Assembly: GCF_002887735.1 (NCBI RefSeq)
Contig: NZ_PKQP01000001.1
Coordinates: 744,001 to 808,000, forward strand
Direction: 5' to 3'
Length of the DNA stretch: 64,000 nucleotides
Origin: Stenotrophomonas bentonitica
GTDB taxonomy: Bacteria > Pseudomonadota > Gammaproteobacteria > Xanthomonadales > Xanthomonadaceae
Position numbers and translations under genes: made by a program. Of the stretch, positions 1-64,000 are shown piece after piece (within the stretch, counting starts at the first letter, position 1; each line of letters begins with the position of its first letter). The notes under the pieces were generated by a model. That model did not search any database. It was given only the letters and a program-made list of their open reading frames with translations, and was not told the DNA's origin.

Positions 1-921
1 ACGCCGGCCTTCGCGCTGCGCGGTGCGATCTCCAACAACTTCCGTGCCCCGTCGCTGGCACAGATCGGCTACGAATCCACGTCCACCGGCTACAACGCGG
101 CCGGCCAGCTGGTGCAGGGCCGCGTGCTGTCGGTGAACAATCCGATCGCGCGTGGCCTGGGCGCCACCGACCTGAAGCCGGAGAAGTCGCTCAACACCAA
201 CCTGGGTTTCACCAGCCGTATCGGCGAGCACTTCGATGTCTCGCTGGACTTCTTCCAGATCGACATCGATGACCGCATCGCACTGTCGGAAAGCATCACC
301 GGTGATGCCCTGACCGACTACGTGCAGCAGCAGTTCGGCGTGGCCGGCCTGCAGAGCGCCAGCTTCTTCGTCAACGCCGCCGATACCCGCACCCGCGGCG
401 CGGAACTGGTGAGCAACTGGCGGCAGTCGCTGGGCGATGGCGAGCTGGTGCTGACCGGCACCTACGCCTACACCAAGACCACGCTGAAGAACGTGCTCGC
501 CACCCCGCCGGGACTGCTCGCGCTGGACCCGGACTACGTGCTGTTCGGCGTGGAAGAGACCAATACGCTGACCGATGCCACCCCGCGCACCCGCGCCGCG
601 CTGGCCGCCAGCTGGGCCGATGATCGCTGGTCGCTGAGCAGCCGCCTGAGCCGCTATGGCAGCGTCACCCGCGTGTTCAACTTCGGTGATGGCTATATTC
701 CGCGCCAGACCTACGGGGCCGAGTGGCAGCTGGATGCCGAGGTGGAATACAAGATCACCCCGCAGTGGAGCGTGGCGCTGGGCGGGCAGAACCTGACCGA
801 CAACTACTCGGATCTGTCCAACGACGATATCTGCTACTTCGGCAACCTGCCGTATGACGTGCTGTCACCGATCGGTAGCAATGGTGCGTATTACTACGGG
901 CGCGTGCGGTATACGTTCTGA
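1..921 (+). CDS. TonB-dependent receptor, C-terminal part (5' truncated)
   Basis: The reading frame is open from base 1 to a TGA at 919-921, so only the last 306 residues of the protein are in the window. The N-terminal visible stretch SNNFRAPSLAQIGY is the typical barrel motif of TonB-dependent outer-membrane receptors, and the protein ends in YGRVRYTF with a terminal Phe, the usual signal for outer-membrane barrel assembly. The segment would be the last third of a 22-strand beta barrel that imports a substrate with TonB energy. The plug domain and TonB box lie upstream of the window, so the substrate cannot be judged. A five-copy SMAG array follows the stop codon directly. Family is fairly sure, ligand unknown. 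Confidence 0.9.
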   Translation, partial: TPAFALRGAISNNFRAPSLAQIGYESTSTGYNAAGQLVQGRVLSVNNPIARGLGATDLKPEKSLNTNLGFTSRIGEHFDVSLDFFQIDIDDRIALSESITGDALTDYVQQQFGVAGLQSASFFVNAADTRTRGAELVSNWRQSLGDGELVLTGTYAYTKTTLKNVLATPPGLLALDPDYVLFGVEETNTLTDATPRTRAALAASWADDRWSLSSRLSRYGSVTRVFNFGDGYIPRQTYGAEWQLDAEVEYKITPQWSVALGGQNLTDNYSDLSNDDICYFGNLPYDVLSPIGSNGAYYYGRVRYTF

Positions 922-927
922 CGGGGT

Positions 928-1088
928 GCAGCCGACCAACGGTCGGCTCTACCGGGTTGGCGCAGCCGACCGACGGTCGGCTCTAACGGGTTTGTGCAGC
1001 CGACCAACGGTCGGCTCTACCGGGTTGGTGCAGCCGACCGACGGTCGGCTCTACCGGGTTGGTGCAGCCGGCTGACCGTCGGCTCTAC
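928..1088 (-). repeat. Array of five SMAG/REP palindromes
   Basis: Five copies lie at 928-952, 962-986, 996-1020, 1030-1054 and 1064-1088. Each reads GCAGCCGACC-NAC-GGTCGGCTCTAC on the plus strand (the last has diverged to GGCTGACCGTCGG), so the GTAG head lies on the minus strand. Spacing is a near-regular 34 bases, with a CGGGTTGGT-type linker, which suggests tandem amplification. The arms can form hairpins in the 3' UTR of the TonB receptor transcript, where they may stabilise or end the mRNA. No terminator with a T-run is present. Confidence 0.85.
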
Positions 1089-1149
1089 CGGTGGTGAACG
1101 GGAGGATGCGTGGGTGATGCCATGACCTGGCGATCACATCCACGCTGGC

Positions 1150-1920
1150 ATGTTGGTCACCATGGCCAACGACTTCCCCCAACGTCCGCCGCCGCCGCTG
1201 CTGGACGATGCCTGTGCGCTGTTCCTGGACGTGGATGGCACCCTTATCGAATTCGCGGACGACCCCGAGTCGGTCGCGCTGCTGCCGGATGTGCGTGAGG
1301 CGATCGGGCGCATCAGCGACCGCCTGGATGGCGCGGTTGCGCTGATCAGCGGCCGACCGCTGGCGCAGCTGGACAAGCTGTTTGCGCCCCTGAGCCTGCC
1401 CGCCGCCGGCCTGCATGGCCACGAGCTGCGCAACCACGAGCAGCGCGCGCAGAGCAGTGATCCCTCCGCCGATACCAGTGAGTGGCTGCACGCCCTGCAC
1501 CAGCAGGCGATGCGGTTCGCGCACGGCTACCCCGGCGTGCTCGTTGAAGACAAGGGCCGCAGCCTGGCCCTGCATTGGCGTGGTGCTCCGCATGCCGCCA
1601 ATGACGTGCGTGCGTTTGCCGAACGGCATATCCGCGGGCATGGCGGCTACCGGCTGCAGCCGGGCGACCATGTAATCGAATTCCTGCCTGAAGGCAGCGA
1701 CAAGGGGCGTGCGATGCGGCAGCTGATGCTGCAGCCGCCGTTCCGTGATCGCATGCCGGTGTTCGTCGGCGATGACCTCACCGATGAATTCGGCTTCGGC
1801 GCGGCCAATGACCTGCATGGCTGGAGCGTGCTGGTCGGTGCGCGCGAGCCGAGCGATGCGGTGTTTTCGCTGCCGACGATACGCAGCGTCCACGCCTGGC
1901 TTCGCGAGAATGCCTACTGA
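1150..1920 (+). CDS. otsB: Trehalose-6-phosphate phosphatase
   Basis: OtsB dephosphorylates trehalose 6-phosphate to trehalose in the cytoplasm, the last step of the OtsA/OtsB pathway. The 256-residue HAD-superfamily protein shows motif I FLDVDGTLIEF with Asp27 and Asp29 as nucleophile and acid/base, motif II ALISGRP, and motif IV FVGDDLTDEFGF with Asp208/Asp209 for magnesium. The length is normal for the family. The start is uncertain: an in-frame stop at 1123-1125 excludes anything further upstream, and ATG 1150 and ATG 1162 are both possible without a clear Shine-Dalgarno site. It is followed after 86 bases by the GH15 gene and then otsA, forming an osmoprotection operon. Confidence 0.93.
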   Translation: MLVTMANDFPQRPPPPLLDDACALFLDVDGTLIEFADDPESVALLPDVREAIGRISDRLDGAVALISGRPLAQLDKLFAPLSLPAAGLHGHELRNHEQRAQSSDPSADTSEWLHALHQQAMRFAHGYPGVLVEDKGRSLALHWRGAPHAANDVRAFAERHIRGHGGYRLQPGDHVIEFLPEGSDKGRAMRQLMLQPPFRDRMPVFVGDDLTDEFGFGAANDLHGWSVLVGAREPSDAVFSLPTIRSVHAWLRENAY

Positions 1921-2006
1921 TGCCTTGACCCCAAGGCCCCCTGACGCCGCGCGCAGGTCTCCCCCACCGGTGTGCCGCCGCGGCATGACACGAGACTTCC
2001 TGCATC

Positions 2007-3788
2007 ATGAGCGAACCCGATCTGAATCTGGGCGTGGTCGGCAATGGCAGCTTCGGCGCGCTGATCGACAAGCACGCGCGCGTCGTCTGGAGCTGCCTGC
2101 CGACCTTCGACGGCGACCCCACCTTCTGCGCCCTGCTTGGCCCCAATCAACAAGAGGGCGGTGACTTCGGCATCGAGCTGGAGGACATGGTCGAGAGCGA
2201 ACAGAGCTACCTGACCAACACCGCCATCCTGCGCACCGTGCTGCGCGACAAGCATGGCGGCGCGCTGGAAATCATCGATTTCGCGCCGCGCTGGCGCCAG
2301 AACGACCGCTTCTACCGGCCGGTCAGCCTGATCCGCCAGGTCCGCCCGCTGTCCGGCAACCCGCGCATCATCGTGCGCGCCCGGCCACTGGCCGACTGGG
2401 GCGCGCGCGTTCCCGATTCCACCTGGGGCAGCAACCACATCCGCTGGGTGCTGCCCGACCACGTGCTGCGCCTGACCACGGATGTGCCGCTGCGCTTCGT
2501 GCGCGACGGCCTGCCGTTCGTGCTCAACCACCCGGTGCACCTGGTACTGGGCGTGGACGAATCGCTCAACCGTTCGCTCAGCGGCTACGTGCAGGAATCC
2601 TTCCAGCGCACGCGCGACTACTGGCGCGAATGGGTGCGCTATCTGTCCATCCCGCTGGAATGGCAGGACGCGGTGATCCGCAGCGCGATCACGCTGAAAC
2701 TGTGCCAGTACGAAGACAGCGGCGCGATCATCGCCGCGATGACGACCTCCATTCCCGAAGCGCCCGGCAGCATCCGCAACTGGGATTACCGCTATTGCTG
2801 GCTGCGCGATGCCGCCTTCGTGGTGCGTACGCTCAACCGCCTCGGCGCCACGCGCACTATGGAGCAGTTCCTGGGCTACATCTTCAACCTGGCCACCGCC
2901 GATGGCAGCCTGCAGCCGCTGTACGGCATCAGCTTCGAGGCCAAGCTGGAAGAAAGCGAAGTCCCCTCGCTGTCCGGCTACCGCGGCATGGGGCCGGTGC
3001 GCCGCGGCAACCTGGCCTGGGTGCAGCGCCAGCACGATGTCTACGGCAGCGTGGTGCTCGCCTCCACGCAGCTGTTCTTCGATCGCCGCCTGCAGGACCC
3101 GGGCGATGCACACACCTTCGCGCGGCTGGAGCCGCTCGGCGAGCAGGCCTTCACCCTGCATGACGTGCCCGATGCCGGGCTGTGGGAGTTCCGCGGCCGC
3201 ACCGAAGTGCATACCTACACCAGCGCGATGTGCTGGGCCGCCTGCGACCGCCTGTGCAAGATCGCGGTGCGACTGAAGCTGGATGATCGCGCCACCTACT
3301 GGCGCGAGCGAGCCGACATCATCCATGCGCGGATCATGCGCGACTCGTGGAGCGAAGCGCTCGGGCACTTCACCGATACCTTCGGTGGCCACCGCCTGGA
3401 TGCCTCGTTGCTGCTGCTGGCCGACATCGGGTTCATCGACGCCACCGACGCACGCTTTGTCGCCACCGTCGAGGCGATCGGCCGCGATCTCAAACATGGC
3501 AACGCGTTGTACCGTTACGTGGCGCCGGATGACTTCGGCGAACCGGAAACCAGCTTCACCATCTGCACCTTCTGGTACATCGATGCGCTTGCCGCGATCG
3601 GTCGCCTGGACGAAGCGCGCGAGATGTTCGAGATGCTGCTGGAGCGCCGCAATCACCTGGGCCTGCTCTCCGAAGACCTGGCCTTTGACAATGGCGAGGC
3701 CTGGGGCAACTTCCCGCAGACCTATTCGCACGTGGGCCTGATCACCGCCGCCATGCGCCTGTCGCGCAGCTGGCAGGAGGCATCATGA
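2007..3788 (+). CDS. Glycoside hydrolase family 15 protein (trehalase/glucoamylase-like)
   Basis: The 593-residue cytoplasmic protein begins with a trehalase-like N-terminal domain (NLGVVGNGSFGALIDKHA) and continues into a GH15 catalytic (alpha/alpha)6 barrel marked by SIRNWDYRYCWLRDAAF. Members of this architecture hydrolyse alpha-glucosides such as trehalose, isomaltose or dextrin ends, with two catalytic glutamates. There is no signal peptide. The gene sits between otsB and otsA, and its TGA overlaps the otsA ATG in an ATGA, so the three are translated as one unit. The context makes trehalose or a related glucan the likely substrate, but sequence alone cannot separate a trehalase from a glucoamylase-like enzyme. 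Confidence 0.88.
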   Translation: MSEPDLNLGVVGNGSFGALIDKHARVVWSCLPTFDGDPTFCALLGPNQQEGGDFGIELEDMVESEQSYLTNTAILRTVLRDKHGGALEIIDFAPRWRQNDRFYRPVSLIRQVRPLSGNPRIIVRARPLADWGARVPDSTWGSNHIRWVLPDHVLRLTTDVPLRFVRDGLPFVLNHPVHLVLGVDESLNRSLSGYVQESFQRTRDYWREWVRYLSIPLEWQDAVIRSAITLKLCQYEDSGAIIAAMTTSIPEAPGSIRNWDYRYCWLRDAAFVVRTLNRLGATRTMEQFLGYIFNLATADGSLQPLYGISFEAKLEESEVPSLSGYRGMGPVRRGNLAWVQRQHDVYGSVVLASTQLFFDRRLQDPGDAHTFARLEPLGEQAFTLHDVPDAGLWEFRGRTEVHTYTSAMCWAACDRLCKIAVRLKLDDRATYWRERADIIHARIMRDSWSEALGHFTDTFGGHRLDASLLLLADIGFIDATDARFVATVEAIGRDLKHGNALYRYVAPDDFGEPETSFTICTFWYIDALAAIGRLDEAREMFEMLLERRNHLGLLSEDLAFDNGEAWGNFPQTYSHVGLITAAMRLSRSWQEAS

Positions 3789-5149
3789 GCCGCCTGGTCG
3801 TCGTGTCCAACCGGGTCGCCGTTCCCGGTGAATCCCGCGCCGGCGGTCTGGCGGTCGGCCTGCTCGCCGCGCTCAAGGAACGTGGCGGCCTGTGGTTCGG
3901 CTGGAGCGGCAAGTCGGTACGCGACAACAGCGGCACGCTGCACGAGCAGGTGGACGGTGACATCCGCTACGTCACCATGGACCTCAACAAGCGCGATGTG
4001 GACGGCTACTACAACGGCTTCGCCAATCGCACGCTGTGGCCATTGCTGCACTTCCGGCTGGACCTGGTCGACTACGACCGCGGGACGCGCGAAACGTACC
4101 GCCGGGTCAACGCGCTGTTCGCCGAGAAGCTCGCCCCGCTGCTGCGCGAAGACGACATCGTCTGGATCCACGATTACCACCTGATCCCACTCGCCTCGCT
4201 GCTGCGCGAGCGTGGCATCGGCTGCCGGATCGGCTTCTTCCTGCATGTGCCGATGCCCTCGGCGGACCTGCTGCAGGCCATGCCCGACCACCTGCGGTTG
4301 TTCTCCAGCCTGTACGCCTATGACCTGGTCGGCTTCCAGACCCAGCGCGATGCGGACCGTTTCCAGTCCTACGTGCGCCTGTTCGGTGGCGGCCGGGTGC
4401 TGCCCGATGGCGAGCTGGAAGCGCCCGGTGGCCGACGCTTCCGCGCCGCGGCCTTCCCGATCGGCATCGATACCGAGTTCATTGCGCGGCAGGCCAAGGC
4501 CGGGGCGAACAAGCCAGCGGTCAAGGACCTGCGCGGCAGCCTGCGCAATCGCCAGCTGGCGATCGGCGTGGACCGGCTGGACTACTCCAAGGGCCTGCCC
4601 GAACGCTTCCAGGGTTTCGAGCGGTATCTGGAACGCCACCCGGACCAGCATGGCTCGCTCACGTATCTGCAGATCGCCCCGGTATCCCGTGGCGATGTCA
4701 CCGAGTACCGGCAGCTGCGCGGCCAGCTGGAACAGATCGCCGGCCACATCAACGGCGGGCATGCCGCGCCGGACTGGACCCCGCTGCGCTACGTCAACCA
4801 GAACTTCACCCATGCCACCCTGACCGGCTTCTACCGGGCGGCGGCGGTGGGCCTGGTGACCCCGTTGCGCGACGGCATGAACCTGGTCGCCAAGGAATAC
4901 GTCGCCTCGCAGGATCCGGAGAATCCGGGCGTACTGGTGCTGTCACTGCTGGCCGGCGCTGCCGATGAACTCAAGCAGGCACTGCTGGTCAATCCACATG
5001 ACCTCGATGGCGTGGCCGATGCGATCGCCACGGCCGCGACGATGCCGCTGAAGAAGCGCGTGGAGCGCTGGCAGGCGATGATGGACCACCTGCGCACCTA
5101 CGACATCAATCATTGGCGGCAGACGTATCTTCAGGCCCTGGAAGGGTGA
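3785..5149 (+). CDS. otsA: Trehalose-6-phosphate synthase
   Basis: OtsA (GT20) transfers glucose from UDP-glucose to glucose 6-phosphate to give trehalose 6-phosphate. The 454-residue protein carries the family signatures: the N-terminal [10 protein letters not shown] strand with the Gly-rich loop [28 protein letters not shown] in the first Rossmann domain, [14 protein letters not shown] with the Arg and Lys that bind the donor phosphates, and [12 protein letters not shown] near the C-terminus. The length fits bacterial OtsA (about 450-475). Translation is coupled to the GH15 gene by a 4-base overlap. A single SMAG palindrome follows 28 bases after the stop codon. Confidence 0.97.
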
Positions 5150-5177
5150 TGCCGCCGGGCTACCGGACGCGCGTACG

Positions 5178-5200
5178 GTAGTGCCGGCCGCTGGCCGGCT
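5178..5200 (+). repeat. Single SMAG/REP palindrome
   Basis: GTAG head followed by TGCCGGCC-GCT-GGCCGGCT on the plus strand. The arms GCCGGCC/GGCCGGC are perfect. It lies between the convergent otsA and pgeF genes, where it could act as a shared 3' hairpin. Confidence 0.85.
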
Positions 5201-5220
5201 CGTCACGATCGTTCAGACGG

Positions 5221-6000
5221 TCACGCCGCGATCCACGCCAGGGTCGCCATGCGCCCGGTGCGGCGGTCGCGCCGGTGCGAGTAGAACCGCTGCGGATCGG
5301 CCAGCGTGCAGTACTGCCCGCCACTGATGCTGGCCGGGTCCAGCCCGGCGGCCTGCAGGCGCCGGCGGGCCAACGCGTACAGGTCGACCTTCCAGTGCCC
5401 CGGCCGTGTTGCCACGAATGCCGCCGCAGCGCCCTCGTCGCGCTCCACGAAGGCCTCGAACACGTCCTCGCCGATCTCGTACAGCGCCGGCCCGGCGGCC
5501 GGCCCCAGCCACGCCTGCAGCTGCACGGGCGGGGTCTGCAGGGCGGCCACGGTGGCCTCCAGCATCCCATCGGCCAGCCCGCGCCACCCGGCATGGGCGG
5601 CGCCGATCTCACCGCCATCGCGCGCGGCGAACACCACCGGCAGGCAGTCGGCGGTGAGAATCGCCAGCACCACGCCCGGCACCGAGGTCACGGCGGCATC
5701 GGCGGTCGGTTCAGCCTCCACACCCGCGGCGGTCGGCGGCGCGGTGAAGCGGCGCACGCCGGTGCCATGCACCTGGCGCAGCCAATGCGGCGCCGAGGGC
5801 AGGCCCAGCCCGGGCACCAGCAGGTCACGGTTGCGCTGCACCTGCGCCGGGTCGTCACCATCGGCCGAGTACCGGTTGCCCATGTTGAACTGGTCGAACG
5901 GCGCCACCGAACCGCCCGCGCCGAAACGCAGGGTGGTCAGCGCATGGACCCCGCTCGGGGCCTGCCAGTCGGCGCGCAGCACGGGCACGGTGGCGTCCAT
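5221..6000 (-). CDS. pgeF: Laccase-domain protein, YfiH/PgeF family (peptidoglycan editing factor)
   Basis: The 259-residue protein belongs to the YfiH/DUF152 family. It shows ADCLPVVF and HAGWRGLADGM, which carry the conserved Cys and His residues of the metal and active site. E. coli PgeF prevents incorporation of L-Ser in place of L-Ala in peptidoglycan; other members have been reported to be polyphenol oxidases or purine nucleoside phosphorylases. The ATG overlaps the rluD stop codon by one base (TGATG), and rluD-pgeF is a commonly conserved pair, so the two are co-translated. Cytoplasmic; no signal peptide is seen. Confidence 0.9.
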   Translation of the reverse strand: MDATVPVLRADWQAPSGVHALTTLRFGAGGSVAPFDQFNMGNRYSADGDDPAQVQRNRDLLVPGLGLPSAPHWLRQVHGTGVRRFTAPPTAAGVEAEPTADAAVTSVPGVVLAILTADCLPVVFAARDGGEIGAAHAGWRGLADGMLEATVAALQTPPVQLQAWLGPAAGPALYEIGEDVFEAFVERDEGAAAAFVATRPGHWKVDLYALARRRLQAAGLDPASISGGQYCTLADPQRFYSHRRDRRTGRMATLAWIAA

Positions 6001-6995
6001 CAGCGGCGGTTGCGTTCCTGCTCGGCGAAGCGCTTGCTGTCTTCGCGCAGGGCGTGCAGCAGGGCCTGCATGTCGGCCGGCGGCGGCGCGCTGTTGGTGA
6101 TCTTCTCACCGGTGATCGGGTGCACGAATTCCAGCGTTTCAGCGTGCAGCGCCTGGCGCTTGAAGCCGCGCAGCTCGGCGACCAGTTCATCGCTGGCGCC
6201 CTTGGGCAGCTTCAGCGCACCGCCATACAGCTGATCGCCGATGATCGGGTGACGCAGGTGCGCCATGTGCACGCGGATCTGGTGGGTACGGCCGGTTTCC
6301 AGGCGGCATTCCAGCGCGGTGTGTGCACGGAAACGCTCGCGCAGGCGGTAGTGCGTGATCGCTTCCTTGCCGTCTTCGCGCACGGCCATGCGGATGCGGT
6401 CGCGCGGGTGGCGGTCGATGCCGGCGGTCGCGGTGCCGCCGGAGACCAGCGCACCCACCACCACGGCCAGGTACTGGCGGTGCACTTCACGGGCGGAGAG
6501 CTGCTCCACCAGTGCGGTCTGCGCCTGGATCGTGCGGGCGATCACCATCACGCCGCTGGTGTCCTTGTCCAGGCGGTGCACGATGCCCGCGCGCGGCAGC
6601 ACCGACAGCGAGGGGTCGCGGAACAGCAGCGCATTGACCAGAGTACCGGTCGGGTTGCCCGCGCCGGGATGGACCACCAGGCCGACCGGCTTGTTGATCA
6701 CGAACACGTGCTCGTCCTCGTACAGGACCTCCAGCGGGATGTCCTCCGGCTCGGCATGGGTCTGGGTGTCGAGCACGACATGCAGGCTGGCCACCTCGCC
6801 GCCGCGCACCGGGTCGCGTCCGCGCACGGTGTCGCCGTCCAGCAGGACGTCCCCGGACTTGATCCACTCGGTCAGCTTGGACCGGGAGAATTCGGGGAAC
6901 AGCTCGGCCAGGACCGCGTCGAAACGCCGGCCGGCGGCGGTATCGGGCACGATGGCCTGGCGGGGGGAATCGGAATCAGCAGGGGTATCGGACAT
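6000..6995 (-). CDS. rluD: 23S rRNA pseudouridine synthase RluD
   Basis: RluD isomerises uridines 1911, 1915 and 1917 of 23S rRNA helix 69. The protein has an N-terminal S4 RNA-binding domain ([18 protein letters not shown], about residues 37-54) and an RluA-type catalytic domain with [12 protein letters not shown], where Asp143 is the catalytic residue. I chose ATG 6995 ([10 protein letters not shown], 331 residues). A TTG at 7019 would add eight residues but lacks support. It is divergent from bamD, and the rluD/bamD head-to-head arrangement is common in gammaproteobacteria. The stop overlaps the pgeF start. Confidence 0.95.
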
Positions 6996-7111
6996 GGGGG
7001 AACACCGCAATAGGGACAATTTTGGGGTCCGGCCGACCAGTTTCAGTCGCGGGACAGGCCACTAGGCTATCATCGACCCTTCGTATTCCAGCCGCGTCCC
7101 GCCCTGACCCC

Positions 7112-7996
7112 ATGATCCGACGCTCCGTTATGCTGTCCGCGCCCGTCCGCCTCGCCGCCCTGATGCTGGTGCTGCTCTTCGTCGCCACCGGCTGTCACCG
7201 CGGCACCAAGGGCAAGAATCCGGATGAAGGCCTGCCGGTCGAAACGCTCTATGAGAAGAGCCACAAGCTCATGGAAGGGGGGAACTGGAGCGGTGCCGAA
7301 GCCAGCTTCCGCCGCCTGGTAGCCCAGTACCCGTATGGCCCGTACACCGAGCAGGCCATGATCGAGAGCGCCTACGCGCAGTACAAGGCCGGCAAGCACG
7401 ATGACGCGGTGTCCAGCGTGGACCGCTTCATCCGTACCTACCCGACCCACCGCAACATCGCCTACATGTACTACCTGCGCGGCCTGGCCAATGGCAACCG
7501 CGACACGGTCTTCCTGCGCCGCGTCTGGTCGCTGGACCCGAGCCGCCGCGACCTGTCGAGCCCGCGCCAGGCCTATGCCGATTTCACCATCGTCACCGAG
7601 CGCTACCCCAACAGCCGCTACGCCGCCGATGCGCGCCAGCGGATGATCGCCCTGCGCGACGTGTTCGCCCAGTACGAGCTGGACAACGCCCTGTACTACC
7701 TGCGCCGCGAGGCCTACGTCTCGGCCGCCGGCCGCGCCAACTTCCTGCTGGAAAACTACCCGCAGAGCGCGTTCCAGTACGACGCCGTGGCCGCGCTGGG
7801 CGAGGCCTACACCCGCCTGGGCAACAAGACCCTGGCCGACGATGCCCGCCGCGTGCTCGAGCTGAACCAGCCCGACCACCCCTGGCTGCAGGGCAACTGG
7901 CCGAAGTATCCGTGGATGGTCCGCAAGCTGAACCCGTTTGCCGGCGAGAAGTCCGCCAGTACCGGCGAACGCAACGCCACGATGAATCGCAAGTAA
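7112..7996 (+). CDS. bamD: Outer-membrane assembly lipoprotein BamD
   Basis: BamD is the essential TPR lipoprotein of the BAM complex that inserts beta-barrel proteins into the outer membrane. From ATG 7112 the protein has 294 residues and a lipoprotein signal (LAALMLVLLFVATGC) with Cys28 as the lipidation site. The body contains tetratricopeptide-like helices with typical BamD stretches such as YPYGPYTEQAMIESAYAQY and YPNSRYAADARQRM. An upstream in-frame TTG (7022) would put 30 Arg/Pro-rich residues before the signal peptide and is unlikely. Divergent from rluD and closed by an intrinsic terminator. A second start at ATG 7130 is possible. Confidence 0.95.
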   Translation: MIRRSVMLSAPVRLAALMLVLLFVATGCHRGTKGKNPDEGLPVETLYEKSHKLMEGGNWSGAEASFRRLVAQYPYGPYTEQAMIESAYAQYKAGKHDDAVSSVDRFIRTYPTHRNIAYMYYLRGLANGNRDTVFLRRVWSLDPSRRDLSSPRQAYADFTIVTERYPNSRYAADARQRMIALRDVFAQYELDNALYYLRREAYVSAAGRANFLLENYPQSAFQYDAVAALGEAYTRLGNKTLADDARRVLELNQPDHPWLQGNWPKYPWMVRKLNPFAGEKSASTGERNATMNRK

Positions 7997-8003
7997 GAAA
8001 AAA

Positions 8004-8025
8004 AAGGCCCCGAAAGGGGCCTTTT
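8004..8025 (+). terminator. Intrinsic terminator after bamD
   Basis: Stem AAGGCCCC (8004-8011), GAAA tetraloop, GGGGCCTT (8016-8023) followed by TT. An A-run precedes the stem, so it could act in both directions. It begins 8 bases after the bamD stop codon. Confidence 0.9.
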
Positions 8026-8137
8026 CCGTCAAGGGACGTTTCCCAAGCCGCTCCTTCTGGGACTGGCATCTCAGCGCCAACGATCCGCGCTATTCAGACT
8101 GACACCTCACGGCCACACCCGCCCGCAAGGAGTCTGC

Positions 8138-9358
8138 ATGATGCTCAAGATCGTCCATCTGCGCGCCGTATCCCTCGTGTTCGTCTCCGCCACCCTCGGC
8201 CTCGCCGCCGGTGCCGCCGGTGCAGCCGGTTCCACTGCGCCGTCGCAGGCAGGCGATCTCATCTCGGCCGAGTCCTATCAGGCCAGTTGGGTGCCTTCCC
8301 GGGCCGCCCACGCCTACAAGCTGAGCTATCGCACCCCCGACCACCACGGCCACCTGGCCCAAGGCACGGGGCTTCTGTACCTGCCAGCGGGCACTGCACC
8401 CCCCGGTGGCTGGCCGGTCGTCTCCTGGGCGCATGGCACCCAGGGCGTTGCCGATCACTGTGCGCCATCGGTTTCCGGTCCCTTCCAGCCCGAGCGCGAT
8501 GGCCGCTTCCTCGACCAGTTCCTGGCCCGGGGCTACGCCGTGGCAGCTGCGGACTACCAGGGGCTGGGCAGCCCCGGCGAGCATGCCTATCTCCACGTCG
8601 GGACCGCTGCGCGCAACACCATCGACATGATCAAGGCCAGCCGTCAGTACCTCGGCCCGGCGACCCTCGCCCCGCGCTGGGTCTCGGTGGGCCACTCCCA
8701 GGGAGGGGCGGCCGCGCTCGCCGCCGGCCATATCGGGCCTGGCTACGGCGGCCCGTCGCTGGAGTACCGGGGCAGTTTCACCACCGGCACCCCCACTGCC
8801 GTGGAACTGACCGCACTGGTGATGAAACCCGACAACCTCACAGCCAATCCCGGCGCGCTCAATGCGTACCACGCCTACCTGCTGGACGGTCTGCTGCAGC
8901 TTGCGCCACACATCGACCAGGTACTGTCCGAACACGGGCGCGCGCGCGTCGCGCTGGCCCGCCAGCACTGCCTGGGTGCCCTGAGCACGCTGCTGGAAGG
9001 CGCCAACACCGGCGAGATGTTCAGCGCGCCGCTGTACACCGTGCCTGGCATCTGGACGCTGCTGCACGACTATCTGGGCGTGCCACGGCGCGGCTTCAGC
9101 CAGCCATTGATGCTCGGCCACGGGCGCCAGGACCGCGATGTGCCCTATGTCACCACGCTTCTGTACGCCGCTGGCCTGGCGCTGCGCGGGGAACCGGTCG
9201 CGTTCCGCGCCTACCCGGTCGATCACCGCGGCACGCTGGACGCAGCGGCAGCCGATGGCCTCGCCTTCGTGCGCGCGCGCCTGGACGCCGGCGCGCCGGC
9301 CTACAACGCGTTGGACGAAGTCACCGCACTGGAAGCGTTGCTGGATACGTCACCGTAG
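8138..9358 (+). CDS. Secreted alpha/beta hydrolase, secretory-lipase (LIP) type
   Basis: A 406-residue alpha/beta hydrolase with a Sec signal peptide (about residues 1-30, rich in Ala/Gly) and no lipobox. The nucleophile elbow is VGHSQGG with Ser187, an oxyanion stretch PVVSWAHGTQG lies upstream, and GRQDRDVP (Asp) and VDHRG (His) near the C-terminus are the likely rest of the triad. The layout resembles secretory lipases of the LIP family (PF03583). AAGGAG at 8127-8132 supports ATG 8138 or the adjacent ATG 8141. It stands alone between bamD and nadE. A lipase or esterase acting outside the cytoplasm is inferred; the substrate is unknown. Confidence 0.8.
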   Translation: MMLKIVHLRAVSLVFVSATLGLAAGAAGAAGSTAPSQAGDLISAESYQASWVPSRAAHAYKLSYRTPDHHGHLAQGTGLLYLPAGTAPPGGWPVVSWAHGTQGVADHCAPSVSGPFQPERDGRFLDQFLARGYAVAAADYQGLGSPGEHAYLHVGTAARNTIDMIKASRQYLGPATLAPRWVSVGHSQGGAAALAAGHIGPGYGGPSLEYRGSFTTGTPTAVELTALVMKPDNLTANPGALNAYHAYLLDGLLQLAPHIDQVLSEHGRARVALARQHCLGALSTLLEGANTGEMFSAPLYTVPGIWTLLHDYLGVPRRGFSQPLMLGHGRQDRDVPYVTTLLYAAGLALRGEPVAFRAYPVDHRGTLDAAAADGLAFVRARLDAGAPAYNALDEVTALEALLDTSP

Positions 9359-9384
9359 CCGGCAATCGCTCCTCGCCAGGCAGC

Positions 9385-11019
9385 TCAGCCCTTGTACCCG
9401 TTACTGATCGGGTACCGACGCTCACGCCCGAACGCCCGGCGCGAGACCTTCGGCCCCGGGGCTGCCTGGTGGCGTTTCCACTCGCTGGTGCGCACCAGGC
9501 GCAGCACACGGTCCACCACCTCGGCGGCGTAGCCGGCGGCCACGATCTCCTCGCGTGACTGCTCCTGGTCCACGTAGCGGTACAGGATGCCGTCCAGCAC
9601 GTCATAGGCCGGCAGCGAATCCTGGTCGGTCTGGTTGGCGCGCAGCTCGGCCGAGGGCGGGCGGGAAATCACCGCCGGTGGGATCACAGGCGCACCGCCT
9701 ACGGTGTTGCGCCACTTGGACAGGCCGAACACCTCGGTCTTGTACAGGTCCTTGAGCGGCGCATAGCCACCGCACATGTCGCCGTAGATGGTGGCGTAGC
9801 CGACCGCATACTCGCTCTTGTTGCCGGTGGTCAGCAGCAGCCCGCCGAACTTGTTGGACAGCGCCATCAGGATCACGCCGCGGCTGCGCGACTGCAGGTT
9901 CTCTTCGGTCACATCCGCCGCCTGCCCCTCGAACATCGGGCCCAGCGCGGCCATCAGGCCTTCGAACACCGGCTCGATCGAGACCGCTTCCAGCGTCACG
10001 CCCAGCGCGCGGCACTGTTCGGCCGCCAGGTCGTTGGACATGTCCGCCGTGTAGCGCGACGGCAGCCGCACCGCGGTGACGTTGGCCGCGCCCAGCGCGT
10101 CCACCGCCATCGCCAGCACCAGCGCCGAATCGATGCCGCCGGACAGGCCGAGCCAGACCTTCTTGAAACCGTTCTTGCGGCAGTAATCCTGGATACCGCG
10201 GGTCACCGCACGCCAGGCCAGCGCATCCATGCTCTCGTCGCCGTCGTCGATCCACTCGCGCGGCAGGAAGCGGCGCGCACCCGCGTCGTAATCCACGACC
10301 AGCCACTGGTCGGTGAAGGCCGCGGCGGCCGGGTGCACCGTGCCATCCCCATCGGCGACCACCGAGGCGCCATCGAACACCAGCGCGTCCTGGCCGCCCA
10401 CCACGTTGAGGTAGGCGATCGCGGCCCCGCTCTCACGGGTACGCTCGGCCAGCAGCGCGTCGCGCTGGGCGTGCTTGCCGCGCTCATACGGGGAGGCATT
10501 GGGCACGACCACCAGCTGCGCGCCGGCGCGGACGGTATCGGCCAGCGGTTCGGCGAACCACAGGTCCTCGCAGACCAGTACACCGACCGGCACGCCCTTC
10601 AGTTCGAACACGCAGCTGCCGCCGTCCGGGTCGACATCGAAATAACGGCGCTCATCGAACACCGCATAGTTGGGCAGCTCGCGCTTGCGGTAGGTGTGCT
10701 CGACCTTGCCGTCGCGCAGCACGCTGGCCGCGTTGTAGACCACCGCGCCTGCAGCCTGGGGCCAACCGACCACGGCCGCGATCCCCGTGGTGGCCGCCGC
10801 GATGCGCTCCAGCGCCTGCTGGCAGTCGTACAGGAAGCCCGGGCGCAGCAGCAGATCCTCCGGCGGGTAGCCGCTGATCGCCAGCTCGGGGAACACCACC
10901 AGCTCGGCACCGTACTCATCGCGCGCCTCGGCGATCATCGCGACGATGTTGTCGGTGTTCTGCGCCACCGCGCCAACCGGGAAATCGAACTGCGCCAGGG
11001 CAATGCGGAGCGACGTCAT
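9385..11019 (-). CDS. nadE: Glutamine-dependent NAD+ synthetase
   Basis: NadE converts deamido-NAD+ to NAD+ with ammonia drawn from glutamine. The 544-residue protein fuses an N-terminal nitrilase-type glutaminase domain (triad Glu45 in FPELAISGYPPED, Lys112 in YRKRELPNY, Cys150 in VLVCEDLW) to a C-terminal synthetase with the ATP-pyrophosphatase P-loop LSGGIDSALVLAMA. I start it at the ATG at 11019 (MTSLRIALAQ), which aligns with the first nitrilase strand; an upstream extension to 11097 runs through a SMAG element and is not credible. Convergent with the lipase-like gene, 26 bases away. Confidence 0.96.
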   Translation of the reverse strand: MTSLRIALAQFDFPVGAVAQNTDNIVAMIAEARDEYGAELVVFPELAISGYPPEDLLLRPGFLYDCQQALERIAAATTGIAAVVGWPQAAGAVVYNAASVLRDGKVEHTYRKRELPNYAVFDERRYFDVDPDGGSCVFELKGVPVGVLVCEDLWFAEPLADTVRAGAQLVVVPNASPYERGKHAQRDALLAERTRESGAAIAYLNVVGGQDALVFDGASVVADGDGTVHPAAAAFTDQWLVVDYDAGARRFLPREWIDDGDESMDALAWRAVTRGIQDYCRKNGFKKVWLGLSGGIDSALVLAMAVDALGAANVTAVRLPSRYTADMSNDLAAEQCRALGVTLEAVSIEPVFEGLMAALGPMFEGQAADVTEENLQSRSRGVILMALSNKFGGLLLTTGNKSEYAVGYATIYGDMCGGYAPLKDLYKTEVFGLSKWRNTVGGAPVIPPAVISRPPSAELRANQTDQDSLPAYDVLDGILYRYVDQEQSREEIVAAGYAAEVVDRVLRLVRTSEWKRHQAAPGPKVSRRAFGRERRYPISNGYKG

Positions 11020-11052
11020 GGGGTTCCAGCCTGTAGGTGTACTGCGCTCATT

Positions 11053-11127
11053 GTAGTGCCGGCCGCTGGCCGGCAACCACGCATTCGGCGGCAGCACGAT
11101 GCGGCGCCGGCCAGCGGCCGGGACTAC
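11053..11127. repeat. Inverted SMAG pair upstream of nadE
   Basis: A plus-strand copy (11053-11074, GTAG-TGCCGGCC-GCT-GGCCGGC) faces a minus-strand copy (11106-11127) across 31 bases. Together they can fold into one long cruciform. They lie in the nadE 5' region, beyond its start codon. Confidence 0.85.
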
Positions 11128-11185
11128 GTGGTGTGCGTACCGAACAACCGTGGGGACCTACCGGTCCCGGTGTTGCCTTGAACGC

Positions 11186-11217
11186 AGAAAGGCCGCCCGG
11201 AGGCGGCCTTTCTGTTT
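11186..11217 (-). terminator. Intrinsic terminator downstream of sucCD
   Basis: A perfect 12-base stem AGAAAGGCCGCC (11186-11197) with loop CGGA pairs with GGCGGCCTTTCT (11202-11213). It is usable in both directions; on the minus strand it lies about 145 bases past the sucD stop, after the SMAG array. Confidence 0.8.
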
Positions 11218-11220
11218 GAT

Positions 11221-11326
11221 GCAGCCGACCAACGGTCGGCTCTACCGGCGGCTGACCAACGGTCAGCTCTACGGGCAGCTGACCAACGGTCAGCTCTACC
11301 GGCGGCTGACCAACGGTCAGCTCTAC
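11221..11326 (-). repeat. Array of four SMAG/REP palindromes with co-varying arms
   Basis: Copies lie at 11221-11245, 11251-11272, 11275-11299 and 11305-11326. The first has arms GCCGACC/GGTCGGC. The other three have GCTGACC/GGTCAGC, so the substitution in one arm is matched in the other. All have the GTAG head on the minus strand and lie in the 3' UTR of sucCD. Confidence 0.85.
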
Positions 11327-11356
11327 CCACGCGTCGGCCGCGGTGCGGCCGGCGTT

Positions 11357-12232
11357 TTATTTCACCAGCTTGGCGATGGCAGCGCCCAGGTCGCCCGGCG
11401 AACGGACGGTCACGACGCCAGCAGCTTCCATGGCGGCGAACTTGCCTTCGGCGGTGCCCTTGCCGCCCGATGCGATCGCACCGGCGTGGCCCATGCGCTT
11501 GCCGGCCGGAGCCGAGGCGCCCGCGATGAAACCGACGACCGGCTTCTTCACGTGGTTCTTGATGTACTCGGCACCGGCTTCTTCAGCGTCACCGCCGATT
11601 TCGCCGACCATGATGATGCCTTCGGTCTGCGGATCTTCGTTGAACAGCTTCAGGCAGTCGACGAAGTTCAGGCCGTTGATCGGGTCACCACCGATGCCGA
11701 TGCAGGTGGACTGGCCCAGACCGACTTCCGTGGTCTGCTTGACCGCTTCATAGGTCAGGGTGCCCGAACGCGACACGATGCCGATCTTGCCCGGCTGGTG
11801 GATATGGCCCGGCATGATGCCGATCTTGCACTCACCCGGGGTGATGACGCCCGGGCAGTTCGGCCCGATCAGCACGGTGTCCGGATGCGAACGGGTCAGC
11901 ACGTTCTTGACGCGCAGCATGTCCAGCACCGGGATGCCTTCGGTGATGCACACGATGACCTGGATGCCGGCAGCCGCCGCTTCCAGGATCGCATCAGCCG
12001 CGTACGGCGGCGGCACGTAGATGACCGAAGCGTTGGCGCCGGTGCTCTGCACGGCGTCGGCAACGGTGTTGAAGACCGGCAGGTCGATGTGGGTGGTGCC
12101 GCCCTTGCCGGGGGTCACGCCGCCAACAACCTGGGTGCCGTACTCGATCATCTGAGTGGCGTGGAAGGTGCCCTGCTGGCCGGTGAAGCCCTGCACGATC
12201 ACCTTGGTGTTCTTGTTAATCAAAACAGACAT
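11357..12232 (-). CDS. sucD: Succinyl-CoA synthetase alpha subunit
   Basis: SucD binds CoA and carries the phosphohistidine of succinyl-CoA synthetase in the TCA cycle, forming succinate and ATP from succinyl-CoA. The 291-residue protein has a CoA-binding Rossmann domain starting [19 protein letters not shown], the conserved [12 protein letters not shown], and the active-site His in [13 protein letters not shown]. The length is typical. It follows sucC on the same strand with 21 bases between, so the two subunits are made from one transcript. The 3' UTR holds a SMAG array and then a terminator. Confidence 0.98.
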
Positions 12233-12253
12233 GGGAATTCCTTGGTGTCGGGA

Positions 12254-13423
<1,170 letters not shown>

Positions 13424-13756
13424 GCGTCACCGTGGGAATAGGAACGACCGCACGCATCTCCAAGGCTCCCTCACGGGGGCGCCGGTAAGGACCGCGGCGG
13501 GCCCACTATTGTGGACGACCCGGCGCGCAGGCGCAAAGAAGTCAGTGGCAAGACACCGGCCAGGCACCGTTTCCGGCGCAATTTCAGACAGTTGCGGCAG
13601 GTGCCGGAAACAGCCACCCGGGTCGCCCGCGGCACGCCCGCGCAGCCTGCAGGCACCCGCACGCGGTCCGGCCTTCACACACCCCGCCCCGGCCACCGGC
13701 CCCCAAACCCGGCCGGACCCCCTACACTGCCCCCATGCCAGAAGGGGAGTTCCGGC
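13424..13756. other. Divergent sucC/pilS intergenic region
   Basis: 333 bases between the start codons of sucC (minus) and pilS (plus). It must hold the promoters of both units. I see no clear sigma-70 hexamers, operator, RNA gene or SMAG element; AAGGGGAG at 13743-13750 is the likely ribosome-binding site of pilS. Frames open across it are by-products of high GC content. Confidence 0.5.
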
Positions 13757-15370
13757 GTGTCACCCAGTGCTTCATTGATCGACCGCATCGAATCGATACC
13801 GCGGCGCGAGCTGTATTTCTTCGCGCTGTACCGCCTGCTGATGGCCACCGTCATCGGCGCGCTGCTGTTCAGCCCGCTGAGCGGCCTGGTGGGAACCGCC
13901 GACCACCCCCGGCTGGCCACGTTCGTGGCCAGCGGCTATCTGGCGGTGGCGGTGCTGGTGCTGCTGTTCGGCCGCAACGAGCGCTGGCTGCGCACCATCG
14001 TGGTGTGGAGCGTGGCCGCCGACATCATCGCCGCCACCCTGCTCGCCCATGCCCTGCCCGGGGCCAGCGCGGGCATCTCGATGTCGTTGCTGTTCAATAT
14101 CGCCGCCGCCGCGACGCTGCTCCCATTGAGCATGGGGCTGGGCTTGGCCGCGGCCGCCAGTGCCGCCACCGCCGGCGAGTATCTCTGGAAACAGATCGAA
14201 GGCGGCGACCCGACCCGCACGCTGGCCGAACTGGCCATGTTCGTCACCAGCTACCTGGCCATCGCCTTCATCAGTTACCAGGTCGGCAACCGCGCCCGCA
14301 TGAACCAGCAACTGGCCAACCAGCGCGGCGATGAAGTGGCCAACCTGTTCCAGATCAACGAACTGATCATCCGCCGCATGCGCACCGGCGTGATCGTGGT
14401 GGACGGGGCCAACCGCATCACGCTGGCCAACGAAGCGGCCTCCACCCTGCTTGGCGATGCCGACGGCAACAGTGGCAGCGGCCGGCTGGAACTGGGCAGT
14501 GCCGCGCCCGAGCTGAGCCGCCGGCTGCTGCGCTGGCGCAATGGCTGGACCAATGAAGAGATGCCCCTGCAGCTCTCGCCGGACCAACCCGAAGTGCAGC
14601 CACGCTTCGCCCGCCTGCTGGCCGGCAGCGACCTCACCTTGGTGTTCCTGGATGACTCGACCGTGGTCTCGCGGCGTGCCGAGTCCTTGACCCTCTCGGC
14701 GATGGGACGCTTCTCGGCCAGCCTGGCCCATGAGATCCGCAACCCGCTGGCGGCGATCAACTACGCCGCGCAGCTGCTGGAGGAATCCACCGATATCGGC
14801 GACACCGACCGCCGCCTGCTGCAGATCATCAACCAGCAATGCCAGCGCACCAACGGCATCGTCGAAAGTGTGCTCGGGCTGGCGCGGCGCGAACGCGCCA
14901 ACCCGGAGAACGTGGACCTGGCCGCGTTCGTGCGCCGCTTCGTACTGGAGTACAAGCAGGGCCTGTCGCTGGAAACCGACAGCGTGGAACCGATCATCAG
15001 CGAGACCTCGGTGCACGCGCTGGTCGACCCGCGCCACCTGCACCAGATCCTCACCGTGCTGGTCCACAACGCGCTCAAATACGGCCGCGTGGCCGATGAG
15101 CCGGCCCGCGTGCGGCTGCGCGTGGCGCGCCAGGAGCGCACCGCCATCATCGATGTGATGGACCGTGGCCCGGGCATTCCCGAGACGGTCGCCAGCCAGT
15201 TGTTCCGTCCCTTCTTCACCACCTCCGAGCACGGCACCGGGCTGGGCCTGTATATCGCCCGCGAGCTGTGCCGCGCCAACCAGGCACGGCTGGAGTACGT
15301 CTCGGTGCCTGCCGGTGGCGCCTGTTTCCGGCTCGTGCTGGCCGGCCCGCACACGATGATGGCCGGATGA
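13757..15370 (+). CDS. pilS: Sensor histidine kinase PilS
   Basis: PilS is the membrane histidine kinase that senses pilin levels and phosphorylates PilR. I start it at GTG 13757 (VSPSASLIDRIESIPRREL) because AAGGGGAG lies 6-7 bases upstream; this gives 537 residues, the family length. About six hydrophobic helices occupy residues 25-190, then a PAS-like region, then a HisKA domain with FSASLAHEIRNPLAAI (phospho-acceptor His325) and an HATPase domain with NALKYGR, DRGPGIP and GTGLGLYIA. It is followed by pilR after 70 bases on the same strand. Confidence 0.94.
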   Translation: MSPSASLIDRIESIPRRELYFFALYRLLMATVIGALLFSPLSGLVGTADHPRLATFVASGYLAVAVLVLLFGRNERWLRTIVVWSVAADIIAATLLAHALPGASAGISMSLLFNIAAAATLLPLSMGLGLAAAASAATAGEYLWKQIEGGDPTRTLAELAMFVTSYLAIAFISYQVGNRARMNQQLANQRGDEVANLFQINELIIRRMRTGVIVVDGANRITLANEAASTLLGDADGNSGSGRLELGSAAPELSRRLLRWRNGWTNEEMPLQLSPDQPEVQPRFARLLAGSDLTLVFLDDSTVVSRRAESLTLSAMGRFSASLAHEIRNPLAAINYAAQLLEESTDIGDTDRRLLQIINQQCQRTNGIVESVLGLARRERANPENVDLAAFVRRFVLEYKQGLSLETDSVEPIISETSVHALVDPRHLHQILTVLVHNALKYGRVADEPARVRLRVARQERTAIIDVMDRGPGIPETVASQLFRPFFTTSEHGTGLGLYIARELCRANQARLEYVSVPAGGACFRLVLAGPHTMMAG

Positions 15371-15440
15371 GCGGCGCATACCCGGTCGCCTCCGTCAAAC
15401 ATTTGTCGCCAATGACCGCCCTCGGCTATCTTCCTTCCTT

Positions 15441-16826
15441 ATGAATGACACCCGCAGCGCCCTCGTCGTCGATGACGAGCGTGACATCCGCGAACTGCTG
15501 GTACTGACCCTGGGCCGCATGGGCCTGCGCATCAGCACCGCGGCCAACCTCGCCGAAGCCCGTGAACTGCTGGCCAGCAACCCGTACGACCTGTGCATCA
15601 CCGACATGCGCCTGCCCGACGGCAACGGCATCGAGCTGGTCACCGAGATCGCGCAGCACTACCCGCGCACGCCGGTGGCGATGATCACCGCCTTCGGCAG
15701 CATGGACCTGGCGGTGGAAGCCCTGAAGGCCGGCGCCTTCGATTTCGTCAGCAAGCCGGTCGACATCTCGGTGCTGCGCGGCCTGGTCAAGCACGCGCTG
15801 GAACTCAACAACACCGAGCGCCCCGCCCCCGCACCGCTCGCGCCGGAACAGGCCGCACGCCTGCTCGGCGACTCACCTTCGATGGATGTGCTGCGCGCCA
15901 CCATCGGCAAGGTCGCGCGCAGCCAGGCGCCGGTCTACATCCTTGGCGAATCCGGCGTCGGCAAGGAACTGGTCGCACGCACGATCCACGCGCAGAGCGC
16001 CCGCGCGCCCGGCGCCTTCGTGCCAGTCAACTGCGGCGCCATTCCGTCGGAACTGATGGAGAGCGAATTCTTCGGCCACAAGAAAGGCAGCTTCAGCGGC
16101 GCGCATGCCGACAAACCCGGCCTGTTCCAGGCGGCGCATGGCGGCACCCTGTTCCTGGATGAAGTGGCCGAACTGCCGCTGCAGATGCAGGTCAAGCTGC
16201 TGCGCGCGATCCAGGAGAAATCGATCCGTCCGGTCGGCGCCGCCACCGAGGTGCCGGTGGACGTGCGCATCCTCTCGGCCACGCACAAGGATCTGGGCGA
16301 GCTGGTCGAAGATGGGCGCTTCCGCCACGACCTGTACTACCGCATCAACGTGATCGAACTGCGCGTGCCGCCACTGCGCGAACGCCGCAGCGACCTGCCC
16401 GCACTCGCCGCCTCGATCCTGGCCCGGCTGGCCCGCACCCACGGCCGCCCGACCCCGCTGCTGGCGCCCTCGGCGCTGGACGCCCTGGCCCAGTACCACT
16501 TCCCCGGCAACGTGCGCGAGCTGGAGAACATCCTCGAGCGTGCCCTGGCGCTTGCCGAGGAAGACCGCATCGGTGCCAGCGACCTGCGCCTGCCCCAGCA
16601 CGCGCCGCGCTTCGGGGCCGGCAACGCGCCCGCCACCCAGGAAGAAGCCGTGGTCGACCTGCCGGCCGGCAACGGCGCCCTGCCCTCCTATATCGAACAG
16701 ATGGAGCGCACCGCGATCCAGAAGGCGCTGGAAGAAAACCGCTGGAACAAGACCCGTACCGCAGCCCAGCTGGGCATCACCTTCCGCGCGCTGCGCTACA
16801 AGCTGAAAAAGCTCGGCATGGAGTAG
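15441..16826 (+). CDS. pilR: Sigma-54-dependent response regulator PilR
   Basis: PilR activates pilA transcription with RpoN. The 461-residue protein has a receiver domain (acidic pocket Asp11/Asp12, phospho-acceptor Asp55 in LCITDMRLPDG), an AAA+ domain with Walker A GESGVGKE (169-176) and FLDEVAELP, and a Fis-type helix-turn-helix at the C-terminus (TAAQLGITFRALRYKLKKLG). The sigma-54 contact loop, GAFTGA in most family members, reads GSFSGA here (216-221). A matching sigma-54 promoter lies in front of pilA 2.5 kb away. It ends at an intrinsic terminator. Confidence 0.97.
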   Translation: MNDTRSALVVDDERDIRELLVLTLGRMGLRISTAANLAEARELLASNPYDLCITDMRLPDGNGIELVTEIAQHYPRTPVAMITAFGSMDLAVEALKAGAFDFVSKPVDISVLRGLVKHALELNNTERPAPAPLAPEQAARLLGDSPSMDVLRATIGKVARSQAPVYILGESGVGKELVARTIHAQSARAPGAFVPVNCGAIPSELMESEFFGHKKGSFSGAHADKPGLFQAAHGGTLFLDEVAELPLQMQVKLLRAIQEKSIRPVGAATEVPVDVRILSATHKDLGELVEDGRFRHDLYYRINVIELRVPPLRERRSDLPALAASILARLARTHGRPTPLLAPSALDALAQYHFPGNVRELENILERALALAEEDRIGASDLRLPQHAPRFGAGNAPATQEEAVVDLPAGNGALPSYIEQMERTAIQKALEENRWNKTRTAAQLGITFRALRYKLKKLGME

Positions 16827-16872
16827 CGCCACCCCATGGGTGGCGACCCAGCATCCACCAGCCCAGAACCAG

Positions 16873-16896
16873 AAAGGCCCGCTTGCGCGGGCCTTT
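16873..16896 (+). terminator. Intrinsic terminator after pilR
   Basis: Stem AAAGGCCCGC (16873-16882), loop TTGC, GCGGGCCTTT (16887-16896). It lies between the convergent pilR and pilB genes and may serve both. Confidence 0.85.
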
Positions 16897-16918
16897 CCGT
16901 ATCAGCCAACCGCGCTGA

Positions 16919-18655
16919 TCAATCCTTGGTGACCCGGTTGATCTCCGCCAGACCCGTCACCCCGGCGGCGGCCTTGGCCAACGCGGACTGGCGCAGATCG
17001 TTCACCCCGGCCTGCTGCGCGGCCTCGGCGATCTGCAGCGCATTGCCACCGGCCAGCACGATCGTGGAGATCTCGTCGGTCATCGGCATCACCTGGTAGA
17101 TACCGGTACGGCCCTTGTAGCCTTCGGTGCACTCATCGCAGCCGACCGGCTCGAACAGCTTGATGCCCGCGTCCAGCTGGGCCTGGGTGAAGCCTTCGGC
17201 CAGCAGCGCGTTGGCCGGCAGCTCCACCGGGCGCTTGCAGTGGTTGCACAGCCGGCGCGCCAGGCGCTGGGCGATCACCAGGGTCACCGAGCTGGTGATG
17301 TTGTACGGCGCGATGCCCATGTTCATCAGGCGCGCGATGGTCTGCGGGGCATCGTTGGTATGCAGCGTGGAGAGCACCATGTGGCCCGTCTGCGCAGCCT
17401 TGATCGCAATCTCGGCCGTTTCCAGGTCGCGGATTTCGCCGACCATGATGATGTCCGGATCCTGGCGCAGGAACGAGCGCAGCGCCGCGGCGAACGTCAT
17501 GCCGCGCTTGACGTTCTGCTGCACCTGGTTGACGCCGGGCAGGCGGATTTCCACCGGATCTTCGGCGGTGGAAATGTTGCGGGTCTCATCGTTGAGGATG
17601 CCCAGCGCGGTATACAGCGAAACGGTCTTGCCCGAGCCGGTCGGGCCGGTGACCAGCACCATGCCGTAGGGCTTGTGGATCGCATCCAGGAACAGCTTCT
17701 GCTGCGCCGGCTCATACCCGAGCTTGTCGATGCCCAGTTTGGCAGCGCTGCCATCGAGGATACGCAGCACCACCTTCTCGCCGAACAGGGTCGGCAACGT
17801 ACTGACGCGAAAGTCGATCTGGCGGGTCTTGGAGAGGTTGAGCTTGATGCGCCCATCCTGCGGCACGCGCTTCTCGGCGATATCCAGCTGCGCCATCACC
17901 TTCAGGCGCGCGGCGATGCGCTGGTTGAGCTTGACCGGGGCCTTGGCCACGTTCTTGAGCAGACCATCGATGCGCAGGCGCACGCGATAGTCGTCTTCGT
18001 AGGGTTCGAAATGGATATCCGAGGCGCCCTTGCGGATGGCGTCGATCAGGACCTTGTTGATGAATTTGACGACCGGGGTGTCATCGCCCTTGGCGTCGAT
18101 CCCCGCATCGGTGGTACCGCCTTCTTCGTCGCCGGCCGAGACATCCAGGTCGCCCATGTCATCGTCGCCGCCGCCCAGCGCCGAGCCCAGGGTGTCCTGG
18201 GTGGTCTGCCACTGCTCCAGCGTGCGGCGGATCTGTTCCTCGTCCACCAGGATCGGCTCGACCACCAGGTTGGTGTGGAACTTGATCTCATCCAGCGAAT
18301 GGGTCGGGTTGCTGGTGCCCACGAACAACCTGCCACCGCGCTTGAACAGCGGCAGCACGTGGTGCTTGCGCAGCAACTCCTCGCTCACCAGCTTCATGGC
18401 GTTGTGGCTGCTGTCGAACGCGGTCACGTCCAGCAGGGGCATGCCGAACTCCAGCGCATTGGCGGCAGCCAGCTGCGCGGCGGTGACGAGCTTCTTCTCC
18501 GCGAACCACTGCGGCAGCGGCTGCCGGGCGGCGGTGGCGTCGGCCATGGCGGTGCGGGCGGCGGCCTCGTCCAGCGCGCCGTCCTGGACCAGGCGGCGGG
18601 CAATGCCGGTGATGCCGACGAGGTTGGCGGTGGCGGCGGCTGCGACAGTGTTCAT
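16919..18655 (-). CDS. pilB: Type IV pilus assembly ATPase PilB
   Basis: PilB is the cytoplasmic hexameric ATPase that powers pilus extension. The 578-residue protein has an N-terminal N1/MshEN-type domain, then the T2SSE core with Walker A GPTGSGKT, the Walker B region MVGEIRDLETAEIA, and the zinc-binding tetracysteine pairs CNHC and CDEC in the C-terminal part. ATG 18655 (MNTVAAAATANLVG) is preferred to a TTG at 18670. It lies downstream of pilA on the same strand but is separated from it by an intrinsic terminator, so much of its expression may come from its own promoter or from read-through. Confidence 0.96.
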   Translation of the reverse strand: MNTVAAAATANLVGITGIARRLVQDGALDEAAARTAMADATAARQPLPQWFAEKKLVTAAQLAAANALEFGMPLLDVTAFDSSHNAMKLVSEELLRKHHVLPLFKRGGRLFVGTSNPTHSLDEIKFHTNLVVEPILVDEEQIRRTLEQWQTTQDTLGSALGGGDDDMGDLDVSAGDEEGGTTDAGIDAKGDDTPVVKFINKVLIDAIRKGASDIHFEPYEDDYRVRLRIDGLLKNVAKAPVKLNQRIAARLKVMAQLDIAEKRVPQDGRIKLNLSKTRQIDFRVSTLPTLFGEKVVLRILDGSAAKLGIDKLGYEPAQQKLFLDAIHKPYGMVLVTGPTGSGKTVSLYTALGILNDETRNISTAEDPVEIRLPGVNQVQQNVKRGMTFAAALRSFLRQDPDIIMVGEIRDLETAEIAIKAAQTGHMVLSTLHTNDAPQTIARLMNMGIAPYNITSSVTLVIAQRLARRLCNHCKRPVELPANALLAEGFTQAQLDAGIKLFEPVGCDECTEGYKGRTGIYQVMPMTDEISTIVLAGGNALQIAEAAQQAGVNDLRQSALAKAAAGVTGLAEINRVTKD

Positions 18656-18727
18656 GGCAAGGCCTATCAAATTGGCGGTGCTAGGTTAGCAACCGGCTAG
18701 ACGGCTGTGTACAGCTCCGGAAAAGAA

Positions 18728-18753
18728 GATGCCCGCGACTAATCGCGGGCATC
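18728..18753 (-). terminator. Intrinsic terminator after pilA
   Basis: A perfect 11-bp stem GATGCCCGCGA/TCGCGGGCATC with a 4-base loop, followed on the minus strand by TTCTTTTCC. It lies between the pilA stop codon and pilB and should uncouple abundant pilin mRNA from pilB. Confidence 0.9.
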
Positions 18754-18799
18754 AACTATCCGTTCTAAGAACCCCGCCGCATTGAGCGGCGCATAGGCC

Positions 18800-19183
18800 T
18801 TAGTTCAGCTTGTCACATGCCTTGGTCTTATAAGCTTCGACGCTAGATGCGGTCACCGTACAAGCCCAAGTAATTTCGTCAACACCGTTGGTCGGGATCG
18901 TTGGGACCAAGGTGACGGTTGCAGTGCCATCTTTGGACTTGCCAGTCAGGCCGCCCGTTTCAGTACAAAGTGCACTCGTCGCCACGTCAGCGCACAGACC
19001 GCGCTCAGAGCTATGGTTCTCTGCAACCTTGATCTTTTCCCCAGCAACCGACCCGATAGCCTGGGTAATCTTGGCGCGCGCGGTGTAGTTACGGTACTGC
19101 GGCAGCGCGATGGCAGCCAGGATCGCGATGATCGCCACGACGATCATCAGTTCGATCAGCGTAAAGCCCTTCTGGTTCTTCAT
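18800..19183 (-). CDS. pilA: Type IV major pilin PilA
   Basis: PilA is the structural subunit of the type IV pilus. The 127-residue prepilin begins with a type IVa leader, MKNQKG, cleaved by PilD before Phe7 in [17 protein letters not shown], with Glu5 of the mature protein present. The globular part has four cysteines (64, 73, 108 and 123); the last two frame the C-terminal D-loop. AGGGG lies 8 bases before ATG 19183; longer frames starting upstream are spurious. The region 18841-19140 is 58.7% GC by my count, lower than most neighbours. A sigma-54 promoter at 19282-19297 drives it. Confidence 0.97.
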
Positions 19184-19542
19184 GTGTACATCCCCTAGAG
19201 ATAGATAAGGTGTAGGCACTGGGCCGTCGCCGTGCCGGCAAGCCGGTTGAGCGGGGCGGGCGCCCTGTGCGGGTGGATCGAAGCAGGTTGCATGCCAACT
19301 GGGCCGGCAATGCTCCCCAGCATTCCCCGGCGCAATGATGGCAGCAATCTTCGGGATTGGAACCCCCCGCGCAACAAATTGCGACGGACCCGACAATGTG
19401 ACGGGGCGCGTCACCTTCTGACCCAGCCGGTCCGGCCAGCCCATCGCTTCGGGCACCCCGAAGGGCTGCCCAGCGCCAACGGAACCGGCTACCATGCCGC
19501 GAGATAGCCCGCCTGGGGATGGCGTGGCTGGGGAGCCAGAAA
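19184..19542. other. Divergent pilA/pilC intergenic region
   Basis: 359 bases separate the pilA and pilC start codons. They contain the sigma-54 promoter of pilA (19282-19297) and the pilA leader. The pilC promoter must lie here too, but I cannot point to it. No gene is evident. Confidence 0.6.
19282..19297 (-). promoter_or_regulatory. Sigma-54 (RpoN) promoter of pilA
   Basis: On the minus strand the site reads TGGCAT-GCAAC-CTGCT, with GG (-24) and GC (-12) ten bases apart, against the consensus TGGCAY-N5-TTGCW. It predicts transcription starting near 19270 and a leader of about 85-90 bases before the pilA ATG. PilR, encoded nearby, is the expected activator; I did not locate PilR sites with confidence. 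Confidence 0.78.
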
Positions 19543-20802
19543 ATGTCTGTCAGCCGTAGTGCGATCAAGAAAGAGCCCGTGGTCCGCAACACCATGGAGC
19601 TGCAACCGTTTGTCTGGGTGGGGACCGACAAACGCGGCGTCAAGATGAAAGGTGAGACGCCGGCCAAGAATGCCAACCTGCTGCGCGCCGAGCTGCGCCG
19701 CCAGGGCATCACGCCCAACGTGGTCAAGCCCAAGCCCAAGCCCCTGTTCGGGGCGGCCGGCAGTGCGATCAGCACCAAGGACATCGCCTTCTTCAGCCGC
19801 CAGATGGCGATCATGATGAAGTCCGGCGTGCCGATCGTCAGCTCGCTGGAGATCATCGGCACCGGGCACAAGAACCCGCGCATGCGCAAGATGGTGGAGA
19901 GCATCCGCACCGATATCGAAGGCGGCTCCTCGCTGTACGAGGCGATCAGCAAGCACCCGGTACAGTTCGACGAGCTCTACCGCAACCTGGTCCGGGCCGG
20001 CGAAGGCGCCGGTGTGCTGGAAACCGTGCTCGACACGGTGGCCAACTACAAAGAGAACATCGAGGCCCTGAAGGGCAAGATCAAGAAGGCCCTGTTCTAC
20101 CCGACCATGGTCATCGCAGTAGCGCTGATCGTCAGCGCGGTCCTGCTGATCTTCGTGGTGCCGCAGTTCGAAGACGTGTTCAAGAGCTTCGGCGCGGACC
20201 TGCCCGCTTTCACCCAGCTGATCGTGGCGGCGTCGCGCTTCATGGTGGCTTGGTGGTGGTTGATTCTCTTCATCGTCATCAGCGCGGTGCTTGGCTTCAT
20301 CTTCGCCTACAGGCGATCGCCCTCCATGCAGCACGGCATGGACCGCTTCATCCTGAAGGTGCCGGTGATCGGCCAGATCATGCACAACAGCTCGATCGCC
20401 CGGTTCGCCCGGACCACGGCGGTGACCTTCAAGGCCGGCGTGCCGCTGGTGGAGGCGCTGGGCATCGTGGCCGGCGCCACCGGCAACAAGATCTACGAGG
20501 AGGCCGTGCTGCGCATGCGTGACGATGTCTCGGTCGGCTACCCGGTCAACATGGCCATGAAGCAGGTCAACATCTTCCCGCACATGGTGGTGCAGATGAC
20601 CGCCATCGGCGAAGAGGCCGGCGCGCTGGACACGATGCTGTTCAAGGTGGCCGAGTACTTCGAGCAGGAGGTCAACAATGCGGTCGATGCCTTGAGCAGC
20701 CTGCTCGAACCGATGATCATGGTCTTCATCGGTGTGGTCGTCGGCGGTATGGTGGTCGGCATGTACCTGCCCATCTTCAAACTCGCCTCCGTGGTTGGAT
20801 AA
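19543..20802 (+). CDS. pilC: Type IV pilus inner-membrane platform protein PilC
   Basis: PilC is the polytopic inner-membrane protein that couples the PilB/PilT motors to pilin assembly. The 419-residue protein contains two GspF/T2SF domains (about residues 75-195 and 275-400), with [16 protein letters not shown] and [20 protein letters not shown] as domain signatures, and three hydrophobic helices including the C-terminal [21 protein letters not shown] start it at ATG 19543 ([12 protein letters not shown]), 8 bases after GGGGAG, because this N-terminus is usual in xanthomonads; ATG 19519 would add eight residues. It is followed closely by pilD. Confidence 0.96.
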
Positions 20803-20809
20803 TCAATAA

Positions 20810-21673
20810 ATGGCATTTCTCGACCAGCATCCCGGCCTCGGCTACCCCGCCGCGGTCGGGCTGGGGCTGCTCCTTGGCAGCTTCCTCAACGTCGTCATCC
20901 TGCGCCTGCCCAAGCGGCTGGAGTGGGAGTGGAAGCGCGATGCGCGCGAAGTGCTGGAAGAGCCGGACATCTACGAGCCGCCACCACCGGGCATCGTGGT
21001 GGAGCCCTCGCACTGCCCGCACTGCAAGCACAAGCTGTCCTGGTACGAGAACATCCCGCTGTTCAGCTGGCTGGCCCTGCGCGGCAAGTGCCGGCATTGC
21101 CATGCCCCGATCTCGATCCAGTACCCGCTGGTGGAGCTGCTGACCGCCGTGCTGGTCGCCGCCAGCGTCTGGCAGTTCGGGTTCGGCTGGCAGGGCTTCG
21201 GCGCGATCGTGCTGAGCTGCTTCCTGGTGGCGCTGTCGGGTATCGACCTGCGCACCCAGCTGTTACCGGATCAATTGACCCTGCCCCTGATGTGGCTGGG
21301 CCTGATCGCGGCCAGCGACAATCTCTATATGCCGGCCAAACCTGCCCTGCTGGGTGCGCTGGCGGGCTATCTGTCGCTGTGGTCGGTGTGGTGGCTGTTC
21401 AAGCAGATCACCGGCAAGGAAGGCATGGGCCACGGCGATTTCAAGCTGCTGGCCGCGCTGGGCGCCTGGTGTGGGCTCAAGGGCATCCTGCCGATCATCC
21501 TGCTGTCGTCCATCGTGGGCGCCATCGTCGGCTCGATCTGGCTGTACTCGCGCGGCCGCGACCGGGCCACGCCGATCCCCTTCGGGCCCTACCTGGCCAT
21601 TGCCGGCTGGATCGTCTTCATGTGGGGCGAGCCGTTGATCAACGGCTACCTGAGCTACGCCGGCCTGCGTTGA
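20810..21673 (+). CDS. pilD: Prepilin leader peptidase/N-methyltransferase PilD
   Basis: PilD cleaves the leaders of PilA and other type IV pilin-like proteins and methylates the new N-terminus. The 287-residue membrane protein has the zinc-binding CxxC pairs (Cys69/Cys72 and Cys94/Cys97) in the N-terminal cytoplasmic loop and the two catalytic aspartates, Asp146 in SGIDLRTQLLPD and Asp210 in GMGHGDFK, with several transmembrane helices. The start codon is 7 bases after the pilC stop and the gene is followed 10 bases later by coaE, so pilC-pilD-coaE form one operon. Confidence 0.97.
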   Translation: MAFLDQHPGLGYPAAVGLGLLLGSFLNVVILRLPKRLEWEWKRDAREVLEEPDIYEPPPPGIVVEPSHCPHCKHKLSWYENIPLFSWLALRGKCRHCHAPISIQYPLVELLTAVLVAASVWQFGFGWQGFGAIVLSCFLVALSGIDLRTQLLPDQLTLPLMWLGLIAASDNLYMPAKPALLGALAGYLSLWSVWWLFKQITGKEGMGHGDFKLLAALGAWCGLKGILPIILLSSIVGAIVGSIWLYSRGRDRATPIPFGPYLAIAGWIVFMWGEPLINGYLSYAGLR

Positions 21674-21683
21674 GGGCCGCGCG

Positions 21684-22295
21684 ATGAGCCGCTTCGTGAT
21701 CGGGCTGACCGGCGGCATTGCCGCCGGCAAGAGCGAGGTCAGCCGCCGCTTCGAGGCGCTGGGCATCACCGTGGCCGACGCCGACCTGGCCGCACGCGCG
21801 GTGGTGGCGCCGGGCAGCGAGGGGTTGGCGCGGATCGCCGCCCACTTCGGAGACACCATCCTGCAGGCCGACGGCCAGCTGGACCGTGCCGCGCTGCGGG
21901 CCCGCATCTTCGATTCCGCGCAGGCGCGCCAGGCGCTGGAGGCGATCACCCACCCGGCGATCCGCCAGCTGCTGCGCGAGACCTGCGAGCAGGCCGAGGG
22001 ACCGTACGCGATTGCCGCCATTCCCCTGCTCACCGAGGCCGGCGGCCGCCAGCAGTACCCCTGGCTGGACCGCATCCTGGTGGTGGACGTGCCGGTAGCC
22101 GTGCAGCACGCGCGGCTGATGCAGCGCGATGGCATCGATGCCGCGCTGGCCGATCGGATGATTGCCGCCCAGGCCAGCCGCGAGGCGCGCTTGGCGTTGG
22201 CCGACGACGTGGTGGTCAATGATGGGCACCCGGACCACCTGCAGGCGCATGTGGAGCGGCTGGATCGGGCCTATCGGGAGTTGGCGGCGCGGTAG
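21684..22295 (+). CDS. coaE: Dephospho-CoA kinase
   Basis: CoaE phosphorylates the 3'-hydroxyl of dephospho-CoA, the last step of coenzyme A synthesis. The 203-residue P-loop kinase begins with FVIGLTGGIAAGKSEVS (Walker A) and includes the conserved VADADLAAR region. Length and N-terminus are typical. It is the last gene of the pilC-pilD-coaE operon, a conserved linkage in gammaproteobacteria without known functional meaning. Confidence 0.97.
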   Translation: MSRFVIGLTGGIAAGKSEVSRRFEALGITVADADLAARAVVAPGSEGLARIAAHFGDTILQADGQLDRAALRARIFDSAQARQALEAITHPAIRQLLRETCEQAEGPYAIAAIPLLTEAGGRQQYPWLDRILVVDVPVAVQHARLMQRDGIDAALADRMIAAQASREARLALADDVVVNDGHPDHLQAHVERLDRAYRELAAR

Positions 22296-22325
22296 AACTG
22301 GGGGAGCCTACCAACTCGGTGAGAG

Positions 22326-22372
22326 GAGCCGACCAACGTCGGTGGCAGGAGCCGACCAACGGTCGGCTCTAC
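22326..22372 (-). repeat. One degenerate and one intact SMAG palindrome
   Basis: The intact copy (22351-22372, GCCGACC-AAC-GGTCGGC-TCTAC) has its GTAG head on the minus strand. A decayed copy (GAGCCGACCAACGTCGG) precedes it. They lie between the convergent coaE and histidine kinase genes. Confidence 0.75.
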
Positions 22373-22376
22373 CGTT

Positions 22377-23741
22377 TCAGGCGGGGGAGAAGGTCAGCGT
22401 GGCGATGACGCCGCGCCCGGCGCCTGGTCGCACGTTGACCTGCCAGCCGTAGAGATCGCACAGGCGGCTGACGATGGACAGGCCGATACCCCCACCCTGC
22501 GAATGACCCGCATGCGTGCCGCGGTAGCCACGCTGGAACAGTTTGGCGGCATCTTCTTCGCTCAGGCCGGGGCCGCTGTCGATCACCTCGACCGCGTTGT
22601 TGCCCACCCGCACGCGCACCGCGCCTTCCTTGGAGTACTTCACGGCATTGCCGATCAGGTTGCCCAACGCGACCGAGAGCGCCGATTCCGGTGCATCGAT
22701 CACCAGGTCGTGGTTGCCTTCCAGGATCAGTTCGAGCGGCTTGCCGCCGAGCTGGGCACGGTGCGAATCCAGCAGCTGCTCGGAGACCCGGGCGACATTG
22801 CTGCTGCCCTGCCCGCGCTCGTTGCGCGAGAGCAGCAGCAGCGCGCCAATCAGATCGGTACATTGCTGCTCGGCGCGCTGGATGCGCTGCAGGCGCTGCA
22901 ACACCTTGGGATCGAGATCCGGGCGGGTCAGCAGCAGCTCCGTAGCACCGCGGATCACGGCCAACGGCGTGCGCAGCTCATGGCTGACGTCGGCGTTGAA
23001 CTCGCGGTCGCGCTGCACTACTTCGGTCAGCCGCGAGGAGTAGTCATCCAGCGCTTGGGCCAGCTGGCCCACCTCATCGTCCGGGAAGCGCGGTGCCAGC
23101 GGTTCGGGCTCACTGGTGCCACCGCGATACGCACGCAGGCGGGCGGCCAGATCGGAGACCGGCTTCATCACCTTGGAGGCGGACCACCAGCCCAGCACCA
23201 GGGACAGGGCGCTGAACACCAGCACGGAGAAGAACAGCGCGCGCTTGAGCTGCTCCTCGCCGCGGATGCTCTCGGTCATGTCATAGGCGAGGAAGAACCA
23301 TGCATCCGGCGCTTTGCGGACGGCCAGCTTGTAGGAGAACGGTTCGTTGTGCTCGTCCACGCCGCTGAGCTTGTAGTTGCCTGTGGCAAACGCCGCCCAC
23401 TCCGGACGCTCTTCGCGTACGCGGTCGAACTTGTCGCTGGGATAGGCGAAAGCACGGATCTGCTGCACGGGGACGGCGGGATTGCGCCCCGGGCTCTCGT
23501 AGAACCGGCGCGCGAACTCATCGATGTTGCGGTTCATCACGTCTTCGACGAGCTGGTTCTCCACCCGGGCCCGCGCCCAGTTGGTGGCAAACGCAAACAG
23601 CGTGGTCAGGCAGAAGCCCAACAGCACGAACGAGACGATGATGCGGCTGCGCAGCCGCCGCCGGTATGGCGCGCGGCGACGCTCCCCCTTCCCCGTCACC
23701 GGATCAGGCTTCCGGCGCGGCGATGCGGTATCCGATGCCAT
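22377..23741 (-). CDS. Sensor histidine kinase of an OmpR-type two-component system
   Basis: A 454-residue membrane kinase: transmembrane helices at about residues 33-53 and 168-187 flank a periplasmic sensor of about 115 residues, then a HAMP linker, a HisKA domain with FNADVSHELRTPLAVI (His254), and an HATPase domain with GNLIGNAVKYS and VIDSGPGL. It would autophosphorylate and pass the phosphate to the regulator encoded just upstream; the two genes overlap by 38 bases, so translation is coupled. The signal is unknown: the sensor region has no motif I recognise. PhoQ-, ColS- or RaxH-like roles are possible but cannot be assigned from the sequence alone. Confidence 0.88.
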   Translation of the reverse strand: MASDTASPRRKPDPVTGKGERRRAPYRRRLRSRIIVSFVLLGFCLTTLFAFATNWARARVENQLVEDVMNRNIDEFARRFYESPGRNPAVPVQQIRAFAYPSDKFDRVREERPEWAAFATGNYKLSGVDEHNEPFSYKLAVRKAPDAWFFLAYDMTESIRGEEQLKRALFFSVLVFSALSLVLGWWSASKVMKPVSDLAARLRAYRGGTSEPEPLAPRFPDDEVGQLAQALDDYSSRLTEVVQRDREFNADVSHELRTPLAVIRGATELLLTRPDLDPKVLQRLQRIQRAEQQCTDLIGALLLLSRNERGQGSSNVARVSEQLLDSHRAQLGGKPLELILEGNHDLVIDAPESALSVALGNLIGNAVKYSKEGAVRVRVGNNAVEVIDSGPGLSEEDAAKLFQRGYRGTHAGHSQGGGIGLSIVSRLCDLYGWQVNVRPGAGRGVIATLTFSPA

Positions 23742-24381
23742 GGCGGGTCTGGATCATCGGGACTTCGAAGGGCTTGTCGACCACGGCGCGCAGGCCGTGG
23801 ATGTGCACGCGCAGGGAATCCGAATCCGGCAGCTCTTCGCCCCAGACGCGGGTTTCCAGTTCCTGGCGGGTGACGACGGCCGGGGAGGCCTCCATCAGCG
23901 CCTGCAGGATCTTCAGCGCGGTCGGGTTGAGCTGCAGCAGCTTGCCCTGGCGGCGCACTTCCAGCGTGTCCAGGTTGTATTCCAGATCGCCGGTTTCCAG
24001 CACGCGGGTCTGCACGCCCTTGCCGCGACGCGACAGGGCGTTAAGACGCACCTCGACTTCCTGCAGCGCGAACGGCTTGATCAGGTAGTCGTCGGCGCCG
24101 GAGTCGAAGCCGGCCAGCTTGTTGTCCAGCGAATCGCGGGCTGTCAGCATCAGCACCGGGGTCTGCTTGCGCGCCTCGTTGCGGAGCTTGCGACAGACCT
24201 CGATCCCATCCATGCCGGGCAGGTTGAGGTCCAGCACGATCGCGTCGAACTCATGGACGACCGCCAGGTGCAGGCCGGTGACGCCATCGGCGGCGAAGTC
24301 GACGGTGTGACCGCGGTCTTCGAGGTAATCGCCGAGGTTGGCGGCAATGTCGCTGTTGTCTTCGATGACGAGAATTCGCAC
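23704..24381 (-). CDS. OmpR/PhoB-family response regulator
   Basis: A 225-residue regulator with a receiver domain (VRILVIEDNSD, Asp51 phospho-acceptor in LDLNLPGMDG, Lys102 in LIKPF) and a C-terminal winged helix with RVHIHGLRAVVDKPF and TRHGIGYRI. I chose GTG 24381 because AGAGG lies five bases upstream; a TTG at 24408 would add nine residues. It is co-transcribed with the kinase gene. Target genes are not evident in the window. Confidence 0.9.
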   Translation of the reverse strand: MRILVIEDNSDIAANLGDYLEDRGHTVDFAADGVTGLHLAVVHEFDAIVLDLNLPGMDGIEVCRKLRNEARKQTPVLMLTARDSLDNKLAGFDSGADDYLIKPFALQEVEVRLNALSRRGKGVQTRVLETGDLEYNLDTLEVRRQGKLLQLNPTALKILQALMEASPAVVTRQELETRVWGEELPDSDSLRVHIHGLRAVVDKPFEVPMIQTRHGIGYRIAAPEA

Positions 24382-24534
24382 TGGGACCTCTGATTCGTGG
24401 GGGTTCAACGGAAAGAACGGAGCCGCAGGGCAGCAATGGGAACGGGACTGCGCGACCTCACGCTGACGATACAGCGTCGATTCTTAACATTAGACACCGT
24501 CGAATGCTGGCGCAGCGTCAAAACACAGCGGTGA

Positions 24535-25023
24535 TCACCTGTCATCTTTGGGTTCGGAAATCCGAAGCTCACGCTTCATCTGCCGGGCGTCTTCCGTCGC
24601 CTGGCGGCGCTGGGCCACCGTCATGCAGGTGCGCTGGGGGCGGTTGCTGCCGATCGGACGCTCGCTGCGGCAGACCATGCGACTGTCTTCCTTGGCGTTG
24701 GTCATCAAGGTATTGACCACTTCCTGGTCGTTGAAGACCTCTACTTTCTGCGGCGGGGTGAGCTGATCGAATCGCTCACGGCCCGCCATCCTGGTGCGGA
24801 TACGGTCCAGAGCGGCCTGGACGCGGCTCTTGTCGGCCACGCTCAGCTCACTGTAATCCTCGCTGTGCAGCGCGCGCTCGACCTTGGCCAGCTGCTCGGC
24901 AACCGGCGCATCGTCGGCAAGCGCCATCGCGGCCTCATCGGGGTTCGCCGGCGGCTTGGCATGGGCACCCAGCGAAAGACAGCCGAGCAGCGCGACAGCG
25001 ATGATTCGATGCATCTGTGACAT
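24535..25023 (-). CDS. Small secreted protein of unknown function
   Basis: A 162-residue protein with a clear Sec signal peptide (MHRIIAVALLGCLSLGAHAK). The mature part is helical and charged, with a pair of cysteines in MVCRSERPIGSNRPQRTC that could form a disulfide. AAGGA lies 8 bases before ATG 25023 (MSQMHR...); ATG 25014 is an alternative. Small proteins of this look are common in xanthomonads, but I do not recognise a characterised family. It lies upstream of the two-component genes on the same strand, about 150 bases away. Function unknown; the periplasmic location is inferred. Confidence 0.75.
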   Translation of the reverse strand: MSQMHRIIAVALLGCLSLGAHAKPPANPDEAAMALADDAPVAEQLAKVERALHSEDYSELSVADKSRVQAALDRIRTRMAGRERFDQLTPPQKVEVFNDQEVVNTLMTNAKEDSRMVCRSERPIGSNRPQRTCMTVAQRRQATEDARQMKRELRISEPKDDR

Positions 25024-25123
25024 CTGCGACTTCCTTATCCACATGAATGAACACCAACTCTACGAGGATGCACTTGGCCCGACAAGTTACTCATGGCAGG
25101 GGCCGCAGGCCCTGCGCGGGCAG

Positions 25124-25157
25124 AAAAAGGCCCGGACAGACGAAGCTGGCCGGGCCT
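25124..25157 (-). terminator. Intrinsic terminator downstream of rimK
   Basis: AGGCCCGG (25128-25135) pairs with CCGGGCCT (25150-25157); on the minus strand the stem is followed by TTTTTC. It lies about 115 bases past the rimK stop. Confidence 0.8.
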
Positions 25158-25273
25158 GAAGGTGTTTCCCGATTACCGATCCTGCTGAGGAGGGCAGAGC
25201 TGCGGTCCGACAGAGCCTACGCCGGGGTCGATTAAACCGATGTTAAGACCTCAAGCGGCATTGAAATACCCGA

Positions 25274-26167
25274 TCAACCCTTTGTATTTGAAGGTTTTTT
25301 CAACGAAGCAACGTGGTCGATGATGCGCCCGGCCAGGTCGGCCTGGCAGATCGCCTCGATCCCCTCCAGGCCGGGGGTGGAGTTGACCTCCAGCACCAGC
25401 GGGCCGCGGCTGGAGCGGATCAGATCCACGCCAGCCACGCCCAGCCCGAGCGCCTTGGCCGAGCGCACCGCCACCAGCTGCTCGGCCCGGCTGGCCTTGG
25501 CGGCGCGGGCGCTGCCGCCGGCATGCAGGTTGGAGCGGAAGTCTCCCTCCGGCGCCTGCCGTTGCATCGCCCCGACCACCTGATCACCCACCACCAGGCA
25601 GCGCAGGTCGGCGCCCTGCGCCTCGCCGATGAACTCCTGCATCAGGAAGTTGGCGTAGAGCCCGCGCAGCGCCTCCACGATTCCGCGCGAGGCGCTGGCC
25701 TTCTCGGTCAGGATCACGCCGCGGCCCTGGGTGCCCTCGTTGAGCTTCACCACGTGCGGCGGCGGGCCGAGCATCGAGAGCAGATCGACGGTGTCGTCCG
25801 GGTTGTCGCCGAACACCGTGACCGGCATGTCAATGCCCTTGGAGGCCAGGATCTGGTGTGCGCGCAGCTTGTCGCGGGCACGCAGGATCGCATCGGAGGG
25901 GTTGGGCGTGCGGGCGCCCATCATCTCGAACTGGCGCAGCACGGCCGTCCCGTAGCGGGTGACCGAGGCTCCGATGCGCGGGATCACCGCGTCCACCCCG
26001 GTGATCGGCCGGCCCTTGTAATGCATGGTGAAGCCATCCGCGGCGATGCGCATGTAACAGCGCAACGGATCGAGGATGCGCACGGTATGGCCCCGCGCAC
26101 GGGCGGCCTCCACCAGGCGACGCGTGGAGTACAGCTTGCTGTTGCGGGACAGGATGGCGAGTTTCAT
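25274..26167 (-). CDS. rimK: Ribosomal protein S6 modification protein RimK-like glutamate ligase
   Basis: RimK adds glutamate residues to the C-terminus of ribosomal protein S6. The 297-residue ATP-grasp ligase begins [22 protein letters not shown], has the RimK-type N-terminal domain with [20 protein letters not shown], the ATP-binding stretch [15 protein letters not shown], and the metal-binding [14 protein letters not shown] near the end. The length matches E. coli RimK. Related ligases make other poly-glutamyl products, so the substrate is inferred. It is transcribed alone and no rimB or rimA partner is adjacent. Confidence 0.93.
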
Positions 26168-26313
26168 CGCGGCGCAGGGGGTGGAAAGCGCGAAGCATAG
26201 CGCGTGGCGTGTAGGCCGCGATGACGGACCGCGCTCGCGATCCAGCTGCCCGCATCCGGCACTTTCCCGCTGTTAATGGGCTGGGTGCACGCCGCGAGAC
26301 CGGGGCGCCGTCT

Positions 26314-26709
26314 TCAACTATCAAGCAGAGCAGTGCCGTACGAGTTGTCTACAGCGCAAAGCCAGTTGCCGTCCGGTTCCCGACGAAACACGTAGGTGGC
26401 CCGGCGAACCGTCGAGATCGGAGCGCCCTCTTCATCGGTGGTATCCAGCCAGGTTTCCATGACAACCAGCGCCGTTTCTCCGCCCTCAATCACTTCCATC
26501 TTGCCTTGGCGGACCTTCAGTGTGCCGTCGAAGTAAGAAGAGATTGCCTCGAATGCGCTTTTGATCTGGTCCTTGCCCCTGGCGTACATGCCCGGCTTCA
26601 CCACCAGGGTGGCGTCATCTGTGTAGAACCGCATCAGGCCATCGAAGTCCTTCGCCGATATGGATCGGTCTGCGGCTTCGATAAGGGTCTTCAGGGGATG
26701 ATCGGACAT
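26314..26709 (-). CDS. SnoaL/DUF4440-type NTF2-like protein
   Basis: A 131-residue protein with the alpha+beta cone fold predicted for the NTF2-like superfamily: helix LKTLIEAADRSISAKDFDGL, then FYTDDATLVV and GKDQIKSAFEAI. Members include polyketide cyclases, isomerases and many small proteins of unknown role. GGAG lies 7 bases before ATG 26709. The bases 26341-26640 are 59% GC by my count, below the surrounding core genes, which may mean recent acquisition. It lies between rimK and tRNA-Gly on the minus strand, just after an intrinsic terminator. Confidence 0.78.
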   Translation of the reverse strand: MSDHPLKTLIEAADRSISAKDFDGLMRFYTDDATLVVKPGMYARGKDQIKSAFEAISSYFDGTLKVRQGKMEVIEGGETALVVMETWLDTTDEEGAPISTVRRATYVFRREPDGNWLCAVDNSYGTALLDS

Positions 26710-26735
26710 TCTTGACTCCAAAAATGGCCGCGGCG

Positions 26736-26764
26736 GAAAAACAAAACCCGCCTCGCGGCGGGTT
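26736..26764 (-). terminator. Intrinsic terminator, minus strand
   Basis: Stem AACCCGCC (26745-26752)/GGCGGGTT (26757-26764), loop TCGC, followed on the minus strand by TTGTTTTTCC. The nearest upstream minus-strand gene is tRNA-Gly, about 240 bases away, so it probably ends that transcript and insulates the NTF2-like gene. Confidence 0.85.
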
Positions 26765-27000
26765 GCGTTGTCTGAAACAAGACGCGCTCTACCCACCCTT
26801 ATGGAGGGTGGCAATAATCAACGTGCGGGCGCGTACAAGTGGCATGCAGTGACCGTATCACTGGCGTCGAAAACTGGCAAACCCGCCAGCAAGCTCCAGC
26901 TGAAGGCCGGATCGAGACACAGGCCTGACCTGAGCACGAAAATTGCGGAGGGGATCGGAGGGTGCGGAGCGGCCTGAAACCCCATAAGCACTGGAGGATA
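26765..27000. other. Non-coding stretch between a terminator and tRNA-Gly
   Basis: 236 bases in which I find no convincing gene. A 69-codon plus-strand frame (26768-26977) has no homology I recognise and no good ribosome-binding site. It is either the 3' trailer of the tRNA transcript or the scar of an old integration at the tRNA 3' end; no direct repeat of the tRNA end was found elsewhere in the window. Confidence 0.4.
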
Positions 27001-27074
27001 TGGAGCGGGTGAAGGGAATCGAACCCTCGTCAGTAGCTTGGGAAGCTACAGCTCTACCATTGAGCTACACCCGC
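27001..27074 (-). tRNA. tRNA-Gly (anticodon CCC)
   Basis: A complete cloverleaf of 74 bases: acceptor stem GCGGGTG/CACCCGC, D-arm GCTC-AATGGTA-GAGC, anticodon stem GTAGC/GCTAC with loop TTCCCAA giving anticodon CCC (reads GGG), T-arm AGGGTTCGATTCCCT, discriminator T, and an encoded CCA at 27003-27001. It closely resembles E. coli glyU. It is transcribed from a short promoter region after the esterase gene. Confidence 0.97.
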
Positions 27075-27115
27075 AAGGCGCGGCGTAAGTCTATTCGGGC
27101 GGGGCCCTCAAACGC

Positions 27116-27140
27116 AACGGGCGGCACTGGGCCGCCCGTT
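27116..27140 (-). terminator. Hairpin downstream of the esterase autotransporter
   Basis: Perfect 10-bp stem AACGGGCGGC/GCCGCCCGTT with loop ACTGG. It lies 58 bases past the autotransporter stop and just upstream of tRNA-Gly. The T-tract after it on the minus strand is weak (GCGTTTG). Confidence 0.65.
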
Positions 27141-27198
27141 GTTTCACGTTTTCCGGCGCCGTGCGCGGCGCCCGCGAACGGGCACTGCGCACGTTGGA

Positions 27199-29028
27199 TC
27201 AGAAGCTGCCGCCGAAGCTGGCGAACAGCGACACATCACGTGCACGCTTCTGCATCGTGGTGGTGCTCATGCCGATGTTGCTGCTCAGGCCCCACAGGTT
27301 CAGGCGCGCGCCCAGCACGGCGGTGGCGTAGTTCTTGTCGAACTCCAGGCCCGGCACCTTGTACATGCCCACGTCCGGCATGGACTGCAGCCAGGCGCTG
27401 GCCTGCTTGGTGTCTTCGAACTCATGGTCGTAGGTGACCTGCACATACGGCTTGACGTTGCCGCCGTCGAAGCGGGCCTGCCAGCCGACGCGGCCGACGG
27501 TGGAATCCGTGTCCTGGTCGCCATAGCCCAGCGCCGAGGCGCTCGGGTTGGACTCGGTGTAGCCGTCCAGCTTGACCTTCTGCCAGATCACCGCGGCGAC
27601 CGGACCGTGGCGGAAGCCGCCCTCGGTGCCGAACTCGTAGCCGGCGTTCAACGCGGCGGTCAGGTTGCTGCCTTCCGGCGAGCCCTTGTGGATACGCGTG
27701 GCCGGGCCGAGCTGCAGCTTGCGGGTCACGTCGTAATCCAGCCAGCTGTAGCTGAGCTGGCCGTTGACCCAGGCGCGGTCGCCGTACCAGCCGGCGAACA
27801 GGCCCAGCGTGGTGTCGGACTGGGTGAAGTCACCCTTGTTGTTGCCGAAATCGGCGTCCATGCGGCCATAGCCGGCGAAGCCGCCGACAACCATGCCGTC
27901 ACGCGCCCAATCCACACCGAACAGGCCGGCCGGGGCCATGCCGTCGTACAGATCGGCGTGGGCGTAGCGCTGCATGTCACCGCGCAGGTTGCCCCACCAG
28001 CTCAGGCCGTCGGCCGGACGGCCATCCACGTGCCAGCTGACCTGGTCAGCGCGCGAGCGGCCGATGGTCTGCGCCGAGTGGGTCAGGATCTGCTGGTTGC
28101 GCGGGGCTTCCAGGATCGACAGGGTGTACTGGCCCAGCATCTCGTGGGTGGCGGTGGTCGGGTGCACACCATCGGCAAACACGTAGCTGTTGGCGGCGTC
28201 CGGGGTGACGTAGCTGGTCGGGTTGCAGGTCAGCGAGGAGGCCGTGGTGCAGGCCGGGCTGGTCACGTTGACGAAGCCGTACTGGCCCGGGTTGGCGACG
28301 ATTTCCTGCAGGATGTGGAAGGTATCCACCGGAATCACCTGCAGGCCGGCGGCTTTCAGGCCACCGAACAGGGCGTCGTTGTACGCCTTGGCCAGCGCGG
28401 TGCCGGCAGCCATGCCGGCCGGGCCACCGGCACGGGCGCCCGGGGTCAGGCCGACGTCCGGAATGGTCGGCACCACGATGTATTCGGCGCCAGCGCCCTT
28501 CAGGGTGCCGACGATGCCGACCTGGTCGCGCACCGCATTGGTCAGCGTGGAGACCAGCGGCGCGCCGGCCTGGATCGCGAACAGATCATTCGCGCCGCCC
28601 CACACGGTGTACAGCGCGTTCGGATCGGCCTTGCCGCCGTTGGCCGCCAGGTACTGCGCGGTCTGGGTCTTGAGCGAGTACACCGGGATGGCCGGGGTAC
28701 CGGCAGCCAGCACCTGGCTGGTGTCCACGCCGACGCGGGCGCCGCCGATGGCGTAGTTGTCACCGTTCTGGCCGTTGCCGTGGGCCGCACCGTTGGTGCC
28801 GTAGTAGTTGGCCACGTGCTGGGCCCAGGTCCAGCCCGGGTTGGTGGTGAACTGGCCGGTCACCGGCTGCACCGAGGCGGGCAGCAGCGGACGGAAGTAG
28901 CCGGCATCGGTCAGGCTGTCGCCGATGAAGACGGTCTTGGTATACGGCGACTGCGCCATGGCCGGCGCTGCCGCCAGGGCAATGGCCACGGCCATGAGGG
29001 AACGGATCGGGCGTTTGCTGAGCAACAT
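27199..29028 (-). CDS. GDSL esterase autotransporter
   Basis: A 609-residue type V secreted protein. Signal peptide MLLSKRPIRSLMAVAIALAA..AQ; GDSL-family passenger with block I VFIGDSLTDAG (Ser38), the Gly- and Asn-containing blocks, and block V DGVHPTTATHEMLG with the Asp/His of the triad; then an autotransporter beta-barrel of about 260 residues ending in FASFGGSF. It resembles EstA-type esterases anchored on the cell surface, which in Pseudomonas influence rhamnolipid production and motility. AAGGAG lies 6 bases before ATG 29028; upstream extensions to 29154 are not credible. Family sure, substrate inferred. Confidence 0.93.
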   Translation of the reverse strand: MLLSKRPIRSLMAVAIALAAAPAMAQSPYTKTVFIGDSLTDAGYFRPLLPASVQPVTGQFTTNPGWTWAQHVANYYGTNGAAHGNGQNGDNYAIGGARVGVDTSQVLAAGTPAIPVYSLKTQTAQYLAANGGKADPNALYTVWGGANDLFAIQAGAPLVSTLTNAVRDQVGIVGTLKGAGAEYIVVPTIPDVGLTPGARAGGPAGMAAGTALAKAYNDALFGGLKAAGLQVIPVDTFHILQEIVANPGQYGFVNVTSPACTTASSLTCNPTSYVTPDAANSYVFADGVHPTTATHEMLGQYTLSILEAPRNQQILTHSAQTIGRSRADQVSWHVDGRPADGLSWWGNLRGDMQRYAHADLYDGMAPAGLFGVDWARDGMVVGGFAGYGRMDADFGNNKGDFTQSDTTLGLFAGWYGDRAWVNGQLSYSWLDYDVTRKLQLGPATRIHKGSPEGSNLTAALNAGYEFGTEGGFRHGPVAAVIWQKVKLDGYTESNPSASALGYGDQDTDSTVGRVGWQARFDGGNVKPYVQVTYDHEFEDTKQASAWLQSMPDVGMYKVPGLEFDKNYATAVLGARLNLWGLSSNIGMSTTTMQKRARDVSLFASFGGSF

Positions 29029-29234
29029 GGAAACTCCTTGCAGGTGGGGAAGACGGCGGGACGTACGCCGGCGCACGGTGCCATGTTTCCACTGCACCCG
29101 GCCCGCATCACGCTGCGCTGCCGCATGAACGCCCCAGCCCCGCCGCCCGGCCATCGTTGGCCTGGCGCTCGCGGCACTGTTGACGCGCGGCGCACAGGGT
29201 ACGCACTGACGGGTGATTGAAGGACAATAGCGTC

Positions 29235-29435
29235 ATGAACATCCAGCTCAACGGCGAGAACCGCCAGCTTCCGCACACTGCCACTGTCCACGACCTGCTG
29301 CGCAGCGAGGACCTGCTGGAGCGCCGCGTCGCGGTCGAAGTCAATGGCGAGATCGTCACCCGCAGCCAGCACGCCAGCCACTCCCTGCGCGATGGCGACG
29401 TGGTGGAGATCGTGCATGCGCTGGGCGGTGGTTGA
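29235..29435 (+). CDS. thiS: Sulfur carrier protein ThiS
   Basis: ThiS is a ubiquitin-like sulfur carrier for thiazole synthesis. The 66-residue protein begins MNIQLNGENRQLP and ends HALGGG; the C-terminal Gly is adenylated and thiocarboxylated, then gives its sulfur to ThiG. I chose ATG 29235 over a TTG at 29217. It lies 38 bases upstream of thiG in one operon with trmB. No TPP riboswitch is visible upstream. Confidence 0.94.
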   Translation: MNIQLNGENRQLPHTATVHDLLRSEDLLERRVAVEVNGEIVTRSQHASHSLRDGDVVEIVHALGGG

Positions 29436-29473
29436 GGCAGCATCGTGACGCGCGATAGGCGATAATTCGGGGC

Positions 29474-30268
29474 ATGAACGCACCTGTCCCCACTGATTCG
29501 CTGGTGATCGCCGGCAAGACCTATGCTTCCCGCCTGCTCACCGGCACCGGCAAGTTCAAGGATCTGGAAGAAACCCGCCTGGCCACCGAGGCCGCTGGCG
29601 CCCGGATCGTCACCGTGGCGATCCGCCGCACCAACATCGGGCAGAACCCGGGCGAGCCGAACCTGCTCGACGTGCTGCCGCCGGACCGTTACACCATCCT
29701 GCCCAACACCGCCGGCTGCTACACCGCCGAGGACGCCGTGCGCACCTGCCGGCTGGCCCGCGAGCTGCTGGACGGCCACAACCTGACCAAGCTGGAAGTG
29801 CTGGGCGACCAGAAGAGCCTGTACCCGGATGTGGTGCAGACCCTCAAGGCGGCCGAGCAGCTGGTCAAGGATGGCTTCGAGGTGATGGTCTATACCTCCG
29901 ATGATCCGATCCTGGCCAAGCGCCTGGAAGAGATCGGCTGCGCCGCGGTGATGCCGCTGGCCGCGCCGATCGGCTCGGGCCTGGGCATCCAGAACAAGTA
30001 CAACCTGCTGCAGATCATCGAAGACGCCAAGGTGCCGATCATCGTCGATGCCGGCGTGGGCACGGCCTCCGATGCGGCGATCGCAATGGAGCTGGGCTGC
30101 GATGGCGTGCTGATGAACACCGCCATCGCCGGTGCACGCAACCCGGTGCTGATGGCCAGCGCGATGCGCAAGGCCGTGGAAGCCGGCCGCGAGGCTTTCC
30201 TGGCCGGCCGCATTCCGCGCAAGCGCTACGCCAGTGCGTCCTCGCCGATCGACGGGTTGATCGGCTGA
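29474..30268 (+). CDS. thiG: Thiazole synthase ThiG
   Basis: ThiG forms the thiazole phosphate of thiamine from 1-deoxy-D-xylulose 5-phosphate, dehydroglycine or glycine imine, and ThiS-thiocarboxylate. The 264-residue TIM-barrel shows [21 protein letters not shown], the Schiff-base lysine Lys106 in LTKLEVLGD, and the phosphate loop [12 protein letters not shown]. Its TGA shares one base with the trmB ATG (TGATG). No other thi genes are adjacent. Confidence 0.97.
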
Positions 30269-31002
30269 TGACCAATCCTTTCGACAGCGCCGGTGCCAAG
30301 GCACCGCCCAAGCCCTTCACCATCACCGAAGGCCGCCGCGAGGTCCGCAGTTTCGTGCTGCGCCAGGGCCGCTTCACCCCCGCCCAGCAGCGTGCGTTCG
30401 ACGACCGCTGGCCGCGTTTCGGGCTGGACTTCACCGGTGAGCCGCGCGATCTGGATGCCACCTTCGGGCGCGATGCGCACAAGGTACTGGAGATCGGTTT
30501 CGGCAACGGCGCGGCGCTGCGTTTCGCCGCCCAGCAGGACCCGAGTCGCGATTACATCGGCCTGGAGGTCCACGCGCCCGGCGTCGGCCGCCTGCTCAAC
30601 GCGCTGGCCGACGACAACGCCGACCACGTGCGCCTGTACCACCACGATGCCGTGGAAGTACTGGAAAAGGAAATCGCCGATGGCGCGCTGGATGAAGTGC
30701 GCATCTATTTCCCGGACCCGTGGCACAAGAAGCGCCACAACAAGCGCCGCCTGATCCAGCCCGGCTTTGCCGCGCTGCTGGTACGCAAGCTGCGCATCGG
30801 TGGCCGCCTGCACTGCGCCACGGATTGGGAAGACTATGCCGAGCAGATGTGGGAGGTGCTCGACGCCACCGCCGGGCTGACCAACCGGGCCGGCCCGCGT
30901 GGGCAGGTGGAGCGGCCGGAATGGCGCCCGCAGACCCATTTCGAAACCCGTGGCCAGAAGCTCGGCCATGGTGTGTGGGACCTGTTGTACGACCGCACCT
31001 GA
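30268..31002 (+). CDS. trmB: tRNA (guanine-N7-)-methyltransferase TrmB
   Basis: TrmB makes m7G46 in the variable loop of tRNAs using S-adenosylmethionine. The 244-residue protein has the SAM motif [12 protein letters not shown] and the family hallmark [18 protein letters not shown]. Translationally coupled to thiG by a one-base overlap, a linkage without obvious metabolic logic but common in xanthomonads. Confidence 0.96.
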
Positions 31003-31026
31003 TCCGACTAGGAACCGCGCCACCCC

Positions 31027-32874
31027 ATGGATACCGCGCTGACGCTGACTACCGACATGAAGCTCGTCCTGGGGCTGGTCGGCTTCACGATGGCGATGTT
31101 CCTGTTCGAGCGCATCCGCGCCGATGTGGTGGCGCTGGTGGTGCTGGTGGTGCTCGGCGTCACCGGCCTGATCGCCCCGGAAGAAATCTTCGGGGGCTTC
31201 TCCGGTAACGCGGTGATGAGCATCATCGCCACCACCATCCTCGGCGCGGGCCTGGACCGCACCGGGGCGTTGAACCGGTTGGCGGCGTGGCTGCTGCGGC
31301 GCGGGCATGGCGTGGAGACGCGCCTGCTGATGATGACCACCGCGATCGCCGGCTTGAACTCCTCGTTCATGCAGAACCCCTCGGTGATGGCGCTGTACCT
31401 GCCGGTCGCCTCGCGCCTGGCCGCGCGCACCGGGCTGACCCTGCAGCGCCTGCTGCTGCCGATCGCCGCGGCCATCGTGATGGGCGGCGCACTGACCATG
31501 GTCGGCAACTCGCCGCTGATCCTGCTCAACGACCTGCTGGCCTCGGCCAACAACAACCTGCCCTCCGGCCTGGCCACCATCGAACCGCTGCGCATGTTCG
31601 CGCCGCGGCCGATCGGCGTGGCGCTGCTGATCGCCTCGCTGCTGTACTTCCGCTACTTCGGCGACCGCAAGCTGGTCGAGGAAGAGACGCTGGCCAACGA
31701 TGGCGTCACCCCGTCGCGCACGGAAAGCTACTTCGCCAAGACCTACGGCATCGAAGGCGATGTGTTCGAGCTGGTGGTCACTGCCGAAAGCCCGCTGGTC
31801 GGCATGACCCTGGGCGAAGCGGAGAACGTGCACGACGCGCCGCTGCTGCTGGCACTCAAGACCGGCAACGACACCCGCCTGGCGCCGCCGGCGGAGATGC
31901 GCATCTGGGTGGGCAGCGTGCTCGGCGTGATGGGCGCGCGCCAGCAGGTCAGCGATTTCGCGCAGAACCAGTTCCTGCGGATGTCCTCGCGGCTCAAGCA
32001 CCTGGGCGATCTGTTCAACCCGAGCCGCGCCGGCATTTCCGAAGCGGTGGTGCCGCCGACCTCCGATGTGATCGGCAAGAGCGCCTCGGACCTGCGCCTG
32101 CGCAAGCAGCGCGGCATCAGTCTGCTGGCGATCAACCGCGACAAGCAGGTGATCCGCGAGGACGTGCGCAACGTGGCGCTGCGCGCCGGTGACATGCTGG
32201 TCTTCCACAGCATCTGGACCGACCTGGCGCAGGCGGCCAAGAGCCGCGACTTCGTGGTGGTCACCGACTACCCCAAGGGCGAGCAGCGCCCGCACAAGTT
32301 CAAGATCGCGATGAGCATTTTCGCCATCACCATCCTGATCGCGCTGACCTCCAAGCTGCCGGTGGCGCTGACCCTGATGACCGGCGTGGCCGGCATGCTG
32401 CTGACCGGCGTGCTGCGCATGGATGAGGCCTATGCCTCGATCAACTGGAAGACGGTGTTCATGATGGCCGGGCTGATTCCGCTCGGCTGGGCGATGGACA
32501 GCAGTGGCGCGGCGGCGTGGATCGCCGGCCACACCATCGACCGCCTGCCGACCGGCATCCCGGTCTGGGTGCTGGAGATCGCGCTGGCGTTGTTGACCAC
32601 GATGTTCTCGCTGGTGATCAGCCATGTGGGCGCGACGATCGTGATGGTGCCCATCGCGGTGAACCTGGCGCTGGCGGCCGGGGGCAGCCCGACCGCGTTC
32701 GCGCTGATCGTGGCGTTGTCGGCCTCCAACAATCTGATGACGGCCTCCAACCCGGTGATTTCGATGATCACCGGCCCGGCCAATTACACCCCGCGCGAGC
32801 TGTGGCGCGTCGGCGCCCCGCTGTCGTTGATCTATACGGTGGTGGTGGTGCTGATGATCAACCTGATGTTCTAG
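31027..32874 (+). CDS. SLC13/DASS-family permease with two RCK_C domains
   Basis: A 615-residue inner-membrane transporter. N-terminal and C-terminal transmembrane blocks (about residues 10-210 and 425-613) carry the DASS-type hairpins LNSSFMQNPSVMALYLPV and ALSASNNLMTASNPVISMITG; between them lie two soluble TrkA-C/RCK_C domains (about 230-400), with VFELVVTAESPLVGMTL and ISLLAINRDKQVIRED. Such proteins import sulfate, phosphate or dicarboxylates with sodium; the RCK_C domains probably bind a regulatory ligand. It starts 24 bases after trmB and may be in the same transcript. Substrate not determined. Confidence 0.85.
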   Translation: MDTALTLTTDMKLVLGLVGFTMAMFLFERIRADVVALVVLVVLGVTGLIAPEEIFGGFSGNAVMSIIATTILGAGLDRTGALNRLAAWLLRRGHGVETRLLMMTTAIAGLNSSFMQNPSVMALYLPVASRLAARTGLTLQRLLLPIAAAIVMGGALTMVGNSPLILLNDLLASANNNLPSGLATIEPLRMFAPRPIGVALLIASLLYFRYFGDRKLVEEETLANDGVTPSRTESYFAKTYGIEGDVFELVVTAESPLVGMTLGEAENVHDAPLLLALKTGNDTRLAPPAEMRIWVGSVLGVMGARQQVSDFAQNQFLRMSSRLKHLGDLFNPSRAGISEAVVPPTSDVIGKSASDLRLRKQRGISLLAINRDKQVIREDVRNVALRAGDMLVFHSIWTDLAQAAKSRDFVVVTDYPKGEQRPHKFKIAMSIFAITILIALTSKLPVALTLMTGVAGMLLTGVLRMDEAYASINWKTVFMMAGLIPLGWAMDSSGAAAWIAGHTIDRLPTGIPVWVLEIALALLTTMFSLVISHVGATIVMVPIAVNLALAAGGSPTAFALIVALSASNNLMTASNPVISMITGPANYTPRELWRVGAPLSLIYTVVVVLMINLMF

Positions 32875-32875
32875 G

Positions 32876-33020
32876 GAGTGCCGGCCGCTGGCCGGCTCTC
32901 GCAATGCACCGGGTAGTGCCGGCCGCTGGCCGGCTCCCGCAATGCACCGGGTAGTGCCGGCCGCTGGCCGGCTCCACGTAGCTTGGCCATCAAGCGCAGC
33001 CGGCCAGCGGCCGGCACTAC
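32876..33020. repeat. Tandem SMAG cluster (three direct, one inverted)
   Basis: Direct copies at 32876-32897 (head altered to GGAG), 32913-32935 and 32951-32973 repeat with an exact 38-base period that includes the linker CGCAATGCACCGG. An inverted copy closes the cluster at 32998-33020. Two short GTGGCCGGCCGT repeats follow at 33031-33042 and 33053-33064. The cluster lies between the convergent SLC13 and Rieske genes. Confidence 0.88.
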
Positions 33021-33070
33021 CAGATGGTGGGTGGCCGGCCGTCAGATAATGAGTGGCCGGCCGTTCATCG

Positions 33071-33418
33071 TCATCCCAACCAGACCTGCCCATCGCGCAC
33101 CTGCACGGGCACCGCGCGCAGGCGATCACCGCGGCACGGTCCGGCCACGCAGTCGCCGTTGTCCAGGGAGAACGAGGCCCCGTGTGCCGCGCAAACGAGG
33201 TGGCCTTCCCTGCTTTTCAGGAACTGACCCGGGGCCCAGTCCAGCCGGCGGCCGGCGTGCGGGCAGATGTTCAGCCACGCGCGCACCTGGTCGCCCTGGC
33301 GGTACAGCACCACCGATTCGCTGTCGCCCTCGATGCTGGCGTCGACCTCGGCAAAACCCCCGTCGGCAATGGCCTGCAGGGTGATCAGGGCGGTGGCGGT
33401 GGTCTCGGGCGGGGACAT
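33071..33418 (-). CDS. Rieske [2Fe-2S] ferredoxin-like protein
   Basis: A 115-residue single-domain Rieske protein with both cluster boxes: CPHAGRRLD and, about 20 residues later, CAAHGASF, each giving one Cys and one His ligand. No signal peptide or transmembrane helix, so it is a soluble electron carrier of the NirD/biphenyl-ferredoxin type. The partner is unknown; no oxygenase or reductase lies next to it. ATG 33418 is preferred; a GTG at 33457 would add 13 residues. It is divergent from the small membrane protein at 33599. Confidence 0.88.
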   Translation of the reverse strand: MSPPETTATALITLQAIADGGFAEVDASIEGDSESVVLYRQGDQVRAWLNICPHAGRRLDWAPGQFLKSREGHLVCAAHGASFSLDNGDCVAGPCRGDRLRAVPVQVRDGQVWLG

Positions 33419-33598
33419 GGCATCCAGCAGCAGGCAACGGAAACCGTAGTGTCTCACGCGCTCATGTCACTGGCTCCCGGATGAATACAAGTCATTGATT
33501 TGCAATGTGTGCGGGGTACGTTTAACGCTTTTTTCACTCAGTCACAAAGGCCAGCACGGATACTCATCCACTGCTGACCTCAGCCAAAAAAGAGTGCC

Positions 33599-33874
33599 AT
33601 GTACAGCCGCATCTTCCAGTTCAACCAGTTCCGCACCCTGTTCGCGCCGCGCAAGCCGCGCCACCCGCTGGTGCGCGTCGCGGTCGGTCTGTTGGGCCTG
33701 GCGATCCTGGCCGCGCTGGTGTTCGTTGGTGTATTCGTGGGCGCGGCGATGATCATCGCCGGCCTGGCATGGAAGCTGCTCGCCCAGCGCAAGAATGCGC
33801 GCACCGCTCCGTCGCAGGTCGTGGACGGTGAATACCGCGTGGTCCGCAAGCAGGCCTTGCCGATGTCGCGTTGA
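33599..33874 (+). CDS. Small inner-membrane protein of unknown function
   Basis: A 91-residue protein with a basic N-terminus (FRTLFAPRKPRHPLVR), one long hydrophobic stretch (VAVGLLGLAILAALVFVG and on to residue 59, enough for one or two helices), and a charged C-terminal tail. AAAAAGAG lies just before ATG 33599. I recognise no family; similar short membrane proteins are widespread in xanthomonads. It stands alone between the Rieske and FAH-family genes. Confidence 0.7.
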   Translation: MYSRIFQFNQFRTLFAPRKPRHPLVRVAVGLLGLAILAALVFVGVFVGAAMIIAGLAWKLLAQRKNARTAPSQVVDGEYRVVRKQALPMSR

Positions 33875-33982
33875 TCGACGCGCTTCCCTCCTGATGACGG
33901 CCGCGCCCTGCGCGGCCGTTTCTGTTTGTGGGAGCAGGAAAACGCTCTAGACTGCGGCGAAACCTCTCCACAGGACGCGCGC

Positions 33983-34690
33983 ATGACCGATGTAATCCCC
34001 ACGCCCGAGCAGCCCCGCATTCCGGTCGCCGGCGGCGGTACTTTCCCGGTGCGCCGGATCTACTGTGTGGGCCGCAACTTCGCCGATCACGCGCGCGAAA
34101 TGGGCGCGGCCGTGCCCGCCGCCGATGATCGCGGCCGCCCGATGTTCTTCAGCAAGCCGGCCGATGCGATCGTGGTCGGGCATGACGATGTGATCCCCTA
34201 CCCGCTCGCCACCCAGGACCTGCACCACGAAGTGGAGCTGGTGGTGGCGATCGGCAAGGACGCGCCTGCCGGTGAACTGCCGGTCGACCAGGCCGAAGCG
34301 CTGGTGTTCGGTTACGGCGTCGGCCTGGACCTGACCCGCCGCGATCTGCAGGCGCAGGCCAAAGCCAAGGGCCACCCGTGGGACCCGGCCAAGGGCTTCG
34401 ATCAGTCCGCCCCGGTGAGCGAGCTGGTGCCGGCCGGCGAAGTCGGCGATCTGGCCGCGCTCAACCTCTCGCTGGAGATCAATGGCGAAGTGCGCCAGCA
34501 GTCGCTGCTGGACCAGATGATCTGGAACGTGCCGGAAATCCTGCACGAGCTCTCCAAGCTGTGGGCGCTGCGCGCGGGCGATCTGGTCTTCATGGGGACG
34601 CCTTCGGGCGTGGCCGCGTTGAAGCCCGGCGACCGTTTCAGCGCACGTCTGGAAAACGTGGCCGAGCGCCACGGCATCATCGCCGGATGA
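33983..34690 (+). CDS. Fumarylacetoacetate hydrolase-family protein
   Basis: A 235-residue FAH-fold enzyme. [15 protein letters not shown] is the family N-terminal signature, the metal ligands are likely the glutamates of [11 protein letters not shown] and the Asp of [12 protein letters not shown], and the C-terminus has [16 protein letters not shown]. Members of this size include fumarylpyruvate hydrolases, acylpyruvases and oxaloacetate decarboxylases that cleave or decarboxylate beta-diketo acids. No aromatic-degradation genes are nearby, so a housekeeping acylpyruvase or oxaloacetate decarboxylase role is as likely. ATG 33983 is chosen at the start of the conserved domain. Confidence 0.88.
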
Positions 34691-34748
34691 CAATGGCTGC
34701 GTTACGCTGCGGCGTCATTTGATTCCCCCACTACGACAGGAGAGCCCG

Positions 34749-35162
34749 ATGGGTGTACTGACTGAGTTCAAAGAATTCGCCATGCGTGGCAACGTCATCG
34801 ACCTGGCGGTCGGTGTGGTCATCGGTGCGGCGTTCGGCAAGATCGTCACCGCGCTGGTGGACAAGATCATCATGCCGCCGCTGGGCTGGGTGATCGGCCG
34901 CGTGGACTTCTCCGAACTGGCGTGGACCCTGGCCCCGGCGCGCATTGCGCCCGATGGCAAGGAGATCCCGGCGGTGGTGATCGGCTACGGCGACTTCCTC
35001 AATACCGTGGTGCAGTTCGTGATCGTGGCCTTTGCGATCTTCATGGTCGTGAAGTTCATCAACCGCCTGGCCCGCAAGAAGCAGGCCGAGCCGGCCGCCC
35101 CGGCGGCACCGAGCGAAGAAGTGCTGCTGCTGCGCGAGATCCGCGACAACCTCAAGCAGTAA
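34749..35162 (+). CDS. mscL: Large-conductance mechanosensitive channel MscL
   Basis: MscL is the pentameric inner-membrane valve that opens under hypo-osmotic shock. The 137-residue protein begins [22 protein letters not shown], the family N-terminal helix and pore helix TM1 ([12 protein letters not shown]), followed by a periplasmic loop, TM2 ([19 protein letters not shown]) and the C-terminal helical bundle. AGGAGAG lies before ATG 34749. It ends at an intrinsic terminator and a half SMAG. Confidence 0.98.
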
Positions 35163-35174
35163 GACCCCCCCCGG

Positions 35175-35186
35175 TAGTGCCGGCCT
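35175..35186 (+). repeat. Half SMAG element after mscL
   Basis: GTAGTGCCGGCC: the head and left arm of a SMAG palindrome without its right arm. The mscL terminator begins directly after it, as if it had been inserted into or trimmed by it. Confidence 0.65.
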
Positions 35187-35187
35187 G

Positions 35188-35213
35188 AAAACCCCGCTCC
35201 GGCGGGGTTTTCG
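35188..35213 (+). terminator. Intrinsic terminator after mscL
   Basis: Perfect 11-bp stem GAAAACCCCGC/GCGGGGTTTTC with loop TCCG, 25 bases past the mscL stop. Confidence 0.9.
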
Positions 35214-35317
35214 CGTTTGGAAAACAGCATTCGCCGGAGCATGACCTCCCGCCCATGTACGCGCCGGACAGACTGGTAAGCTCGGACGCTTCCGCCCCGT
35301 TTCCCGGAGTTCGTCCC

Positions 35318-36739
35318 ATGCGTCGCCGCGTCCTTGCCATCGCATCTTCCCTCGCCCTGCTGGCCGCGCCCGCGTTCGCGGCGACCGGTATCACCACGCT
35401 GCCGCCGACGTCGCTGGCCACCGCCGCCGAGCTGCGCGAGCAGGCCCTCAAGGACGACACCGGCTGGAAGGTGGTCGAATCGCTCACCACCGAGATCGGC
35501 CCGCGCATCGCCGGCAGTGAAGCCGACGCACGCGCCGTGGCCTGGGCGGTGGCCAAGTTCAAGTCGCTGGGCTTCGACAAGGTCTGGACCGAGCCGGTCA
35601 CCTTCCCCAAGTGGGAGCGCCGCAGTGAGCACGCCGAAGTGATCGGCAAGCATGCCCAGCCGCTGACGGTCACCGCCCTGGGCGGCAGCCCGGGCGGCAC
35701 GGTGGAGGCCGACGTCGTGCGCTTCGCCGATCTGGCCGCGCTGCAGGCCGCGCCGGAGGGTTCGCTGAAGGGCAAGATCGCCTTCGTCGATTACCAGATG
35801 ACCGCCTACCGCGATGGCCGCGACTACGGCAACGGTGGCGCCGTGCGCAGCAAGGGCCCGTCCGAGGCGATCCGCAAGGGTGCGATCGGCTTCGTGATGC
35901 GCTCGGCAGGCACCGATTCGCACCGCGTGCCGCACACCGGCATCACCCGCTTCGATGACGGCCTGACCCCGGTGCCGGCCGCCGCGCTGTCGGTGCCCGA
36001 TGCCAACCAGCTGGCGCGCCTGGTCGCGCTCGGCAGCACCACGCTGAAGCTGAGCCTGGATTGCGGTTGGGATGGTACGGCCACGTCGCACAACGTGATC
36101 GGCGAGATCACCGGGCGCAGCCTGCCCAAGGAAGTGGTGGTGATCGGCGGTCACCTCGACTCCTGGGACCTGGGCACCGGCGCGGTGGATGATGGGGCCG
36201 GCGTGGGCATCACCATGGCCGCTGGCCATCTGATCGGCCAGCTCAAGCAGGCGCCCAAGCGCACCATCCGCGTGGTCGCGTTCGCCAACGAGGAGCAGGG
36301 CCTGTACGGCGGCAAGGCCTACGCCGAGGCACATGCCAAGGACGTGGTGCGGCACCAGCTGGCCGCCGAAAGCGATTTCGGTGCCGGCCGCATCTATGCC
36401 TTCAACACCGGCTCGCCGAACCCGGCCAATTCGCGCGAGGCCACCCGCCAGATCGCCGAGGTGCTCAAGCCGCTGGGCATCGAGTACGCCGCCGACAAGG
36501 GCGGCCCGGGCCCGGACGTAGGTCCGCTGGCGGCCAAGGGCGGCGCGTGGGCATGGCTGGCGCAGGACGGCAGCGACTACTTCCACCTGCACCACACCGC
36601 CGACGACACGCTGGACAAGATCGACCCGGCGGCGCTGGCGCAGAACGTCGCCGCCTACACGGTGTTCGCGTATCTGGCCGCCGAGGCCGACGGCAGTTTC
36701 GGCAGCGAAGCCAAGCCGACCACGCCGCCGAACGAGTAA
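35318..36739 (+). CDS. Secreted M28-family metallopeptidase
   Basis: A 473-residue aminopeptidase of family M28 with a Sec signal peptide (MRRRVLAIASSLALLAAPAFA). A PA domain (about residues 130-260) precedes the zinc-peptidase domain: VVIGGHLDSWD (His, Asp), GAVDDGAGVGI (bridging Asp), FANEEQGLYG (catalytic Glu and zinc Glu), AAESDFGA (Asp) and HLHHTADD (final His). GGAG lies 8 bases before ATG 35318. It probably releases N-terminal amino acids from peptides in the periplasm or outside the cell. No neighbours suggest a special substrate. Confidence 0.92.
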   Translation: MRRRVLAIASSLALLAAPAFAATGITTLPPTSLATAAELREQALKDDTGWKVVESLTTEIGPRIAGSEADARAVAWAVAKFKSLGFDKVWTEPVTFPKWERRSEHAEVIGKHAQPLTVTALGGSPGGTVEADVVRFADLAALQAAPEGSLKGKIAFVDYQMTAYRDGRDYGNGGAVRSKGPSEAIRKGAIGFVMRSAGTDSHRVPHTGITRFDDGLTPVPAAALSVPDANQLARLVALGSTTLKLSLDCGWDGTATSHNVIGEITGRSLPKEVVVIGGHLDSWDLGTGAVDDGAGVGITMAAGHLIGQLKQAPKRTIRVVAFANEEQGLYGGKAYAEAHAKDVVRHQLAAESDFGAGRIYAFNTGSPNPANSREATRQIAEVLKPLGIEYAADKGGPGPDVGPLAAKGGAWAWLAQDGSDYFHLHHTADDTLDKIDPAALAQNVAAYTVFAYLAAEADGSFGSEAKPTTPPNE

Positions 36740-36759
36740 TCCCGACACGCAGGCGGCAG

Positions 36760-36780
36760 GTACCGACCGTGGGTCGGTAC
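36760..36780 (+). repeat. SMAG-like palindrome of the GTACCGACC type
   Basis: Perfect 9-bp arms GTACCGACC/GGTCGGTAC around GTG. The head is degenerate (GCAG for GTAG). On the plus strand it can act as a 3' hairpin of the M28 peptidase mRNA; it abuts the A9 tract that is the T9 tail of the opposite-strand terminator. Confidence 0.7.
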
Positions 36781-36810
36781 AAAAAAAAACCCGGTCGCAA
36801 TGCGACCGGG
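36781..36810 (-). terminator. Strong intrinsic terminator, minus strand
   Basis: Stem CCCGGTCGC/GCGACCGGG with a 3-base loop followed by nine T residues on the minus strand. It ends the transcript that contains the candidate RNA and perhaps rlmB. Confidence 0.93.
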
Positions 36811-36960
36811 CTACCGGGATTCGTCACACCCCACGCGGTGAGCGCCGTACTACTTTCACGGTCCGGAGAAACGGACCGTCGCACTGCGTGGATGTCTCTC
36901 CTCATCTACGCAGCACAACGTCCACCCCGCACTGTGCTCAGTTCTCACGTCGAGCGCTAT
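36781..36960 (-). ncRNA. Candidate structured small RNA (or structured rlmB 3' UTR)
   Basis: About 180 bases of non-coding sequence ending in the strong terminator. Hairpin A is CTGCGTAGATG (36913-36903) with CATCCACGCAG (36894-36884), loop AGGAGAGA; hairpin B is ACGGTCCG (36879-36872) with CGGACCGT (36865-36858), loop TTTCTC. The GAGAGA of loop A can pair with all six bases of loop B (one G-U), so a kissing interaction is possible. An inverted repeat ATCCGA-A-TCGGAT (36968-36980) lies just upstream of the likely 5' end. No reading frame in it is convincing. The 5' end is a guess; no clear -10/-35 pair is seen. It could also be a 3'-UTR-derived RNA of rlmB. Confidence 0.5.
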
Positions 36961-37062
36961 GCGGAAAATCCGAATCGGATGTAGTCACGACGCGTTCGGT
37001 GAAACCGATCACACCGCGGGTCCGGCGCAACGCGCCGTTCCCGACAAACGCACACCTTCCGA

Positions 37063-37902
37063 TCAGCGCGAGCGGCTGCCGTACCAGTGCGCCAACAACA
37101 CCGCCGTCGCCGAAGCGACGTTGAGGCTTTCCACGGCACCGGACCCGGGAATGGACACCTGCAGATCGCAGTCGTCGGCCAGATCGCGGTCCATGCCCTC
37201 GCCCTCGGCACCCATCACATAGACCAGGCGTTGCGGCAGTTCCGTGGCGAACAGGTCCTTGCCTCCCTCCACCAGCGTTGCCGCCAGGCCGATGCCGGCC
37301 GCGCGCAGCTGCGCCATCGCCTCGGGCAGTTCCGGCAGACGCACCAGCGGCACCGACTCGGCGCCGCCTTCGGCCACGCGCGCGGCCGCGCCGGACAATG
37401 CCAGAGTGGACCCCGGCGGCAGCAGCAGCCCGGCCACACCGAAATGCGCCGCCGAGCGCAGGATCGCGCCGAAGTTGTGCGGGTTGCCTACGCCATCCAG
37501 CCACAGCGCCAGCACCGGCGCGCCGGCCGGCAACGTGGCCAGCCATTCGTCCAGCTCCAGCATCGGCGCACGCAGCACGTCAGCCACCAGGCCCTCGTGG
37601 TGGGTGGTCGCGGCGAGCTTGTTCAGATCGCCGTCTTCCACCACACGGTAACCGACGCGGTTGGCCACGCACCATTTCAGCACCGGCTGCATGCGCGGGA
37701 TCAGCGACTCGGTCAGGTACAGCTTGCGCAGCGCCTGCGGGCGATGCTCGAACAGTGCCTGCACGGCATTCCAGCCGTACAGGCGCAGCTCGTCGTTGCC
37801 GCGGCCGGGCGGCGGCGGCGTGCCACCTTCGCGCGGCGGCAACGGCGTGGCGCGCGGCGGCCGCGAGGACGGACGGCGCGCATTCTTCCAGGGATCATTC
37901 AC
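37063..37902 (-). CDS. rlmB: 23S rRNA (guanosine-2'-O-)-methyltransferase RlmB-like SpoU enzyme
   Basis: A 279-residue SPOUT methyltransferase; RlmB methylates G2251 of 23S rRNA. An N-terminal Pro/Arg-rich linker precedes the SpoU substrate-binding domain (RLYGWNAVQALFEHRP), and the knotted catalytic domain has LDGVGNPHNFGAILRSA, VMGAEGEGM and IPGSGAVESLNVASA. I start it at GTG 37902 (VNDPWKNARRPS), which overlaps the symporter stop by 8 bases; a longer frame to 37962 would run back into that gene. TrmH-type tRNA substrates are an alternative. Its transcript runs into the structured region and strong terminator at 36781. Confidence 0.87.
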   Translation of the reverse strand: MNDPWKNARRPSSRPPRATPLPPREGGTPPPPGRGNDELRLYGWNAVQALFEHRPQALRKLYLTESLIPRMQPVLKWCVANRVGYRVVEDGDLNKLAATTHHEGLVADVLRAPMLELDEWLATLPAGAPVLALWLDGVGNPHNFGAILRSAAHFGVAGLLLPPGSTLALSGAAARVAEGGAESVPLVRLPELPEAMAQLRAAGIGLAATLVEGGKDLFATELPQRLVYVMGAEGEGMDRDLADDCDLQVSIPGSGAVESLNVASATAVLLAHWYGSRSR

Positions 37903-39412
37903 TACGGGACAGCTCCAGCTTGCGTTGACGCCAGAAATCGGCGTTCTTGATGCCAAGTGCATCGGGGTCGAAGGTCGGATCCAGGCCGAGCTTCTTTTGA
38001 CGTTCGTAGTCGCGCAGGGCCAGCATCGCCGGCTTCTGCACGATCAGGATCGCGATGATGTTCAACCACGCCATCAGGCCGACGCCGATGTCGCCCAGCG
38101 CCCAGGCCATGCCGGCATTGTGGAAGGCACCGAAGATCACCATGCCGATGATGCCCAGGCGCAGCAGCAGGACGGTCAGCGGGCGCTTGGCGTTGTTGTT
38201 GACGTAGGTCAGGTTGGTCTCGGCCATGTAGTAATAGGCCATGATCGTGGTGAAGGCGAAGAAGAAGATCGCGATCGCCACAAAGGCCGCGCCGAAGCCC
38301 GGGATGACGGTTTCCACCGCCGCCTGGGCGTAACCCGCGCCTTCAGCGACACCGGCCAGGCCGGCGAACACGGGCGCGCCGCCCGGGACCGGGGAATACA
38401 CGTTGTAGGTGCCCGCGGCCAGGATCAGGAACGCGGTGGCGGTGCACACCATCATGGTGTCGAAGTAGATCGCGAAGGCCTGCACGTAACCCTGCTTGGC
38501 CGGGTGCGAAACCTCCGAGGCGGCCGCCGCATGCGGGCCGGTACCCTGGCCGGCCTCGTTGGCGTAGATACCGCGCTTGACGCCCCACTCCACCGCCAGG
38601 CCCATCATCGCGCCGAACGCGGCATGCGCACCGAAGGCGCTGCTGAACACCGTGTGGAACATGTCCGGCACGCGGTCGTAGTTGATGATCATGATGACGA
38701 TGGCCATCAGGATGAAGGCGGCGGCCATGAACGGAACGACCACCTCGGCGAAGTTGGCGATGCGCTTGACGCCGCCGAAGATCACCACGGCCAGCAGCAA
38801 CGAGACCACGATGCCGATGCCCAGCTTGAGCGCCTGCACCGATTCCAGGCCCATGAACTGACCATCCAGTGGCCCGCACAGCGCACCGCCGCGGCAGGCA
38901 TTGATGATGCTGTCGGCGATGGCATTGGCCTGCACGCCCGGCATCAGGAAGCCGGCGGCGATGATGGTGGCCACGGCGAAGGCCAAGGCGTACCACTTCA
39001 GGCCCATGGCCTTTTCAATGTAGTACGCCGGGCCACCGCGGTAGCGGCCTTCGGCATCCTTGGTCTTGTAGATCTGCGCCAGGGTGCATTCCACATACGA
39101 GGTGGACGCACCGAGGAAGCCCATCACCCACATCCAGAAGATCGCACCGGGGCCACCGAAGGCGATCGCGGTGGCCACACCGGCGATGTTGCCGATGCCC
39201 ATGCGCCCGGCCATGGACATGGCCAGCGCCTGGAACGAGGACACGCCCGCCTCGGATTTCTCACCCTGCACGGTGAGCCGGCACATCTCCACGAACCCGC
39301 GGATCTGCATGAAACGGGTACGGGCACTGAAGTACAGGCCTGCGGCAAGACACAGGAAGATCAGGGCTTTGCTCCAGATGATCCCGTTGATGAAACTGAC
39401 TACTTCTTCCAC
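37895..39412 (-). CDS. AGCS-family sodium:alanine/glycine symporter
   Basis: A 505-residue inner-membrane symporter of the alanine/glycine:cation family, importing D/L-alanine or glycine with sodium. About eleven hydrophobic helices; family motifs GRMGIGNIAGVATAIAFGG and NEAGQGTGPHAAAASEVSHP are clear. GTG 39412 (VEEVVSFINGIIWSKALIF) is preferred because GGAGAG lies 5 bases upstream and earlier residues are Arg-rich and non-conserved. It is upstream of rlmB with an 8-base overlap. Confidence 0.92.
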   Translation of the reverse strand: MEEVVSFINGIIWSKALIFLCLAAGLYFSARTRFMQIRGFVEMCRLTVQGEKSEAGVSSFQALAMSMAGRMGIGNIAGVATAIAFGGPGAIFWMWVMGFLGASTSYVECTLAQIYKTKDAEGRYRGGPAYYIEKAMGLKWYALAFAVATIIAAGFLMPGVQANAIADSIINACRGGALCGPLDGQFMGLESVQALKLGIGIVVSLLLAVVIFGGVKRIANFAEVVVPFMAAAFILMAIVIMIINYDRVPDMFHTVFSSAFGAHAAFGAMMGLAVEWGVKRGIYANEAGQGTGPHAAAASEVSHPAKQGYVQAFAIYFDTMMVCTATAFLILAAGTYNVYSPVPGGAPVFAGLAGVAEGAGYAQAAVETVIPGFGAAFVAIAIFFFAFTTIMAYYYMAETNLTYVNNNAKRPLTVLLLRLGIIGMVIFGAFHNAGMAWALGDIGVGLMAWLNIIAILIVQKPAMLALRDYERQKKLGLDPTFDPDALGIKNADFWRQRKLELSRSE

Positions 39413-39514
39413 GCGCTCTCTCCAGTCGGCGGAAACAAAAGGAACGTCCCCGTCGGCTGGGACCCGGTCGATTCTCCACGATCCGCGCCGGGCTGCGTAG
39501 TGGCAATTTCGATG

Positions 39515-39537
39515 AATGGGCGGCAATGCCGCCCATT
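39515..39537 (-). terminator. Hairpin after the RND transporter
   Basis: Perfect 10-bp stem AATGGGCGGC/GCCGCCCATT with loop AAT, 4 bases past the transporter stop codon on the minus strand. The T-tract is poor, so termination efficiency is uncertain. Confidence 0.65.
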
Positions 39538-39541
39538 CCGG

Positions 39542-42500
39542 TCAGGCATGGCCGCCCACGGAGGGTGTTTCCGCTTCCTGGCGGGCCAGTTCGCGCGCCA
39601 CGGCTTCCGGCGAACGCGTGTACGGGGCCAGCAGCGAATAGAACGCCGGCACCACGAACAGCGACAGGAACGTGGACACGGTCACGCCGAAGATCACCAC
39701 CACGCCGATCGTGCCGCGGCTGGCCGAGCCCGGGCCACCGGCCACCACCAGCGGGATCGCACCGACCACGGTGGCGATGGAGGTCATCAGGATCGGACGC
39801 AGGCGGACCATGGCCGATTCGACGATGGCCTGGTGGACGTTGCGGCCTTCATCGCGCAGCTGGTTGGCGAACTCCACGATCAGGATGCCGTTCTTGGCCG
39901 CCAGGCCGACCAGCATCACGATGCCGATCTGGCTGAACAGGTTGATCGTGCCGCCGCTGACATACAGCCCCAGCAGCGCGCCGAGCACGCCCAGCGGCAC
40001 GGTCAGCATGATCACCAGCGGATGGATGAAGCTCTCGAACTGCGCGGCCAGCACCAGGAACACCACCAGCAGGGCCATCGCAAAGGTCAGCAGGACGGCG
40101 CTGCCGGCGTTCTGGTACTCGCGCGATTCACCCTTCCAGCTGATCTGCGCGTGCTGCGGCAGCTCTTCACTGGCCACCTGCTGGGCCCAGGCAATGGCTT
40201 CACCCAGCGGATAACCCGGGGCCAGGCCGGCATTGATGGTGATCGAGCGCAGCCGGTTGAAGCGGTTGAGGCTGCCGGCCTCGGCCACTTCGCTGAGCGT
40301 GACCAGGTTGGACAGTGGCACCAGTTCGCCGCCACTGGCGCGCACGCGGATCGCAGCCAGATCCGACGGCGAGGCCCGGCCTTCGCGACCGGCCTGGACC
40401 AGCACGTCGTACTCCTCGCCGTTGTCGACGAAGGTGGTGACGCGGCGCGAGCCCATCATGGTTTCCAGCGCGCTGCCGATCGCGGTGACCGACACACCCA
40501 GATCGGCCGCACGCTGGCGGTCGATGTTCACGCGCATCTGCGGGCGCGTTTCCTTGTAGTCCGAATCCGTGCCGACCAGGCCGGGGTTGTCGGCCATGCG
40601 CAGCAGCATGCGGTCACGCCACTGCGCGATTTCTGCGTATTCCGGGCCACCGAGCACGATCTGGAACGGCTGCCCCTGGCTGCGGACCAGGCCGCCACCG
40701 ACCTGGGTGCGCACGCGCACGCCCCGCAGATCATTGAGGTGGGTCTGCAGTTCGGCGGCCACGTCCGGGGTGGAGACATCGCGCTGGCGCCACGGCTGCA
40801 GGAACACGCTGATGCGGCCGGTATGCATTTCTTCGCTGGAGCCCCAGCCACCGGGCACGCGCGGGTTGGCACGCACGATCGGCTCGTCCTCGCCGACGAA
40901 ACCGGAGACGATCTTCTCGACCTGCTGGACCTGGCCGACGGTGTAGTCGAAGCCGGCGCCTTCCGGGCCGTCGATCATGATCTGGAACGAGCCGCGGTCT
41001 TCGGCCGGGGCCAGTTCGGAGGGCAGCACCTTGAGCAGCAGCGCGCTGGCCAGCAACGAGAGGATCATCACCACGATGTAGACCCAGGTGCGGGTCACGT
41101 GCGCTTCCAGGAAGCGGCCGTACGCGCCCGACAGGCGATCCAGGTTGCGGTTGATGACACCGTGCAGGCCCTTCGGCGCCTGGCCGGTGTGCGGCTTGAG
41201 CAGCTTGGAGGCCATCATCGGGGTGAGCGTCAGCGAGACGAACGCGGACAACGCCACCGCCGCGGCCAGCGCGACGGCCAGCTCGCGGAACAGGCGGCCG
41301 GTGTTGCCTTCCAGGAAGCCGACCGGCAGGAACACCGCGACCAGCACGGCGGTGGTGGCGATCACCGCGAACGCCACCTGGGTGGTACCGCGTTTGGAGG
41401 CGACCAGCGGCGGCTCGCCCAGATCGATGCGGCGCTGGACGTTTTCCACGACCACGATGGCGTCATCCACCACGAGGCCGATACACAGCACCAGCGCGAG
41501 CAGGGTCAGCAGATTGATCGAGAAACCGAAGGCATACAGGGCGATGAAGGCGGCGATCAGACAGACCGGCACCGTGACCGCGGGAATCAAGGCGGCACGG
41601 AAACTGCCCAGGAACAGCCAGATCACCGCCAGCACCAGCAGCATCGCTTCGACCAGCGTGGCGTAGACGCGATCGACAGCCGCCTCGATGAAGGTGGTGT
41701 TGTCGAAGGCGACGAAGATGCGCGTACCTTCCGGCAGCGTGCTGCTGATCCGGTCGGCTTCGGCGCGCGCTTCGCGGGCGACATCCAGCGCGTTGGCGGT
41801 GGAGGTCTTGACGATGCCCAGGCCGATATTCGGCTCGCCGTTGCTTCGGTAGTAGGCGCGGCGCTCGGAGGAGGCCAGTTCGATCTTGGCCACATCGCCC
41901 ATGCGCACCACGTAGCCGTCGGCGCCCTTGCCGAGCGGGATGCCGGCGAAGTCTTCGGGTTTGACGTAGTTGCGCTCCACGCGCAGGGTGAAATCGCGGT
42001 CGGTGGATTCGATGCGGCCGGCGGGCAGCTCGACGTTCTCGTTGCGCAGCGCGGTTTCCACATCGCCCACGGTCAAGCCACGCGCGGCGAGCTGGTCGCG
42101 GTCCAGCCAGATCCGCATCGCATAGCGCTGGCGGCCACCGATGCGCACCTGGGCCACGCCATCCAGGCTGGAGAAGCGATCGACGATGTAGCGGTCGGCG
42201 TAATCGCTCAGCTCCAGCGTATCCATCGAGGTCGAGCTCATGTTGAGCCAGATGATGGGATCGGCGTCGCTCTCGACCTTGGCGATTTCCGGCGGCCGGG
42301 CCTCTTCGGGCATGCGGTCGGCGACACGGCTGACCGCATCGCGCACGTCGTTGGCGGCCGCTTCGATATCGCGGTTGGAGGTGAATTCGATGCTGACCTG
42401 CGAGCGCCCGTTGGAGCTGCGCGCGTTGATGGTATCGATGCCTTCGATGCCGGCCAAGGCATCTTCCAGCACCTGGGTGATGCGGCTTTCGATGACCGCC

Positions 42501-42667
42501 GCCGAGGCACCCGTGTAATCGACCGAGACCGAGACGATCGGCGGATCGATCGCCGGCAGTTCGCGCAGGGTCAGGCGGGTGAACGACATGAAGCCCAGCA
42601 CCACCAGCAGCAGGCTCATCACCACGGCGAAGACCGGCCGCTGGATGGAAATATCGGAAAGCTTCAT
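39542..42667 (-). CDS. RND efflux pump, inner-membrane transporter (HAE1 family)
   Basis: A 1041-residue AcrB/MexB-type proton antiporter with the internal duplication of six transmembrane helices and large periplasmic loop. It starts MKLSDISIQRPVFAVVMSLL and carries the essential acidic pair in TM4 (GLVVDDAIVVVENV) and the RND motif GLAAKNGILIVEFANQ in TM11. It expels drugs, dyes or other amphiphiles. Its start overlaps the adaptor stop in an ATGA, so the two are translationally coupled. No outer-membrane factor or regulator gene is adjacent; a TolC/OprM-like protein encoded elsewhere is presumably used. Confidence 0.95.
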   Translation of the reverse strand: MKLSDISIQRPVFAVVMSLLLVVLGFMSFTRLTLRELPAIDPPIVSVSVDYTGASAAVIESRITQVLEDALAGIEGIDTINARSSNGRSQVSIEFTSNRDIEAAANDVRDAVSRVADRMPEEARPPEIAKVESDADPIIWLNMSSTSMDTLELSDYADRYIVDRFSSLDGVAQVRIGGRQRYAMRIWLDRDQLAARGLTVGDVETALRNENVELPAGRIESTDRDFTLRVERNYVKPEDFAGIPLGKGADGYVVRMGDVAKIELASSERRAYYRSNGEPNIGLGIVKTSTANALDVAREARAEADRISSTLPEGTRIFVAFDNTTFIEAAVDRVYATLVEAMLLVLAVIWLFLGSFRAALIPAVTVPVCLIAAFIALYAFGFSINLLTLLALVLCIGLVVDDAIVVVENVQRRIDLGEPPLVASKRGTTQVAFAVIATTAVLVAVFLPVGFLEGNTGRLFRELAVALAAAVALSAFVSLTLTPMMASKLLKPHTGQAPKGLHGVINRNLDRLSGAYGRFLEAHVTRTWVYIVVMILSLLASALLLKVLPSELAPAEDRGSFQIMIDGPEGAGFDYTVGQVQQVEKIVSGFVGEDEPIVRANPRVPGGWGSSEEMHTGRISVFLQPWRQRDVSTPDVAAELQTHLNDLRGVRVRTQVGGGLVRSQGQPFQIVLGGPEYAEIAQWRDRMLLRMADNPGLVGTDSDYKETRPQMRVNIDRQRAADLGVSVTAIGSALETMMGSRRVTTFVDNGEEYDVLVQAGREGRASPSDLAAIRVRASGGELVPLSNLVTLSEVAEAGSLNRFNRLRSITINAGLAPGYPLGEAIAWAQQVASEELPQHAQISWKGESREYQNAGSAVLLTFAMALLVVFLVLAAQFESFIHPLVIMLTVPLGVLGALLGLYVSGGTINLFSQIGIVMLVGLAAKNGILIVEFANQLRDEGRNVHQAIVESAMVRLRPILMTSIATVVGAIPLVVAGGPGSASRGTIGVVVIFGVTVSTFLSLFVVPAFYSLLAPYTRSPEAVARELARQEAETPSVGGHA

Positions 42668-43761
42668 CCGGCGGTGTCCGGTTCAGCCGTGGCAGCGGCG
42701 GCCGGCGTGGCCGGTGCAGCCTCTTCGGCCTGGATCTTCAGGCCCGGGCGCAGCTTGCCGGTGCCGTCCACGACGATGCGGTCACCGGCGGCGAGGCCAT
42801 CGCGGATTTCGACCACGCCGCTGCGGCGCGCGCCGGCGGTGATGTCCACGCGCTCCACCACCTGGTCCGGTTTGACCCGGAACACATACGAATCGCGCCC
42901 GACCTGCACCACGGCGATTTCAGGAATCACCAGCGCCTGGCGCTCGGGGCGGAACATGCGCACATCCAGCAGCATGCCCGGGCGCAGGGCGTGGTCGGCG
43001 TTGATGAAATCGGCGCGCACGGTCACCGCACGCGTGCCCGGATCCACGCGGGTATCGATGGTGGCGACCTGGCCTTCAAAGTTGCGGCCCGGGTAGGCCA
43101 CGCTGGTCGCGTTGACCTTGTCGCCGGTGCTCAGCGAGGCCAGCTCGGCTTCGGGCACCTGGAAGTCCACGTGCATGCGCTCGATGTCGTCCAGCGTGGT
43201 GATCGCGGTGCTGGGCGTGACCAGCGAACCGGCGCTGACCTGGCGGATGCCAAGCACGCCGGCGAAGGGCGCTCGCACGCGGCGATCACCGATATCCGAC
43301 TGCATCTCACGCACGCGTGCATCGGCGGCATCGCGGATGGCGCGCTGCGTATCCAGGGTGGAGCTGGCCACCAGCTGCTGGGCGGCGAGTTCGCGCTGGC
43401 GCTTGTACAGCTGGTCCGCTTCCAGGAAGGTGGCCTGGGCCTGCAGCAGCGCGGCTTCCTGGGCCTGCCCGCGCAGGGTCACCAGCGGCGTACCGGCACT
43501 GACCTGCTGCCCGCTTTCGAAGTGCACCGTCTCGATGATTTCGCTGACCTTGGCGGTGACCGTGACCGATTCGCGCGCCTTGGCCGTGCCCAGTGCCTGC
43601 AGGGTGTCGCTCCATGCCGAGGTCTGCACCACCTGGGTGGTGACCGGTACGGCGTCTGCCTGCCGGCGAGCGGCCTCGTCTTTGCTGCCACACCCAGCCA
43701 ACGCGACCAGAGTGATGCCAGCGGCGAAGCGCGCTGCGATGCGTCCCAACATGTAATCCAT
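42664..43761 (-). CDS. RND efflux pump, periplasmic adaptor lipoprotein
   Basis: A 365-residue membrane-fusion protein of the AcrA/MexA class. The signal peptide ends in the lipobox LVALAGC (Cys24). The order is barrel-sandwich/lipoyl halves (VTVTAKVSEIIETVHFESGQ and RAPFAGVLGIRQVSAGSLV) around an alpha-helical hairpin (EADQLYKRQRELAAQQLV), then beta-barrel and membrane-proximal domains. It links the RND transporter to an outer-membrane channel. ATG 43761 is taken; ATG 43752 is also possible. Frames extending to 44436 are antisense to the TonB receptor and not real. Confidence 0.94.
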   Translation of the reverse strand: MDYMLGRIAARFAAGITLVALAGCGSKDEAARRQADAVPVTTQVVQTSAWSDTLQALGTAKARESVTVTAKVSEIIETVHFESGQQVSAGTPLVTLRGQAQEAALLQAQATFLEADQLYKRQRELAAQQLVASSTLDTQRAIRDAADARVREMQSDIGDRRVRAPFAGVLGIRQVSAGSLVTPSTAITTLDDIERMHVDFQVPEAELASLSTGDKVNATSVAYPGRNFEGQVATIDTRVDPGTRAVTVRADFINADHALRPGMLLDVRMFRPERQALVIPEIAVVQVGRDSYVFRVKPDQVVERVDITAGARRSGVVEIRDGLAAGDRIVVDGTGKLRPGLKIQAEEAAPATPAAAATAEPDTAG

Positions 43762-43961
43762 TCCCGGTTGTTTCTCGACCGCCGAGTGTATAGAGGGGTC
43801 GAGCCGGGGCATATGTGCCAAGCGTTTACCGGCCTCTTCACATCCGCTGGTGACGGGCGAAAGCCTTTCCGTGCTGGGGCCTGCACCGGATGTATCGCCA
43901 TGTATCGACGCATGTCGAAATGCGGGGGCGGCGCCGGGTGGTCGCGCCCGGCACCGGCAGA

Positions 43962-43993
43962 GGCCGGGCGGGAGGCTTGGCCCCCGCCCGGCC
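43962..43993 (-). terminator. GC-rich hairpin after the copper-type receptor gene
   Basis: 11-bp stem GGCCGGGCGGG/CCCGCCCGGCC with a 10-base loop, 7 bases past the receptor stop on the minus strand. It lacks a T-run. The remaining 200 bases up to the adaptor start show no gene. Confidence 0.55.
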
Positions 43994-44000
43994 GTGAGGC

Positions 44001-46058
44001 TCAGTAACGATAGTTCACTTTCAGCCAGGCGGTGCGGCCGGGCTCGTTGATGCGCACCGGGTCGGCCGGGAAGCCGAAATCGGCGCTGCCGGCCAGGTTC
44101 AGGTGCTCGCTGTAGGTGCGGTCGAACAGGTTGTCCACGCCGGCACTGACCAGCAGCGCCGCGTTGACCCGGTAGCTGGCGTTCAAGGCCAGGGTGGCGA
44201 AGCCGGCGCTGGGGCCCAGATCGCGGGCGACCACGTTGCCCTGCCCGGCTGCCACACGCCCCTGGCGGGACACGGCACGCGCCAGCGCCCCCACGCTCCA
44301 GCGCTCGCCTTCCCAGGCCGTGCTGAACCGGGCTTCCAGCGGCGGCATCTGCGGCAGCGCGCCGCCGTCGCTGCGGTTCTCGCCCCAGGCGTAGGCCAGT
44401 GTGCCGCCGAGCTTCCACTGCCGGGCCAGCTGCCATTCCGCACCCGCCTCGGCACCGGCGATGCGCGCGTCGACGTTGGTGGCCTGGCTGGTGCTGCCCA
44501 TCATGCCGCCGTCGCGGTAGGTGAACAGGATGTAGTCCTGGAGGCGCCCGGCATACGCCGAGACCCAGGCGTTGAGGCGATCGGTGCGGTACTGCAGGCC
44601 CAGATCGAGCTGGTTGGTCTTCTCCGGCTGCACACCGGTGAAGGCATTGATCGCGCCCACCGGGCCGAGATCCGGCGAGAACAGTTCCCAGTAGTCGGGC
44701 ATGCGCTCGCTATGGCCGATCCCGGCGTACCAGGTCAACGCGGGCGCGATGTCGCGCTCGAACCGGACGAAGCCGCTGCCCAGGTTCTCGCGACGGGTCT
44801 GCCCGGCGGTCGCATTGGGCATCGCCATCATGCCGGCGGTGGCGCGCTCGTCCTTCACTTCGGCGCGGTCGATGCGCAGGCCACCAACCCAGCGTTGCGC
44901 GGTGCCCTCGCCCAGGGTGATCTCGGTGAACGCCCCGAGGTTCTCCAAGCGTGCGTCGGTACGCCACGGCTGCTGGCGGTACACGTTGCGACCCATCGCG
45001 TTACGGCTGCGATGACGGCTGTCCTGCGCATCCACGCCGACCACGATGGCGATGTCCTGCCAGCGCCATTCCGAAGCGATACGGCCACCGGTGGTGCGGC
45101 GATCAACGTTGGAGGCCATCGGCATCGGCATGCTGCTGGCCGGGTTCGGCGTGCGCAGCGTGTAGTTGTCCATCACGTGGTCGGCGTCGTTGTAGTACAG
45201 GTTGGCCTGCAGCTTGTCCCACGCACCGGGCAGGTTGTCCTTCTCGAAGCGGGCGGCGTAGCTGGTGCGCTTGAACGCGGCGCCGTCCATGCCGCGGCCG
45301 GCGTAGCGCGCGATCGCATCGCCGGTGCCGGCCGACAGCTCCAGCACGGTATCGGCGTCGGGCGTCCAGCCGACCGCGACATCGCTGTTCCACTTGCGCC
45401 ACCTGGAGGGCACCACATCGCCGTTGCCGTCCTTGTAGTCATCCGATTCGGAGCGGTTGCCGTTGACGCGCACATAGCCCGGCGATGCGCCGGCGGTGAG
45501 ATCGAGCACCTGGTCGTTGCGGTTGCGCGAGCCGACCAGCGCACTGGCGTTGATGTCCATGCCCGGTTGATCGAAACGTGGCGTGTCGCGTTCGAAGCGC
45601 ACTGTCCCGGCCGAGGCACCGGCGCCCCAGCGCACGCTCTGCGGCCCCTTGATGATGGTCAGCCGGTCGAAGGTTTCCGGGGCGATGTAGGACAGCGGGT
45701 TGTCCATCCGCGAGGGACACGCGCCGATCAGGTTGCCCTCGTTACTGACGATGTTCAGGCGCGAGCCGAACATGCCGCGCAGCACCGGATCGCCGTTGGT
45801 GCCGCCGTTGCGGACCGCGGCGAAGCCGGGAACCGTCTTCAGGTAATCGGCGCCATCGCTGGCCGGCACCGGCTGCCGCGGCAGGCGCGGATCGGTGACC
45901 CAGTGCAGCGGTGAGGACGGTGCGGTGGCGGTGACCACCAGCGTATCGAGGGTGCGAGCATCGTCATTGGCCGCATGCAGCGGCAGCGCGACCAGGGCCA
46001 GCGACAGGGAAACAGACAGGCGCGTCAGTGCGCCCGCGCTGCGGGAAGAAACCGTCAT
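44001..46058 (-). CDS. TonB-dependent copper receptor (OprC/NosA type)
   Basis: A 685-residue outer-membrane receptor with signal peptide (LSVSLSLALVALPLHA), a TonB-box-like TLDTLVVTA, a plug domain and a 22-strand barrel ending LKVNYRY. The plug motif GACPSRMDNP (Cys114, Met118) matches the copper-binding Cys and Met of Pseudomonas OprC, and an exposed loop is Met-rich (SSMPMPM). It probably imports copper. GGAG lies 8 bases before ATG 46058. It lies 70 bases downstream of the His/Met-rich gene, which supports a copper role. Confidence 0.9.
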   Translation of the reverse strand: MTVSSRSAGALTRLSVSLSLALVALPLHAANDDARTLDTLVVTATAPSSPLHWVTDPRLPRQPVPASDGADYLKTVPGFAAVRNGGTNGDPVLRGMFGSRLNIVSNEGNLIGACPSRMDNPLSYIAPETFDRLTIIKGPQSVRWGAGASAGTVRFERDTPRFDQPGMDINASALVGSRNRNDQVLDLTAGASPGYVRVNGNRSESDDYKDGNGDVVPSRWRKWNSDVAVGWTPDADTVLELSAGTGDAIARYAGRGMDGAAFKRTSYAARFEKDNLPGAWDKLQANLYYNDADHVMDNYTLRTPNPASSMPMPMASNVDRRTTGGRIASEWRWQDIAIVVGVDAQDSRHRSRNAMGRNVYRQQPWRTDARLENLGAFTEITLGEGTAQRWVGGLRIDRAEVKDERATAGMMAMPNATAGQTRRENLGSGFVRFERDIAPALTWYAGIGHSERMPDYWELFSPDLGPVGAINAFTGVQPEKTNQLDLGLQYRTDRLNAWVSAYAGRLQDYILFTYRDGGMMGSTSQATNVDARIAGAEAGAEWQLARQWKLGGTLAYAWGENRSDGGALPQMPPLEARFSTAWEGERWSVGALARAVSRQGRVAAGQGNVVARDLGPSAGFATLALNASYRVNAALLVSAGVDNLFDRTYSEHLNLAGSADFGFPADPVRINEPGRTAWLKVNYRY

Positions 46059-46128
46059 GGTGGAACTCCAGAAAAACACGCAGGCACGCGCCGCCATCAC
46101 GGCGACACGGGCAGGAAGGGCGGTGGTT

Positions 46129-46638
46129 TCAGGAGAGTGCGGGCGGGCCGCGCGCGGCGTGGGCCGGCCAGCGCAGGCTGCGAGGCGTGGGGACCGCGCG
46201 CAGCACGCGCGGTGCGATCACCGGCATCGCCGGCAACAGCAGGATCAGCACCGCCAGCCACGGCATCAGCCGCGAGGCCATCATGCAGTACTCGCAGGCG
46301 TCGCCGTGCCCGGCATGCTCGCTCATCGGTGGCGACGATGCGGGGGTGTCGTGGGCGCTTGGCAGGGCGTGCGTCGGCATGGGCTGCATCGCCATGTCGT
46401 GCTGCTGCATGTCGTGGTGGTGCACGTCGCGCTGCGCGATGTCGTGCTGCATGCCGTGCCCCGCGTGCGCATCCGGCGGCGCAGGCAGCGCGTGGGTCAT
46501 GCCGGTCGGCATCAGCATCACCGGCGCCTCAGCGTGCGCCTGCTGCCAGCGGCTGAGCAGCGGCGCCAGCGCCATCAGCAGCGTCGCCACGAAGGCAAGC
46601 TGCAGAAAAACGGCATACGGGCGACGGCGGACGTTCAC
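46129..46638 (-). CDS. His/Met-rich DUF2946-like membrane protein
   Basis: A 169-residue protein: N-terminal hydrophobic helix (VFLQLAFVATLLMALAPLL), a region of about 65 residues dense in His and Met (GHGMQHDIAQRDVHHHDM and more), a conserved GDACEYCMM with a CxxC pair (Cys115/Cys118), and a second hydrophobic segment. The layout is that of DUF2946 proteins, usually found beside copper receptors. The metal-binding role is inferred. GTG 46638 is the preferred start; ATG 46692 would extend it without support. Confidence 0.78.
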   Translation of the reverse strand: MNVRRRPYAVFLQLAFVATLLMALAPLLSRWQQAHAEAPVMLMPTGMTHALPAPPDAHAGHGMQHDIAQRDVHHHDMQQHDMAMQPMPTHALPSAHDTPASSPPMSEHAGHGDACEYCMMASRLMPWLAVLILLLPAMPVIAPRVLRAVPTPRSLRWPAHAARGPPALS

Positions 46639-46744
46639 CCCGTCATGGTAGCGCCCGACCGTGCGCCGGGCAGCCCGAAACCCTGCGACCAACCGTCGCA
46701 GTGGCCTTCTCGAAGCACCCCACCGAACCCCTCAACCTCTGGAG

Positions 46745-46770
46745 AAAAGCCCCCTTCTGTTGAAGGGGGC
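46745..46770 (-). terminator. Intrinsic terminator after cysB
   Basis: Stem GCCCCCTTC (46749-46757)/GAAGGGGGC (46762-46770) with a 4-base loop, followed by TTTTC on the minus strand. Confidence 0.85.
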
Positions 46771-46805
46771 GCGCCAACGGCGCGGGGTAGAGGGGGAATG
46801 CGCGG

Positions 46806-46841
46806 GCAGACCATCACCGTCGTCAGACGGTGATGGTCTGC
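46806..46841. repeat. 15-bp perfect inverted repeat overlapping the cysB stop
   Basis: GCAGACCATCACCGT (46806-46820) and ACGGTGATGGTCTGC (46827-46841) are exact reverse complements around CGTCAG. The right arm covers the last codons of cysB, and its stop codon lies in the loop. Confidence 0.85.
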
Positions 46842-47806
46842 GTCAGCGATTCCCAGGTGGGCGGCAGCGGCCAGTTGGCCTCCTGGTTGCCGTCGATCAC
46901 CCGGCGCAGGTCGCGGGTGTCAATCTGCGGGGCCAGCACGTGCACCAGTTCCAGCGCGTAGTCGCGCAGTACGCGGTCGCGCGGCAGCACTGCCCAGGCG
47001 ATGCACTCGTCGATCGGGGCCGGGGCCGGCCAGGCGCGCAGGTCTTCATCGCTGGCGTTGACCGCCATTTCCGCGAGCAGGCCCACGCCCAGCCCGGTAC
47101 GCACATAGGTCTTGATCAGGTCCGCATCGAGCGCAGTCAGCGCGATATCCGGGGTCAGCCCGGCGCTGGCGAAGGCGCGCTGGAGCGAGGAGCTCCCGCG
47201 GGTGGAGGATTCGTAGCTGATCAGTGGATGGCTGGCGAGCGCCTGCAGATCCGGCGCGGCACCTGGGCGGTCCAGCGCGTGCCCACGTGGCACCAGCACC
47301 AGCCGGCGCCAGCGGTACAGCGGAATGGCCAGACCGGCAGTGGGCTCACCACCGGCGGTGCTGATGATGGCGATGTCCGCATCGCCCTGGCTGAGCAGGT
47401 CCAGCGCATCGCTTTCGGCGGCCTGCTGCAGGTGCACGCTGACCTGCGGGTAGGCCTGCTTGATCCGCGCCACCGCCGGCGGCAGCACGAAGCGCGCCTG
47501 GGTATGGGTGGTGGTGAGCACCAGCTGGCCCTGGCTCTCGCGGCGCTGGTTGGCCGCATAGGTCCGGATATTGTTCGCTTCGCCGAGGACGGCGCGGGCG
47601 CGGCCGATCACTTCCACCCCGGCCGGGGTCACCGCTTCCAGGCTGCGGCCCTTGCGTACGAACAGCAGAAAGCCCAGTTCATCCTCCAGCTGCTTGAGCT
47701 GCTTGGACAGGCCGGGCTGGGTGGCGTGCACGCGGGACGCCGCCAGCGTGATGTTCAGCTCGGCGTCGGCGATGGCGACCAGATAGCGAAGTTGGGTCAG
47801 CGTCAT
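46823..47806 (-). CDS. cysB: LysR-type regulator CysB
   Basis: CysB activates sulfate assimilation and cysteine synthesis genes with N-acetylserine as inducer. The 327-residue protein starts MTLTQLRYLVAIADAELN, has the winged helix-turn-helix AASRVHATQPGLSKQLKQLE, and an effector domain with the CysB-type TTTHTQARFVLPPAV stretch. The length is typical. It is divergent from cysK, a likely target. Its stop codon lies in a long palindrome and a terminator follows. Confidence 0.95.
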   Translation of the reverse strand: MTLTQLRYLVAIADAELNITLAASRVHATQPGLSKQLKQLEDELGFLLFVRKGRSLEAVTPAGVEVIGRARAVLGEANNIRTYAANQRRESQGQLVLTTTHTQARFVLPPAVARIKQAYPQVSVHLQQAAESDALDLLSQGDADIAIISTAGGEPTAGLAIPLYRWRRLVLVPRGHALDRPGAAPDLQALASHPLISYESSTRGSSSLQRAFASAGLTPDIALTALDADLIKTYVRTGLGVGLLAEMAVNASDEDLRAWPAPAPIDECIAWAVLPRDRVLRDYALELVHVLAPQIDTRDLRRVIDGNQEANWPLPPTWESLTQTITV

Positions 47807-48044
47807 GGGCGGGCGATACGGCGCATGGAGAGGGGGCCATCCGACTGTAGGGCAAATGCCGTCACCAGCTTATAACCAAACGTTGTTTAAGAAGGTAATC
47901 AGGTCATTTCGCGCGGTCATATGCCGGCGGTACGGTCTGACCGACCCCGGCCCGGCCGCAAGCGGGCGCCCTGCGCCACCACCGGCCCGAGCCTCCCCTG
48001 CCGCTCGGCCTCCCGGGCGGCAACGACTTTTCCGGAGCATCCCC
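47807..48044. promoter_or_regulatory. Divergent cysB/cysK control region
   Basis: 238 bases between the start codons. An AT-rich patch at 47869-47893 (TTATAACCAAACGTTGTTTA) stands out from the GC-rich surroundings, contains an imperfect dyad around AAAC-GTT-GTTT, and is a plausible CysB site for both promoters. CysB sites are degenerate, so this is an inference. Confidence 0.45.
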
Positions 48045-49004
48045 ATGGCCCTGTACGACTCCATACTGGACACCATCGGCAACACCCCGGTGGTGCGCCT
48101 GCACCGTCTCGCCCCCGAGCACGTCACCCTGTATGCCAAGGTCGAGTCGTTCAACCCCGGCGGCTCGGTCAAGGACCGGCTGGCGCTGGCGATCATTCTC
48201 GACGCCGAGGCCAAGGGCCTGCTCAAGCCGGGCGACACCATCGTGGAGGCGACCTCGGGCAACACCGGCGTGGCCCTGGCCATGGTGGCCGCCGCGCGTG
48301 GCTACAAGTTCGTGGCCACCATGGTGGAGACCTTCTCCATCGAGCGCCGCAAGCTGATGCGCGCCTATGGCGCCAAGGTGATCCTGACCCCGGCCGCCGA
48401 GCGCGGCTCGGGCATGGTGCGCCGGGCGAAGGAACTGGCCGAGGAACATGGCTGGTTCCTGGCCAGCCAGTTCGCCAACCCGGCCAACCCGGCCTATCAC
48501 CGCAACACGACCGCCCCGGAAATCCTGCGCGATTTCGCCGGCAAGCGGCTGGACTACTTCGTGACCGGCTGGGGCACCGGTGGCACCCTGACCGGGGTCG
48601 GCGAGGTGCTCAAGGTCGCCCGCCCGGAAACCCGCATCGTCGCCACAGAGCCCGAAGGCGCCGCCCTGCTCAAGGGCGATGAGTGGAAGCCGCACAAGAT
48701 CCAGGGCTGGACCCCGGACTTCGTGCCGGAGGTGCTCAACCGTGGCGTCTACGACGAACTGCTGACCATCAACGATGCACGGGCGATCGAGACCTCGCGC
48801 CGGCTGGCGGCCGAGGAAGGCATTTTCGTGGGCATTTCGGCCGGCGCCACCGTTGCCAGCGCGCTGGACATCGCGGCCAAGGCCGCGCCGGGGTCGGTGA
48901 TCCTGGCGATGCTGCCCGACACCGGCGAGCGCTACTTCTCCACCCCGCTGTTTGCCGATATCAATGAAGGCTCCGACGACGACTGGCTGGCCGGTCTGCC
49001 CTGA
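48045..49004 (+). CDS. cysK: Cysteine synthase (O-acetylserine sulfhydrylase)
   Basis: The enzyme makes L-cysteine from O-acetyl-L-serine and sulfide with pyridoxal phosphate. The 319-residue fold type II protein has the PLP lysine Lys43 in NPGGSVKDR, the substrate loop ATSGNTGVAL, and the phosphate loop GTGGTLTGVGE. The motifs fit CysK better than CysM, though the two are close. GGAG lies 8 bases before ATG 48045; longer frames from 47805 are spurious. Divergent from cysB and closed by a terminator. Confidence 0.94.
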   Translation: MALYDSILDTIGNTPVVRLHRLAPEHVTLYAKVESFNPGGSVKDRLALAIILDAEAKGLLKPGDTIVEATSGNTGVALAMVAAARGYKFVATMVETFSIERRKLMRAYGAKVILTPAAERGSGMVRRAKELAEEHGWFLASQFANPANPAYHRNTTAPEILRDFAGKRLDYFVTGWGTGGTLTGVGEVLKVARPETRIVATEPEGAALLKGDEWKPHKIQGWTPDFVPEVLNRGVYDELLTINDARAIETSRRLAAEEGIFVGISAGATVASALDIAAKAAPGSVILAMLPDTGERYFSTPLFADINEGSDDDWLAGLP

Positions 49005-49029
49005 TCCCGCCGTTGGTCCGGAAGAACGC

Positions 49030-49057
49030 AACGCCCGCCCTGACCGGCGGGCGTTTT
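49030..49057 (+). terminator. Intrinsic terminator after cysK
   Basis: Stem AACGCCCGCC/GGCGGGCGTT with loop CTGACC and following TT. Confidence 0.9.
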
Positions 49058-49242
49058 GCATGCGGCGCTTCATCTGCGGTGAAGCGATCCGGCGGCATCG
49101 TGTGAAGGTCAGCCAGCGCTCGGGCGGGTCGCACTGCCTGAGACGATGATGACGCAGCCTAGATGTCCTGCCGGGTACCGTGCAGGTCAGGCACGTCATT
49201 CCGTTGTATGGACCCGGTAACAGTGAGTAAGGAGCGGTACGC

Positions 49243-49842
49243 ATGAAGATCGAAGTGTGGCAGGGCGACATCACGACCCTGGCGGTGGATGCGATCGTCA
49301 ATGCGGCCAACGAATCCCTGCTGGGCGGCGGCGGCGTGGACGGCGCGATCCATCGCGCGGCCGGCCCGCAGTTGCTCGACGCCTGCCGTGCCCTGCCGGA
49401 GATCCGCCCGGGCATGCGCTGCCCGACCGGCGAGGTCCGCCAGACACCGGCCTTCAATCTGCCGGCAAAGCATGTGTTCCACACCGTCGGCCCGGTCTGG
49501 CAGGACGGCCTGCGCGATGAGCCGGCACTGCTGGCCAACTGTTATTGGAAGTCGCTGCAGCTGGCCGAGAAGCTGGACGTGGAATCGATCGCGTTCCCGG
49601 CCATCAGCTGCGGGGTGTTCGGCTATCCGCTGCACCAGGCTGCGCACATCGCCGCCACCGAGACCCTGACCTGGCAGCGCTCGCACCGCCAGCCGCGCCG
49701 GATCATCCTGGTGGCCTACAACGCGGCGACGTTCAAGGCGTACCAGTCGGCGCTGGCCGCACTGGGGCAGCCGGTGGAACCCTCGACCTCGGCGATCTTC
49801 GCGCCGCTGGCGTTGGGGCTGCCGCCGGCGGCGGCGCACTGA
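49243..49842 (+). CDS. Macrodomain protein (O-acetyl-ADP-ribose deacetylase, YmdB-like)
   Basis: A 199-residue macrodomain that binds ADP-ribose. It shows the MacroD/YmdB signatures VDAIVNAANESLLGGGGVDG with catalytic Asn/Asp region and AFPAISCGVFGYP. It probably deacetylates O-acetyl-ADP-ribose or removes ADP-ribose from acidic residues. GGAG lies 9 bases before ATG 49243. The last 110 bases overlap, tail to tail, the end of the M1 peptidase gene; the C-terminal Pro/Ala-rich tail (after about residue 180) is outside the domain. Confidence 0.92.
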   Translation: MKIEVWQGDITTLAVDAIVNAANESLLGGGGVDGAIHRAAGPQLLDACRALPEIRPGMRCPTGEVRQTPAFNLPAKHVFHTVGPVWQDGLRDEPALLANCYWKSLQLAEKLDVESIAFPAISCGVFGYPLHQAAHIAATETLTWQRSHRQPRRIILVAYNAATFKAYQSALAALGQPVEPSTSAIFAPLALGLPPAAAH

Positions 49843-51163
49843 CACCTTCGCCCACGCCATAGACCCACTGGGCGAAGAACGGCTGCAATGAGCGGCCGGC
49901 CGCTGCTTCCATCGCCCGCTGGAAATCGACGGTCACCACCGAGCGTCCATCGTTGGCCTGCGTGTAGTCACGGATGCCGCGCCAGAACGCGGCCTCGCCC
50001 ATTTCCACGCGCAGCAGGTGCAGGACGTAGGCGCCCTTCTGGTACACGACCGCGCGGTCATCGCCGCTCGGCGCGCTCCAGTCGGCATACACCAGCGCGT
50101 GATCCGCCCCCTTGGCACGCAGCGCCTCCAGCCGCGTGCGCCAGATCGTCACCTGCGCCTGGTAGGCCGCCTCTCCCTGCGCGTGCTGGAGGTAGGCGGC
50201 GGTCATGAAGTTGGCCATGCCCTCGTTGAGCCAGAAATGCTCCCAGCCGGCGCAGGTCACCCGGTTGCCCCACCACTGATGCGCGGCTTCGTGCGCCATC
50301 AAGGCGGTCTGGGTGGGATCCTCCAGCAGTTGCTGGCCATAGCGCTCGGACATCAGCGACAACCCGGCCATCTCCTGTCCGATCGTGCGGGCCACCAGCG
50401 CCTGCTGGTAGTCACCGCGATACGGCAGGCCGGCGCGGTCGGCGAAGAAGTCGAGCATCTCGCCCGTAGCGGTGAACACGCGCTGCAGCTGCTCGGGCGA
50501 CCGCTGCATGGACAGGAACCGCAAGCCGGTCGCGCCATGGCGCTGCGTCGCTTCCTGATAGCGGCCGGCCGTGAAGCCATAGACATACCCCGGCATCGGC
50601 GTCTTGAGCTGCCAGCGATGTTCGATGCGCCCATCGGGAAGGGAGCGCAGCGGCAGCGTGCGGCCGGTGCCGGCAGCCAGCAGGCCCGCCGGCAGGGTCA
50701 CGGACAGGTCCAGCGTTGCGCGCTCGTCGGGGGCATCCACCGAGGGCATCCACTGGCTGGTCGAGAAAATCGTGTAGACCTCATCGCGCTCGGGCGCGAA
50801 TTCCAGGCCATACGGCGGTTCGCCGTGATAGCGGATCGTCACGCTGGCGGTGGCTCCCCGCGCGAGTGGTTCGGCCAGCGTGATCTGCACCTTCGCCGCG
50901 TGCTGCTCGAAGGCCAGCGCGCGATCCCCCTGCATCACGGCCGTCACTTTGAGCGAACCGCTGTCCAGGGTCACTGCGCGCAGTTCCTGCTCGGCTCTGA
51001 ACCGCAGCGTCTGCTGCCCGGTGACGCGCTTGTTGGCGATGTCGGGCACCAGCGCGACGTCGTAATGCAGTACATCAAAGCCGCGCGGCGCCACTGCGTA
51101 CGCTGGTGCGCTCCCCAGCAGCCATGGCACTACGCACAGCGAGACACAGAGACGTACGACCAT
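49733..51163 (-). CDS. Secreted M1-family metallopeptidase
   Basis: A 476-residue zinc aminopeptidase-like protein: signal peptide (MVVRLCVSLCVVPWLLGSAPAYA), N-terminal beta domain, then the thermolysin-like domain with HEAAHQWWGN (His291, Glu292, His295) and the third ligand Glu314 in HFWLNEGMA. The GAMEN exopeptidase motif is not conserved; QEMAGLS occupies its place. It ends early in the C-terminal helical region, and the last 35 residues are Pro/Ala-rich, antisense to the macrodomain gene. Starts at ATG 51163 or, in frame, ATG 51193 are both possible, and both lie in a 12-bp inverted repeat. Confidence 0.85.
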   Translation of the reverse strand: MVVRLCVSLCVVPWLLGSAPAYAVAPRGFDVLHYDVALVPDIANKRVTGQQTLRFRAEQELRAVTLDSGSLKVTAVMQGDRALAFEQHAAKVQITLAEPLARGATASVTIRYHGEPPYGLEFAPERDEVYTIFSTSQWMPSVDAPDERATLDLSVTLPAGLLAAGTGRTLPLRSLPDGRIEHRWQLKTPMPGYVYGFTAGRYQEATQRHGATGLRFLSMQRSPEQLQRVFTATGEMLDFFADRAGLPYRGDYQQALVARTIGQEMAGLSLMSERYGQQLLEDPTQTALMAHEAAHQWWGNRVTCAGWEHFWLNEGMANFMTAAYLQHAQGEAAYQAQVTIWRTRLEALRAKGADHALVYADWSAPSGDDRAVVYQKGAYVLHLLRVEMGEAAFWRGIRDYTQANDGRSVVTVDFQRAMEAAAGRSLQPFFAQWVYGVGEGVSAPPPAAAPTPAARRSPRSRVPPAAPVRPAPTGTP

Positions 51164-51193
51164 GGGATCCATCCACGCGAAGATGGATCCCAT
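51162..51193. repeat. 12-bp perfect inverted repeat at the M1 peptidase start
   Basis: ATGGGATCCATC (51162-51173) and GATGGATCCCAT (51182-51193) are exact reverse complements with an 8-base spacer. It covers the candidate start codons of the peptidase gene. Read as DNA it could be an operator; read as RNA it could be a hairpin hiding the start. Confidence 0.85.
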
Positions 51194-51240
51194 CGTGCCA
51201 GAGCACGCGTGCATGTGCGCACCACTGTCCCGCCCAAACA

Positions 51241-51267
51241 AAAACGCCGGCACAAGGCCGGCGTTTT
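51241..51267 (-). terminator. Intrinsic terminator after fba
   Basis: Perfect 11-bp stem AAAACGCCGGC/GCCGGCGTTTT with loop ACAAG; on the minus strand it is followed by TGTTTG. It separates fba from the M1 peptidase gene. Confidence 0.92.
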
Positions 51268-51290
51268 CGTTGACGGTGGTCAGGCGTGCA

Positions 51291-52295
51291 TCAGCCGTTC
51301 CACTTGCCCAGGGCGGCCTGGCCGTTTTCCTTGGCGCGATCGTAGATCGTCTGCTGCGCCTTGGCGACGTTGGCCTTGGTGTCCTTGGCCCACAGCTTCA
51401 GCGCGGCCTGCTGCATCGCGCGGCCGTAGGAGAAGCTCAGTGGCCACGGCAGGTTGCCCATCTGGTTCATGGCGTTCAGATGCGCGGTGGACTGCTCATC
51501 GCTCTGGCCACCAGACAGGAACACCACGCCCGGCAGGATCGCCGGCACGGTGCTCTTGAGGCACATCACGGTCGACTCGGCCACTTCCTCGACGTCGGCC
51601 TGCTCTTCGCAGCCCTTGCCGGAGATGACCATCGAGGCCTTCAGGATGGTGCCTTCCAGCAGCACGTTCTGCTGGTACAGCGCGTCGAACAGCGAACGCA
51701 GGGTGGCTTCGGTGACTTCGTAGCAGGTCTCGATGTCGTGGTCGCCGTCCATGATCACTTCCGGCTCGACCATCGGCACCAGGCCACATTCCTGGCACAG
51801 CGCGGCGTAACGGGCCAGCGCGTGGGCGTTGGACTCGATGCAGGTGCCCGACGGGATGCTTTCGCCGATGTTGATGACCGCACGCCACTTGGCGAAGCGC
51901 GCACCCAGCTTGTAGTACTCCTGCAGGCGCTCACGCAGGCCGTCCAGGCCTTCGGTGACCAGCTCGCCCGGGCAGCCGGCCAGGGCATGGGCGCCCTTGT
52001 CGACCTTGATGCCCGGAATGATGCCCTGGGCCGCCATGTACTTGGCGAACGGGACGCCGTCCTTGGTGGACTGACGGATGGTCTCGTCGTACAGGATCGC
52101 GCCGGAGATGTGCTCGTTCAGCTTGGGCGTGGTGAGCAGCAGTTCGCGGTAGGCGCGACGGTTCTCCTCGGTGTTCTCCAGGCCGACGCTGGCGAAGCGC
52201 TTGCCGATGGTGCCGGTGGATTCGTCGATCGCGATGATGCCCTTGCCCGGGGCGACCATGGCCTGTGCGGTTTCAGCCAGCTGTTCGATGCTCAT
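51291..52295 (-). CDS. fba: Class I fructose-bisphosphate aldolase
   Basis: The aldolase cleaves fructose 1,6-bisphosphate to dihydroxyacetone phosphate and glyceraldehyde 3-phosphate. The 334-residue protein is of the metal-independent, eukaryote-like class I type (PF00274): GKGIIAIDESTGTIGKRF near the N-terminus and the Schiff-base lysine in LEGTILKASMV, with VFLSGGQSDEQS. AGGAAG lies just before ATG 52295. It is downstream of pyk on the same strand in the glycolytic cluster, with its own terminator. Confidence 0.95.
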   Translation of the reverse strand: MSIEQLAETAQAMVAPGKGIIAIDESTGTIGKRFASVGLENTEENRRAYRELLLTTPKLNEHISGAILYDETIRQSTKDGVPFAKYMAAQGIIPGIKVDKGAHALAGCPGELVTEGLDGLRERLQEYYKLGARFAKWRAVINIGESIPSGTCIESNAHALARYAALCQECGLVPMVEPEVIMDGDHDIETCYEVTEATLRSLFDALYQQNVLLEGTILKASMVISGKGCEEQADVEEVAESTVMCLKSTVPAILPGVVFLSGGQSDEQSTAHLNAMNQMGNLPWPLSFSYGRAMQQAALKLWAKDTKANVAKAQQTIYDRAKENGQAALGKWNG

Positions 52296-52396
52296 GTACT
52301 TCCTGTGGCGGGTGCGGGAAAACGCCAATTATAGACCCCGCCTCCCGTGAACTGACCGTCCACGGAATCTGGAAACGATTCCATCTGAAACGACGA

Positions 52397-52424
52397 ACCC
52401 GCGCGGCCGTAAAGCCACGCGGGT
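52397..52424 (-). terminator. Intrinsic terminator after pyk
   Basis: Stem ACCCGCGCGGC/GCCACGCGGGT with one mismatch and a 6-base loop, followed on the minus strand by TCGTCGTTTC. Confidence 0.75.
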
Positions 52425-52446
52425 CCGGGGGTTGCGCGGGGGGCGG

Positions 52447-53913
52447 TTAAAGCTCGCCCAGCCCGCTGGCACGGCCGTCTTCGCCCACTTCCAGCAGGCG
52501 CAGCGTGTTGGTGGCGCCATGGGTTTCCATGTGTTCGCCACTGGTGAAGACCACGCGGTCGCCGCCCTGCAGCTGGTTCGCTTCGAACAGCAGGCGGATG
52601 CTGCCACGTGCGGCTTCGCGCGGGGTCAGGCCGCGGCTGTCGAAGTTGATCGGGAACACATCGCGCATCAGCGCCATCTGGCGGCGCGCGCCGTCATGGC
52701 GGGTCACCGCGAACACCGGGGCCGAGGCACGGAAGCGCGACAGGTAACGCGCGGTGCCACCGGATTCGGTCATCGCCACGATCGCGCGCACGCCCACGTG
52801 CTGGGACAGGAACATGGTGGCCATGGCGATCGCCTGGTCGGCGCGTTCCAGGTTGCGCGGCGAGGCGCCGAAGTCCGTCTCGGTCTGGAACTGGCGTTCG
52901 GCACCCAGGCAGATGCGGGCCATCGCTTCGACCGCCTTGACCGGGTACATGCCGGCGGCGGTTTCGGCCGACAGCATCACCGCATCGGTACCGTCGATGA
53001 CCGAGTTGGCCACGTCCAGCACTTCGGCGCGGGTCGGGATCGGGCTTTCCACCATCGACTGCAGCATCTGGGTGGCGGTGATCACCACCTTGTTCTGCGC
53101 CAGCGAGGCCTTGATGATCTTCTTCTGCAGGCCCGGGAGTTCGGCATCGCCGATTTCCACGCCCAGATCACCACGCGCCACCATCACCACGTCACTGGCG
53201 TCGACGATCTCTTCCAGGTTGTCGATCGCTTCGGTGCGCTCGATCTTGGAGACCAGCGCGGCGTAGCAGCCGTGCGACTCGGCGATCTCGCGCGCATCGT
53301 TCATGTCCTGCGCATTGCGGCAGAACGAGACGGCGATGAAGTCCACGCCGATCTTGGCCACGATGCCGATCAGTTCTTTGTCACGCTCGGTCAGCGCGCC
53401 CAGCGACAGGCCACCGCCCTGCTTGTTCAGGCCCTTGCGGTCGGACAGCACGCCATCGTTGAGCACGGTGTTGATGATGCGCTCGCCCTGCACTTCGGTG
53501 ACCTGCAGCTGCATCAGGCCATCGTCGAGCAGCAGGATGTCACCGGCGGTCACGTCCTGCGGCAGGCCCAGGTAGCTCACGCCGACCTGGGTGGTGTCGC
53601 CGGCCGGCGCATTCGGCGAGGCGACCAGGTCGAAGCGGTCACCGGCCTTGAGCTTGATCTTGCCTTCGGCGAAACGCTCGATGCGGATCTTCGGGCCCGG
53701 CAGGTCGGCCAGGATGCCCACTTCCACGCCCACGCGGGCGGCCGCGGCACGCACATCGGCGGCGCGCTTGGCCTGGCCGGACGGGTCACCGTGGCTGAAG
53801 TTGAGGCGAACCACGTTCACGCCGGCGCGGAAGAGATCCTCCAGCACGCCCGGCGGGTCGGTGGCCGGTCCGAGGGTGGCGAGGATCTTGGTGCGACGCT
53901 GACGCTCAATCAT
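52447..53913 (-). CDS. pyk: Pyruvate kinase
   Basis: Pyruvate kinase transfers phosphate from phosphoenolpyruvate to ADP. The 488-residue protein starts MIERQRRTKILATLGPATD and shows VVRLNFSHG, ILADLPGPKIRIERF, the metal/substrate stretch VMVARGDLGVEIG and the TATQMLQSM helix. GGGAG lies upstream of ATG 53913. It is in the minus-strand glycolytic cluster between the HAD phosphatase and fba. Confidence 0.97.
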   Translation of the reverse strand: MIERQRRTKILATLGPATDPPGVLEDLFRAGVNVVRLNFSHGDPSGQAKRAADVRAAAARVGVEVGILADLPGPKIRIERFAEGKIKLKAGDRFDLVASPNAPAGDTTQVGVSYLGLPQDVTAGDILLLDDGLMQLQVTEVQGERIINTVLNDGVLSDRKGLNKQGGGLSLGALTERDKELIGIVAKIGVDFIAVSFCRNAQDMNDAREIAESHGCYAALVSKIERTEAIDNLEEIVDASDVVMVARGDLGVEIGDAELPGLQKKIIKASLAQNKVVITATQMLQSMVESPIPTRAEVLDVANSVIDGTDAVMLSAETAAGMYPVKAVEAMARICLGAERQFQTETDFGASPRNLERADQAIAMATMFLSQHVGVRAIVAMTESGGTARYLSRFRASAPVFAVTRHDGARRQMALMRDVFPINFDSRGLTPREAARGSIRLLFEANQLQGGDRVVFTSGEHMETHGATNTLRLLEVGEDGRASGLGEL

Positions 53914-54126
53914 GGTTAATGGGCTCCCGTTAAAGGAGCGAAATTAGCACACCCTTCACGTCCCATGAATACGTTTACAGCATTGGCGCAGTTGGGTTTC
54001 GCTGTTGTCCTGCAGACAGCGCGAGACGACCGGGCGGACAGCGCATTGGCTGCCCGCCGGCCAGCGCCAGCCCCGGCGGGGCTTTGCGCAGGACATGCGG
54101 CGGCGTACGGGACGCCGCCGGGTGCC
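53914..54126. other. pyk upstream region
   Basis: 213 bases between the HAD phosphatase stop and the pyk start. It holds a GC hairpin (54098-54106/54112-54120, CGGCGGCGT stem) just after the HAD gene, without a T-run, and the pyk promoter; TGCTAAT near 53944 could be an extended -10. No gene seen. Confidence 0.4.
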
Positions 54127-54768
54127 TCAATCGATCAGCGTGAGCAGCTCATCGGGGGCCTGCGCCAGGTGCTCCGCACCGGCCGCCGTGAGTTCTTCGG
54201 CACCGCCAAAGCCCCACAACACGCCGATATTGCGCAAGCCGTGATGACGCGCGCCTTCGATATCCATGCGCCGGTCGCCGATCATCCAGCACTGGGCCGG
54301 GGTCAACGACAGCCGGTGCAGGGCCTCGGCGACCAGCTGCGGCTTCTCGCTGCGGCTGCCGTCCGGGGTGGCCCCGATCACGTCCTCGAAGCAGTCGCCG
54401 AACGGCAGGTGCTCGACGATGCGCCGCGCGTGCGGCTCGTTCTTGGCGGTGACGATCGCCAGCCGGTGGCCGCGATCCTTCAACGCCTGCACGACCTGGC
54501 CGATCCGCGGGTAGACCTCATGCTCGCGCCAGCCGACCACGTCGAAGCGCTCGCGGTAGTACGTCACCGCCTGCTCGACCTGGGCCGGGTCAGTGAACAA
54601 CGGCGCGAAGCTGGTCCGCAGCGACGGCCCGATCCAGCGCCGCAGCTCGGCCTGCGGCGGGACCGGCTGGCCCATCTGCGTGAGCGCATGCGCCACACAC
54701 TGGGTGATCCCGACGGCCGAATCGATCAGCGTGCCGTCGAGGTCGAAGAACAGCACATCGCGGCTCAC
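54127..54768 (-). CDS. HAD-family phosphatase (phosphoglycolate phosphatase-like)
   Basis: A 213-residue HAD hydrolase with motif [12 protein letters not shown], motif II (IVTAKN), motif III Lys (SRSEKPQ) and motif IV ([17 protein letters not shown]), and a helical cap between residues 15 and 80. Similar proteins dephosphorylate phosphoglycolate or other small phosphometabolites. It starts with GTG and overlaps the pgk stop by four bases (GTGA), so it is co-translated with pgk; a role in clearing a glycolytic side product is an inference from that. Confidence 0.86.
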
Positions 54769-55940
54769 GAGCCGCGGGCCTCCAGCGCGGCGACGGCCGG
54801 CAGGGTCTTGCCTTCCAGGAACTCCAGGAAGGCGCCGCCACCAGTGGAGATGTAGCTCACCTCGCCCGCGATGTCGTACTTGTCCACTGCGGCCAGGGTG
54901 TCGCCACCGCCCGCGATCGAGAACGCCGGCGAGGCGGCGATGGCACGGGCCAGCGCTTCGGTGCCATGGCTGAAGGCCTCGAACTCGAACACGCCGACCG
55001 GGCCGTTCCAGACCACGGTGCCGGCCTTGGCGATCAGGCCCGCATAGTGCTGGGCGGTATCCGGGCCGATATCCAGGATCAGGTCATCCTCGGCCACGTC
55101 GGCGACGGCCTTCACCGTGGCTTCGGCGTCGGGCAGGAACTGCTTGGCCACGACCACGTCGGTCGGCAGCGGGATGTCAGCGCCACGCGCCTTGGCATCG
55201 GCCACGATCTTCTTCGCGGTGTCCAGCAGGTCCGGCTCATACAGCGACTTGCCGACGGAATGACCGGCGGCCGCGATGAAGGTGTTGGCGATGCCGCCGC
55301 CGACGATCAGCTGGTCGACCTTGCCGACCAGGCTGGAGAGCAGCTCCAGCTTGGTGCTGACCTTGCTGCCGGCCACGATCGCCAGCAGCGGCTGGGCCGG
55401 GGCAAGCAGCGCCTTGGCCAGCGCGTCCAGTTCGGCCATCAGCAGCGGGCCGCCGGCAGCGACCGGAGCGAAGCGGATCACGCCATGGGTGGAGGCCTGT
55501 GCACGGTGCGCGGTGCCGAAGGCATCCATCACGAACACATCGCAGAGCGCGGCGTACTTCTTCGCCAGCGCTTCATCGTCCTTGCCTTCGCCCACATTCA
55601 TCCGGCAGTTTTCCAGCAGCACGATCGAGCCCGGCGCGACCTGCACGCCGTCCACCCAATCGCGCACCAGCGGCACCTCGACACCCAGCAGCTGCGACAG
55701 GCGCAGCGCCACCGGCGCCAGGGATTCGGCCTCGCTCCACACGCCTTCCTTGGGACGCCCCAGGTGCGAGGTCACCATCACGGCAGCGCCCTTCTCCAGG
55801 GCCAGCTTCAGCGTCGGCAGCGAGGCGGTGATGCGCTGCTCGGAGGTGATCTGGCCGTTGTCGATCGGCACGTTCAGATCCTGGCGGATCAGCACGCGCT
55901 TGCCGGAGAGATCGAGGTCGGTCATGCGAACAATGGACAT
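54765..55940 (-). CDS. pgk: Phosphoglycerate kinase
   Basis: Pgk makes ATP and 3-phosphoglycerate from 1,3-bisphosphoglycerate. The 391-residue protein starts [20 protein letters not shown], with [32 protein letters not shown] and the C-terminal [14 protein letters not shown] nucleotide loop. ATG 55940 is clear; the frame upstream to 56273 is spurious. It is 155 bases downstream of the DUF3999 gene, with a SMAG element between, and overlaps the HAD gene. Confidence 0.97.
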
Positions 55941-56074
55941 AAGCAACTCTTTGGCTCTGAAGAAGGAAAGGCGCCGCGCGGCGCAGACCGTCATTGTCCC
56001 GGCTGGCGCGGTGCATCGCAAATCCAGTGAGAAAGGCGCAGTGGCGAGTGTTGGTCGTCGCGCGCGGACAGGCC

Positions 56075-56099
56075 GTACCGACCAACGATCGGTACCTAC
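56075..56099 (-). repeat. SMAG-like palindrome of the GTACCGATC type
   Basis: On the minus strand: head GTAG, arms GTACCGATC and GGTCGGTAC (one G-U pair in RNA) around GTT. The TAG of the head is the stop codon of the DUF3999 gene. Confidence 0.8.
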
Positions 56100-57451
56100 C
56101 CGTTCCGGTGTGGCTGGCGCAGCAGGCTGAGCGCGAACCCGCCGACGATCAGCACGCCGATCACCAGCAGGGCCCACAGCAGCCACTGCTTCCAGTCGCG
56201 CTGCGCTGCCAGCGCAGCATCGCCGGCGAGCACTTCCGGTGCGCCGTGCACGGTGGCCTGTGCCGGCTGCCACTGCGCGCCATGCTGTTGGCGCAGTTGG
56301 GCGATCACGGTGGCGACCGGCGCGTCCTGGCGCTCGGCGCGCACGCTGCCGGCGGCCACCGCATACGGCGGCTCGCCCTGGCTGAGGAACACCAGCGTTT
56401 CAGGCTGGTAACCGAGCTTGAGCGTTGGCGCCGGCATCGACTGCGGCTGGCCCGCGATCAGTTTCCAGTAACGATCGCGCGTGCTGCGCGTCAGCGGCTG
56501 GGTCTGGGATTGGCGGCGGTCGGCGGCGTCCTGCAGCTGATAAGCCACCCACGGGCCTGCGCGCACCTGCCATGGCTGGTCGGCGTCATCGCGGCTCAAC
56601 AGCGTCCACTGCACCACGCTGTTGTCGGCGGTGGCGATGTCGGCCTGCGCGATCGGGAAGCGCCCATCGAGTTGATATTCAAACTCGCCCGGCTTGCCGG
56701 CGGTGCCGCTCAACGATTGCCAGCGCCAGGCGATCGCCTGCGCGGTCGGCACCAGCTCGGCCTGCACGGTGGACAGCGCCGGCAACGCATCCGCGCCGAT
56801 CGGCAGGATCCGGAAATACCTGGCCTGGCGCGCGATCTCGATGCGGCGCTGCTGCAGGCGGCGGCCTTCGTGCTGCAGGTCGACCAGCGGCACATCGTCG
56901 GCGATGCGCAGCCAGTCGCGCAGGTCGTTGCTCATTTCCACCCGCACGCGCGCCTGCAGGGGCACCTGGGTCTGCCAATCCAGGCGCAGTGCCTGCACCC
57001 CGGTCTTGAGCGCACTGGCATCGATCAGCCAGCCCGCCGGTTGCCCGGCCGCCCCACCCCGCCCCAGGCGCGCTTCCACCCGGCGCACGCTGCCATCGGT
57101 GTTGCGCTCGGTGAGCAACTGCAGGTCATCGCCGGAGGTGCCCGCCATGGGGGGCAGCGGGAACCAGGACAGCGTCTGCCATTGCGGTGCCTGGGCCAGC
57201 GGCTGGTCGGCCGCGAGCAACGCCGAGGGCAGTGCCTGACCTTGTGCATTGAACACCTGCACATCGGCCAGGCGTGGCGACACCGCGGTGCGGTACACCC
57301 CGTCATCCAGGGTCAACCGATATGCACCAGCCTGGGGTTGCGCGAGCTGCAGCGGCCATTGCTGGCGGTACGCCTGGCGGTCATCGGCGGTCTGCGCCAG
57401 CGCCGGCAGTGCGAATGCGGCAAGGAGGATCAGCGGGCGGAAGGTCTTCAA
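56096..57451 (-). CDS. DUF3999 family protein
   Basis: A 451-residue protein with a Sec signal peptide ([19 protein letters not shown]), a large beta-rich periplasmic part with [14 protein letters not shown] and [11 protein letters not shown], and one C-terminal transmembrane helix ([20 protein letters not shown]) with a short basic tail. DUF3999 has no known function and typically pairs with DUF2339, as here. It begins with TTG, overlapping the DUF2339 stop by four bases (TTGA), with GGAG 8 bases upstream. Its stop codon TAG is part of a SMAG head. It probably forms a membrane complex with its partner. Confidence 0.87.
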
Positions 57452-60117
57452 GGGTGCGGCTCCACGGCAGGGTCCGGCGCGCGGGGCGGCGCCGGTGCCA
57501 GATAACCCACGACCGTGCACAGCAGGCCGTAGGCGATGAAGGAAGAAATGCCGAGCAGGTTGCCCAGGTGCTGCCGGTCGATCAGCACCAGCTTGGCCAG
57601 CACGACGCCCATCAGCACCGCACCGACCAGCCACAGCGCGCGCTGCCCGCGGCGCGAGCCCCATACCCAGCTGATCACGCCGAGCACGCTCCACACCACG
57701 GTCAGGCTGGTCTGGGCCAGGGTGGAGGACCACAGGCGTTCGTTCCACGGCACCCCGCCCCAGTGATGCACGGCATGCAGGGTGATGCTGGTCAGCGCGA
57801 CGAAGCCGGCAATGGCCAGCAGCGGAATGCGGAGGGCGCGCAGGCCGTCGGGCGCGTGCGCGGACCACAGCCAGCGCGCGGCCAGCACCAGCACCGCCAG
57901 CTGCGCCAGCTCCACCGGGTTGAGCAGCGGCAGCCACGGCAACGGCGCGGCGCCGGCCGGAACCAGCAACAGGCCGGCCCAGCTCACGCCCAGCACGGCG
58001 AACAAGGTGATCTGCAGCGGCGTACGCATCGGGTCGAAGCGCTCGCCCAGCGGCACCGTCAGCCAGCGCCAGCGCAACAACGCGACCGCCGTGACCAGCA
58101 GCCACGGCAACAGCATCAGGGCCAGGCCCCAGCCCCGCGCCAGCGCGAAGCGATCGGCCAGCCACAGGCTGGCCAGCGACACCACCGACGGCCACAGCAG
58201 CCACCACAGGAACTGCGCCGCCAGCGAGGTGCGGTCGTCGCCCCCGCGCAGGCACCAGAGGCTGCGCACGCCCAGCAGCGCGAACACCGCCCAGGCCAGC
58301 GCGCCATAGCCGGCGAACGGTTGGTCATGTACATCGGCCTGCCACAGCGCCAACGGGAAGGCGGCCAGCACCATCGCCAGCGTGGTCAGCACCAGCGCAC
58401 GCGCCGGCCAGCGGCGATGCATCTCGGCGGCCAGCCAACCGGTCACGGCTGCGGCGATCAGCAGCGCATCGGGCTCGGTGCGGTGGGTGACGAAGCGCAG
58501 GATCTCGTGACTGAGGCTGCCCAGCCACCACAGCAGGCCCCACAGGTAGTACACGATGGCCGGCGCATCGCGCTGCGCGCGGCGGTAGCTGAAGGCCGCC
58601 GCAAAACCGGCCAGCGCCAGCAGCAAGCCACTCATGAAGGTCGGGTTGGCGATGGCGGTGGCATCCAGGTGCCAGTAGTCCGCGCCCACGACGAAGCCGA
58701 ACGCGGCCCCCAGGGTCAGCACTGCCCCGCTGACCTGTGGCAGCCAGCGTTGCTGGCGCAGGCCCAGCCAGGCCAGCGCGGCACCTTCCAGTGCGAACAC
58801 ACTGGCGGTGGCGCGTGCAGACAGCGCCAGCGGCACCGCCAACGTGGCGAAGCCGACCGCGAGTACCGCATGCGACTGGCCGAGCGCAGCGTAGCGCTCA
58901 CGCTTGATCAACGCCCACGCCAGGCCTGCATACAACGCAGCCAGTGCCAGCGAACACAACGCCAGCAGCAGGCGGTCGTCATGCAGCAGGCCGGCCTGTA
59001 GCGAGAAGGCGATCAGCGGCGTGCCGAACACCAGGCTGCCATCGATCAGGTCGCGCTTTTCCGCACTCTGCCGGCGCGCATAGAGGATCGGGATCAGCAG
59101 ATAGAAGGCGAAGAACAGCAGCAGGAACGGCTCGGTGCTGGCGAACTTGTCGGCGCTGTACTGGAGCACGCCCCAGGCCGTCCCGATGCCGAAGGTGAAG
59201 GCGAAACCGAGCAGGTTCAGGGCGCGCCACGGGCGCCACCAGGCAATCGCCAGGATCGCTGCATTGAGCACGGCGTAATACGAGAACAGCGCGACATGGT
59301 TGCCGCTGCCGGTGGACAGCCAGATCGGCGCCATGAAGCCGGCCAGGATGCCGAGCACGGCCAGCGTGCGCGAGTTCTGCACCACCGCCAGCACGCCCAT
59401 GCCGGCGATCAGCAACACGCTGAGCACGAAAGCGGGCGCGGCAGGCATCAAGTCATAGCGTTTGAACGCGGCGAAAATGGTCAGCAACAGGATGCCGATC
59501 GCCCCGCCCTGCAATGCCAGCGCGAACATGCGCCGGGTATCGCGCTGCACCCAGCCGAATACCAGCCCGGCCAGCGCCGCCACGGCGATGGCGGCCAGGC
59601 GCAGCTCGATCGGTGCATTCAACCAGCCCTGGTCGCTGGCGTACTTGAGCAGTGCGGCCACGCCGGCCAGCAGCACCAGCATGCCGATCTTGACCGGCAC
59701 ATTGCCTTCGGTGAACCACTGTTTGAGGGTGCCGACGAGCCGCTCGCCGATGCCGGGGCCCTGCGGTTCGGGCGGGGCGACCGGCTGCGCGGGCGGGGGC
59801 GGCAATGGCGGCGGTTGCGCCACGTCGATCACCGGTTCGATCCTCGGCTCCAGCGCCTCGGCGGCCGTCGTGGAGACAGGCGCAGAGGCGGCCCTCGCGG
59901 CGCCGACGGTGTCGACCGATGCCAGGTCGGTCCAGCGCAGCGACGTTTCCCGCTCCGCCGGCGCCGGCGCCGGCGCAGCCTCCCAGGCGGACCCGGCGGC
60001 GCGCTGCTCCAGCGCGGCGACGCGTCGGCGCAGCCCGGCGATCATCACCAGCGCCACGATCAGCAGCAGCGGGATCGCCAGCAGTACCAGCACCAGCAGG
60101 ACAATCAGAGCTTCCAT
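57448..60117 (-). CDS. DUF2339 polytopic membrane protein
   Basis: An 889-residue inner-membrane protein: a first helix (residues 1-30) followed by a short coiled segment (LRRRVAALEQRA), a Pro/Ala-rich linker, and then about 25 predicted transmembrane helices. The family signature begins near PVKIGMLVLLAGVAALLKY. DUF2339 proteins are large, widespread, and uncharacterised; a transport or envelope-sensing role is often supposed. It is translated with the DUF3999 gene and sits between gapA and pgk on the same strand, starting 179 bases past gapA. Confidence 0.9.
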   Translation of the reverse strand: MEALIVLLVLVLLAIPLLLIVALVMIAGLRRRVAALEQRAAGSAWEAAPAPAPAERETSLRWTDLASVDTVGAARAASAPVSTTAAEALEPRIEPVIDVAQPPPLPPPPAQPVAPPEPQGPGIGERLVGTLKQWFTEGNVPVKIGMLVLLAGVAALLKYASDQGWLNAPIELRLAAIAVAALAGLVFGWVQRDTRRMFALALQGGAIGILLLTIFAAFKRYDLMPAAPAFVLSVLLIAGMGVLAVVQNSRTLAVLGILAGFMAPIWLSTGSGNHVALFSYYAVLNAAILAIAWWRPWRALNLLGFAFTFGIGTAWGVLQYSADKFASTEPFLLLFFAFYLLIPILYARRQSAEKRDLIDGSLVFGTPLIAFSLQAGLLHDDRLLLALCSLALAALYAGLAWALIKRERYAALGQSHAVLAVGFATLAVPLALSARATASVFALEGAALAWLGLRQQRWLPQVSGAVLTLGAAFGFVVGADYWHLDATAIANPTFMSGLLLALAGFAAAFSYRRAQRDAPAIVYYLWGLLWWLGSLSHEILRFVTHRTEPDALLIAAAVTGWLAAEMHRRWPARALVLTTLAMVLAAFPLALWQADVHDQPFAGYGALAWAVFALLGVRSLWCLRGGDDRTSLAAQFLWWLLWPSVVSLASLWLADRFALARGWGLALMLLPWLLVTAVALLRWRWLTVPLGERFDPMRTPLQITLFAVLGVSWAGLLLVPAGAAPLPWLPLLNPVELAQLAVLVLAARWLWSAHAPDGLRALRIPLLAIAGFVALTSITLHAVHHWGGVPWNERLWSSTLAQTSLTVVWSVLGVISWVWGSRRGQRALWLVGAVLMGVVLAKLVLIDRQHLGNLLGISSFIAYGLLCTVVGYLAPAPPRAPDPAVEPHP

Positions 60118-60242
60118 TCCAGGCCATCCTCAAGAGGTCGCCACGGCTGTACCCGGTAGGCACAGTGCCGGCGGCACGCGGGCCATGCTAATGGATCGGC
60201 GGCAGGCGCGGGATCAACGCCCCGCAGCGCCTGCCTGAAACG

Positions 60243-60271
60243 ACAGACCCCGGCACGGGGCCGGGGTCTGT
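60243..60271 (-). terminator. Intrinsic terminator after gapA
   Basis: Perfect 12-bp stem ACAGACCCCGGC/GCCGGGGTCTGT with loop ACGGG, followed by CGTTTC on the minus strand; 25 bases past the gapA stop. Confidence 0.85.
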
Positions 60272-60296
60272 GGAATGACGCAGGGGACGCGCTGGC

Positions 60297-61349
<1,053 letters not shown>

Positions 61350-61424
61350 TCATTCTAGCAGGGCCGGACCCGGGCAGGCCCGCGCAAGCCGAATGGGAAC
61401 CGGTTACAACGGCAAATACCCGGA

Positions 61425-61438
61425 TTGATCCGGATCAA
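61425..61438. promoter_or_regulatory. Perfect FNR/CRP-family box between gapA and ompW
   Basis: TTGATCCGGATCAA is an exact match to the FNR/Anr consensus TTGAT-N4-ATCAA and is itself fully palindromic. Its centre is 67 bases before the ompW ATG; a class II position (-41.5) would put the ompW start site near 61473. It could also affect gapA on the other side. Confidence 0.78.
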
Positions 61439-61498
61439 GGCGCGCAACCGCGCGGGCGGCAAAACTGGCCCCATTCCAACCCGCCACGAGACCGTCTC

Positions 61499-62128
61499 AT
61501 GCGCAAGACCTCCCCCCTCCTGCTCACCAGCCTGGCCGCCGCCCTGGCGCTGGCCGCCGCCCCGGCCATGGCCCAGTCCAAGGGCGACTGGACGATCGGT
61601 GCCGGCGTGCACCAGGTCGCCCCGAAGTCCAACAACGGTTCGCTGGCCGGCGGCACCCTGAAGGTCGATGTCGACAACGACATCAAGCCGACCATCACCG
61701 GTGAGTACTTCATCGCCGACAACCTCGGCATCGAGATCCTGGCCGCGCTGCCGTTCAAGCACGACATCAACATCGCCGGCCTGGGCAACGTGGGCAGCAC
61801 CAAGCACCTGCCGCCGGTGGTGTCGCTGCAGTATCACTTCAACAGCGCGGGCAAGGTCTCCCCGTTCCTGGGTGCCGGCATCAACTACACGACGTTTTTC
61901 AGCGAGAAGACCGGCGGCGCGCTGGCCGGCAGCAAGCTGAAGATGGAGGACTCCTGGGGCCTGGCCGCCCATGCCGGCCTGGATTTCGCGATCAATGACA
62001 AGGGCTCGCTGCGCGTCGATGTGCGCTGGATGGACATCGACAGCAAGGTCAAGCTCGATGGCGAAAAGATCGGCACCGTCAACATCGACCCGCTCGCCTA
62101 CGGCGTGTCGTACGTGTTCAAGTTCTGA
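61499..62128 (+). CDS. ompW: OmpW-family outer-membrane protein
   Basis: OmpW forms an 8-stranded outer-membrane barrel with a narrow hydrophobic channel. The 209-residue protein has a signal peptide (TSLAAALALAAAPAMAQ), the family strand pattern (WTIGAGVHQVAPKSNNG, LGIEILAALPFKHDI, VSLQYHF, VSPFLGAGINYTTFF) and ends in GVSYVFKF with C-terminal Phe. ATG 61499 gives a normal signal peptide. E. coli ompW responds to oxygen through FNR, and a perfect FNR box lies upstream here. It ends at a UUCG terminator. Confidence 0.94.
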   Translation: MRKTSPLLLTSLAAALALAAAPAMAQSKGDWTIGAGVHQVAPKSNNGSLAGGTLKVDVDNDIKPTITGEYFIADNLGIEILAALPFKHDINIAGLGNVGSTKHLPPVVSLQYHFNSAGKVSPFLGAGINYTTFFSEKTGGALAGSKLKMEDSWGLAAHAGLDFAINDKGSLRVDVRWMDIDSKVKLDGEKIGTVNIDPLAYGVSYVFKF

Positions 62129-62177
62129 TCGGCGGATCAGGACACAACCAGGCAACACCCTCGCAGCAAGACAGTTT

Positions 62178-62203
62178 CCCCGGCTTCGGCCGGGGTTTTT
62201 TTT
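62178..62203 (+). terminator. Intrinsic terminator after ompW
   Basis: Stem CCCCGGC/GCCGGGG with a TTCG tetraloop and eight T residues. It lies between the convergent ompW and racemase genes. Confidence 0.95.
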
Positions 62204-62251
62204 GGACAGGCGCGGCGGTCCGGGGGGCGCTGCGGGGCGTGACGCTCGCGG

Positions 62252-62953
62252 TTACGCTGCGGAAAGCAGATGCCGCGCCGCGGCCTGCGCATGCAGCGTG
62301 GTCGTATCGAACACCGGCACGGTTGCATCCTGCGCGCCGACCAGCAGCATGATCTCCGTGCAGCCCAGGATGATGCCCTGCGCGCCGCGATCCACCAGCC
62401 GCTGCATGACCGCGCGATACCTCTCGCGCGATGCCGGCAGCACCTGCCCCTGCACCAGCTCCTCATAGATGATCCGGTGCACCGCCGCGCGGTCCTCGGG
62501 CTCCGGGACCAGTACCTCCAGTCCATGCGCGTGCGTGAGCCGACCCTTGTAGAAATCGTGTTCCATCGTGAACGCGGTGCCGAGCAGGCCAATGCGCCGC
62601 AACCCGGCGCCCTTGATCGCTTCGGCCGTCGGGTCGGCGATGTGCAGCAGCGGAATCGCGATCGCCGCCTGCACCGCATCCGCCATGCGGTGCATGGTGT
62701 TGGTGCAGATCACGATGGCGGTGGCTCCGGCGCCCTGCAGGCGTTGGGCCGCATCGATCATCCGCTGCGTGGCACTGTCCCAGTCGCCGGCATGCTGCAG
62801 CGCCTCGATCTCGGCGAAATCGAACGACCACAGCAGGATCCGCCCGGAATGCAGCCCGCCCAGCGTGTCGCGCACCTGCTCGTTGATCAGGCGGTAATAG
62901 TGGGCCGAGCTTTCCCAGCTCATGCCGCCGATCAGGCCAACGATGTGGGCCAT
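62252..62953 (-). CDS. Aspartate/glutamate racemase family protein
   Basis: A 233-residue PLP-independent racemase. The two catalytic cysteines are Cys83 in ICTNTMH and Cys198 in LGCTEIMLL; the N-terminus MAHIVGLIGGMSWESSAHYY matches aspartate racemases of the YgeA type. AGGAG lies 7 bases before ATG 62953. It may make D-Asp/D-Glu or act on other amino acids; broad-specificity racemases are common in this family. Confidence 0.9.
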   Translation of the reverse strand: MAHIVGLIGGMSWESSAHYYRLINEQVRDTLGGLHSGRILLWSFDFAEIEALQHAGDWDSATQRMIDAAQRLQGAGATAIVICTNTMHRMADAVQAAIAIPLLHIADPTAEAIKGAGLRRIGLLGTAFTMEHDFYKGRLTHAHGLEVLVPEPEDRAAVHRIIYEELVQGQVLPASRERYRAVMQRLVDRGAQGIILGCTEIMLLVGAQDATVPVFDTTTLHAQAAARHLLSAA

Positions 62954-63074
62954 GGGGTCGCTCCTGCGTCCGCCCGATGCCGGGCACCCGCCGAGCCTAG
63001 CCGAACCCGAGCGGCACTGCAGCCGGCCAGATCGCGGCAAGCCCGCGCGCGGCCAGCCCGCTAGAATGCCGCGG

Positions 63075-63890
63075 ATGAAAATGCCTTCCCTGCTCCCGGC
63101 CACCGCGCTCGCGCTGGCCCTCACCCTTGTTTCCACCGATGCCCTGGCCTGGGGCGCGCAAGGCCACCGCCTGGTGGCGCGGATCGCCGAGGCCCGGCTG
63201 ACCCCGCAGGCCCAGGCCGAGGTGGACCGTCTGCTCGCCGCCGAGCCGGATCCGACACTGCATGGCATCGCCCCGTGGGCCGATCAGCTGCGCGCCAAGG
63301 ACCCCGGCCTGGGCAAGCGCTCGGCCGGCTGGCACTACGTCAACATCGGCGAAGACGATTGCCACTACGAAGTGCAGAAGCACTGCAGGAACGGCAATTG
63401 CGTGGTCGAGGCGCTGAAAGCACAGACCGCGATCCTCGGCGACCGCAGCAAGTCCGATGCCGAACGCGCGCAGGCACTGAAGTTCGTGGTGCACTTCGCC
63501 GGTGACATCCACCAGCCGATGCATGCCGGCTACGGCCATGACAAGGGCGGCAACGATTTCCAGGTGCAGTTCAACAACCGCGGTACCAACCTGCATTCAC
63601 TGTGGGACAGCGGCATGCTGAATGAGCAGACGCTGGACGACGACCAGTACCTCAAGCGCCTGCTGGCCCTGCCCAAGCCGGTGTTCGCAACGCGCTCCAA
63701 CATCGATGCCGATGCCGTGCAGTGGGCCGAGGCCAGTTGCCGGATCGCGATTGCACCTGGCGTTTACCCGGACAAGCGTACGCTGGCCCCGAGCTATGCG
63801 GCGACCTATCGCCCGGTCGCCGAGCGCGAGCTGCGCCTGGCCGGTGAACGCCTGGCGGTGCTGCTCAACCACACCTTGGGCAAACGCTGA
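63075..63890 (+). CDS. Secreted S1/P1-type nuclease
   Basis: A 271-residue zinc-dependent single-strand nuclease. The signal peptide (SLLPATALALALTLVSTDALA) is cut before Trp26, whose N-terminal amine and carbonyl bind zinc in S1/P1 enzymes; WGAQGHRLVARIAE follows as in the family. Further ligands include HYVNIG, FAGDIHQPMHAG and NLHSLWD. It degrades single-stranded DNA and RNA outside the cytoplasm. It precedes the MBL-fold gene by 10 bases on the same strand. Confidence 0.93.
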   Translation: MKMPSLLPATALALALTLVSTDALAWGAQGHRLVARIAEARLTPQAQAEVDRLLAAEPDPTLHGIAPWADQLRAKDPGLGKRSAGWHYVNIGEDDCHYEVQKHCRNGNCVVEALKAQTAILGDRSKSDAERAQALKFVVHFAGDIHQPMHAGYGHDKGGNDFQVQFNNRGTNLHSLWDSGMLNEQTLDDDQYLKRLLALPKPVFATRSNIDADAVQWAEASCRIAIAPGVYPDKRTLAPSYAATYRPVAERELRLAGERLAVLLNHTLGKR

Positions 63891-63900
63891 GGCCATCACC

Positions 63901-64000
63901 ATGTCACTGCACGTCGCCAGTTTCTTCCATCCGGACAGCCACACGTTCAGCTACGTGGTGCATGACCCGGCGACGTTGCAGGCGGCGGTGATCGATCCCG
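63901..64000 (+). CDS. MBL-fold metallo-hydrolase, N-terminal fragment (3' truncated)
   Basis: The frame from ATG 63901 is open to the window end (33 residues). FFHPDSHTFSYVVHDPATLQ and AAVIDP are typical of the first strands of metallo-beta-lactamase-fold enzymes related to persulfide dioxygenases and glyoxalase II. The metal-binding HxHxDH lies outside the window, so the exact subfamily is open. Confidence 0.75.
   Translation, partial: MSLHVASFFHPDSHTFSYVVHDPATLQAAVIDP

Follow-up and report, generated by a model that had tools for sequence, protein, structure and literature searches.

Among described small RNAs, the ones that come closest to the RNA considered here are CsrB, RsmY and RsmZ, RsmU and sX13. 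CsrB-like RNAs contain many GGA sites, with a preference for ANGGA. The RNA found downstream of rlmB in Stenotrophomonas resembles CsrB, RsmY, RsmZ and RsmU in that it has a GGA in a hairpin loop that looks like the ribosome-binding site of an mRNA, which would make it a candidate for RsmA binding at most, and it has one invariant open GGA where CsrB, RsmY and RsmZ have several. According to the accessible text of PMC7694677, a ComEA-type mRNA gives rise to RsmU by processing of its 3' UTR; our RNA lies 3' of rlmB and not of a ComEA-type gene. For sX13 (RF02232), the accessible text of PMC3771888 describes a location downstream of polA, C-rich loops and apical loops that are the functional parts. 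Like sX13, the RNA is a compact, structured intergenic sRNA of the Xanthomonadaceae with a housekeeping gene as landmark, but this gene is rlmB and the loop is purine rich. The genome has its own sX13 elsewhere, at the DNA polymerase I locus (122.5 bits to RF02232), and the Rfam search of the window and eight relatives gave no sX13 match in the rlmB-adjacent RNA. With lax thresholds, Rfam 15 gave matches of 19.3 to 24.8 bits for this set, all below the gathering threshold. Spot 42 (RF00021) and the Burkholderia anti-hemB RNA (RF02837) matched weakly over the whole RNA or its 3' part, at 19.7 to 24.8 bits against gathering thresholds of 80 and 49.5, which we treat as chance. No family reached its gathering threshold; a match to an Rfam family was one of the outcomes that would have spoken against the uncharacterised regulatory RNA proposed in a first-pass annotation of this DNA. 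A literature search on Stenotrophomonas sRNAs, in which subscription journals were thinly covered, gave, among the papers listed, none on this locus and no dedicated sRNA paper for the genus. The RNA is most likely undescribed and strongly structured, and it has so far been seen in one Stenotrophomonas group only.

The window, i.e., the whole stretch of 64,000 nucleotides of Stenotrophomonas bentonitica DNA that was analysed, has on its minus strand an open reading frame (37063-37962) for an RlmB-like, SpoU-family rRNA methylase, which fits the name rlmB, and on its plus strand one (35255-36739) for an M28 peptidase, as named before. On the minus strand, 282 non-coding bases run from the rlmB stop to the last T of a T run (37062 to 36781), in line with the approximately 280 first given. 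The features of this region are as follows.

36781 to 36949, minus strand: predicted small RNA gene of about 169 nt, with homologues by covariance model and alignment in 22 of 87 loci of the genus
36877 to 36920, minus strand: hairpin A, arms 36903-36920 and 36877-36894, helix 1 of the consensus
36895 to 36902, minus strand: loop of hairpin A, 8 nt, AGGAGAGA, predicted open in 21 of the 22
36845 to 36861, minus strand: hairpin C, CCGT/ACGG in the window, from covariation; takes the place of the hairpin B first annotated
36814 to 36866, minus strand: closing stem P2, CCGG (36863-36866) with CCGG (36814-36817), enclosing hairpins C and D, from the alignment
36822 to 36844, minus strand: hairpin D, loop GCGTGG at 36831-36836, from covariation in a 20-row alignment
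36781 to 36812, minus strand: intrinsic terminator with nine T, helix 5, arms 36801-36810 and 36790-36799
36956 to 36985, minus strand: promoter-like block, ACTACA (36980-36985), 18 nt and CATAGC (36956-36961), with GATTCGGATTTT conserved between, from identity
36998 to 37013, minus strand: CRP/Clp-like box TGTGATCGGTTTCACC, TGTGA-N6-TCAC in 11 of 22 relatives
36858 to 36879, minus strand: hairpin B as first annotated, arms 36872-36879 and 36858-36865, a window-specific alternative to P2 and C

The 5' end of the predicted RNA is a guess, set 7 to 8 nt past the -10-like CATAGC. The terminator stem is followed by nine T, and hairpin A, whose arms are 78% complementary over 18 nt, lies where it had been placed, so both elements of the first-pass annotation were recovered. 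Directly past the T run, at 36753-36781, there is a short inverted repeat, GTACCGACC-CAC-GGTCGGTAC, which recurs many times both in this genome and in related ones and which we take to be a REP-like element of the SMAG type.

The real support for the RNA is comparative. The 176-nt RNA folds better than 200 of 200 dinucleotide shuffles (z -3.46); the terminator scan alone found 1, no excess over a mean of 0.7 in shuffles. When the 22 members were aligned with MAFFT, blind to structure, the result was a consensus of 39 pairs, made up of stem A, closing stem P2 with hairpins C and D inside, and the terminator. In this alignment 97.9% of 819 cells are paired and 12 of the 39 pairs have changed on both sides. 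On four of five measures these values were reached by none of 500 shuffles, and on the fifth, the number of pair types, by 52; pairing falls to 38 to 45% when the partner is slid. Hairpin A is paired in 99.3% of cells, with both-side changes in three pairs, and the terminator in 100%, also with three such pairs, the T run being present in 22 of 22. Of the compensating changes that the first-pass annotation proposed to look for in relatives, those in the stem of hairpin A are there, and the suggested pairing between the two loops has none. Five of the six pairs of hairpin C have changed on both sides, e.g., to CACGG/CCGTG or GCATCC/GGATGC in relatives, with 89.7% of cells paired in the 22-row alignment and 87.5% in a second, 20-row alignment of the 3' core. 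The latter consists of 16 of the 22 members and four diverged ones; L064, L066, L069, L076, L078 and L105, which are near kept rows, and the too diverged L144 were left out. Here 95.2% of cells are paired and 10 of 25 pairs have changed on both sides, values that none of 500 shuffles reached on four measures and 39 reached on a fifth. Stem P2 never varies in the 22, and therefore shows no covariation there, and three of its pairs are kept in all 20 rows of the 3' core. Hairpin D, a candidate fold, is paired in 95.0% of cells of the 20-row alignment, with both-side changes in two pairs; single-sequence ensembles disfavour it in 22 of 22 (closing-pair probability 0.00 to 0.25), and an alternative, D' (GGGGU/AUCCC), showed no covariation in the alignment. 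P2, C, D and the terminator are also found in the four diverged members, where more pairs have been compensated. In these members (L114, L121, L117 and L140) GCGTGG or GTGTGG is kept together with the 3' core, and the loop of hairpin A differs (TCTC in L114, CTCTCC in L121). Conserved non-coding sequence with a covarying structure, and a conserved intrinsic terminator, both marks of an intrinsically terminated bacterial sRNA gene, were found. On the basis of these alignments, we are confident that a conserved structured RNA lies at rlmB in the S. rhizophila group of Stenotrophomonas. Together with the promoter-like block and the lack of an Rfam family at threshold, covariation and terminator support in part the uncharacterised regulatory RNA of the first-pass annotation; that it is expressed and regulatory is what we infer.

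The same alignments altered other parts of the first picture. Hairpin B has perfect arms in the window, but across relatives it is 71.4% paired, no more than in shuffles, and a gap of 3 nt interrupts it in 14 of 21 distinct rows; we rejected it as a conserved element and consider it the window's own alternative to P2 and C. Its loop is fully complementary to loop A in the window, which had led to the idea of complementary hairpin loops. An intramolecular kissing structure of these loops is nevertheless extremely improbable, as 20 of 21 distinct sequences cannot form two of the six pairs, with no covariation, and one of the two hairpins is not conserved. The operator-like repeat ATCCGA-N-TCGGAT is present at 36968-36980, as annotated, but it is complete in only 3 of the 22 (L061, L062 and L069). 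Three others (L067, L068 and L070) keep the inner CCGA/TCGG, and GATTCGGATTTTTCG is the more widely kept piece. Open frames run across the region, and it could be asked whether they represent a small protein-coding gene (starting RTG-AGG-AGA) instead of an RNA. Single-base indels in near-identical stretches, e.g., L080 versus L078 and L062 versus L061, and the covarying base pairs led us to reject this reading, to which we give almost no credence.

To see how the RNA is distributed, rlmB was looked up in 91 genomes of the genus, giving 89 matches, and the downstream DNA was taken for 87 of these (in G446 and G469 the match is at a contig end). In 22 of the 87 loci the RNA is present directly 3' of rlmB, each time with a terminator, and these score 124 to 175 bits with the covariance model. 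The diverged versions L121, L114, L117 and L140 score 43 to 56 bits and a fifth, weaker one, L144, scores 26 bits. The best of the remaining 60 loci (L127 and L085) reach 22 bits and are not counted as members; among those listed there are other terminators or repeats downstream of rlmB. A blastn search with the intergenic stretch in 61 genomes gave long matches in eight, the genome itself and seven congeneric ones, all directly 3' of rlmB. Two motifs in the exact form of the 22, looked up in GTDB species genomes, gave 15 records, 14 of them labelled Stenotrophomonas, including four S. rhizophila and two S. maltophilia. The other record, L154, is labelled Bacillus subtilis SK7B5 and, because it carries the RNA, is probably a mislabelled Stenotrophomonas assembly. 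In a first model search (R1), 57 of 395 family genomes had matches at an E value of at most 0.01; 11 score at least 49 bits and all 11 are congeneric, while the remainder stay at or below 36.5 bits and rlmB is absent from the 1.5-kb flanks of all 19 weaker loci that were checked. A second model (R2), with L105 excluded from the search behind it, gave matches in 30 of 395 family genomes, 11 of them at 74 bits or more, and in 15 of 299 order genomes, six of them at 74 bits or more; all 11 and all six are Stenotrophomonas. These samples, 395 genomes for the family and 299 for the order, thus gave no confident copy outside Stenotrophomonas. The weaker family and order matches, part of which were read, are treated as terminator look-alikes and not as members. 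Four weak model matches, near the centre of L045, L048, L043 and L049, are terminator regions with a nearby hairpin loop that is UCUCUC-rich on one strand and complementary to loop A, which may be a coincidence.

The position next to rlmB raises the question of how the RNA is made. Mean identity is 0.74 over alignment columns 81 to 100, which contain ACTACA, and 0.88 over columns 101 to 120, from GATTCGGA to GCAT; in 20-column bins it is 0.66 at the predicted 5' end and at most 0.36 past the T run, where the final bins contain many gaps. The 22 share the promoter-like block, whose form in the window, ACTACA-18 nt-CATAGC, is weak compared to consensus, and a promoter scan of the window region gave no match to the sigma-70 consensus. 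The RNA, a predicted gene, would be transcribed, probably from this block. The TGTGA-N6-TCAC box upstream, presumably a CRP/Clp-type motif, is present in only 11 of 22, and because of this we do not claim control by CRP or Clp. The diverged members start nearer the rlmB stop and have no such promoter-like block, and processing from the rlmB mRNA is therefore possible. The element could even act in cis alone, as a structured 3' UTR with a terminator that protects the 3' end of the rlmB mRNA, or be a processed 3' UTR fragment with no function in trans. The placement of the diverged members agrees with this, as do the position directly 3' of rlmB in 22 of 22, with the M28 gene downstream in only three of the eight blastn loci checked, and the many sRNAs of Xanthomonas campestris that derive from mRNA, according to the accessible text of PMC7694677. 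However, the 22 share an invariant loop region of 12 nt and an invariant 3' stretch of 17 nt, with covariation in the other stems, which is more than a terminator needs, and they also conserve the promoter-like block. We regard this cis reading as possible, though less likely than not.

The likeness of loop A to a Shine-Dalgarno sequence or a GGA target turned out to be the most useful part of the first-pass annotation. TGAGGAGAGACA is identical in all 22 members, and the octamer AGGAGAGA has a mean unpaired probability of at least 0.92 in 21 of these, the exception being L074 with 0.48. There are 33 AGGAGAGA sites in the genome itself and 14 in G002. Only three of the 33 are closed by at least four contiguous pairs, and these are this RNA and the ribosome-binding sites of two TonB-dependent receptor genes; the two so closed in G002 are this RNA and the same first receptor. 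Receptor 1, a TonB-dependent receptor with a Plug domain by Pfam, has the ribosome-binding site GATG-AGGAGAGA-CATC-ATG. Its sequence, GATGAGGAGAGACATCATGA, is present in 87 of 91 genomes of the genus, and the 20-mer up to ATGA is exact in 87 of 87. With up to two mismatches it occurs in 43 of 297 family genomes, 16 within the genus and 27 outside it, covering nine of 54 genera. In nine genomes of the genus that were read, Pfam being run on one, the gene behind it starts alike, and in G454 the protein diverges afterwards. Of four examples from other genera, three are TonB plug proteins by Pfam and one has a changed loop base. The ribosome-binding sequence of receptor 1 may by itself be an element of translational control. 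In the genome itself (L293, C45:137516-137536), the 16-mer GATGAGGAGAGACATC stands directly before the ATG of receptor 1, and hairpin A of the window contains the same 16-mer. The second receptor, with the ribosome-binding site CTGC-AGGAGAGA-GCAG and a carboxypeptidase-regulatory-like domain in its gene, keeps CUGC-AGGAGAGA-GCAG in the leaders of G000, G456 and G026 (L219, L217 and L211) and has lost the stem in G002 (L261). As a general receptor signal we rejected the AGGAGAGA hairpin, because only 2 of 59 receptor leaders carry it, a set in which start codons were picked by a simple Shine-Dalgarno score and some are doubtful.

The region is best explained as a lineage-specific small RNA gene of the S. 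rhizophila group, located 3' of rlmB and with its own terminator. The leading, though tentative, reading of the likeness is that its hairpin A would display AGGAGAGA in a stem-loop shaped like the one at the ribosome-binding site in the receptor-1 mRNA. As a decoy it would draw off whatever binds the receptor-1 hairpin, be it an RsmA/CsrA-type GGA-loop protein or an RNA, and receptor synthesis would then be released. The invariant TGAGGAGAGACA, the open octamer, the restriction of closed AGGAGAGA sites to this RNA and two receptors, the presence of the receptor-1 sequence in nearly the whole genus and the 16-mer inside hairpin A all point in this direction. Against it, with the composition of the window at least two of the 32 other sites would have four or more Watson-Crick pairs by chance with p = 0.054, and with p = 0.196 when G-U pairs are allowed. 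Flanks of the form TG/CA are expected 0.24 times, those with the full GATG/CATC 0.006 times. Among the 22 the full flank is found only in the window's RNA, most members having GGTG/CACC. Furthermore, AGGAGAGA makes a good Shine-Dalgarno sequence in itself, as which it presumably serves, without such a stem, in the genes for ribosomal proteins L4 and L22. The hairpin is rare among receptor leaders and the stem at the second receptor is lost in one genome. For the receptor-1 leader, the predicted folds of G000, G002 and G456 contain the hairpin and that of G020 does not; G020 is one of the genomes where the receptor-1 sequence stays and the RNA was not found. Moreover, the diverged RNAs have other A loops. 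The likeness of loop A to the receptor-1 hairpin is no more than suggestive. Because of the chance figures, the GATG/CATC flank seen in the window only and the 2 of 59 leaders, we treat mimicry of a ribosome-binding site by hairpin A as a lead, possible but tentative, and level with the antisense explanation considered below. The complete proposal, in which a lineage-specific decoy copies the receptor-1 hairpin and frees synthesis of the outer-membrane receptor from a genus-wide binder of this hairpin, is less probable still and should be regarded as unlikely.

If RsmA were what the RNA binds, it might also be a sequestering RNA of the CsrB/RsmY kind. The GGA in an open hairpin loop and the same loop at two receptor ribosome-binding sites would fit this, and RsmU is described as an unconventional RsmA-binding RNA of Xanthomonas in the accessible text of PMC7694677. 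On the other hand, a single GGA is both invariant and open, with a second, nearly invariant one at stem P2, so the several GGA loops of such RNAs are not found, and loop A reads GAGGA, which differs from the ANGGA preference. We regard RsmA sequestration as improbable.

The same loop could instead act by base pairing, the RNA being a trans-acting antisense sRNA that would pair through loop A (GAGGAGAGA) or GCGTGGG with pyrimidine-rich regions of mRNAs. In favour of this, the purine loop is invariant and open, GCGTGGG recurs in 19 of 20 rows, three of the four diverged members among them, and Xanthomonas sRNAs are strongly structured according to the accessible text of PMC3771888. We scanned five genomes for TCTCTCCTC, the 9-nt full complement of GAGGAGAGA, and 30 of the 35 matches were read. 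Five of the 30 are the locus of the RNA itself, and three (in G456, G002 and G454) fall on the receptor-1 leader, in reverse orientation. Two sense-strand matches are each common to two genomes. One, in G000 (L203, C42 near 106146) and G026 (L181), is 2 nt past the stop of a membrane-protein-like gene and ahead of the terminator-like hairpin of that gene; the other, in G454 and G026, is at the 3' end of a different reading frame. Both are candidate antisense targets, and a decoy would have no need of them. However, neither is present in all five genomes, G002 and G456, for which all matches were read, lack both, and no shared match covers a sense ribosome-binding site. Antisense pairing is a tentative option of the same weight as mimicry through hairpin A.

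The RNA gene is much firmer than the decoy model. It adds a well-supported structured RNA family, one that has no Rfam 15 match at threshold, to Stenotrophomonas. The analysis also draws attention to a TonB-dependent receptor gene of the genus with a highly conserved ribosome-binding sequence that could fold into a stem-loop. Should the RNA mimic the receptor-1 hairpin, the two would be a simple pair with which to find a regulator of nutrient uptake in plant-associated bacteria.
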